IMG/VR virus record: IMGVR_UViG_3300031658_000107
Coordinates: 1 to 25,202 of that record
Direction: 5' to 3' (one strand)
Length of the DNA stretch: 25,202 nucleotides
Source of the DNA: a virus
Positions within the stretch are counted from its first letter, which is position 1. Every line of letters begins with the position of its first letter. This document shows, one piece after another, positions 1 through 25,202 of the stretch. Made by a program: the position numbers and the translations under genes. The notes below the pieces were generated by a model. It was not told the origin of the DNA. It searched no databases and saw only the letters and a program-made list of their open reading frames with translations.

Positions 1-254
1 CCAAATTGGGTTAACGTTTGGTTAGTTGCTATAATAGGTACACTGATATGCATGGGCTGAACTCGTAGACTGATTACTTGTAAAATAGTTTGCCAATTAC
101 GTTGCTGGTTTCGCATTAGTTCATACTCAGATCTTAATTCTGGTATTCCATCAATGTAGTGTCGTACAGCATCCGTCTTTGTGATATCTATTAATGTGAT
201 ACAAGTGTAATAATACAGTCCATCGGCTAATGGGCTTGTTGAAATCATACACAT
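1..254 (-). CDS. Hypothetical phage protein, 5' part only (runs off left edge)
   Basis: An open frame starts at ATG 254 (a second ATG lies at 248) and stays open to base 1, giving about 84 residues of a longer protein. It begins MCMISTSPLADGLYYYTC and continues with LIDIT, then a polar stretch containing RSEYELMRNQQRNWQTILQ and a hydrophobic segment ending ISVPIIATNQTL. I see no signal peptide or catalytic motif. From memory, short proteins with a YYYT..LIDIT start and a QRNWxTxLQ segment occur in marine T4-like phages with no assigned role. It lies downstream of a strong terminator (282-305), so it needs its own promoter. A perfect late box (254-261) touches the first ATG, which leaves almost no leader, so the exact start is uncertain. 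Coding status is fairly sure; function is unknown. Confidence 0.6.
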   Translation of the reverse strand, partial: MCMISTSPLADGLYYYTCITLIDITKTDAVRHYIDGIPELRSEYELMRNQQRNWQTILQVISLRVQPMHISVPIIATNQTLTQF

Positions 255-261
255 ATTTATA
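254..261 (-). promoter_or_regulatory. T4-type late promoter box TATAAATA
   Basis: The minus strand reads TATAAATA, identical to the T4 late promoter consensus. It lies just after the terminator at 282-305 and just before the left-edge gene. Its last A is the A of the first possible ATG, so transcription would begin near the second ATG (248). That tight spacing is the main reason for doubt. Confidence 0.45.
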
Positions 262-281
262 GGTAGAAATTTCAGCCATAA

Positions 282-305
282 AAAAAGGACCAAAAGGTCC
301 TTTTT
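282..305. terminator. Bidirectional intrinsic terminator
   Basis: A perfect inverted repeat AAAAAGGACC / GGTCCTTTTT (10 bp) surrounds an AAAA loop. The run of A on one side and T on the other gives a U-tract in either direction. It sits 21 nt past the stop codon of the 111-aa gene (326) and before the next minus-strand gene, so it ends that gene's transcript. Confidence 0.85.
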
Positions 306-325
306 ATGTTACTTACAAGTAAATA

Positions 326-661
326 CTACCCGAATGTAGCGCCTGTAATAACTACTGATGTAGCATCAGCGGCTGTTACTGAAGCCAACGCTTCAAGTAC
401 AACTTCAATATCATCGATAGCGGTACCTAGTCCTTCTATACCAAAGATCATATCATTGGCTGTTGCTACGCCTTGGAAAGTAAGTGTTCCCATTTGGCTC
501 ATAGCATCAACGATTGTGTTTAAGTTACTGCCTACGGTTGCTGGTGTAGTTGTGAAATCACCTGCTACCCAAGTGCTTACATTTATATGTACCCATTCAA
601 TGTCTCTTCCTACTGCTTCAAACGGTGATGCGCCACCATGTGCTTTTGTTACTGTTGCCAT
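326..661 (-). CDS. Small probable virion-associated protein (111 aa)
   Basis: This 111-residue protein starts MATVTKAHGGASPFEAVG. It is rich in Ala, Thr, Val and Gly, has no cysteine or charged clusters, and ends with TSVVITGATFG. That composition resembles small beta-rich structural or decoration proteins of phages, but I do not recognise the family. The ATG at 661 has a strong ribosome binding site (AGAGGAA) a few bases upstream. The gene is isolated: a late-type box lies at 724-731, about 63 nt upstream, and a strong terminator lies 21 nt downstream. A one-gene late transcript with a good ribosome binding site suggests a protein made in quantity late in infection. The structural role is inferred from composition and regulation only. 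Confidence 0.75.
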   Translation of the reverse strand: MATVTKAHGGASPFEAVGRDIEWVHINVSTWVAGDFTTTPATVGSNLNTIVDAMSQMGTLTFQGVATANDMIFGIEGLGTAIDDIEVVLEALASVTAADATSVVITGATFG

Positions 662-723
662 TTTTAAATTCCTCTAAATTAATTGGTTTGTAAAACAAAG
701 ACCATCTTCGTTCCACTTACATT

Positions 724-731
724 TATTTATC
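724..731 (-). promoter_or_regulatory. Late-type promoter box GATAAATA
   Basis: The minus strand reads GATAAATA, 7 of 8 matches to the T4 late box TATAAATA. It lies in the 75-nt gap between the acetyltransferase stop (737) and the 111-aa gene start (661). That leaves a leader of roughly 55 nt containing the AGAGGAA ribosome binding site. The same GATAAATA variant recurs before the ferredoxin gene (14037-14044). Confidence 0.5.
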
Positions 732-736
732 TTTTT

Positions 737-1189
737 TCATACTTTCTCGTCTTTTGGGTAACGTATCATTGTTTCCCGGTAACGAAAATCCTTGTTCCGT
801 CCTTTATTAGGAACAAAACCAAACCCTTTGTAAAATTTAATGAGCCTACCTTTAGTTCCGCCAAATGCTGTGTCAGGCGTTAAGGCAATAATAGCATGTT
901 CATTATCGGCTTTATCAATTAGATCCTTCATTACTTTAGAACCGACGCCACGCCCGCGCAATTTTACTGGTACTACAATCTTACTAAGTACATAACCCTT
1001 TGTAGCATCGCCGTGTACATCAACTTCAATTTCTTTATTTTCGTCTTCCTTGGTGGTCTTTAAGACTGGCGGATTGTGGGCGTCTTTCTTAAAGCCTTTA
1101 ACTGTTGCTTTACGATTGCGAAATTTGCCTACTAGTATCTCGTCACCAATCTCTATATTAGGTAGTTGTAATATGTCTTTTATTTTCAT
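737..1189 (-). CDS. GNAT-family N-acetyltransferase
   Basis: The protein has 150 residues. The GNAT fold signature is clear: a beta strand (YVLSKIVVP, about 66-74), then the acetyl-CoA binding loop LRGRGVGSKVM (about 77-87) matching the R/Q-x-x-G-x-G/A motif, then a helix, and a late segment LIKFYKGFGFVPNKGRN typical of motif B. It should transfer an acetyl group from acetyl-CoA to an amine; the substrate cannot be told. The N-terminus MKIKDILQLP resembles those of the genes upstream (MRINEIL, MKINEVI, MRLIEF, MKIDDL), but no clear [L/I]xE protease-like site follows. If it belongs to the packaged-cargo set, it could modify host proteins at the start of infection, as T4 Alt does by ADP-ribosylation. 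It lies 18 nt after the 219-aa gene. Confidence 0.8.
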   Translation of the reverse strand: MKIKDILQLPNIEIGDEILVGKFRNRKATVKGFKKDAHNPPVLKTTKEDENKEIEVDVHGDATKGYVLSKIVVPVKLRGRGVGSKVMKDLIDKADNEHAIIALTPDTAFGGTKGRLIKFYKGFGFVPNKGRNKDFRYRETMIRYPKDEKV

Positions 1190-1207
1190 ACGTAATCCGT
1201 TAATCTA

Positions 1208-1867
1208 TTACTGCTGTATTGTAAATTTCCAAGAATCTACTTTATGTGGTAATATAACACCTCGTGGCGCACTGTATGACTGTACATCTACCCGATCTTG
1301 CCACCACACTCCATCTAAATTTAGTTTGCCTGCATATAATGGCAATACATATTCCAATACACCAGTCGATTCCATATCCGAATTATTCGTTTCTGATTTT
1401 AATTTGTCTGTCGGAATAATACCAGATTTGTCTACTACCACATCAACGTGATCCATATCACCATCGTATGCGTGTTCTACTCTTGCATCTTCCATTGAAT
1501 CAAACGTCCGACTCATCGTTTCACCCATATCATCATCAAACCAACTAACTGTCACAGTCTCCTGCTGTACCAAATAATCATTTGCCATAGCCCATTGTGC
1601 TATCTCATTATTTTGCTTTTTATTCAGTGCATGTGCATTCAAAAACGAATGACCTTCTTTCGTTGCACTATATGTATTACCAGTTACATGTCCTCTAGCA
1701 ATCTGTTTCCATTCATCCGGATGGGTACTAACACTTAACCCAGCACCTTCGTAACTGCCTTGCCTCTTGCTAGATGCGTCAAGTGACCCTACATGAAATA
1801 AATCAGATATATGCACTGTGGGCATACTACCATTTTCAACTATATTCAATATCTCATTAATTCTCAT
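1208..1867 (-). CDS. Uncharacterised 219-aa protein with capsid-targeting-like N-terminus
   Basis: The first residues MRINEILNIVENGS carry an I-V-E site at 9-11, like the gp21 cleavage site after T4 capsid-targeting sequences. The core begins with LFHVGSL and reaches EGAGLSVSTHPDEWKQIA, then acidic stretches, then LEYVLPLYAG near residue 170. A His-containing first motif, an S-x-S-T segment and a late glutamate recall the order of elements in ADP-ribosyltransferases. That is only a weak resemblance, and I would not name it as one without structural comparison. The start ATG overlaps the stop of the 35-aa micro-gene (ATGA at 1864-1867), so the two are translationally coupled. Coding is certain from the length and coupling; function is unknown. 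Confidence 0.75.
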   Translation of the reverse strand: MRINEILNIVENGSMPTVHISDLFHVGSLDASSKRQGSYEGAGLSVSTHPDEWKQIARGHVTGNTYSATKEGHSFLNAHALNKKQNNEIAQWAMANDYLVQQETVTVSWFDDDMGETMSRTFDSMEDARVEHAYDGDMDHVDVVVDKSGIIPTDKLKSETNNSDMESTGVLEYVLPLYAGKLNLDGVWWQDRVDVQSYSAPRGVILPHKVDSWKFTIQQ

Positions 1868-1971
1868 TTGTCTTCCTTCTTGAATTCACCCAAGATGCCT
1901 TTATCATCAATGTGATTACGTCTATCAATCCATCTAGAGCCTATTTCTGTTATTACTTCATTTATTTTCAT
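1864..1971 (-). CDS. 35-aa micro-protein consisting mostly of a capsid-targeting-like peptide
   Basis: This short ORF begins MKINEVITEIGSRWIDRRN and ends with a charged tail EFKKEDK. Its start ATG overlaps the stop of the nucleotidyltransferase-like gene (ATGA at 1968-1971). Its stop overlaps the start of the 219-aa gene (ATGA at 1864-1867). Perfect 4-nt overlaps on both sides, in an otherwise gene-tight operon, are strong evidence that it is translated. The N-terminus repeats the M-K/R-I-N-E pattern of its neighbours and has an I-T-E triplet at 7-9, a possible protease site. A gene this short, made largely of the shared leader, could be a small internal head peptide or a remnant of a larger cargo gene. 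It was too short for ordinary ORF calling. Confidence 0.65.
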   Translation of the reverse strand: MKINEVITEIGSRWIDRRNHIDDKGILGEFKKEDK

Positions 1972-2687
1972 GGCAACGTCAATCCTGCTTTAGCAAAGAA
2001 TGCTACAGCATCAGCAACTAGCGTGTCGTACTCGCTAGCCCTGTTTGCTTTCAACTTGGTATTAATAGATTCCACATCTTTCATGTCCTGCACAGTGGCA
2101 TTACCACCCAGCAATGTTTGTGCTATCTTAGTTGGGTCTTTAGTAACAACTTCGTCAGTGTCTCGACGCACTAACCCCATACTAGTAAACTTCATTCCCA
2201 TGGGTTTGGCTATGCTTCCTATCATTATTGCTCGATGCATGCCAGTAAATTCCGACGTTTCATCTGGACCAGCCATCTGGAACTGTAACCATTCTGTATC
2301 ACCAAACATGAGATCAGTCTGCACATAGCCATTGGCCTCATTACCGTTAATGGGCGTTTTAAAGTGTACATTGATGCCAGACTTTTTAACCCATTGTTTG
2401 ATGTCATCATTGGGCTTGTTTATTGCTACCCATTGTGCCAGCTTTGCTACTATATCATCCTTGCTTGTGCTGCTTTCATCCACAGCAATGTCCAGGTCTC
2501 CGCTAGTTTCTTTCTTGCCGGTTGTACCTAATTTATGGTCCACAAGTTGCAAACCAACTATAGGCTCGAGCCATGCCAGCGTAGAATCCACATCGGCTCG
2601 TTTGATTCTGGTTGTAACTGGGACCTTATTGGCGTCTCTGAATACATTTCCGCCTTCTTGTAGTATAGTAAATTCAATTAATCTCAT
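1968..2687 (-). CDS. Nucleotidyltransferase-like protein (pol-beta superfamily signature)
   Basis: The 239-residue protein begins MRLIEFTILQEGG, in which L-Q-E/G at 9-12 fits the T4 gp21 cleavage consensus [L/I]xE/[A/G/S]. After about 40 residues comes LGTTGKK followed by GDLDIAVD (64-70). This matches the hG[G/S]...DhDh signature of minimal and poly(A)-type nucleotidyltransferases, with D64 and D66 as probable metal ligands. The rest is helical and ends FFAKAGLTLP. It may transfer a nucleotide to RNA, protein or a small molecule; the substrate is unknown. The ribosome binding site AAAGGA is good. A degenerate late-like box (core TAAATA, about 2714-2721) lies in the 46-nt gap upstream, but I do not list it separately. 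It is coupled to the downstream 35-aa gene by ATGA. Confidence 0.65.
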   Translation of the reverse strand: MRLIEFTILQEGGNVFRDANKVPVTTRIKRADVDSTLAWLEPIVGLQLVDHKLGTTGKKETSGDLDIAVDESSTSKDDIVAKLAQWVAINKPNDDIKQWVKKSGINVHFKTPINGNEANGYVQTDLMFGDTEWLQFQMAGPDETSEFTGMHRAIMIGSIAKPMGMKFTSMGLVRRDTDEVVTKDPTKIAQTLLGGNATVQDMKDVESINTKLKANRASEYDTLVADAVAFFAKAGLTLP

Positions 2688-2733
2688 TTGGTGTCCTTTA
2701 TTTTAGATATTTTTATTTAGGTATTAGAGTTGC

Positions 2734-4551
2734 TTATTTTTTCCACGCCTTAACAGCATTAAAATTTTGCTGACTAAACTCTAACCGGTCCACTAACTTT
2801 ATAGCGCCGCCGTCTTGGCGTATAGCAACAAAACCTTCTGGGTTAGTTACTTTATAGCCATCGCCGTCTCTGACAAATGTTCTTAACCCAGCCACTTGAT
2901 GTAACTTCTGAATAATCATCAACTTAATTTCCACGATGCGCTTGTATACTGCTAACACACCCAATATGGCATTGGAATTGTCTTCTAGGAACTCTTCCTT
3001 CTGTTGCATCTTAATTATACGATTCTGGACACCAACGTTCTCTTCGCCTTTGTCCACTATAATCTTATCAATTTCAACTTGTAACTTACCTTTGTAAAAT
3101 GTTAAGAATGATGTTAAGAATTCATTTGTGCTTGTGACACTCTTGCCATCTCGTACCATCTGATTTACAAATGGTTTAATATACTTGCTGAATTCTTTGT
3201 TGTCAATGACAATGTTAAATTTGGCCGGACGTATCTTTTGCATTGTTGCTTGTATTGCCTTGATCTGATTGCCTATCTTGCTTAATTCAGCAGTCGTTAA
3301 TGTTGCTTTACCGGTCACATCTCTAAATGTGGCATCATCTACCCATACTTCCTTGGACTGATTAAGACCAGATACATCAACACCAAACCTTGCTTGCATT
3401 GTGGACAATTCTGCACCTTCGTACGCCGTATGAAATACTATCCCCATCTTAGCACGAAGCATTCGCTTTGCCAAATCGCTGTCTGCTGGCATTGCATATG
3501 TAATTGTGTTTGGTGTGAATGAAAGCATGTTCTCGCCGTTTATTGTTTCTGTCACAAGTGATTTACGATCAAACATAAAGTCGCCCTGTAATACACCACC
3601 GATACCCAATTCAGGCAATACGTTTAGTGCTAGTTCAAGTGTTTGCCATAAGCCATCCTTGTCACCATAATACTTCATCAATGATGCTTTATTCTTAGCC
3701 AATCGTGGTTCAGTGTTGAATACAGATTTTGTACCAACAAAAAACTTGCCATCTGCTGGGTCTATACCACATATAATAGCAGGAGCGCCATCCCATTTTG
3801 TTGTAATTGTAGCTTTTTCGCCTGTACCGTCAGATAACATTCCAGCTACTTGCATGATATATTCTATTGCTTGCTCTGCGCCTTCATATCCATTATTGAA
3901 CACAAGATCTTCCAGGTGTTCCATGTGAGTATTTTTACCTGCACCTGCTTCTGCTAGATACCGATTAAAACTCTTCTCTATAGATTCCGTTGGTTTGTTT
4001 CTTGTACTATCGTTGTGTGTGCGCTTAAACTTACCACTGGGTGTTGCTGCACTAGGTGTTGCTGCACTAGGTGTTGCTGCACTAGGTGTTGCTGCACTAG
4101 GTGTTGCTGCACTAGGTGTTGCTGTGCTAGGTGTTGCTGTGCTAGGTGTTGCTGCGGAGGCACTTGTTGCATAAAATTTATCAACTACTGTTGTGATGTA
4201 CTTAGACACTTCTGAATCTTTACTGGCATTGCCAGTAAACGGCATGTTAGTTAGTATTTCTTGACGTTCAGCTGGTGCTCCCATAAACTGTTTAAGCCAT
4301 GCGTTAAACTCTTCATATGTTAGTTTCTTGCCCGTGTGTTGTAACTCTTTGTTGTACCGGTCACTCCATACCTCTAGCATACTGTCTACCATTTTTTTCT
4401 TTCTAAGTACAGTGCCGCGTTTACTGTTACTGGCAATGGCAGCGGCTCTTTTTAATCTGCGCTGTCCAGCAGCCGAGTCTTTGCCACGTAATGCATTTAC
4501 TACACCCGTGGCAAAGTTCAAGGGCCCCTCATTTAAATCATCTATTTTCAT
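2734..4551 (-). CDS. Large DUF6267-like protein with nucleic-acid-ligase-like motifs and a repeat linker
   Basis: The protein has 605 residues in three parts. Residues 1-130 are a basic helical domain that starts MKIDDLNEGPL, with L-N-E/G at 6-9 as a possible capsid protease site. Residues about 131-172 are a low-complexity linker of five-residue A/T-A-T-P-S units. From about 190 comes the main domain: FNRYLAEAGAG (second L-A-E/A site at 199-202), NTHMEHLEDLVF, then TTKWDGAPAI with K252-x-D-G like motif I of ATP-dependent ligases. GGVLQGDFMFD recalls motif III, and near the C-terminus PEGFV (571-575) and AIKLVD (K585) recall motifs IV and V. From memory, the region after 195 matches the phage DUF6267 family, whose members often begin at the FNRYLAEA-like segment. 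I infer a covalent nucleotidyltransferase or ligase with an added N-terminal extension. Start and upstream stop overlap (ATGA at 4548-4551). Confidence 0.7.
   Translation of the reverse strand: MKIDDLNEGPLNFATGVVNALRGKDSAAGQRRLKRAAAIASNSKRGTVLRKKKMVDSMLEVWSDRYNKELQHTGKKLTYEEFNAWLKQFMGAPAERQEILTNMPFTGNASKDSEVSKYITTVVDKFYATSASAATPSTATPSTATPSAATPSAATPSAATPSAATPSAATPSGKFKRTHNDSTRNKPTESIEKSFNRYLAEAGAGKNTHMEHLEDLVFNNGYEGAEQAIEYIMQVAGMLSDGTGEKATITTKWDGAPAIICGIDPADGKFFVGTKSVFNTEPRLAKNKASLMKYYGDKDGLWQTLELALNVLPELGIGGVLQGDFMFDRKSLVTETINGENMLSFTPNTITYAMPADSDLAKRMLRAKMGIVFHTAYEGAELSTMQARFGVDVSGLNQSKEVWVDDATFRDVTGKATLTTAELSKIGNQIKAIQATMQKIRPAKFNIVIDNKEFSKYIKPFVNQMVRDGKSVTSTNEFLTSFLTFYKGKLQVEIDKIIVDKGEENVGVQNRIIKMQQKEEFLEDNSNAILGVLAVYKRIVEIKLMIIQKLHQVAGLRTFVRDGDGYKVTNPEGFVAIRQDGGAIKLVDRLEFSQQNFNAVKAWKK
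4036..4155 (-). repeat. Eight 15-bp tandem repeats encoding an Ala/Thr/Pro/Ser linker
   Basis: Eight in-frame copies of a 15-bp unit (plus-strand form ACTAGGTGTTGCTGC with small variants) lie inside the 605-aa gene. Each codes for one A-A-T-P-S or T-A-T-P-S block. The copies at the minus-strand 3' side are nearly identical, which suggests recent expansion by slippage. The peptide is a flexible linker between the N-terminal extension and the ligase-like domain. Copy number may vary between related phages. Confidence 0.9.
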
Positions 4552-4826
4552 TCTTTGCTTTCCTTGCTTTCCTTGCTTTCCTTGATTCGTGTAATTGCCC
4601 GAGAAAACTTCTTTGTGTCGCGTCCTCGGATACTGTTCACTAGCCTACGCTCTAACTCCAACGCCTGATCTGCGCTATAATTTTCATTTATGTAATCTAT
4701 TAGATTAATAGCACTTGATATAACATGCTTTGCACGAGATTCCACTATGTGTTCTTTGTCCTTTTCGATGCATAAAGAATTTAGCTCGTCTAGTATGCTT
4801 CTTACTTCCTGTGATTCGTGACTCAA
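4548..4826 (-). CDS. Hypothetical helical protein with ESK repeats at the C-terminus (92 aa)
   Basis: The start is TTG at 4826, preceded by GGAG at a distance of about 10 nt. There is no internal methionine and an in-frame stop lies just upstream, so TTG is the only reasonable start. The product begins MSHESQEVRSILDELN, is mostly charged helix with NLIDYINENYS near residue 45, and ends IRGRDTKKFSRAITRIKE plus three E-S-K units. I know of no function; small proteins of this pattern occur in T4-like phages. The last codons form a 9-bp repeat rich in GGAAAG that doubles as the ribosome binding region of the next gene, whose ATG overlaps this stop. A late-type box (4851-4858) lies just upstream, so this is probably the first gene of a late unit covering the putative capsid cargo. 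Confidence 0.65.
   Translation of the reverse strand: MSHESQEVRSILDELNSLCIEKDKEHIVESRAKHVISSAINLIDYINENYSADQALELERRLVNSIRGRDTKKFSRAITRIKESKESKESKE
4553..4588 (-). repeat. 9-bp tandem repeats at a gene end (ESK units)
   Basis: Four consecutive units, the middle two identical (plus-strand CCTTGCTTT), encode the C-terminal E-S-K repeats of the 92-aa protein. On the minus strand each unit contains GGAAAG, a Shine-Dalgarno-like purine run, and the last lies a few bases before the ATG of the 605-aa gene. Copy-number change would lengthen the 92-aa protein while keeping a ribosome binding site in place. Confidence 0.8.
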
Positions 4827-4850
4827 TGGTAGATTACTCCAGTTTTAGTG

Positions 4851-4858
4851 TATTTATG
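4851..4858 (-). promoter_or_regulatory. Late-type promoter box CATAAATA
   Basis: The minus strand reads CATAAATA, 7 of 8 to TATAAATA. It overlaps the stop of the upstream radical-SAM gene and lies 24 nt before the TTG start of the 92-aa gene. Placement at the head of the putative cargo block fits late expression, but one mismatch and the coding overlap keep confidence modest. Confidence 0.4.
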
Positions 4859-5966
4859 CAAGATTAAATAAAGTAATATACTTGGTTGGATACAATGCAC
4901 CAAATGACTGGTTACGCAAACGATCCAGTGCTGAGATATTACTATCAAATGTGCTGTTCCCAGACAACGCAATTGCTTCGGCATTTAATGCTTTAATAAT
5001 AAAAGGGAAATTATACAACCGTTGTTTTAAATGCTCTTTTACTGCCGTATTTAGATTTTTAATATTGTACCATGCTGGATTGGTTAACAATGTGTACGTG
5101 ACATCAAATCCCTGGGACTGTACCCAGGCATCAAACTCTGGCACATTGTGTATATTGATTGCCGAAACGGTGCTATTGACTTTAAATATAATGTTGTCTG
5201 TGTTTGTGGCATAAGTGTCCCATTGGGAAATATTGGATTGCACCCGATCCCATTTGGCTGGATACCTGCAGTACTCAAATACTTGATGTGTGCCATCCAA
5301 GGAGACTGTGATATTAACCTGTTTGAATTTCGTCCATTGTTCAGTTAATGCTGGTGGCGGTAAGAACGTGCCATTGGTCATGTACGAAAGCAGAATGGAT
5401 CCTGGATTGTCCAAACTGCGTAGCAGATCTGCTTGCTCCTGTACCTGATCAGCAAAGGGCTCGCCTCCTATAAATTGCATAAATCGCAAGTTTGATTGAT
5501 GTGTCAGTACCCAGTTTACATACTCGGGATCTTTGAGATGTCTAGCAGGCCTAGCGTAATACGGTTCAATTGCTATGTCAAGTTCAGCCAGTCGGTTGTA
5601 ATCTGATATCCAACGAGACGATGAATTAGGGTGACATATACGACATGCCAAGTTACATACCTGTGTAATAGCTAGTTCAATATACACCGGGTCAGCATGA
5701 TCAAGTATTTCAAAATTGGCAGCTATTGGTGCATGCATTTGTCTTAGAGATACTACTCCAGCGCCCTCTGCTCTCCAGCAGTCAGTACATTCTGTTGGCT
5801 GCTCTCCATCCAGGAATTGCTGTTTTATTTTTTTAAGTTGGCCCGACTGTTGGTATTGTTTCCAATCAGAAACCTCCTCAAAATCAGAAATAGTACAGCA
5901 TGGTTGCATTTTACCATCAGCACGTATGCTGATGGCAAGCCAAGGAAGTTTACAAAATTTACTCAT
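4854..5966 (-). CDS. Radical SAM protein with N-terminal cysteine cluster (paralogue A)
   Basis: The 370-residue protein has the radical-SAM [4Fe-4S] motif C-x3-C-x2-C at C104, C108 and C111 (within QVCNLACRICHP). FIGGEPF follows, the usual GGEP SAM-binding motif, then SYMTNGT and NITVSLDG strands of the TIM-barrel. Before the core is a cysteine-rich start (KFCKLPW; CC at 23-24; CTDCW at 60-64) typical of twitch/SPASM-type auxiliary cluster regions placed at the N-terminus. It should cleave S-adenosylmethionine to a 5'-deoxyadenosyl radical. The target is unknown; SPASM/twitch relatives modify peptides, proteins or small molecules. It is a paralogue of the gene just upstream (5976-7118), with the same layout and a gap of only 9 nt. 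Both may depend on an electron donor such as the ferredoxin at 13763-14011. Confidence 0.85.
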   Translation of the reverse strand: MSKFCKLPWLAISIRADGKMQPCCTISDFEEVSDWKQYQQSGQLKKIKQQFLDGEQPTECTDCWRAEGAGVVSLRQMHAPIAANFEILDHADPVYIELAITQVCNLACRICHPNSSSRWISDYNRLAELDIAIEPYYARPARHLKDPEYVNWVLTHQSNLRFMQFIGGEPFADQVQEQADLLRSLDNPGSILLSYMTNGTFLPPPALTEQWTKFKQVNITVSLDGTHQVFEYCRYPAKWDRVQSNISQWDTYATNTDNIIFKVNSTVSAINIHNVPEFDAWVQSQGFDVTYTLLTNPAWYNIKNLNTAVKEHLKQRLYNFPFIIKALNAEAIALSGNSTFDSNISALDRLRNQSFGALYPTKYITLFNLA

Positions 5967-5975
5967 TTGTTATAG

Positions 5976-7118
5976 CTATGTGGTTATATTTAACAGTTTG
6001 GCATAAGCAGGGAATAATGCGTTAAATGATTTATTGTTTATTTTATCCATTGCTTCCACATACCGTTTTGTGTCGGCCAGATGTGATGTCTGGCCAGGGT
6101 GTTGTTTCATAAAATCAATAAACGGTTCAAGTTGCTCTATTCCCTGCCAAGCATCATATATCATCGGGCGAGCGTTTTCTGGAATGTGTCGTATTCCGTA
6201 ATACTCGGGCGTAACCAATGGAGCTAGTACAACTTTTATTTTGTTATGCATTGCCCAATCCATTAATTCTGGCAATGCCATAACGTTCAACACCGACACT
6301 GTGGTCATCAAACACAACTCCACATCTGGATGGTCCTGTCTGACTTGTAAATAAAAGTCAACTGCTCGTAGGCAATCCTGCCATTTGCCTGGATACCTAA
6401 GATATTCAAACGCATCGCCTATACCGTCCACTGAAATGTTTATTTCCAGTCGTGGAATTCTGTGCCATTGTTCCACTATCAACGGGTCTGGCATTATGGT
6501 CCCGTTAGTAATGTATTCCAAACTTCTAAAATGTGCCATATTAAGATTTTTTAATAGGTCAACATGCTCAGCAACTTGCCCTAGAAATGGCTCTCCGCCT
6601 ATCAATGTCAATCTTTTCAGATGTTTATACTTTAGTATACTCTGCACATATTGCGAATCGGTTAATCGCTTGGGCACTGCACTGGTCTCATTGAACTTCA
6701 CTGATATTTCATTGTTGGTTGCTTGTAACTTCTTTTCCAATGCAACCCACTTAGTGGAACTTGCCGAGGAACATATGCTACATACCAAATTACATATGTT
6801 GCCGGTGTTCATTTCAATATCAACCACACCATTTTCCAACACCGTGTAATCTATGTCGTTGCCATCCTGGTGGTTGGATTCTGTGTTTATTATCATTCTT
6901 CGACTGAAGCCACCTGCGGCTTCGGTCTCCCAACATTGAAAACAAGCCTCTGGTTCTATACCATTCAAAAAATTCTCTTTGAATTGTGCCAACTGTTTGT
7001 TCTTGGGATAAGTAGATACATCCCGGGGATTCTGATCAGTTCCTGTGAAACAACATGGACTGATGTAGAGTTGCCCTATCACCATGTCGGTCCAAGGAGC
7101 ATAACAAAACCTACCCAT
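5976..7118 (-). CDS. Radical SAM protein with N-terminal cysteine cluster (paralogue B)
   Basis: This 380-residue protein is organised like its neighbour. The N-terminal cysteines are RFCYAPW (C5), CC at 22-23 and CFQCW at 59-63. The radical-SAM motif C-x3-C-x2-C is at C109, C113 and C116 (CNLVCSIC). Then come LIGGEPFLG, EYITNGT and EINISVDGIGDAFEYLRYPGKW, the last closely echoed in paralogue A (YCRYPAKW). Both end with an SFxALxP...LLN/LFN segment. The pair looks like a duplication followed by divergence. It overlaps the helicase gene by 8 nt (7111-7118), so it is transcribed with the replication genes. The substrate is unknown, and the two could act on the same target one after the other or as a heterodimer. 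Confidence 0.85.
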   Translation of the reverse strand: MGRFCYAPWTDMVIGQLYISPCCFTGTDQNPRDVSTYPKNKQLAQFKENFLNGIEPEACFQCWETEAAGGFSRRMIINTESNHQDGNDIDYTVLENGVVDIEMNTGNICNLVCSICSSASSTKWVALEKKLQATNNEISVKFNETSAVPKRLTDSQYVQSILKYKHLKRLTLIGGEPFLGQVAEHVDLLKNLNMAHFRSLEYITNGTIMPDPLIVEQWHRIPRLEINISVDGIGDAFEYLRYPGKWQDCLRAVDFYLQVRQDHPDVELCLMTTVSVLNVMALPELMDWAMHNKIKVVLAPLVTPEYYGIRHIPENARPMIYDAWQGIEQLEPFIDFMKQHPGQTSHLADTKRYVEAMDKINNKSFNALFPAYAKLLNITT

Positions 7119-8517
7119 TTTTCAATCCGGACAGCATGTTTTTTAACTTGGAACTCTGTACTTCTACTTTGGGCACTTTTACTATTTCTCCTGTAACCGA
7201 ATCAAATTGTTCTGCTGCTTGTTTATTTTTAATCTTATCCATAATATAACTGCTCGTTGGGCCCTTTGGCCTTAGTTCGTCTTCGTCTGCATCAGTTATC
7301 TTTAATGTATCTACATCAAATAACAAATCTACCTTTTGACCAACACCTGAACTGGATCTTGTCTTCATTAACTGTAACTGATACCTGCCAGCCTCTTGCA
7401 TTGCTCTGCTCTTATATATACCGAATACGTTGTCTGCTGTATTGATTTTAGATATACCACCTGAAATCATACTATGATCAAAGTCTACTTCTTCAACAGA
7501 ACTTCTATTTAACTGAGATGCAGTCACAAACAATATGCCCAACTCACTTGCTAAGTTACGCAACTCTTCCGATACATATTTGTCCTTTATGAACACGTCA
7601 CTTGGCGCTACTTTAGCACTAACTGGCATTAACAGATCCAAATAATCCACTAGTAAGAAATCAATTTGCTTGCCTGTCTTGATGTGCAGTTCTCTTATAT
7701 ATGCTCTAATGTCGTTTACAGTTGATTGTGCTGGCATATACTTAATCTGAAAATGTCCAGATTTCTTACCTAATATAGATACTTTGGTTGCTACATTATC
7801 TACATCCTTGAAGATTTGCCTGGACGGTATACCGGCCATTATACTATCTATTCTCATTGAACTCAGGCCCTCGCCTAATTCCAATGTTAAATAAACACCA
7901 TTTAACCCTTTCTCTATCCAGTTCACTGCTAAGTTCTGCATAAACAAACTTTTGCCCGAACCTGACCCACCTGCAAATATATTTAGTTCGCCTTTGTTGA
8001 ATCCACCATATAACTTGCGATCTAGCCCAGCCCAGCCCGTTGATACTTGTCCGTTGTTGTCTCGTAATGCTAACAATCTTGCCTTAGGATCAGCGAAATA
8101 ATCTGTACCCATGTCCTTTGTTAATGATATCTGCACAGCATCTTTGATCAGTTTCTCAACTGGGTCGTAGTCTCCTTCTTCCAGCATGTCAGCGGCAGCC
8201 AATATTGCTCTTGAAAGTTCTTGTTTGCGTGTAAACTTTTCAAATTCTGTCAAAAACCAATCGCCGCTAGCATCATCATAGTTTGTTACTGGTTGTAATT
8301 GTGATCCTGTGGCACCTTCTAACACCTGTAACGATGGCAATGAACTATAGTCATTTGCGTATTCGTACATAAAGTCTGCTGTTGCTTTTAGGCTCTTATC
8401 AAAGTTCTGGGGATTGTATATATTTTGAACCCGAGCATATAACTCTGGTTCGTGCAACATCATTTCCAGGAATAACTTTTGAAATGCTGCATTATAATCG
8501 TTTGGTTCACTTGCCAT
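7111..8517 (-). CDS. gp41: Replicative DNA helicase, T4 gp41 / DnaB type
   Basis: The 468-residue protein has an N-terminal helical domain (1-150) and a RecA-like helicase domain. It carries Walker A GGSGSGKS at 183-190, the DnaB-type TLELGEG element near 211, and Walker B FLLVDYLDLL with D291. FVTASQLNR (motif H3) and a C-terminal MKTRSSSGVGQKVDLLFD arginine-finger region follow. It unwinds DNA as a hexamer on the lagging strand and works with the primase encoded just upstream (8507-9550), whose 3' end overlaps this start by 11 nt. T4 encodes the same pair (41 and 61). Length matches the family. Confidence 0.93.
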   Translation of the reverse strand: MASEPNDYNAAFQKLFLEMMLHEPELYARVQNIYNPQNFDKSLKATADFMYEYANDYSSLPSLQVLEGATGSQLQPVTNYDDASGDWFLTEFEKFTRKQELSRAILAAADMLEEGDYDPVEKLIKDAVQISLTKDMGTDYFADPKARLLALRDNNGQVSTGWAGLDRKLYGGFNKGELNIFAGGSGSGKSLFMQNLAVNWIEKGLNGVYLTLELGEGLSSMRIDSIMAGIPSRQIFKDVDNVATKVSILGKKSGHFQIKYMPAQSTVNDIRAYIRELHIKTGKQIDFLLVDYLDLLMPVSAKVAPSDVFIKDKYVSEELRNLASELGILFVTASQLNRSSVEEVDFDHSMISGGISKINTADNVFGIYKSRAMQEAGRYQLQLMKTRSSSGVGQKVDLLFDVDTLKITDADEDELRPKGPTSSYIMDKIKNKQAAEQFDSVTGEIVKVPKVEVQSSKLKNMLSGLKNG

Positions 8518-9550
8518 TTAACTTTCTCTTGTGTAATTCTATTTTAAGTTTTGTATCTAGCATGTTACTTATAATACTTTTCAACGTGAACAATTTTCCA
8601 TATCGTTGTACCGCTTCGCCGGCATCCTTGACGTCTGGACACCACTCTGGAAAAGCAACTGACCAACCGTACTCTAAAGCAGCATTGATTAATGGTATGC
8701 CCGTTGCGTTCATATCTGGCACTACTATTACTTTCTTGCCTAGATGCTCAATAAGATCTGCTTGCTCGGCTGATACTGTATTCGATAACACTGCTACACC
8801 ATTTAGCAGTAAAGCATCTATTGGTCCTTCAAATACCAACACAAACTCGGATTCTGTTATCAATCTGTCTACGCCATATACATAGTTACTGTCTACTTCA
8901 TTTAAGTATTTGGGTTTTATACCTGCACTAAGACTTCGGGCAGTATATCCTACAATTTTATCTTTCCATGTAAATGGAATAATCAATCGCCTGTTCATGG
9001 CAGACTCTTTGCTTTCGGTCCAGTACAGATCTGGCATCTGTGATAGGTCGCCTAGTCTATCACTTGCGTATTCTACTGCTTTTATCAAACCAGGCGGGTA
9101 ATCAGTTGTTCCTTTGAGCTCAAAGAATTCAAGCCATTGCACAAACGACACAGATTCTGGTGGCAGTTTGCGTTCCTTGAATACAATTTCTTCATATTCT
9201 TTTGGTTCCGTATTAACCAGAACATTTATGTCCTGGACACGCATTGCTTCTATAACCATACGATTAATATCGTTGGTTGTGGCACCCATCCAAGTTAATA
9301 ATTTGCGTGTTTTATGATATAGCTTTTTGCCTGGAGTGAAGCCTGTTTTAAATCCACAGTTAAAGCAACTGTATACAATGCCGCCCGTCATTTCGTCCAA
9401 ATGGACACCAGCGCGTCCCCTAGTGTCTTTAGATTCGCCATTATGGACACAGCAAATAGCATTGCCGTGACGCCATCCCTTAGGGCTAACCCGAGTCTTT
9501 CGTGTTGAAGACCAGGTTTTAAGAATAAAATCTGTTACAGTGTTTTGCAT
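8507..9550 (-). CDS. gp61: DNA primase, T4 gp61 / DnaG type
   Basis: The 347-residue protein opens with a zinc-binding domain: CCVH at 33-36 and CFNCGF at 61-66. The catalytic TOPRIM core follows: VLVFEGPIDALLLNG with E241, and VIVVPDMN with D279. The segment RLIIPFTWKDKIVGYTARSL (about 188-207) matches the conserved RNA-polymerase basic motif of DnaG-like enzymes. It makes RNA primers for Okazaki fragments and pairs with the adjoining gp41-type helicase. The start ATG 9550 is 15 nt after the stop of the preceding gene. Confidence 0.92.
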   Translation of the reverse strand: MQNTVTDFILKTWSSTRKTRVSPKGWRHGNAICCVHNGESKDTRGRAGVHLDEMTGGIVYSCFNCGFKTGFTPGKKLYHKTRKLLTWMGATTNDINRMVIEAMRVQDINVLVNTEPKEYEEIVFKERKLPPESVSFVQWLEFFELKGTTDYPPGLIKAVEYASDRLGDLSQMPDLYWTESKESAMNRRLIIPFTWKDKIVGYTARSLSAGIKPKYLNEVDSNYVYGVDRLITESEFVLVFEGPIDALLLNGVAVLSNTVSAEQADLIEHLGKKVIVVPDMNATGIPLINAALEYGWSVAFPEWCPDVKDAGEAVQRYGKLFTLKSIISNMLDTKLKIELHKRKLNGK

Positions 9551-9565
9551 TAAATCCCTCTGGAT

Positions 9566-10351
9566 TTAGTATCTGTATTGAATTTCTGTAAGTGAGCCTG
9601 CTGTCGGCACTTGCTTGAACCGTACAGCGGTATAAACGCCATTCCAATTAAAGGTAGCTGGTACTGTTTGTGCTGTATAACTTTCTGTTTTGATGTTAAC
9701 CCATGCAGCACTTGTAGTCTGTTGTGCTATATTATCCAATGTGCCTTGTACAATGATATCACCTGTATAATTGTTAAATTTGGCAATTGCGGTGTGTAAT
9801 GCATTGTTCTGATTTAGGTTAGCCAAATCAGAAGTAACATTAGATAAACTGTTGGTTGTATCCGTAGCATCCTGTCCTGTAAATGTTGTTAGTATCACTG
9901 ATTTTCTGAAGATTGGGCCGGCACCTAGTTGTACGTCCACTATGCCACGAACACCATAATTATCATCTACATATGTTGGATGATTGTTGCCGTTTAAATC
10001 AGTTTCTACAATCGAATAGTAATACTTGCCTGATTCTATGTGGTACAGATATTGTTCTGACACTGTAACTGTAGCCGCTCCTGTGGAGGCATCTGCAATA
10101 GTCATAGGTAAATCTATTACAATTTGGCGTTCCAAGTTGCGTTCGTCGAACATAACAAATTTAAATTGTTTGTTGCCGATCATCACTCTTTTTTGATCGG
10201 AATCCTTAAATTGAAAAAATAAGTCGTTGTCTACATCCTTGTGTAGTTTTAGATTTGCTGCATACACTATTTTGTTCCTCCTACCTTGAACGTTATCAGA
10301 TATCTGAACCTGTGTTTTGTTTTTATATATATAAACTGTGTTACTTAGCAT
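9566..10351 (-). CDS. Probable virion structural protein, function unknown (261 aa)
   Basis: The protein starts MLSNTVYIYKNKTQVQ and is rich in beta-strand, Asn, Thr and aromatic residues. Segments FFQFKDSDQKR, YYYSIVETDLNG and a C-terminal WNGVYTAVRFKQVP...SLTEIQYRY resemble tail-fibre or baseplate-associated proteins that describe a measured field or sheet. The final FNWNGVYTAVRFKQ pattern occurs, from memory, at the end of many phage structural proteins. I cannot give a specific role. It is the first minus-strand gene after the divergent intergenic region, directly followed by primase and helicase, so a structural gene shares an operon with replication genes. A weak sigma70-type promoter lies upstream (10375-10404). 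Confidence 0.65.
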   Translation of the reverse strand: MLSNTVYIYKNKTQVQISDNVQGRRNKIVYAANLKLHKDVDNDLFFQFKDSDQKRVMIGNKQFKFVMFDERNLERQIVIDLPMTIADASTGAATVTVSEQYLYHIESGKYYYSIVETDLNGNNHPTYVDDNYGVRGIVDVQLGAGPIFRKSVILTTFTGQDATDTTNSLSNVTSDLANLNQNNALHTAIAKFNNYTGDIIVQGTLDNIAQQTTSAAWVNIKTESYTAQTVPATFNWNGVYTAVRFKQVPTAGSLTEIQYRY

Positions 10352-10374
10352 ACTGTATTTATCTCATATTGGCA

Positions 10375-10404
10375 AACATACTACAAAATTAATCAAAGTG
10401 TCTA
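10375..10404 (-). promoter_or_regulatory. Weak sigma70-type promoter for the primase-helicase operon
   Basis: The minus strand has TAGACA, an 18-nt spacer and TATGTT, placing the start about 20 nt before ATG 10351. The -35 box matches 5 of 6 and the -10 box 4 of 6. The TAGAC form of the -35 box is also seen in the promoter at 13731-13759. It is a plausible but unconfirmed early promoter. Confidence 0.35.
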
Positions 10405-10429
10405 CTTTTTACCCTGCTCGAAAATAAAG

Positions 10430-10437
10430 TATAAATA
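10430..10437 (+). promoter_or_regulatory. T4-type late promoter box TATAAATA (plus strand)
   Basis: A perfect TATAAATA lies 25 nt before the ATG (10463) of the only plus-strand gene, which gives a leader of about 18-20 nt. Strand, spacing and exact consensus all fit a late promoter. Confidence 0.75.
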
Positions 10438-10462
10438 TAAACAGAGAGTACATTCAGACTAT

Positions 10463-10846
10463 ATGAGCGATATACACGATACAAAAAAACAACTAATAGA
10501 AAAATACCCATTTATGTCGTATATTACATACGGCGGGAATGGTTATTTGGGCATAATTCAAAACCACAATCCTACTATAACAGGAATATATCATTTTGAT
10601 TCACTTGTACAAAACAAAGATAAACAACAATTCCTGGAACTCGGCAGTGAATGGTGGTGGCAATCAAATCGACAAATACCAATTAACATATTTGTTAAAG
10701 AAGACTGGAGACCGTTTCGTGCTATACTTAAAACATTTAACAGTAAAGACGTAGATTTAGAATTTGGGCCCTGTGTGAATTTACGTGATATTGCAATCAG
10801 GCGCACTAAAAAGAAATCTATTACATTAGTCAGGCGGATTGATTAG
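10463..10846 (+). CDS. Hypothetical protein, only plus-strand gene (127 aa)
   Basis: The 127-residue protein starts MSDIHDTKKQLIEKYPF and contains SYITYGGNGYLGIIQN, TGIYHFDSL, an acidic-aromatic segment GSEWWWQSNRQIPINIF and a basic C-terminus (RRTKKKSITLVRR). It has no cysteine pair, Walker box or membrane segment. The basic tail and compact size suggest a nucleic-acid or protein-binding regulator, but I recognise no family. It stands against the direction of all other genes and has its own perfect late promoter. Its last 4 bases overlap the 3' end of the convergent 34-aa gene. A purine run AGAGAG lies 13-18 nt before the ATG, a poor ribosome binding site. It is clearly coding from length and promoter context. 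Confidence 0.7.
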   Translation: MSDIHDTKKQLIEKYPFMSYITYGGNGYLGIIQNHNPTITGIYHFDSLVQNKDKQQFLELGSEWWWQSNRQIPINIFVKEDWRPFRAILKTFNSKDVDLEFGPCVNLRDIAIRRTKKKSITLVRRID

Positions 10847-10947
10847 CGCATCATTAAAATCTGGGCACCTATCACGCCTACTCCCGGCAACACAAATCCA
10901 ATTATCATTAATCCCATTGCCAACCAAAACATATAATCAATTTTCAT
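10843..10947 (-). CDS. 34-aa single-pass membrane peptide
   Basis: This small ORF starts MKIDYMFWLAMGLMIIGF and ends VIGAQILMMR. Nearly the whole peptide is one hydrophobic helix with G-x-x-G/P spacing and a positive C-terminal residue. Its ATG overlaps the stop of the polymerase-like gene (ATGA at 10944-10947), as at other gene junctions here. It converges on the plus-strand gene, overlapping its stop by 4 nt. It could be an inner-membrane peptide acting on host physiology or lysis timing. Evidence for translation is the overlap and the consistent membrane character. It is too short for a family assignment. Confidence 0.6.
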   Translation of the reverse strand: MKIDYMFWLAMGLMIIGFVLPGVGVIGAQILMMR

Positions 10948-11540
10948 TCTGCCTCTTCTATTAGGCTCATGTGTACGTGTACTGCCATAGCATACGATAT
11001 TGCATGTGATTTACGAAACGTATAACCATCATTCTCATTCCTATCCCACACAGTTTTCTCGACAACAGACCATTCGGTATGTCGCAAATGCTTCTTGCCA
11101 GGCCGAATGATTGCCAAGAACATGGCCATCTCTGTTATAGAGGTTGGCTGCATTTCCGCTAACAAATCGTAATAATTGCTAATGTGAACAATTTTGCTAA
11201 CAAATTCAGCATCTGTTGCTAATCTGTGCCAGTTTGGCTCTTTTGCTAATAATTGATCGAGATGCTCTTCGTTGCGTACTGTGTCGTATACTCCTAAGTT
11301 GAGAAAATCCAACTTAAAATAACCACGACCTTCTGCTACTTTATGGTCAAGTGCAGCATTGCCTGTAATTGGATCTGTTGCTATTGCTGTGTAGTACATG
11401 CCTGTGTTATGCTTCCTGGCCACATTGTCTTTAATAATAGACGCAGGTATTCCACCCAACAGCGCAATGGCAGTATCGCGGTCGCCGAAATCTATATCAA
11501 TATCCGGGTTATTAAAGTTTTTTGTTAAAACCTGATTCAT
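10944..11540 (-). CDS. Miniature DNA polymerase III alpha (DnaE)-like protein
   Basis: In 198 residues this protein keeps the signature blocks of C-family DNA polymerases, in order. PDIDIDF (12-18) corresponds to the PDFDVDF palm motif with two catalytic aspartates. KLDFLNL (76-82) corresponds to KFDFLGL with the third aspartate. SITEMAMFLAIIRPGKKHL (134-152) corresponds to the SxxDLxAxxALxRPGP block, and YTFRKSHAISYAMAVH (173-188) to YxFNKSHAAAYA. A bacterial alpha subunit has over 1000 residues and about 150 between the first two blocks; here there are about 60. The PHP domain, fingers, beta-binding tail and OB domain are absent. It is probably a degenerate or repurposed polymerase core, perhaps a DNA- or nucleotide-binding accessory. 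It overlaps the upstream zinc-finger gene by 29 nt. Confidence 0.7.
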   Translation of the reverse strand: MNQVLTKNFNNPDIDIDFGDRDTAIALLGGIPASIIKDNVARKHNTGMYYTAIATDPITGNAALDHKVAEGRGYFKLDFLNLGVYDTVRNEEHLDQLLAKEPNWHRLATDAEFVSKIVHISNYYDLLAEMQPTSITEMAMFLAIIRPGKKHLRHTEWSVVEKTVWDRNENDGYTFRKSHAISYAMAVHVHMSLIEEAE

Positions 11541-12222
11541 CTAATATCTCTCTAATCCATTTTACTTCTTCTGCGTACTTATCGAACTTGGCTACCCAGA
11601 AGTCAGGATCTAGCCATTTAAATGCTATAACCAGTTGTTCTTCCGAGAATGTACTTAATGAATTTACACCCTGATCACAGTTCAATAAGAACCAAGGACT
11701 TAGTCTGCCGTTTATTATTAAGTTGATTATTGCGCCTGGACCTGCTGCTGTAAAAAAATCTGATATGTCAACCTCATGGGCTGTGGACCACCGCCCCAGC
11801 TCTGCTATTGTACGAATAACACCAGCTTCAGGATTCTCCTTTTTCATTAGTTCAATTACAAACTTCTCATAGTATCTGTCCTTTGTCCACCAATCCAATT
11901 TTATATTGTCTTTTAGTAACGCAACTACAAATTCTGCTTGGTTTACAGCTCGTATTTGATGCATGTGCCATCCAAATTTTACAAATGCTGTATAGTACGA
12001 ACAGCCTTCAAAATCATCATATGTACGCTCCTTGTTGGATTGAGTAGATCTGTAAAATTGCTGGTATGCCTGCATGCCCAACCGGGGCCCTAGTTCATTG
12101 CGTTGCAAGAATCGTCGTTTGGCCTGACATTGATGCACAACCAACGTCTTTTCTCTTACAAATTCCTTGTTACAGAATTTACAAGCAAATTTACTTGAAG
12201 ATGGCGTTGATAGTTTTGTCAT
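11512..12222 (-). CDS. Zinc-finger protein of unknown function (236 aa)
   Basis: The N-terminus has one zinc-finger-like unit, CKFCNKEFVREKTLVVHQC (C14, C17, H30, C32), close to a C2H2/C2HC finger. After a basic stretch (KRRFLQR) comes a helical body with YYTAFVKFGWHMHQI and LSPWFLLNC, and it ends EVKWIREILDESGFNKKL. Phage proteins of this build (finger plus about 200-residue domain) are common in marine T4-like phages, and a DNA-binding or transcription role is often guessed. It overlaps the genes on both sides (29 nt and 32 nt), within a replication-associated operon. Confidence 0.65.
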   Translation of the reverse strand: MTKLSTPSSSKFACKFCNKEFVREKTLVVHQCQAKRRFLQRNELGPRLGMQAYQQFYRSTQSNKERTYDDFEGCSYYTAFVKFGWHMHQIRAVNQAEFVVALLKDNIKLDWWTKDRYYEKFVIELMKKENPEAGVIRTIAELGRWSTAHEVDISDFFTAAGPGAIINLIINGRLSPWFLLNCDQGVNSLSTFSEEQLVIAFKWLDPDFWVAKFDKYAEEVKWIREILDESGFNKKL

Positions 12223-12790
12223 TGTAACCCAAGTTTAAAGCATATGCCTTAATTTCTTTGTTTGTGAGTGTGGACATTAATAATGCAATCTCGTTATCAT
12301 TTAACGTAGGATATTGATCTATTAGAAACTTCTTAACACCGGGCTTAGTTGCTTTGGTTTTTTCTTTTTTCTTGTACCCAATCCATTCGTGTTTCATTGC
12401 GCCCATGCCAGGAGAACATGTTGTGGCCATTAACCATACCAGTTTAGGATGCTTGTTTACACCAGTCATTAGATCTAACATGTTTACATTGAACCGCTGA
12501 TTGGTTGCTTCCAACCACCACTCATCCATTTCTGCCAATGGATGATTTACTACAGATGCCCAGCGCACCATTACATATGGAGAGAATCCTTTCTTTTCTT
12601 GCTCGTTAAGATTATCGTAGAACGTTCTGTTCTTTTTATCCATGGCCCGCAAAGCATCAAACATATTCAGTTTGTACTTAACGTCAGGATTCATATTTGT
12701 GCCTTCCATCAGATATCGTTTGATCTTGTCGTCTTCTGATTCGGCCATTGGCCTGTCTGTGCCAAACAATGTTTGAAATGGGTCGCTCAT
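12191..12790 (-). CDS. Possible clamp-loader small subunit (gp62-like), uncertain
   Basis: The 199-residue helical protein starts MSDPFQTLFGTDRPMAESE. It has FSPYVMVRWASVV in the middle, then EATNQRFNVNMLDLM and HPKLVWLMATTCSPG, then basic KKKEKTKATK and a C-terminal region of short helices ending GYNDKTINAIFK. The order of an FxPxxxxRWxS segment, a short hydrophobic helix, a basic W-containing stretch and a C-terminal helix bundle resembles divergent gp62 proteins of T4-like phages. gp62 forms the clamp loader with gp44. No exact motif proves this. The start uses TAATG (stop of the 35-aa gene overlaps by 1 nt). If correct, a gp44 partner must lie outside this window. Confidence 0.45.
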   Translation of the reverse strand: MSDPFQTLFGTDRPMAESEDDKIKRYLMEGTNMNPDVKYKLNMFDALRAMDKKNRTFYDNLNEQEKKGFSPYVMVRWASVVNHPLAEMDEWWLEATNQRFNVNMLDLMTGVNKHPKLVWLMATTCSPGMGAMKHEWIGYKKKEKTKATKPGVKKFLIDQYPTLNDNEIALLMSTLTNKEIKAYALNLGYNDKTINAIFK

Positions 12791-12897
12791 TAAACAGGAC
12801 CTGCATTTTTACCTAACTCTTTGCTATGCTCGTCTTGAGTTATAGCATTCACTAGTGCTGTTGTGAGAATTGTTTTTGTCATTCCTACTACACTCAT
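12790..12897 (-). CDS. 35-aa micro-protein
   Basis: The ORF starts MSVVGMTKTILTTALVN and ends HSKELGKNAGPV. Its ATG overlaps the stop of the 38-aa gene upstream (ATGA at 12894-12897), and its stop overlaps the next ATG by one base (TAATG at 12788-12792). The first half is a mildly hydrophobic helix with no charged cluster. A longer frame reaches back to 13014, but that upstream part overlaps the 38-aa zinc peptide and reads poorly, so I chose this start. Function is unknown. Confidence 0.5.
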   Translation of the reverse strand: MSVVGMTKTILTTALVNAITQDEHSKELGKNAGPV

Positions 12898-13010
12898 GGT
12901 GTGTCTCTCTCTAATTTGCGTTTGCAATGGATGCACTCCAATTCGTTGTATAGGACCGTCTTGCCATCCTCTGATATCTTGCACCAATAATTGTGCCTTC
13001 CCAAAAACAT
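12894..13010 (-). CDS. 38-aa zinc-ribbon micro-protein (DUF1660-like)
   Basis: It starts MFLGRHNYWCKISEDGK and contains C10 and CIHC (29-32). This resembles small phage/prophage peptides of the DUF1660 type, in which LxGH is followed by a Cys, a DGK turn and a C-x-x-C. In that family the usual start lies a few residues earlier (…RCxFLGxH). Here the codons just upstream encode LLSKSRC and include a TTG, so the true start may be about 24-27 nt farther and overlap the previous gene. It probably binds zinc; the role is unknown. Confidence 0.5.
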   Translation of the reverse strand: MFLGRHNYWCKISEDGKTVLYNELECIHCKRKLERDTP

Positions 13011-13020
13011 ACATCTCGAT

Positions 13021-13203
13021 TTACTTAACAATTGTTTGATAAACATAAACATAACCACATCCTCCGCAATACATTGTTGCATATTCCTCAAAACCCGCAA
13101 CGCCGTTATTAATTTGTTTTGTTGTAAGGGACATACATTGGTCTGCTGCACTGGTCCAGTTATGTCCCATCAATCCACACCACCACCGTTTTAAGTTTAC
13201 CAT
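13021..13203 (-). CDS. 60-aa zinc-ribbon protein
   Basis: The protein starts MVNLKRWWCGLMGHNW, which again has the CGLMGH element seen in small phage zinc peptides, and has YCGGCGYVYVYQ near the end. C9/H14 and the C-x-x-C pair (46-49) could bind one zinc ion. It looks like a longer relative of the 38-aa gene next to it. It overlaps the 166-aa gene by 7 nt (13197-13203). Function is unknown. Confidence 0.6.
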   Translation of the reverse strand: MVNLKRWWCGLMGHNWTSAADQCMSLTTKQINNGVAGFEEYATMYCGGCGYVYVYQTIVK

Positions 13204-13697
13204 AGTTGGCTAAAGTCTATAACTTCACACTGACGGCTAATGTCTTTGACAAAGTAAGCACACTTAGGTTTTGGTCCAGGTTCCAATGGAACACACAACA
13301 ACTGACCTGGCTTTAACTTTGGAAAGTACCATTTAACATCTTGATAGATGTCGTCGATTTCAATTTCTAGATAATCCGGACGTCCTTCGTTTAATGGGTT
13401 ATAAACAAACGCATTAAACCCTCGATCATTTACATCTTCCAATGGAATGACTTCGGCATCGCCAAACTCTTCTTCTGCTGTTACAATTTGCCAATCCACT
13501 GGCATCTTGACCCGGTATTTGCCTATGCGTAACACAACAGCAGGTGCGTTAAATGATTCCAAAAAGATAAGTGGTATAAAGAAATAATCTACGTCTGCTG
13601 GGTTACTGTTGTCCAATACACAAAATCGTAAATCATTAATTTCATCTGGAATTTCGTTCATTTCAAATGCTGTGTTGTCCAATGTTAGTATGTTCAT
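13197..13697 (-). CDS. Hypothetical acidic protein (166 aa)
   Basis: The protein starts MNILTLDNTAFEMNEIPDE. It has many strands and acidic loops, with VLRIGKYRVKMPVDWQIV near 55-72, GFNAFVYNPL near 93-102, LKPGQLLCVPLEPGPKPKC and a C-terminal CEVIDFSQLW. I do not recognise a family. The SH3-like or beta-barrel feel (RIGKYRVKMP; KPGQLLCVPL) is only an impression. It is the first gene after the promoter at 13731-13759, so the early operon of small genes starts here. Confidence 0.65.
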   Translation of the reverse strand: MNILTLDNTAFEMNEIPDEINDLRFCVLDNSNPADVDYFFIPLIFLESFNAPAVVLRIGKYRVKMPVDWQIVTAEEEFGDAEVIPLEDVNDRGFNAFVYNPLNEGRPDYLEIEIDDIYQDVKWYFPKLKPGQLLCVPLEPGPKPKCAYFVKDISRQCEVIDFSQLW

Positions 13698-13730
13698 TAA
13701 TTGTCCTGCTCGTTAAGTAAGTATGTGCTT

Positions 13731-13759
13731 ATTATAGCACAACGGAGATGAAAAGTCTA
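13731..13759 (-). promoter_or_regulatory. Sigma70-type promoter (TAGACT-17-TATAAT)
   Basis: The minus strand has a perfect -10 TATAAT and a 4-of-6 -35 box TAGACT separated by exactly 17 nt. It is about 34 nt before the ATG of the 166-aa gene and just past the ferredoxin stop. It probably drives the operon from 13697 down to 10843 early in infection. Confidence 0.7.
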
Positions 13760-13762
13760 GTG

Positions 13763-14014
<252 letters not shown>

Positions 14015-14036
14015 TTACTCCTTGCCATTCGCAATA

Positions 14037-14044
14037 TATTTATC
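14037..14044 (-). promoter_or_regulatory. Late-type promoter box GATAAATA before ferredoxin
   Basis: GATAAATA on the minus strand matches the T4 late box in 7 of 8 positions and lies 26 nt upstream of the ferredoxin ATG. It is in the 47-nt intergenic gap, which also contains a short direct repeat (TAGGTACACT, about 14049-14068). Confidence 0.5.
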
Positions 14045-14058
14045 TGTACTAGGTACAC

Positions 14059-14313
14059 TTAGGTACACTGCACTTTGGGAAGTCTGGTCATGAATGCAAA
14101 TTCCGATTCTGTTCCTTTGTTGAAATCCAGACACTTGCCGTTTATATCAAATAAACTATAGCCGTCGCTGCTCAGTATTGTATGGCGTTCGGATTGTTTG
14201 CGCTCGACTAGATTGCGAAATAATACATCATTGTCTTTTGCCACGTTACTGTATGTGTCAATGTCGTCAATGATTTTCCATAGTGCAATTGCTTCTTTTT
14301 TATAATCTGGCAT
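14059..14313 (-). CDS. Conserved-looking hypothetical protein (84 aa)
   Basis: The protein starts MPDYKKEAIALWKIIDDIDT and has ERKQSERHTILSSDGYSLFD. From memory, small proteins with DYKKEAIxLWKxxDDIDT and ERHxILxSDGYxLF occur in T4-like phages and some bacteria with no known role. The second half is a short strand-rich tail ending LPKVQCT. It lies in the gap between uvsW and ferredoxin, same strand, 51 nt after uvsW. No good ribosome binding site is visible. Confidence 0.6.
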   Translation of the reverse strand: MPDYKKEAIALWKIIDDIDTYSNVAKDNDVLFRNLVERKQSERHTILSSDGYSLFDINGKCLDFNKGTESEFAFMTRLPKVQCT

Positions 14314-14364
14314 TAGTATGTCTCATATTGTTTACTGTGGTATTATTGTTATATGTATGTTACA

Positions 14365-15819
14365 TTAATCCCTGTCCAATTTGGTTATTATAAATGGATA
14401 GGCAACCTCTTTATAGAATTTCTTGCGTTCTGTTAAGTGTCGTTTTGCGTACTTACACGTACTTGTAATATCCCATATTTCCACATGGTCTTTATCTGTT
14501 GCCAGACGTAAGCCTCGTCCTATACTTTGAATAACACGAACAAAACTCTTGCCGGGCTCGAACAAGCCTAGATTAAATATCCTGGGTATATTCAGGCCAA
14601 CTGCGGCTATGCCGTATGTGGCTATAATTACAATGTTGTTTTCGTTGTGTGCTCTAGAATACTCTTCTTTTCGTTTGTTGTCTTTGTCTTGCCCTGATAG
14701 GAACACACTGTTTGGTATCATTTCTTCTAGTAATTTGCCAGTTTTGATGTAATTAACTAGCAATAATACGTTTCCATTCTCACTTATTTGCGTAAATATC
14801 CTGCCTACTTGTTCTAGCCTTGCTATGTCACCTGTCAGATATTTCATCTCTGCTTGATAATTGCCATACTCTCCAAAGTCTTTCATTTGTAAAATGTTCA
14901 CATTACATTTAGCCAGCAAGCCCTTGTCCTGTAATTCTTTAGCTGACACTTTGCCTATTACATCGCCGATGCTAGTCTTTAATGCATAGAAGTTAAAATC
15001 CTCTCGCGGTATTGTGCCAGTAAGTCCCCAACGCATGGGTATTTTCCCCAATGGGCCTTGTAGCATAGCCTTCAAAACCTCCGCCTTCATTCCATGGCAC
15101 TCGTCCACTATAACAGCAACAACACCCTGTAATATGTCACTAAGTGCAATTGCGTCTGGATTCTTCTTGCTCTTACGACTGATGCTGTCCAAACTTTGCC
15201 ATGTACAGATAGTATGTGTTTTGCCGTACTCGTGTCTGCCACCAAAGATGACACCGGTGTCCAGACCCATGTTAATGTAATCTTCTTCTGTTTGAGATAC
15301 CAATGAACGGTTGGGCACAACTACTATTGTTCTGCCAAACTTCTCACATCGTTCACTGAGTGCTGCGGTTACCATAGTTTTACCTGCACCTGTCGCGACC
15401 TCTTGCAATGACTGTGTATCTCCTAAGAAATTATTGATGGTACTTACCTGATGGTCTGCTAACACAATTCCTTGCCCTTCTAGACGATGGTCCTTAGGCC
15501 ATATTACATGATTGTATGAGTTTGTGTCGACGGGCTCAAATGTGTAATCTGTGCGATAGGTTCGCAAGTCATCTATTTCAATTTCATACCCTGCCTCTAG
15601 CACAACAGGTATAATTTCTGGTAGTAAATTGATATATGTAGAGCCTCCCAATTGAAAGAATGCCACAGTGCCATCCCACCTGCCTAGTTTGAATGCTGGC
15701 ATATGTCTAGCATGCGGTAAGATAAACTTAAACTTCTTGACCAATTTGGTTCGTATGTTAACATCCAACCCAGATATCTTGACGTTAGTCTCGTCTTTTA
15801 TAGTGAATATTGCCTTCAT
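14365..15819 (-). CDS. uvsW: UvsW-type RNA-DNA and DNA-DNA helicase
   Basis: The 484-residue SF2 helicase has the UvsW N-terminal DNA-binding region (FKLGRWDGTVAFFQ near 43-56). It carries Walker A ATGAGKT (142-148), motif II DECH (239-242), motif III LTGTIPR and C-terminal motifs including AAVGLNIPR and QSIGRGLR. In T4, UvsW unwinds R-loops and Holliday-type junctions, shuts off origin-dependent replication and supports recombination-dependent replication. Length matches the family. The start overlaps the preceding 414-aa gene by 35 nt (15785-15819). Confidence 0.93.
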   Translation of the reverse strand: MKAIFTIKDETNVKISGLDVNIRTKLVKKFKFILPHARHMPAFKLGRWDGTVAFFQLGGSTYINLLPEIIPVVLEAGYEIEIDDLRTYRTDYTFEPVDTNSYNHVIWPKDHRLEGQGIVLADHQVSTINNFLGDTQSLQEVATGAGKTMVTAALSERCEKFGRTIVVVPNRSLVSQTEEDYINMGLDTGVIFGGRHEYGKTHTICTWQSLDSISRKSKKNPDAIALSDILQGVVAVIVDECHGMKAEVLKAMLQGPLGKIPMRWGLTGTIPREDFNFYALKTSIGDVIGKVSAKELQDKGLLAKCNVNILQMKDFGEYGNYQAEMKYLTGDIARLEQVGRIFTQISENGNVLLLVNYIKTGKLLEEMIPNSVFLSGQDKDNKRKEEYSRAHNENNIVIIATYGIAAVGLNIPRIFNLGLFEPGKSFVRVIQSIGRGLRLATDKDHVEIWDITSTCKYAKRHLTERKKFYKEVAYPFIITKLDRD

Positions 15820-17029
15820 TCTTTTTAATATACTTCCTAATTCGGTTGTCTACATCTACACAATGGTAGATAATTTTGGTTGCTGATTGAAACCATGTTT
15901 TACGCTTGCTACCGTTCATAAAGCCAACTGTGCTTATTATTACGTCTGGCTCCACTGTTACTACTCTGGTTGTTAGTATAATATTCTTTTTGTGTGTTGT
16001 TAAATCTAGTTCCGTGGCAGAAACCGTGCTCAATGCTGCATGATCCACTATAATCACATTGTACTCGGGCATGTGGGACTTGCATAAGGCCTTAAGATCG
16101 CGGTATGCTATTATGCGCTCGTCTACGGGATCCATGGAACATACCACAACAGTGTCGACGTCTAGTTCTTGTACCTTTCTTAACACTGTCGAGAAAGATG
16201 CTTCTGTTGTTGGAATAAATGTTACCTTGTTACCGAACAGTTCCGCCGAATTAGGATAACGAGCAGCTATTAGATCAATGACGGGCTGTGACAATGTGAA
16301 CTGCAACTTGGTTGCCAGTAACGCCAATGGTTTAAAGTTGTTCCATTCTATATCTCCTACATTGTCAGCAATCCAGTCCAGCATGGCCTGTGGTGCATTG
16401 CGCAATTCCAGATGATGGTTTACAATGTCCAGTTGTACAGAGTTGCAATCACGCGCATTATTTATTTCAACTAGTAGATCCTGAAAAGATTTGTGCAGTT
16501 CGAAGTTATGTGTTTTGGCAAATTCTTCTAACCATAATGCATTTTCTGCGTTGATGGCAAATTCAAATCGGCGCATAATGGTGTTCCAGGCTGCATGCCC
16601 GCAACTATTGGTGTTGGTGTATTCATGCATAGCCTGCACTATTTTTGGGATATACGGATATCGGGCTGCTAACATGTTATCTTCTATTAGCAGTGTACGT
16701 GTTCGATCTACATTGGTCCTAAGTGGAAATTTTAATAAAGTATCTTTGGATATGTTACTAACATCGTAATTGTTCTTAGCCCATTGTTTTCGGTATTTAG
16801 TAACCAATGTTACTGCCAAAAGTTGTTGCCTGTCTGTGAATCCAACACCACTTCTGAGCTGCCTTGCCATGGCGTTAATGGGCTGAGAATCATATCTAGC
16901 AGGATTAATCTTAGATCTTACGTTAGCTTGTACATTATTAGTCCAGTCAATGGTGATTAGCAATGACAGTGTTTCTAACGCAGATTCCAATGTGTCGAAC
17001 ACTGTGGGTTGTTTCATACCTTTAGACAT
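15785..17029 (-). CDS. Hypothetical protein upstream of uvsW (414 aa)
   Basis: I place the start at ATG 17029 (MSKGMKQPTVFDTLES), which overlaps the upstream stop by 8 nt and has a weak GAG site. A longer form to 17062 overlaps the upstream gene by 41 nt. The N-terminal half is helical (FTDRQQLLAVTLVTKYRKQW near 64-83). The C-terminal half alternates strands and helices like a degenerate P-loop or Rossmann domain: VDTVVVCSMDP, YNVIIVDHAALS, KKNIILTTRVV, DVIISTVGF. It ends basic (RKYIKKNEGNIHYKRRD). IIVDHA and ILTTR could be vestiges of helicase motifs II and III without a visible Walker A loop, which is speculation. Tight coupling to uvsW hints at a helicase partner. Confidence 0.65.
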   Translation of the reverse strand: MSKGMKQPTVFDTLESALETLSLLITIDWTNNVQANVRSKINPARYDSQPINAMARQLRSGVGFTDRQQLLAVTLVTKYRKQWAKNNYDVSNISKDTLLKFPLRTNVDRTRTLLIEDNMLAARYPYIPKIVQAMHEYTNTNSCGHAAWNTIMRRFEFAINAENALWLEEFAKTHNFELHKSFQDLLVEINNARDCNSVQLDIVNHHLELRNAPQAMLDWIADNVGDIEWNNFKPLALLATKLQFTLSQPVIDLIAARYPNSAELFGNKVTFIPTTEASFSTVLRKVQELDVDTVVVCSMDPVDERIIAYRDLKALCKSHMPEYNVIIVDHAALSTVSATELDLTTHKKNIILTTRVVTVEPDVIISTVGFMNGSKRKTWFQSATKIIYHCVDVDNRIRKYIKKNEGNIHYKRRD

Positions 17030-17351
17030 TTGGCTCTTTGTTGTCGGACTTTGATTTATCAAGCATTGCCCTTAGTCCTGCTATCACCTGATCATTAATG
17101 ATTGCACCGTACAATGCCTCTGCTTGAGTTGTTGTTTGCATCATTTCGCGATATTGCTCAATTGATGCTGGCTCTAGGTTATGTGTTGCCCAATAATCTA
17201 CTAGTTTAGTTATTGTATCGTTATCTAGTTCCAGCTCAAGACGGTGAAATCCGCCTTCTGTGACTGTATATTCAGATTCAGATTCTATTTGCGCTATATC
17301 ATTGTCGCTAGGTGCTTTCCAGTCGTTGGATTGGTCTTTATTATCTGTCAT
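17022..17351 (-). CDS. Hypothetical acidic protein (109 aa)
   Basis: It starts MTDNKDQSNDWKAPSDND, a disordered acidic stretch. A helical part follows with HRLELELDNDTITKLVDYW and a long helix QAEALYGAIINDQVIAGLRAMLD. No catalytic residues or metal sites are seen. It sits between the methyltransferase (42 nt gap) and the 414-aa gene (8 nt overlap) and is probably transcribed with both. Function is unknown. Confidence 0.65.
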   Translation of the reverse strand: MTDNKDQSNDWKAPSDNDIAQIESESEYTVTEGGFHRLELELDNDTITKLVDYWATHNLEPASIEQYREMMQTTTQAEALYGAIINDQVIAGLRAMLDKSKSDNKEPNV

Positions 17352-17393
17352 TGGATTTTCTTTAGTTTAGTTTTAAGTATACATCTTCTGTAA

Positions 17394-18020
17394 TTAGTTT
17401 AGTTTTCTGTATACACAGAATTTTGCTTCAGGCTTAGAGCCTTCATAATACTTGTCTTCTTCGAGAAATAAGCATTCGATGCTGCCGTTGTTGATTAATG
17501 TATCGAACTTGGATTCGAATCCATGTGATTGCCATACTCGTGAATTTACGGTACAAGCAAAATATCCATTTGGTTTAAGGACACGGAAGATCTCGTCTAA
17601 TGATTCTGATCCTACGTGTTTATATGTGAATGTGCCAGATGATATAATAGCGTCGAAGTGGTTACTAGGCATCATAAGAGGTTCCATTATGTTGGCTACT
17701 CTTGCGCTTTCGTATATGCCCTTTTCCATTGCCTTGTCGACCATATCATCTGAGATGTCGATGCCGTGTAGATTGGTGTATCCTTCTTCTTTCAATAGAG
17801 CACAGGTCATGCCTGTGCCGCAACCTACGTCCAATATGTTTGCATCTTTGTCTGTTACGTGGCCGCACAGTAAGCGAGCGATAGTCATTGGTGCTATGTA
17901 ACCAAGTCCATCCAACTGCTCATCGTAATTCTCTGACCAGCCGTTGTAAAACTCGACCATTGCGTCACTGTTTGCGATAGTGTACGCTTCGTTGATATAA
18001 TCTCTGCCACTCTTTGCCAT
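17394..18020 (-). CDS. Class I SAM-dependent methyltransferase
   Basis: The 208-residue protein has motif I NILDVGCGTGMTCALL (61-76; the SAM-binding glycine loop), acidic motif II LHGIDISDDMV, motif III-like FDAIISSGTFTY and LKPNGYFACTVN. This is the Methyltransf_11/25 layout of small-molecule or lipid/quinone methyltransferases, not of DNA methylases: there is no DPPY or PC motif. The beginning FYNGWSENYDEQLDGLGYIAP is typical of enzymes such as METTL27- and UbiE-related proteins. The substrate is unknown. It has its own sigma70-type promoter (18047-18075), so it is the first gene of the uvsW operon. Confidence 0.85.
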   Translation of the reverse strand: MAKSGRDYINEAYTIANSDAMVEFYNGWSENYDEQLDGLGYIAPMTIARLLCGHVTDKDANILDVGCGTGMTCALLKEEGYTNLHGIDISDDMVDKAMEKGIYESARVANIMEPLMMPSNHFDAIISSGTFTYKHVGSESLDEIFRVLKPNGYFACTVNSRVWQSHGFESKFDTLINNGSIECLFLEEDKYYEGSKPEAKFCVYRKLN

Positions 18021-18046
18021 TCTTATTTCCTATTTGTTATTGTTAT

Positions 18047-18075
18047 ATTATACTATACTTATGGCTGCTATGCAA
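18047..18075 (-). promoter_or_regulatory. Sigma70-type promoter (TTGCAT-17-TATAAT)
   Basis: A perfect -10 TATAAT lies 17 nt after a weak -35 TTGCAT (3 of 6), and about 27 nt before the methyltransferase ATG. It is just downstream of the terminator at 18085-18112, exactly where a new promoter is needed. Confidence 0.6.
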
Positions 18076-18084
18076 CCTTTATGA

Positions 18085-18112
18085 AAAAGAAAGGGCCCAT
18101 TGGGAGCCCTTT
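18085..18112 (-). terminator. Intrinsic terminator after the AAA+ gene
   Basis: On the minus strand AAAGGGC pairs with GCCCTTT (7 bp) around a 9-nt loop that contains a further CCC/GGG pair, followed by CTTTTTC. It lies 34 nt after the stop of the AAA+ gene and before the next promoter, and so closes a one-gene transcript. Confidence 0.8.
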
Positions 18113-18145
18113 AGTGAGGGTAACTAATCCTCTATAGGTAAAACA

Positions 18146-19189
18146 TTACTTCGCACTTCTATGCATACAAGTGCTTCGGGCTAACTTCTCCCAACCGTCT
18201 GGCGAAATCTTTCGCAAGTCCGACAGTTTTAGCGCCATACGAATGGACATTTCACGAAAGTTGTCTTTGTTTGTTTCCAAAAAACTCATAACTTCTTCTT
18301 CCTGTACCTTGTTAAAATTGTAGCCTGTAAACAGATTACCAGTATCAGCAACTTGGCGGATACGGATTAACTTTTCACGCATGCTATCCATTGTAAGATC
18401 CAAATAATGACAACGAGACATAAGGGCTTCCAGATGGTCTTTTATCTTAGGAGAACGAACGTGGTCAAATTTAATGTTTGTTATAAAAATAACAGCACCC
18501 TTAAACAAAAAGTTTTCTGGTATTCCTTCTTTCTCAAGGTATGTAGAGGCCGAACTGTTCCATGCCAATCGACGTTTCTTGCCAGAATCTAATGCACCTT
18601 TAAGCAAGTTGAGACATACTTCGTCCTGTAATACACCATCACAGTCATCAAATACAGTAACATCACCTTCATTGCTGTACTTGTAAAGGTTGGCATACAA
18701 TCCCAACGCTGTCGAAGCACCTTTAACAATGTTATAACGGACTCGCTTACCAGCAACTCTGTCAAACAGTCCGGCTTTTTCAAGCTCTGCTTCAACACCA
18801 AACGACTTGCCAACACCTGGAGGGCCTGTCACAATCATTCCACGAACATCGCCGGCAATAGTTGCTTGTGTCATAAGATCTAGCACATCAAACCGCTCTG
18901 CTATACGCTCACCGATTTCTTTATCTGATTCTGGTTTAACTAGTGCGTTGATGGCAACCTTAGTGCTTTGCTGTTTATTGTATTCTTCTTCTGTAACTAC
19001 TGCAAATGACGTACGGTTCTTTACTTTTACACGAATGTTGTTGGTATCGCTAATTACAGCTGATGCATTAACAGTGACAAATCTATTGCCAGCAGCAGTG
19101 GTTGTAAAATCTTTAACCAATGGAAACACTTTATTAGCCATTGATGTTGCTCTGTAATTACCTTCTGTGATTCTAACAAATGTGGTCAT
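18146..19189 (-). CDS. AAA+ ATPase of unknown target
   Basis: The start is ATG 19189 (MTTFVRITEGNYRATSM). The longer frame to 19249 would run through the promoter at 19221-19249 and is rejected. The 347-residue protein has an N-terminal substrate domain of about 100 residues, Walker A GPPGVGKS (122-129) and Walker B VTVFDDCD (177-184). FITNIKFD, a sensor-1-like element, and arginines near LEALMSRCHYLDLTMD complete the AAA+ core. It is not the clamp loader gp44 by motif pattern; it resembles the stand-alone AAA proteins frequent in large phages, whose role is not settled. It is alone between a strong early promoter and a terminator, so it is likely made early and in quantity. Confidence 0.8.
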   Translation of the reverse strand: MTTFVRITEGNYRATSMANKVFPLVKDFTTTAAGNRFVTVNASAVISDTNNIRVKVKNRTSFAVVTEEEYNKQQSTKVAINALVKPESDKEIGERIAERFDVLDLMTQATIAGDVRGMIVTGPPGVGKSFGVEAELEKAGLFDRVAGKRVRYNIVKGASTALGLYANLYKYSNEGDVTVFDDCDGVLQDEVCLNLLKGALDSGKKRRLAWNSSASTYLEKEGIPENFLFKGAVIFITNIKFDHVRSPKIKDHLEALMSRCHYLDLTMDSMREKLIRIRQVADTGNLFTGYNFNKVQEEEVMSFLETNKDNFREMSIRMALKLSDLRKISPDGWEKLARSTCMHRSAK

Positions 19190-19220
19190 GTGTTGTATCT
19201 CTTGTTTGTTTAATACGTGT

Positions 19221-19249
19221 ATTATACAGTATTTAAAGAGATAAGTCAA
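19221..19249 (-). promoter_or_regulatory. Strong sigma70-type promoter (TTGACT-17-TATAAT)
   Basis: The minus strand has TTGACT (5 of 6) and TATAAT (6 of 6) with a 17-nt spacer. The expected start is about 25 nt before ATG 19189. This settles the start codon of the AAA+ gene. The 19250-19317 stretch beyond holds no gene and no clear terminator. Confidence 0.85.
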
Positions 19250-19317
19250 CTGTTTCTTGTATTCATTTTATCTTATAAAACAATAACTTACATATTATTT
19301 TCAATGATTAAGAAATA

Positions 19318-20295
19318 TTACGTTAACATTGGGAATTCTCTATTGTTTATATCTTCTAAGTGTACAAACATGTGTTTGGTATTAGTGTATTTGCAATCTC
19401 TTGGCAAGTAATATCCTTTTTTTAATAAGGCTTGCAATATACATGCCTCTTGCTTCACATCCAATTTGAAACATGCTAAATCATAATTTATGCCATTTAA
19501 TATATAGTCAACTATACGATCAAAATTTATACTAAATTTGTTCTGTGCGTACTGCATATTCTTCCATTTATTATATTGTATTCTAAAGTTCTTGACTCTG
19601 GATTCATCTATGGTCAGATTAAAGAAACTAAAAATCTCAAATATGATTATATCAAATGTTGTGTATAATTCACGTGTATCTAATACAAAAGTATTATATT
19701 TATTTACATCTACATGCGCTTCTGCATCTCGACTATCATTGTCTTGGACAACTAATGCTAGAAATTCTCTGAGTACAGGTAACTCATTCAAGTACAACCC
19801 TAATTTATTGAATTTATCTATTGTTTCGCTATTATACACTAAGTGCCAGTCGATTTCGTATTGTAGTATCGTACTATCGTCTGCATTATGTAGATGACGA
19901 GTTAACTTATTTGAATATTTTCTGTTGTATCTATTAGATAATAATATCATGTTGTGCATAGAATCTATTACCTCACTTATCTCATTGAACATACCCGATG
20001 GATGGTAGTAAATAGTTCTAGATTTCATTGCTCTGGCATGATCTATGGCTTCTTGATCTATACAGAGTCTACATTTGTTATTATGCGCATTGATGTGTGT
20101 TAACGGTTCATGTGTAATGGGTAACGAATCTGCGGAAAAACTGCAAACATTTGTTTCACCTAATAGGTAATTTACAGACACATTTGTTTCACCTAATAGG
20201 TAATTTACAGACCAATCTACAAAATTGCCACCCGTTTGCGTTAGCGTTATGATATAAATAATATCTTTTATATCAAATTCTGTACCATCTGCCAT
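19318..20295 (-). CDS. Hypothetical protein with internal duplication, sulfotransferase-like start (325 aa)
   Basis: The protein starts MADGTEFDIKDIIYIITLTQTGGNFVDWS. A hydrophobic strand followed by TQTGGNFVDW at the very start recalls the phosphosulfate-binding loop of sulfotransferase-like phage proteins, but with low certainty. Then comes a perfect duplication of SVNYLLGETNV (residues about 29-50). Later parts include PLTHINAHNNKC, TIYYHPSG and long AT-rich-coded helical segments with many Asn, Lys and Ile. Its composition is more AT-rich than its neighbours, suggesting separate acquisition. It begins 3 nt after the 55-aa gene. Function is unproven. Confidence 0.6.
   Translation of the reverse strand: MADGTEFDIKDIIYIITLTQTGGNFVDWSVNYLLGETNVSVNYLLGETNVCSFSADSLPITHEPLTHINAHNNKCRLCIDQEAIDHARAMKSRTIYYHPSGMFNEISEVIDSMHNMILLSNRYNRKYSNKLTRHLHNADDSTILQYEIDWHLVYNSETIDKFNKLGLYLNELPVLREFLALVVQDNDSRDAEAHVDVNKYNTFVLDTRELYTTFDIIIFEIFSFFNLTIDESRVKNFRIQYNKWKNMQYAQNKFSINFDRIVDYILNGINYDLACFKLDVKQEACILQALLKKGYYLPRDCKYTNTKHMFVHLEDINNREFPMLT
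20147..20212 (-). repeat. Perfect 33-bp tandem duplication
   Basis: Two identical, directly adjacent 33-bp copies (20147-20179 and 20180-20212) lie inside the 325-aa gene and encode the same 11 residues twice. With no base change between copies, the event is recent. It stays in frame, so the protein is still made. Confidence 0.95.
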
Positions 20296-20298
20296 TGA

Positions 20299-20466
20299 TT
20301 AGGTATTATCAGTGATTAGCTTTTTGATAAATCGCAGTGTCTTTTGATGCGAATCAAAAACGTGTTCTGTTTCGCCGTCTTCTGTTCTTACTGCCGCAAT
20401 GAACCCATTTGCAACTGGGCGAATTTCAAGTGATTCAATTTTTTGTAGTGTTTTATTGTCGGTCAT
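20299..20466 (-). CDS. Hypothetical 55-aa protein
   Basis: The start is ATG 20466 (MTDNKTLQKIESLEIRPVAN). A longer frame from a non-ATG codon at 20505 overlaps the 41-aa ORF and is less likely. The protein has a strand-strand-helix feel (GFIAAVRTEDGETEHVFDS, then TLRFIKKLI). It starts one base after the stop of the 41-aa ORF and ends 3 nt before the 325-aa gene. Function is unknown. Confidence 0.55.
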   Translation of the reverse strand: MTDNKTLQKIESLEIRPVANGFIAAVRTEDGETEHVFDSHQKTLRFIKKLITDNT

Positions 20467-20467
20467 G

Positions 20468-20593
20468 CTATGCTCCAATGGAGTTGGAAGCCCGGTGACT
20501 TCCAAGTTTAAAATATTGTTGTAACGCGGGGCTCATTTTGATATCGCACATTAGAATGTTGCCGTGTCTATCTGAAATTAAACTGTTAAACAT
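20468..20593 (-). CDS. 41-aa micro-ORF behind a hairpin leader
   Basis: The ORF starts MFNSLISDRHGNILMCD and ends GSHRASNSIGA. It fills most of the gap between the amidinotransferase-like gene and the 55-aa gene, and its stop is one base before the next start. No Shine-Dalgarno is visible: an 8-bp hairpin (20595-20618) ends one base before the ATG. It may be a leader peptide controlling the next gene or a chance ORF. Evidence is position and coupling only. Confidence 0.4.
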   Translation of the reverse strand: MFNSLISDRHGNILMCDIKMSPALQQYFKLGSHRASNSIGA

Positions 20594-20594
20594 G

Positions 20595-20618
20595 GGCAAC
20601 TGGAATATAACAGTTGCC
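20595..20618 (-). promoter_or_regulatory. RNA hairpin directly before a start codon
   Basis: A perfect 8-bp inverted repeat GGCAACTG/CAGTTGCC encloses an 8-nt loop and ends 1 nt before ATG 20593. No U-tract follows in either direction, so it is not a typical terminator. It could control translation of the 41-aa ORF or protect the 5' end of the late transcript from 20671-20678. Confidence 0.6.
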
Positions 20619-20670
20619 TATATTATTTGTATTCTATTATAAGCACGCTTCGTTGTTTAACAGCTATATA

Positions 20671-20678
20671 TATTTATA
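20671..20678 (-). promoter_or_regulatory. T4-type late promoter box TATAAATA
   Basis: A perfect TATAAATA lies 20 nt past the amidinotransferase stop. The start would be near 20664, which gives a leader of about 70 nt containing the hairpin, before the 41-aa, 55-aa and 325-aa genes. Confidence 0.65.
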
Positions 20679-20697
20679 TACTTCCCAATAGCGCAAC

Positions 20698-21843
20698 TTA
20701 TATCTTATCGTTTTTCCACCATGGCTTATTGTTAATTATGGGCAGATTGGATATTGGCTGTGTTTGGCCAGAAAAATAATCTTCCATGGATCCTTCTCTA
20801 TATAGATCCAATGTGATACAGTGTAACCCGCCATCCCAGAAGTACCTGTGTCTGAATGGGCATATGATTGGCTCAATGTTGTGCTTCTTTAAGTACGAAA
20901 ATACCTGATCGTTATAATTGTTCACCACCACATGCTTGTCGTCCAACATCAATACATTGACATCAAACACGGATTCTTCGACAAAGCCAACCCAGGATGA
21001 CAACCACTTCTCAACATACTCAGTAAATTCTGTATTTTTCTCTTCGCCTGGTAGCCACCATTTTCCTTGATTCTGGGCCTTAAGCTGACCAAACTCCTGC
21101 ATACGTTCCCAGGATTGATCTGGCAAGCAACAAACATCCCATCCCGGAAACGTATCCTGGTATTGGGTATATCTAAGCAATGACAGTATCACACCTTCCT
21201 TGAGTGTGTGGAATGCTCCGTCGGCATGGCCTTTTATGGGTACATGTATAAATTTTCTATCTGGATATCTAGATGTTAACCACTGCCATCCTGCGGCTGT
21301 GACCGAGTCGTGATTCACATATACATGACGACCCACACATGTGACACTAGGGGCATCAAATTCTGATACTCTTGCAGGTGTCGGCACAGGCTCTGTTTTG
21401 CCCCAGTACACTTGTCCGTCTGTGTTATAATCATTAAACTGTATAGTATAATCAAACATATCCACTGAATTATACTGATCCAATCGTTGTTTAATTGATG
21501 GGTGATCCATCCAAGTGTATAACATTTCATTACCCATTACCAATTGGCCATCTCTTACTTGTGCAGGCGGTCTTATTAAGGAGTCGAATCCGCCTGTTGC
21601 GTTCAGGTTGTCCATTATGGAGGCGGCTGGGTCCAGGTAGGGCCGTATTACATCACAACCAAAATCCCGTAATACCTTTTCGTAATTTTGAAAATCCTCT
21701 TCTGTTTCTATTGCTATACGCTGAAGACAATCTCGTATCTTGGGATTTTTAATATCTTCAAAAAATCCAGGGGCATAACTTTTGCCCAGCATTACTGTTT
21801 TTAATGGATGCCATTTGCACCATGAATTATATTGGTTATTCAT
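20698..21843 (-). CDS. Amidinotransferase-like enzyme (guanidino-modifying superfamily)
   Basis: I place the start at ATG 21843, which overlaps the upstream stop (ATGA at 21840-21843); this gives 381 residues. WCKWHPLKTVMLG opens the fold. RPPAQVRD (about 91-98), GHADGAFHTL with D208 and nearby histidines, and the C-terminal GGLHCITLDLYRE with C342 match the Asp-His-Cys catalytic set of glycine/inosamine-phosphate amidinotransferases. The enzyme would move an amidino group from arginine to an amine, or hydrolyse a guanidino compound. Amidinotransferase genes have been reported in other marine phages. Substrate and purpose are unknown; arginine use during infection or modification of a host metabolite are options. 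Confidence 0.8.
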   Translation of the reverse strand: MNNQYNSWCKWHPLKTVMLGKSYAPGFFEDIKNPKIRDCLQRIAIETEEDFQNYEKVLRDFGCDVIRPYLDPAASIMDNLNATGGFDSLIRPPAQVRDGQLVMGNEMLYTWMDHPSIKQRLDQYNSVDMFDYTIQFNDYNTDGQVYWGKTEPVPTPARVSEFDAPSVTCVGRHVYVNHDSVTAAGWQWLTSRYPDRKFIHVPIKGHADGAFHTLKEGVILSLLRYTQYQDTFPGWDVCCLPDQSWERMQEFGQLKAQNQGKWWLPGEEKNTEFTEYVEKWLSSWVGFVEESVFDVNVLMLDDKHVVVNNYNDQVFSYLKKHNIEPIICPFRHRYFWDGGLHCITLDLYREGSMEDYFSGQTQPISNLPIINNKPWWKNDKI

Positions 21844-22379
21844 TTTTGTTTTGCCCATTGTGGCACGACCATGCCGCACTTGATGAATCTGTCAGTGACC
21901 ACAGATTTGTACTGAGAAGGTTCCCAGTTGTCATAATATGCAGTTTTGTGCAACTGCTTGGATGCTGCTAATAAAGTGCTAATATGCTGTATGAATGTTA
22001 TAACATAGGTTCCCTGCTGAACGGAAACACCGTGATTAAACTCTGCAATGGCGGGATGGTCTGTTAGCAATATTAGTCCATCAGATAAGATTGTTTGGTT
22101 TATCTCATTAATTTGCTGTGTATATTGTATGGGGTCTACTACGGTATGTGCAACTATCAACATCACCTCTGTGACCGACTCCTTAAACACAGCCACACCT
22201 TGTCGAATACTGTCATAGTAATCCTCTGTACCTTGTACCACAATATCAAGGCCATTGCTCTTTAGTCTGGCACTCTTGGCATAGGGACAAGGTGGCATGT
22301 CGTTCCATAATGGATGCGGTGCCTCTGCGAATTCCTTCATCCATTGGACAATTGAGTCTTTTATTTGATCTGTTTGCAT
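21840..22379 (-). CDS. Hypothetical protein with CPYAK motif (179 aa)
   Basis: It starts MQTDQIKDSIVQWMKEF and has PLWNDMPPCPYAKSARL near 23-39. A C-P-F/Y-A-K motif after a short helix is seen in DUF1415-like and other uncharacterised proteins. The rest alternates strands and helices (VMLIVAHTV; GLILLTDHP; YVITFIQHI). It is translationally coupled to the amidinotransferase-like gene by ATGA, so a joint pathway is plausible. No cofactor site is recognised. Confidence 0.65.
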   Translation of the reverse strand: MQTDQIKDSIVQWMKEFAEAPHPLWNDMPPCPYAKSARLKSNGLDIVVQGTEDYYDSIRQGVAVFKESVTEVMLIVAHTVVDPIQYTQQINEINQTILSDGLILLTDHPAIAEFNHGVSVQQGTYVITFIQHISTLLAASKQLHKTAYYDNWEPSQYKSVVTDRFIKCGMVVPQWAKQK

Positions 22380-22383
22380 GTTG

Positions 22384-22713
22384 TTATTTAGCTGTGTCGT
22401 TGCGCCTGCTTACAAAATGTGTGTCGGATGGTGTTATTACCGTAAAACTTCCTTGATGGCATGCATTCATTAGGAGATAACCAAGTAGCATTGCTCGGTC
22501 AGTAAGATCTAATTGTGTACTTGGAAACCTGGGATAATTTATAAAGCCAATCTCGACACCCTCTTCTTCTCCCATGGCATAGATGTAGGTGGTTGGAGTA
22601 ACAGTGACACATGCTCCTTCCAGACAATATTCTCGTACTACTTGCTTGATCTGATCAATGGGCCCTGCTATAAAAATCTTAGCCCAATAGGTCTTTACTG
22701 TTTGCGTTTTCAT
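22384..22713 (-). CDS. Conserved-looking phage protein with IAGPI and REYC motifs (109 aa)
   Basis: Features are KTYWAKIFIAGPIDQIKQV at the start, REYCLEGACVTVTPTTYIY in the middle, EEGVEIGFINYPRFP, and QGSFTVITPSDT near the end. From memory, this exact order of motifs occurs in a widely spread small phage protein family of unknown function. It starts 2 nt after the RNA ligase stop, so the two are transcribed and probably translated together. Confidence 0.7.
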   Translation of the reverse strand: MKTQTVKTYWAKIFIAGPIDQIKQVVREYCLEGACVTVTPTTYIYAMGEEEGVEIGFINYPRFPSTQLDLTDRAMLLGYLLMNACHQGSFTVITPSDTHFVSRRNDTAK

Positions 22714-22715
22714 TG

Positions 22716-23711
22716 TTAAATTAGCTCCTGGTCAAAAAACCATCGTTTTGATTTAATTGATACTGCTTTGTTTACATCTAACATCTGTAATTCGTTTTCT
22801 GTTAGTACGTCGATTTCTTCCTTGATTATGTCACCAATCACCCATTTGATAAATGATCCCAAATGCTTCCTGTCGAAATCTGGTGTGAATGAATCTATTC
22901 CTAATTTAAAATCATACACTGTAGGCAACACTTCTCTAGCAGCCTGTTCCAAGCGGTTGGGTGTAACCGCGTATTCAACAAACTCCATTATAGAGTTTAC
23001 TTTCTCAACATCAACAGGAGCCAATGTTCTTACTTTGGAAACATTGTGCTTTTTTCCTTTGACTTTAAATGATATTAGCTCGCCGTTGTCAGTGATATGT
23101 TCCCATACAACCCCTTCACCTGTACCACTAACACCAAAGAACATGCCAACTGGACATTGGGCCTCGATCTCTTGTGTTATCGCAATCAGACAGTTTTGGG
23201 CAAGTTCAGGATTAGCAAAGTCGATAACAATTTCCTCTCTTTGAACACTCAAGGCATCAATGATGCAATTCTGCAGTGATTTAAATTCTGGGCGTTTTCT
23301 AATCCATTTTTCAGTAATACTGCTTATTAGCCTTACGCCAAAACAATAAAAGAATTTGGGCACCTGTGTCACTGCTGCGCCAGACTGGATTCCTTTTCCT
23401 GCAAATTCACCGTATATAACAACCGTGTCGGTTACCGTTGCCAAATTGTCTTCTATTAGTTGTTGTTTGTATTTCAAAAAAGCATCACTGCGAGATTTTA
23501 CCCATCTCGCAAAGCCAGCGTTATCATTGTCTACATTGATTTCGTTGTTCTTGGATTGCACTGTTAAGGTATCGTCTGGCGCAATAACCACAGACGCATT
23601 CGTGCCATGCACCTTAACTGTTCCGTAGAATTTTAGTATAGGATCACGACCATGCCTTGTTACATCGCGTATAACGTTCCTAAACTGAACAATGGATGGA
23701 TATTTGATCAT
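22716..23711 (-). CDS. RNA ligase, T4 Rnl2 family
   Basis: The 331-residue protein has motif I KVHGTN with nucleotidylated K33, motif III GEFAGKG (101-107), motif IV EGVVWE (199-204) and motif V FKVKGKKH (215-222), all in order and spaced as in T4 Rnl2. The C-terminal helical part (about 225-331) fits Rnl2's own C-terminal domain. It seals nicks in RNA, using ATP through an enzyme-AMP step. In T4 relatives, RNA ligase can undo host anticodon-nuclease damage. Its gene is the first of an operon with a consensus sigma70 promoter (23734-23762), so expression is expected early. Confidence 0.9.
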   Translation of the reverse strand: MIKYPSIVQFRNVIRDVTRHGRDPILKFYGTVKVHGTNASVVIAPDDTLTVQSKNNEINVDNDNAGFARWVKSRSDAFLKYKQQLIEDNLATVTDTVVIYGEFAGKGIQSGAAVTQVPKFFYCFGVRLISSITEKWIRKRPEFKSLQNCIIDALSVQREEIVIDFANPELAQNCLIAITQEIEAQCPVGMFFGVSGTGEGVVWEHITDNGELISFKVKGKKHNVSKVRTLAPVDVEKVNSIMEFVEYAVTPNRLEQAAREVLPTVYDFKLGIDSFTPDFDRKHLGSFIKWVIGDIIKEEIDVLTENELQMLDVNKAVSIKSKRWFFDQELI

Positions 23712-23733
23712 GTTGTTATCCTTATTAAGTTAT

Positions 23734-23762
23734 ATTATACAACATTGCACCAGCAATGTCAA
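23734..23762 (-). promoter_or_regulatory. Consensus sigma70 promoter (TTGACA-17-TATAAT)
   Basis: Both boxes match the consensus in all six positions with a 17-nt spacer. The start is about 15-16 nt before the RNA ligase ATG (23711). The -35 lies just past the stop of the 278-aa gene. This is the strongest host-type promoter in the window. Confidence 0.92.
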
Positions 23763-23769
23763 GTTTTAT

Positions 23770-24606
23770 TTACCTTATCCTGGATAAAAATTGATTTGTG
23801 TTAGTAAATTTATTAATACTGTAATCAAAGTTCAATGATGTTGATATCATTGCAACTATTAGAATTTCATGATAATTTGATATATCAATAGCTCTGTCGA
23901 CTTGGTTGTATATGTCAGGTAGAAATGATTCTGCGTATAACACATCTTTCATGTATGGGGCATTAGCTTCGGCAACCAGGTTTATATAATATTCCAATTT
24001 ATCATTAGGTGTTAGGCCTCTGCGAGCAAAGAATTCCACAAAATAGTTATATGGATCTTTGAGAAAATCACAAATGTCAAATATTGTGCCTTTTGCGCCT
24101 GCCAAATATTCTAATTGTGGCCGGTGACAATGTATTAAGAAGTTAACAAGATTCAGTTTTACTTTTCCGCAATTCGGTGCCTGCAGAAACCCATTGTACT
24201 CTGCTACTATGTTTCTGTTTTTTTGGTATAAATCCTGTAGTTGCAACGCAGTGGCTGGTTGTCCATGACGCATGTGAACTCCATCCACAATGTAACCGTG
24301 TATTTTCTGCCATGATATTATTTTAAGTAATACCGCATTGAATGTGCCGCACACAACAGAATAAGTAGGGCTGGGGTTTTCCCTCCAGTGGTCTTCATGT
24401 GATTGAGCCAACCAGTCTGGTCGCACGTTGGCCAGTTGTCGGACTGTAGTGTCCCATACATGATGCAGTTCAGGGGAAGTAAACACAAAATTGTCTGGTA
24501 CATTTATCGATCCTTCAATAGTGCCCAAAATCATCAACGTCTGTATAGTGTGTCCCATTGTCCAGGGCGTCCAGGCCATTTGAGTAGTTTGCGGAGGAGT
24601 TTTCAT
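23770..24606 (-). CDS. Hypothetical protein (278 aa)
   Basis: The start ATG 24606 overlaps the previous stop (ATGA). The protein begins MKTPPQTTQMAWTPWTMG, is aromatic-rich and helical (HHVWDTTVRQLANVRPDWLAQ; WQKIHGYIVDGVHMRHGQP), and has one CGKVKLNLVNFLIHCH stretch in the middle. The last third (YYINLVAEANAPYMKDVLYAESFLPDIYN) is acidic and aromatic. I see no nucleotide-binding or metal motif and cannot name it. It is the last gene before the strong promoter at 23734-23762. Confidence 0.6.
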   Translation of the reverse strand: MKTPPQTTQMAWTPWTMGHTIQTLMILGTIEGSINVPDNFVFTSPELHHVWDTTVRQLANVRPDWLAQSHEDHWRENPSPTYSVVCGTFNAVLLKIISWQKIHGYIVDGVHMRHGQPATALQLQDLYQKNRNIVAEYNGFLQAPNCGKVKLNLVNFLIHCHRPQLEYLAGAKGTIFDICDFLKDPYNYFVEFFARRGLTPNDKLEYYINLVAEANAPYMKDVLYAESFLPDIYNQVDRAIDISNYHEILIVAMISTSLNFDYSINKFTNTNQFLSRIR

Positions 24607-25202
24607 TTGTTCATATGTTTGGTTGGCATTTTTTTAAAGGACCATTTGTTGAACCCTTTGGATTCTGCTAGATATTTATCTTCAATGTTAACGATGTCGG
24701 GTTCGGTTAACCCTAGGACGCCGCTCATGTACATTTCAATTTCCTGATACACTGTGTATGAGTGCATTACTTTTGCGAAGTTGTATTGTCCTAACTGTGC
24801 GTTTAAATATAACACAGCTATGCCGTTGATCTCGTTCCAGTCACAATCGACCGGTGTTGAAATAATAAAAACGGGGACATTGTGCTCTGTAAAATATTGG
24901 TCGAACTGGTCTGATCCGCTGTGTTTTGTTAGATATGTGTTTACTGTTTTATAGTCAAAAGTCTCGTTGATATGGTTTCTTTTTGTTTTTATGTTACTGG
25001 ACTGCATAAACCCTGGTAATAATGCAGACTTAAAATCGGTCATGATACGCACAATGTCGGCTGCTGTATAAGCAGTATAGGAAACGTGGTCTGTAATACT
25101 AGTGTGAATAGTATACGTGTACGCTGGGTATATTCTGCCACACACACCAATAAAGCTCACAGACCATTTACCCGGGTCCTTACGCGGATTGGCGGGCTGC
25201 GG
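24603..25202 (-). CDS. Hypothetical protein, 3' part only (runs off right edge)
   Basis: The frame is open up to base 25202, so a GTG at 25160 is not needed as the start. The upstream codons read PQPANPRKDPGKWSV and join smoothly to SFIGVCGRIYPAYTY. At least 199 residues are present. Features are FDQYFTEHNVPVFIISTPVD, an INGIAVLYLNAQLG strand pair and a C-terminal LAESKGFNKWSFKKMPTKHMNK. From memory, an E-x-KGFxxxxSFxKxPTK ending is shared by several uncharacterised T4-like phage proteins. The stop overlaps the next ATG by ATGA. Function is unknown. Confidence 0.6.
   Translation of the reverse strand, partial: PQPANPRKDPGKWSVSFIGVCGRIYPAYTYTIHTSITDHVSYTAYTAADIVRIMTDFKSALLPGFMQSSNIKTKRNHINETFDYKTVNTYLTKHSGSDQFDQYFTEHNVPVFIISTPVDCDWNEINGIAVLYLNAQLGQYNFAKVMHSYTVYQEIEMYMSGVLGLTEPDIVNIEDKYLAESKGFNKWSFKKMPTKHMNK

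Follow-up and report, generated by a model that had tools for sequence, protein, structure and literature searches.

A putative capsid-cargo gene block with T4-type leaders beside the replication genes of a T4-like virus

Five adjacent minus-strand genes (positions 737-4551) of a 25.2-kb viral fragment, here called the window, begin with related short N-termini. The initial annotation read these as leaders of capsid cargo. Do they address enzymes to the phage head, or are they the starts of enzymes that act inside the cell? As reported previously, T4 gp21 recognizes the motif L/I-x-E, and the capsid-targeting sequence (CTS) has 10 residues (PMC9026906). Here, the block is found to be probably a late-expressed capsid-cargo gene set of a T4-like phage, with gp21-cut leaders and delivery at infection.

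RESULTS AND DISCUSSION

The gene block and its leaders

The window contains a T4-like replication region. Putative ORFs resembling gp41 helicase (7111-8517), gp61 primase (8507-9550) and UvsW (14365-15819) were named from their translations and from synteny with the annotated genomes of HTVC008M and S-SM1. ORF translations confirmed the five block genes and their N-termini as first described. The features of the locus are as follows.

737-1189, minus strand: 150-aa protein without [LIV]xE, in which MKIKDILQ leads into a 45-residue GKFKN module followed by a GNAT domain
1208-1867, minus strand: 219-aa protein with the leader-like start MRINEILNIVE/N
1864-1971, minus strand: 35-aa ORF of uncertain status with the leader-like start MKINEVITE/I
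1968-2687, minus strand: Pol-beta-type nucleotidyltransferase, 239 aa, with an SGDLDIAV motif
2655-2687, minus strand: putative leader MRLIEFTILQE/G of the 239-aa nucleotidyltransferase; E11 invariant; residues 1-12 disordered in the model
2734-4551, minus strand: 605-aa protein composed of a putative leader, an N-terminal extension with a TPSAA repeat linker, an internal site and the ligase-like domain DUF6267
2749-3933, minus strand: DUF6267 domain, residues 207-601, with KWDG (252), QGDF (322), EGFV (572) and KLVDR (585)
3949-3972, minus strand: internal leader-like site SFNRYLAE201/A202, directly N-terminal of DUF6267; site present in 18/18 distinct embedded homologues
4032-4152, minus strand: TPS[AT]A repeat linker, residues ~134-173
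4528-4551, minus strand: putative leader MKIDDLNE/G of the 605-aa protein, assigned by pattern; MKIEDFGDLNE/GP in the nearest relative, L001
4548-4826, minus strand: opening gene of the block, 92 aa, initiated at TTG; matches PHROG 11854, annotated "virion structural protein," at E 4e-18
4851-4858, minus strand: late-promoter-like box CATAAATA, 24 nt ahead of the 92-aa gene start, then GGAG

The pattern M[KR]x(1-9)[LIV]xE, which was picked post hoc with the data already seen, matched 4/5 block genes and 0/28 other genes of the window (Fisher P = 1.2e-4), in agreement with the four [L/I]xE starts originally claimed. The leader segments are MKIDDLNEGP and MRLIEFTILQEGG in the 605-aa and 239-aa proteins, in which the site is followed by G9 and G12, respectively; the internal site of the 605-aa protein is followed by A202. 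The corresponding N of the 219-aa protein and I of the 35-aa protein lie outside the A/G/S rule of T4. The claim of T4-type capsid-cargo leaders divides: conserved sites, gp21 in relatives and virion enzymes of the homologous block support it well in the case of the 605-aa and 239-aa proteins, it is weakly supported for the 219-aa and 35-aa genes, and the 150-aa protein has no site.

Alternatively, such N-termini, short and charged, could play no part in targeting and belong to ordinary intracellular enzymes of nucleic-acid repair or host takeover. The block adjoins replication genes (helicase and primase), not head genes, which would suit such enzymes. In addition, leader-like starts arise by chance in about 3% of the HTVC008M genes outside the block (5/175), and the enrichment within the HTVC008M block is marginal (3/22, P = 0.047).

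An internal site at the edge of DUF6267

The enzyme-like domains noted initially were all found: DUF6267 with its KWDG motif, a Pol-beta fold and GNAT. The PF19782 profile matched the 605-aa protein over its full length (1-376/376), with an E value of 7e-109 and 365 bits against a cut-off of 27. An extension of about 200 residues, including the TPSAA repeat linker, lies ahead of this domain, and the segment at the internal site is SFNRYLAEAGAG.

When [LIV]xE was counted at ≤9 residues from the domain, it was present at the DUF6267 edge in 66/82 sequences. Among embedded forms (>150 residues ahead of the domain), the motif was present in all 31, and in 18/18 once similar ones had been removed, compared with 8.7% at control positions. 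The residue following the site was A in 44 of the 52 aligned sites. At the level of sequence, this [LIV]xE/A edge is the T4 gp21 rule (PMC9026906), and it is the strongest evidence in the case. No effect of the start codon can account for a site that persists deep within long proteins. Its placement exactly at the embedded domain edge, so far above the control frequency, speaks against starts without a targeting role. The nearest relative retains both sites (MKIEDFGDLNE/GP and LMSKYLIE/AA).

Fifteen stand-alone DUF6267 homologues start with M-AKA-NTH or M-GKA-NTH and are leaderless, and leaderless forms also occur in cyanophages S-CAM8, S-CAM9 and S-SM1. These homologues would fit ordinary intracellular enzymes; their existence makes the leader optional, not universal. 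They start where the product of a cut would start, which supports the DUF6267 edge as the functional N-terminus.

A structural origin of the motif has to be considered as well. The site immediately adjoins each domain, so that [LIV]xE/G or /A might be the conserved first turn of a folded domain, kept for structure and not for cleavage. However, the 15 leaderless homologues begin right past the site position without any L-x-E, and the site segments are predicted to be disordered in both models (pLDDT <50, residues 1-20 and 1-12). Moreover, one motif stands ahead of unrelated folds, namely, DUF6267, the Pol-beta nucleotidyltransferase, CTP_transf_like and the zeta-type kinase of HTVC008M. We therefore regard a first-turn origin as quite improbable. 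The 605-aa protein looks like a gp21-cut polyprotein, whose second, internal site YLAE201/A202 is newly described here.

As for its activity, the invariant motifs of DUF6267 (K-W-D-G, Q-x-D, E-G-x-V and K-x-V-D-R; invariant residues K65, D67, G68, E385, G386, V388 and K398) make up a set typical of ATP-dependent ligases and of nucleotidyltransferases related to them. In the structure search, DNA/RNA ligases ranked first, weakly (E 0.05, low TM-score). From motifs and model, we tentatively read DUF6267 as a diverged member of the ATP-dependent ligases, a reading that is new here. Comparison with PDB sequences gave chance matches only, and no DUF6267 papers were found in the literature searched. 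A 239-aa gene of Atu_ph07 was considered as a homologue of the N-terminal extension, but the equivalence is positional only, with no sequence match.

A Pol-beta-type nucleotidyltransferase

Sequence and model agree on a Pol-beta fold for the 239-aa protein, an assignment that is new here. The AlphaFold model had a pLDDT of 88.9, with residues 1-12 disordered. DNA polymerase mu, DNA polymerase lambda and PolX were the best matches in the structure search (E 1e-4, probability 1.00, TM ~0.5), and 32 PolX-type structures matched at E ≤ 0.001. The G-[GS]...DxD motif is present, with G54, G57, S62, G63, D64 and D66 invariant.

In eight homologues, E11 is invariant and the next residue is G or S, while the upstream sequence differs. 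Leader conservation among relatives, proposed initially as a check, was found at the level of the site, which is kept despite differing upstream sequence, and it breaks down in the 15 leaderless DUF6267 homologues. Some of these homologues are longer proteins that also contain DUF6267-like and CTP_transf_like domains, with the nucleotidyltransferase domain either internal or N-terminal.

The 219-aa, 35-aa and 150-aa genes

No homologues of the 219-aa protein were found in viral contigs or in the PDB. A single weak match, in a Dolichospermum phage record, begins past the leader and looks G+C-rich and, by its context, unrelated. The 35-aa ORF gave a trivial C-terminal match only. The assignment of these two proteins comes from the start sequence, by which capsid-cargo leaders are plausible but weakly supported. 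The pattern LFHVGS...GLSVS prompted an ADP-ribosyltransferase reading of the 219-aa protein, but nothing supported it, and none of the window genes was recognized as an ADP-ribosyltransferase. Tandem paralogues in Atu_ph07 were likewise discarded as ADP-ribosyltransferases, having an LYRG motif only and no Pfam match.

The first 50 residues of the 150-aa protein form a module that recurs both in free-standing 64-aa proteins, at about 80% identity, and within polyproteins carrying DUF6267. A cargo role of this gene is weakly supported, and the GNAT gene in the Atu_ph07 block does carry a leader (MRLFQLLE/T).

The GNAT domain is of the kind found in DarB-like and PLxRFG proteins, which would suit another route into the capsid. 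The block could encode polyvalent-type effectors (Iyer et al. 2017) packaged via other signals, the leaders being incidental; multi-enzyme fusions in relatives and a weak LPD3 match in Atu_ph07 point the same way. However, the window genes are separate, with their own starts, and the leader fits the T4 system present in these phages. A domain search found no LPD or peptidase domains in the block proteins, and the block genes are single-enzyme. We consider polyvalent-type packaging very improbable; compared with leader-directed packaging, it would lead to much the same outcome by a different targeting signal.

The first gene of the block and the late-type box

A homologue of the 92-aa gene lies directly upstream of the DUF6267 genes in many relatives (L001, L002 and L004-L018). 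The box CATAAATA stands ahead of the 84-92-aa gene homologue in L001 with the identical 24-nt spacing, and L002 has AATAAATA. The late-type box announced before the block is present, and its position is conserved in both relatives; its count in the window is not above chance (12 versus 10.8 expected). Because the frequency is at chance, only the conserved position counts. A homologue of a PHROG virion protein that opens the block behind a conserved late-type box would be unexpected for ordinary intracellular enzymes.

The block, gp21 and virion proteins in relatives

A block of this kind adjoins the gp41 helicase in HTVC008M, S-SM1, S-SCSM1, Atu_ph07 and Phosso. Its leader-bearing genes include MIPFILKE/G (zeta/PNK-like kinase), MYNDLLVE/D (DUF6267) and MKKFSAFLNE/A (NMNAT-like). 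The leader of the cyanophage NMNAT/cytidylyltransferase, M[KR][KS]F..F[LIF]xE/A, is kept down to 42% identity. Zeta/PNK-like kinases, NT5C and CCA-type enzymes were also found in relatives, some of which fuse several enzyme domains into one protein. gp21 (Peptidase_S77) was present in 9/16 records carrying relatives, among them all five cultured phages tested (HTVC008M, S-SM1, Atu_ph07, Phosso and immuto). Several of these gp21 proteins have [LIV]xE near their own N-terminus. No gp21 gene was found in the 25-kb fragment, an uninformative absence in a partial genome.

Virion data already exist for relatives. Mass spectrometry of purified S-SM1 virions detected the NMNAT-like T4-GC190 (PMC3037559), whose sequence carries the leader. 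The NMNAT of S-SCSM1, with the leader MKSFLQFLKE/A, was found by mass spectrometry in CsCl-purified particles (PMC9602691), and its neighbors are annotated as virion proteins. In the jumbo phage Atu_ph07, 29 proteins of a virion cluster (CDS 31-76) were identified by mass spectrometry (PMC6102473), and the block (CDS 55-69) lies inside this cluster. CDSs were counted from the record start, which places the helicase at gp70, in agreement with PMC6102473. In the first 60 kb of Atu_ph07, all leader-pattern genes lie at or after CDS 43.

Neither DUF6267 nor the nucleotidyltransferase was found as a virion protein in the main text of the proteomics papers on relatives. No DUF6267 was found within the S-SCSM1 virion block, so that the virion evidence concerns the neighbors of DUF6267. 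Since tagged enzymes of a homologous block are found in the particles of distant relatives, the present virus probably delivers finished enzymes to the host cell. The presence of leader-bearing enzymes in virions also counts against ordinary intracellular enzymes, an explanation that we judge unlikely.

Three points go beyond the initial annotation, namely, the internal site, a block that is widely conserved and the virion data from relatives.

Proposed mechanism and relation to known systems

Under the capsid-cargo reading, the short N-termini would be capsid-targeting propeptides that guide the enzymes to the core of the prohead. Cleavage after [L/I]xE would be the task of a gp21-type protease whose gene lies outside the fragment. 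Two cuts in the 605-aa protein (E8/G9 and E201/A202) would release a cargo piece from its N-terminal part and set free DUF6267 as a ligase-like enzyme, and the 239-aa nucleotidyltransferase would be cut once (E11/G12). The freed enzymes would then be packaged along with the DNA and delivered at infection. For the present phage, we infer the targeting, cutting and injection as well as the enzyme substrates. By analogy with T4, the enzymes may be injected and act before phage transcription.

The proposed mechanism is the known capsid targeting of T4; the cargo and the polyprotein-like precursors are new. As in T4 IPI-III and Alt (PMC9026906), a 6-11-residue MK/MR leader ends in [L/I]xE, a late-type box is present, and T4-like relatives have gp21. 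The cyanophage leader MK[KS]F..FLxE/A is close to that of T4 IPIII. Unlike in T4, the cargo comprises ligase-like, Pol-beta nucleotidyltransferase and GNAT proteins, the genes lie beside replication genes, and an internal site separates two cargo pieces of the 605-aa protein.

Polyvalent proteins and DarA/DarB of P1 (PMC5512222) are similar in that the GNAT family is shared, the cargo is multi-enzyme, and relatives have multi-domain chains. In contrast, the window genes are mostly separate, with short gp21-type leaders, and processing by a prohead protease at [LIV]xE is predicted, in place of a built-in metallopeptidase. Cyanophage T4-GC190 (S-SM1 and S-SCSM1) shares the gp41-side block and the leader type and is proven in virions by mass spectrometry; however, this enzyme is absent from the window, and the passages on it in PMC3037559 and PMC9602691 do not mention the leader. 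Head proteins of phiKZ/SPN3US cut at [S/A]xE (PMC5694885) also include enzymes and other cargo with propeptides cut after Glu, but these propeptides are long (often >100 residues) and the motif differs.

If this reading is true, it would account for the recurrence of enzymes like the cyanophage NMNAT in virion proteomes. Capsid cargo in marine T4-like and jumbo phages would become predictable by a sequence rule that looks for [LIV]xE/A at a domain edge, either in a leader or internally. The T4 internal-protein system, with its small inhibitors and Alt, would widen to include enzymes of the nucleotidyltransferase type, several of them produced as head-cut polyproteins. In addition, DUF6267 would gain a likely enzyme class and a likely site of action.

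Judging from the protein families, our most specific guess for the role of the cargo is nucleic-acid or nucleotide repair at entry. More speculatively, T4-like phages of many hosts may keep a swappable end-repair enzyme kit beside gp41, loaded into the head by leader tags and gp21 cutting, which would repair defense-inflicted tRNA or DNA damage at entry before any phage gene is read; we hold this only as a tentative idea. The members named for such a kit are the ligase-like DUF6267, a Pol-beta or CCA-type nucleotidyltransferase, a PNK/zeta-type kinase, the NT5C phosphatase and NMNAT.

DUF6267 ligase-like protein and the second ligase

In L002, a record from a relative, the homologue of the 605-aa protein of the cargo block is split by a homing endonuclease gene, which separates the half encoding the N-terminal extension from the DUF6267 half. 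The split point lies near the predicted internal cleavage site.

L002 5256-5921: GIY-YIG (SegE-like) homing endonuclease gene

In another relative, a DUF6267 polyprotein (L056 720-4514) contains an internal plastocyanin/azurin-type copper-binding domain (PF00127).

The window also encodes a ligase without a leader. In addition to the DUF6267 protein, the phage thus carries a second ligase, one that looks unpackaged.

Window 22716-23711: conventional RNA ligase (PHROG 548)

Tandem paralogues and gp21-type proteases in relatives

The jumbo phage Atu_ph07 carries eight tandem paralogues. Each starts with the leader M[KR]W.QL[TNI]E, and each also contains an LYRG-type motif.

L110 43318-44088 and L106 91-5508: paralogues of ~255 aa (CDS 55-62)

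When two of the eight were searched against Pfam, no matches were obtained. The eight paralogues may form an expanded family whose members are packaged effectors of an ART-like kind.

The gp21-type prohead proteases of L112, L113, L115, and L116 have [LIV]xE sites near their own N-termini (LIAE/A, FLCE/E, VVE/G, and LLKE/A), a sequence feature that fits self-cutting.

Neighboring genes

Two tandem radical-SAM genes have the helicase gene on one side and the cargo block on the other, and the first product shows a weak SPASM match.

Window 4854-5966 and 5976-7118: radical-SAM proteins
Window 10944-11540: 198-aa ORF (homologue at 408-992 of L001, the nearest relative)

The 198-aa ORF matches the finger domain of DNA polymerase III alpha very weakly (E 0.15), which is atypical of a T4-like replication region.

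Small glycine- and alanine-rich proteins occupy matching relative positions at the block end in the window and L002.

Window 326-661; L002 8857-9213: glycine- and alanine-rich small proteins

A phmmer comparison of the two gave no significant match; they are perhaps homologous, and such proteins could be abundant head proteins.

Follow-up and report, generated by a model that had tools for sequence, protein, structure and literature searches.

The window analysed here, a 25,202-nucleotide stretch of the virus record IMGVR_UViG_3300031658_000107, carries a 605-residue ORF of which residues 207-601 match DUF6267 in a Pfam search (E 7e-109), and the question raised by this locus is what such a protein does and where it does it. 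Neither Pfam nor PHROGs assigns a function to DUF6267, and a literature search found the family named in no paper. DUF6267 is present in 467 of the 50,697 phage records searched, and 453 of these 467 bear the name Synechococcus phage, cyanophage or Prochlorococcus phage. The reading that we prefer, with a probability of roughly 60%, is that DUF6267 is a new family of predicted ligases that would be packaged and injected together with a Pol-beta-type partner. The observations behind this reading are motif invariance, a predicted fold, gene order and gene fusions, and leader statistics. The parts of the ORF and the small gene upstream of it are as follows.

2734 to 4551, minus strand (start 4551, end 2734): DUF6267 ORF, 605 residues
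4528 to 4551, minus strand: weak N-terminal leader candidate MKIDDLNE (residues 1-8), cut before G9, from sequence
4156 to 4527, minus strand: added N-terminal cassette (residues 9-132), from phmmer
4035 to 4155, minus strand: A-T-P-S/A linker (residues 133-172), a 15-bp tandem repeat of 8.1 copies
3949 to 3972, minus strand: internal leader SFNRYLAE (residues 194-201), predicted prohead-protease cut before A202, from the leader profile
2737 to 3948, minus strand: ligase-like core (residues 202-605), from an AlphaFold2 model of residues 197-605 and VIA-align
3775 to 3804, minus strand: motif I, TTKWDGAPAI, from residue 250, with the predicted nucleotide-accepting Lys252, from conservation
3718 to 3744, minus strand: motif Ia-like FFVGTKSVF (residues 270-278), K275 kept in 98/99
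3568 to 3594, minus strand: motif III, VLQGDFMFD, from residue 320, where D324 (99/99) replaces the usual Glu
3421 to 3444, minus strand: motif IIIa-like GIVFHTAY (residues 370-377), from conservation
2902 to 3294, minus strand: helical insertion between motifs IIIa and IV (residues 420-550), helices within positions 224-354 of the AlphaFold2 model
2827 to 2841, minus strand: motif IV, PEGFV, from residue 571, with E572, from conservation
2785 to 2805, minus strand: motif V, AIKLVDR, from residue 583, with K585 and R589, from conservation
4548 to 4826, minus strand: upstream small gene, matching phrog_11854 'virion structural protein' (E 4e-18)

The first-pass annotation had read motifs I, III, IV and V as following the order of covalent nucleotidyltransferases, and all four are indeed found in that order. 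To follow their conservation, 196 hits were reduced to 177 ORFs closed at both ends and then to 107 distinct ORFs, and a core alignment (A3, n = 99) was built from 97 of 98 references (L139 being left out), the window protein and the relative L002. A homologue lacking the lysine had been named as grounds for dropping the idea; K252 is present in all 99 distinct aligned cores, with D254 and G255 each in 98/99. The acidic residue of motif III is Asp at D324 in 99/99 cores and Glu in none. In the IIIa-like motif H374, T375 and Y377 are found in every core, preceded at position 373 by F in 69 and W in 27, while E572, G573 and V575 of motif IV and both K585 and R589 of motif V occur in 98/98 cores plus one gapped row. 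By sequence, the K-x-D-G, the acidic motif III, the E-G of motif IV and the Lys of motif V that characterize covalent nucleotidyltransferases are all present. A structural internal protein that merely retains a dead ligase fold would suit the packaging-type leaders described below and the phrog_11854 match of the small upstream gene, but 98-99 of the 99 cores, and also 5/5 distant DUF6267 fusion members, have the motif Lys, Asp, Glu and Lys, and we regard this explanation as very improbable.

The AlphaFold2 model of residues 197-605 (pLDDT 90.4, pTM 0.88) was compared with known structures using VIA-align, where 49 of the 50 matches listed are ligases, one of these 49 having no other name than that of a chain in an NHEJ ligation complex. 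Rows 1-12 are the Naegleria RNA ligase (Z 8.2-8.5), T4 Rnl2 scores 7.4 and T4 Rnl1 7.3, and rows 31-50 are DNA ligases. In BFVD the first match named as a ligase is an 'RNA ligase' of Agrobacterium phage Atu_ph07 at rank 18 (E 0.012, probability 0.91), and the 33 rows of ranks 18-50 include 16 with the name of a ligase or capping enzyme, each of which has an E of 0.01 or more. Foldseek against the PDB gave nothing at E <= 0.001 (best E 0.16, without realignment), its high ranks including carbonic anhydrases with an rmsd of ~18; a profile search of PDB sequences listed no ligase and direct PDB sequence searches gave nothing meaningful. The earlier proposal of a ligase-type enzyme is supported by the predicted ligase fold and by the lysine in 99/99 cores, and membership of DUF6267 in the covalent nucleotidyltransferases of the ATP-dependent RNA/DNA ligase superfamily is supported at the level of motifs and predicted structure. 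A capping enzyme is a further candidate; no result favours capping over ligation, and RNA ligases lead the fold list.

The top VIA-align match, the Naegleria gruberi RNA ligase (PDB 6vt0 and others; Z 8.5, rmsd 3.6 over 179 residues), is known as Rnl5. It shares with DUF6267 the order Lys, Asp, Glu, Glu, Lys, the Naegleria positions being taken from mutant names in the entry titles, and a similar spacing from motif IV to motif V (14 residues versus 13). Unlike the Naegleria ligase, DUF6267 has an Asp in motif III and a helical insertion of ~130 residues between motifs IIIa and IV, and the N-terminal OB domain of the Naegleria ligase is without counterpart in the modelled part of DUF6267. T4 Rnl2 (2hvq) likewise shares fold and motif order. 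However, motif V reads K-L-V-D-R with one Lys in DUF6267 as opposed to KxK in Rnl2, and this together with the Asp in motif III means that DUF6267 is not a canonical Rnl2. Rnl2 proteins carry a C-terminal domain; the DUF6267 chain ends ~20 residues past motif V, so that there is no room for such a domain. Membership in Rnl2 was rejected, as a Pfam search with the ORF did not bring up RNA_ligase at E <= 1 and hhalign gave no match with 8 Rnl2 proteins. The window also encodes an Rnl2-like protein of its own (22716-23711), for which the same likenesses to and differences from DUF6267 hold as for T4 Rnl2.

The Asp in motif III and the single Lys in motif V would also suit a modified, non-ligating nucleotidyltransferase that adenylylates a protein or small molecule, possibly in NAD+ metabolism alongside an NMNAT-like cytidylyltransferase. 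A cytidylyltransferase-like domain lies in the same ORF as DUF6267 at three loci (L189, L202 and L206), the latter two matching a nicotinamide-nucleotide adenylyltransferase profile at E 0.002-0.003. Further neighbours of DUF6267 are kinase and HAD genes, and these, like the Pol-beta gene, fit end repair better. With Lys, Asp, Glu and Lys also conserved in the motifs, non-ligating activity appears distinctly improbable.

A ligase-like gene lies directly before a Pol-beta gene in Atu_ph07 and in Sinorhizobium phage Phosso, and in both phages a homologue of the window's small upstream gene lies 5' of it (E 2e-10 and 2e-20, respectively). In PA5oct the corresponding ligase-like gene is near a gene of the same Pol-beta family. 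In hhalign, a profile of the Atu_ph07, Phosso and PA5oct proteins aligns with A3 alone at E 1.1e-4 (probability 56), and at E 1.9e-5 (probability 78) once the five fusion members are added to A3. The aligned stretch runs from motif I, which is in register, to motif IIIa and leaves out motifs IV and V. Single-sequence comparisons are weak (probability 3-14), and the Atu_ph07 and Phosso proteins have no DUF6267 hit in Pfam; homology between the two families is detectable by profile. The jumbo-phage proteins differ from DUF6267 in having a motif III Glu, as judged by eye, where DUF6267 has Asp, and the Atu_ph07 protein stands closer to Pfam RNA_ligase than DUF6267 does. Its match to that family is below cut-off (E 0.002 over residues 3-169 of 171), as is that of the Phosso protein (E 0.085 over 2-82). 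In PA5oct the annotation of the Pol-beta homologue reads 'structural protein' and 'ESI-MS/MS', and that of the ligase-like protein, EST35_0228, is without an MS-detected mark.

Downstream of the DUF6267 ORF the window holds three further genes.

1968 to 2687, minus strand: Pol-beta-like nucleotidyltransferase, the putative partner; leader-like start MRLIEFTILQE/GG, score only 3.2
1208 to 1867, minus strand: gene with a leader-like start by eye, MRINEILNIVE/NG; score -3.8
737 to 1189, minus strand: GNAT acetyltransferase (Acetyltransf_1, 21.9 bits, cut-off 20.7)

Primase and helicase are encoded upstream of the DUF6267 gene and its partner genes. Searches found no relative of the 1208-1867 gene; the GNAT gene has a homologue in Atu_ph07 (E 4e-16) that sits in a similar operon. 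The Pol-beta-like protein matches no Pfam family at E <= 1, and NCBIfam returned no family at E <= 0.1 for it, for DUF6267 or for the 1208-1867 gene. Its AlphaFold2 model (pLDDT 91.3) gave family X polymerases in 50 of the 50 VIA-align matches listed (Z 9.8-10.3). DUF6267 and Pol-beta are joined in one ORF in 5/8 Pol-beta loci. Among the 192 loci of the DUF6267 query (L002-L193, with flanks of 4-5 kb or less) the Pol-beta gene is found only in L002, L003 and L004, and the partnership is therefore not general.

The pairing of a ligase with a Pol-beta-type enzyme recalls RNA repair by RlaP, the RNA-ligase-associated Pol-beta, as described in PMC7824862. Unlike RlaP, the Pol-beta protein here is without a Pfam match and has head-targeting-type leaders nearby. 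A different use of the same pair would be to mend nicks, gaps and ends of the injected genome and not RNA. The family X polymerase fold of the partner, the DNA ligases in rows 31-50 of the DUF6267 fold list and the position downstream of primase and helicase all point in this direction. However, RNA and tRNA ligases top the structural list, the Atu_ph07 counterpart resembles Pfam RNA_ligase, and the lead of family X hits need not mean DNA, given how many PDB entries there are for these polymerases. Repair confined to DNA is in our opinion unlikely, and it overlaps with the preferred ligase reading, in which DNA stays a possible substrate.

The first-pass annotation had regarded the N-terminal ~190 residues as an added cassette joined by an A-T-P-S repeat linker, and both points held. 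Residues 2-182 match a stand-alone protein whose gene immediately precedes DUF6267 in L091 (E 2.7e-6), phmmer matches of the cassette were found in L002 (E 2.5e-15) and L047 (E 2.2e-7), and the linker corresponds to the 15-bp repeat listed above. In viral contigs, 7 pattern matches to the cassette yielded zero confirmed relatives. Shorter relatives had been suspected to begin at the FNRYLAEA segment, which they do, and a leader-like site ends there in 88/104 distinct members by a loose pattern (shuffles: mean 22, maximum 32; 104 of the 107 distinct ORFs were counted, 3 without the anchor motif being left out). Two possible protease sites had also been proposed; in the sequence LAEA begins at residue 199 and LNEG at residue 6. 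The internal one stood up well: SFNRYLAEA (194-202) scores 13.7 on a profile made from other DUF6267 leaders, a value reached by 5 of 357,135 background 9-mers. The N-terminal MKIDDLNE/G fits poorly with a score of -6.5 and is consequently a weak candidate, although similar starts (MRIVDLNEG and MKINELNEG) occur in L002 and L047.

The leader profile, trained on 84 DUF6267 leaders, gives the T4 IPIII leader a score of 14.6. As in the T4 internal proteins IPI-IPIII, the DUF6267 leader ends hydrophobic-x-Glu before Ala, Gly or Ser, and it is close to the MKTYQEFIAEA of IPII/IPIII. From sequence, the L-A-E/A site is a predicted T4-like capsid-targeting leader. Unlike the T4 internal proteins, the cargo in DUF6267 is a predicted enzyme, with packaging and cleavage here likewise being predictions. 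Applied to S-CREM2, the profile places 5 virion proteins among the top 6 of 219. With three leader patterns written by hand, enrichment among S-CREM2 virion proteins was weak or absent (3/52 versus 11/167, 14/52 versus 36/167, and 9/52 versus 12/167, p 0.034). Among the neighbour genes of 100 of the 105 loci that hold the 107 ORFs (5 phage-record loci being left out), scores of at least 9.5 occur in 66/783 within residues 1-40 versus 7/783 within residues 41-80. The three downstream genes of the window score low (3.2, -3.8 and -4.8). A cytidylyltransferase gene is often found near DUF6267 (42/100 loci by jackhmmer; 56/197 by one-seed phmmer), and presence of a cytidylyltransferase in virions is reported for S-SM1 (PMC3037559, in the text of which 'T4-GC 71' was not found), S-CREM2, S-SCSM1 and S-SZBM1. 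The S-CREM2 cytidylyltransferase starts with MKNFSSFLTE/A.

The members of HTVC008M and Melnitz-2 are among those with a leader, predicted cuts falling after ...LLVE or ...KYITE. Leader sites are lacking in 16/104 members, seven of which form an MFSFKGFITK-like group. Of the cyanophage members, the four inspected (L082, L085, L086 and that of S-CREM2) are leaderless, and the S-CREM2 member (gp87), which is only 295 residues long compared with the 605 residues and helical insertion of the window member, is absent from the S-CREM2 virion list. The virion-proteome passages covered here do not mention any DUF6267 protein among the virion proteins. These observations would fit a ligase-like enzyme that is made and used in the infected cell, its leader-like start being an assembly or interaction tail and no capsid signal. 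The closeness of the leader to that of IPII/IPIII, its presence on unrelated neighbour genes and the rank of virion proteins in S-CREM2 argue against this explanation, which we hold to be somewhat unlikely.

Under the preferred reading of a packaged ligase we infer catalysis, nucleotide donor, substrate, and the packaging and cleavage of the window protein. AMP taken from ATP by Lys252 would be transferred by the core to a 5'-phosphate end, which the core would then seal to a 3'-OH. Given the T4-type leader in many members, the precursor would enter the core of the prohead and be trimmed behind L-x-E; the product would remain in the head and pass into the cell along with the DNA. The window precursor may hold two leaders, in which case both cuts would free the cassette and the ligase (202-605) separately. 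In the cell the adjoining Pol-beta-type enzyme would restore lost nucleotides and the ligase would close the break, the likeliest substrate being RNA, such as tRNA, that host defences have cleaved, followed by nicks or gaps in incoming DNA. This suggests that in some phages a preformed enzyme for nucleic-acid repair may accompany the injected DNA. If leader-bearing members are packaged ligases, then repair enzymes delivered by injection would constitute an early countermeasure to RNA-cutting defences. Additionally, the leader profile could be used to list head cargo from sequence.

A broader possibility, which we offer tentatively, is that T4-like phages preload the capsid with an end-repair kit that comprises the new ligase family, a family-X-like gap filler, a nucleotidylyltransferase, kinases and HAD phosphatases. 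These parts might bear their own capsid leaders, some being made as polyproteins cut by the prohead protease, and repair of cleaved RNA or entering DNA could then start before phage gene expression. Polyvalent proteins (PMC5512222) are likewise injected, and their domains include ART, GNAT and Pol-beta, in part the kinds found here; the passages covered do not link them to RNA ligases, and unlike in polyvalent proteins the domains here are separate genes or short fusions.

The virus record (25,202 bases) has T4-like replication genes and carries the DUF6267 gene on its minus strand. Pfam DUF6267 (E 7e-109) covers residues 207-601 of its 605-aa product, which also matches phrog_455, a PHROG with no assigned function. 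The relevant genes are:

4551-2734, minus strand: DUF6267 gene
4548-4826, minus strand: small gene preceding DUF6267
1968-2687, minus strand: Pol-beta-like gene downstream of DUF6267
737-1189, minus strand: GNAT gene
4854-5966: radical-SAM-like ORF, between a DnaB-like helicase and the small gene
5976-7118: second radical-SAM-like ORF, in the same interval
22716-23711: Rnl2-like ligase of ordinary type

Given the ordinary ligase at 22716-23711, DUF6267 is not the sole ligase-like enzyme of this phage. In the closest relative (locus L002) the gap from helicase to DUF6267 ORF is only ~320 bases, where the window has its two radical-SAM-like ORFs.

The first-pass annotation had proposed a ligase or capping-type enzyme from nucleotidyltransferase motifs, and every motif that it listed is found at its position in the window protein. 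Family members occur in 467/50,697 phage records, and relatives were also taken from viral contigs (80 loci, plus a further 80 kept out of 599) and from assemblies of bacteria or archaea (27 contigs). Among 99 aligned cores K252, D324, H374 and T375 are invariant, while D254, G255, K275, E572, K585 and R589 are present in 98, the odd row at the last three being a gap. Additionally, five distant members found later all keep K252, D254, G255, K275, D324, H374, E572, K585 and R589. The family is peculiar in having Asp for Glu in motif III and just one Lys in motif V; helices are inserted at ~420-550, and the chain continues only briefly beyond motif V. A nearly invariant N-x-H-x-x-H-x-E-D lies ahead of motif I (residues 206-215, window 3907-3936; N207 in 94, H209 in 96, H212 in 98, E214 in 99 and D215 in 93 of the 99 cores), with Arg at the H209 position in all five distant fusion members. 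Could this be a 5'-phosphate, metal or leaving-group site? In S-PM2 (L082:5007-6786) DUF6267 is divided between two annotated genes, the second holding motifs IV and V plus a 'cytitidyltransferase' domain.

The AlphaFold2 model of the core (mean pLDDT 90.4, pTM 0.88) was compared by VIA-align with the 997 chains ranked highest by Foldseek. Ligases make up 49 of the best 50 rows listed, one of them labelled only by its membership of an NHEJ ligation complex; the remaining row, an Hsp70 fragment, aligns over 73 residues. Naegleria gruberi RNA ligase accounts for 12 rows (Z 8.2-8.5), followed by fungal tRNA ligase (7.6), editosome ligase (7.5), T4 Rnl2 (7.4) and T4 Rnl1 (7.3), modest scores that below 8 carry the tool's warning, so that the weight rests on a single superfamily filling the list. 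Foldseek alone gave no match to the PDB at E <= 0.001. In the viral library BFVD, the 17 top-ranked matches (E <= 0.001) come from phages and probably belong to the DUF6267 family itself, none being named a ligase; at rank 18 Agrobacterium phage Atu_ph07 contributes an 'RNA ligase' (E 0.012, probability 0.91, 324 residues). BFVD also has an S-PM2 entry of 591 aa that matches the DUF6267 model as a single chain.

The downstream gene 1968-2687 has no Pfam match, and its model (pLDDT 91.3) retrieves polymerases beta, lambda and mu in all 50 rows listed (Z 9.8-10.3). The two genes are adjacent in the window and fused in one ORF, in either order, in five of the eight viral loci having the Pol-beta gene; the L202 and L206 fusions also hold a cytidylyltransferase-like domain, that of L202 slightly below the Pfam cut-off. 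The link is not general, since among 192 loci fetched with DUF6267 a Pol-beta gene was found nearby at just three (L002, L003 and L004). Jumbo phages Atu_ph07 and Phosso share a gene order of helicase, ~100-aa gene, small gene, 239-246-aa gene, ligase-like gene and Pol-beta, with homologues of the window's small gene (E 2e-10 and 2e-20, respectively) and Pol-beta gene (E 3e-19 and 4e-25); Atu_ph07 also has a GNAT gene (E 4e-16 to the window's) two genes past Pol-beta. The 239-246-aa gene occupies the place of the window protein's N-terminal cassette and has no detectable similarity to it.

The protein in DUF6267's place has motif I E-K-L-D-G and motif IV E-G-V-V, and matches Pfam RNA_ligase in Atu_ph07 at E 0.002 (positions 3-169 of 171, under the curated cut-off) and in Phosso at E 0.085 (over 2-82). 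A third member, PA5oct EST35_0228 (L215:306-1646; 446 aa, hypothetical; KIDG, EIE, EGYV, KIVDK), is homologous to the Phosso protein (E 1e-11) and lies three genes ahead of an MS-detected Pol-beta homologue. A profile of the three aligns KLDG with KWDG and PNSIRY with PNTITY of DUF6267, at E 1.1e-4 (probability 56) against the 99-core alignment alone and 1.9e-5 (78) once the five fusion members are added. Profile comparison to Rnl2 gave no match from either family. The shared operon place and profile alignment thus suggest that DUF6267 is probably homologous to this jumbo-phage family, itself a distant RNA-ligase relative. A 797-aa ORF (L204:1291-3681) opens like an HxGH nucleotidylyltransferase, shows KIDG, NIE, EGIV and KIIGK in ligase order in its middle (hhalign probability only 3-14) and also has the Pol-beta domain; this may be a second ligase-like family in DUF6267's place.

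The possible protease sites of the first-pass annotation are, by their sequence, probable capsid leaders. T4 IPII and IPIII start MKTYQEFIAEA and IPI starts MKTFKEFTSTTTPVSTITEA; in T4, ten N-terminal residues of IPIII are enough for entry into the head, and residues 8 and 10 govern its processing (PMC9026906). DUF6267 relatives start similarly, for example MKSYKQFLIE/A, MKFSEFLTE/A and MHTFKQFLAE/N (slash, predicted cut), abutting the conserved core. A leader site lies within 14 residues of the core in 88/104 distinct members, mostly metagenomic (shuffles: mean 22, maximum 32); four cyanophage members examined have none. Seven loci (L160, L171, L140, L153, L157, L120 and L162) have leader-like starts without the P1 Glu, MFSFKGFITK or alike. 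A 9-residue profile built from 84 DUF6267 leaders scores T4 IPII and IPIII at 14.6, IPI at 10.8 and the window protein's internal site at 13.7, a value reached by 5/357,135 background 9-mers.

Cassette residues 2-182 match the N-termini of L002 (E 2.5e-15) and L047 (E 2.2e-7) and, at L091, a separate ORF just upstream of DUF6267 (E 2.7e-6). The window gene therefore appears to unite two adjacent genes, with the second leader retained inside; a 15-bp repeat (8.1 copies) encodes the linker that joins them. The internal leader is also kept in L047 (score 11.6); L002 has KYLAEA in the same place, yet scores <6. The N-terminal LNE/G site receives no support from the profile (-6.5) and is plausible by position and the similar L002 and L047 starts.

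The profile was also run over residues 1-32 of each of the 219 proteins of S-CREM2, for which 52 virion proteins are listed (PMC10665884). Against that list, virion proteins score higher (Mann-Whitney p 0.004) and make up the top four, 5/6 (p 0.003) and 6/10 (p 0.013) of the ranking, led by a cytidylyltransferase, a kinase, a Cas9-like nuclease, gp13 and a SAM hydrolase. Three hand-written leader patterns tried earlier gave weak or null results, so this was not the first test on S-CREM2. The listed Cas9-like nuclease and SAM hydrolase (L211, gp12 and gp6) have similar leaders, RFASFMAE/A and DFDSFLEE. S-CREM2 DUF6267 starts MNKATKPLTHIEHPED, without a leader, and is absent from the list, whereas the cytidylyltransferase starts MKNFSSFLTE/A and is on it (PMC10665884). 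The contrast, a single case, agrees with the leader idea; as far as that list goes, it also shows that some DUF6267 proteins are not seen in the head. The cytidylyltransferase is also reported in virions of S-SM1 (PMC3037559), S-SCSM1 (as NMNAT; PMC9602691) and S-SZBM1 (PMC9146016), though in two of these papers the authors name carry-over as a possible source.

Leaders also mark neighbours of other families: 66/783 distinct genes score >= 9.5 in residues 1-40 vs 7/783 in 41-80. They include HxGH nucleotidylyltransferases (42/100 loci by jackhmmer, 18/44 with leader; 56/197 loci by one-seed phmmer), P-loop kinases (two scanned, one adenylate-kinase-like and one AAA_33/zeta-like) and two HAD proteins of a neighbour cluster; one HAD protein, when scanned, matched polynucleotide-kinase profile phrog_415 (E 5.5e-4). 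The family counts, the phmmer one aside, may tally multi-domain proteins more than once.

Fold and motifs support the ligase-type reading, which extends to leaders and end-repair neighbours: the evidence supports DUF6267 as a new ligase-like family, many members having head-targeting leaders and neighbours that fit end repair. The RNA ligase fold and T4 internal proteins are known already, and DUF6267 is not a new kind of system. By analogy with T4 and from the leader statistics, the leader would steer the precursor to the prohead core. Cuts after Glu8 and, with better support, Glu201 would release two proteins, and T4 suggests protein injection into the cell. The predicted fold and motifs point to auto-adenylylation of K252, and the enzyme may act jointly with Pol-beta. 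The lead of RNA ligases in the fold list, together with the RlaP precedent, in which a ligase is paired with a Pol-beta-type enzyme (PMC7824862), would favour RNA rather than DNA as substrate; this explanation also admits the DNA reading, so the confidences of the rivals overlap.

The window's GNAT gene matches positions 2690-2799 of the 3,925-residue phage profile phrog_10691, and a similar domain may also occur inside giant proteins of other phages. A methyltransferase-like ORF (by eye) at 17394-18020 starts MAKSGRDYINEA and has the top leader score (9.7) among 31 window N-termini scored, which may be chance or may mark another cargo protein.
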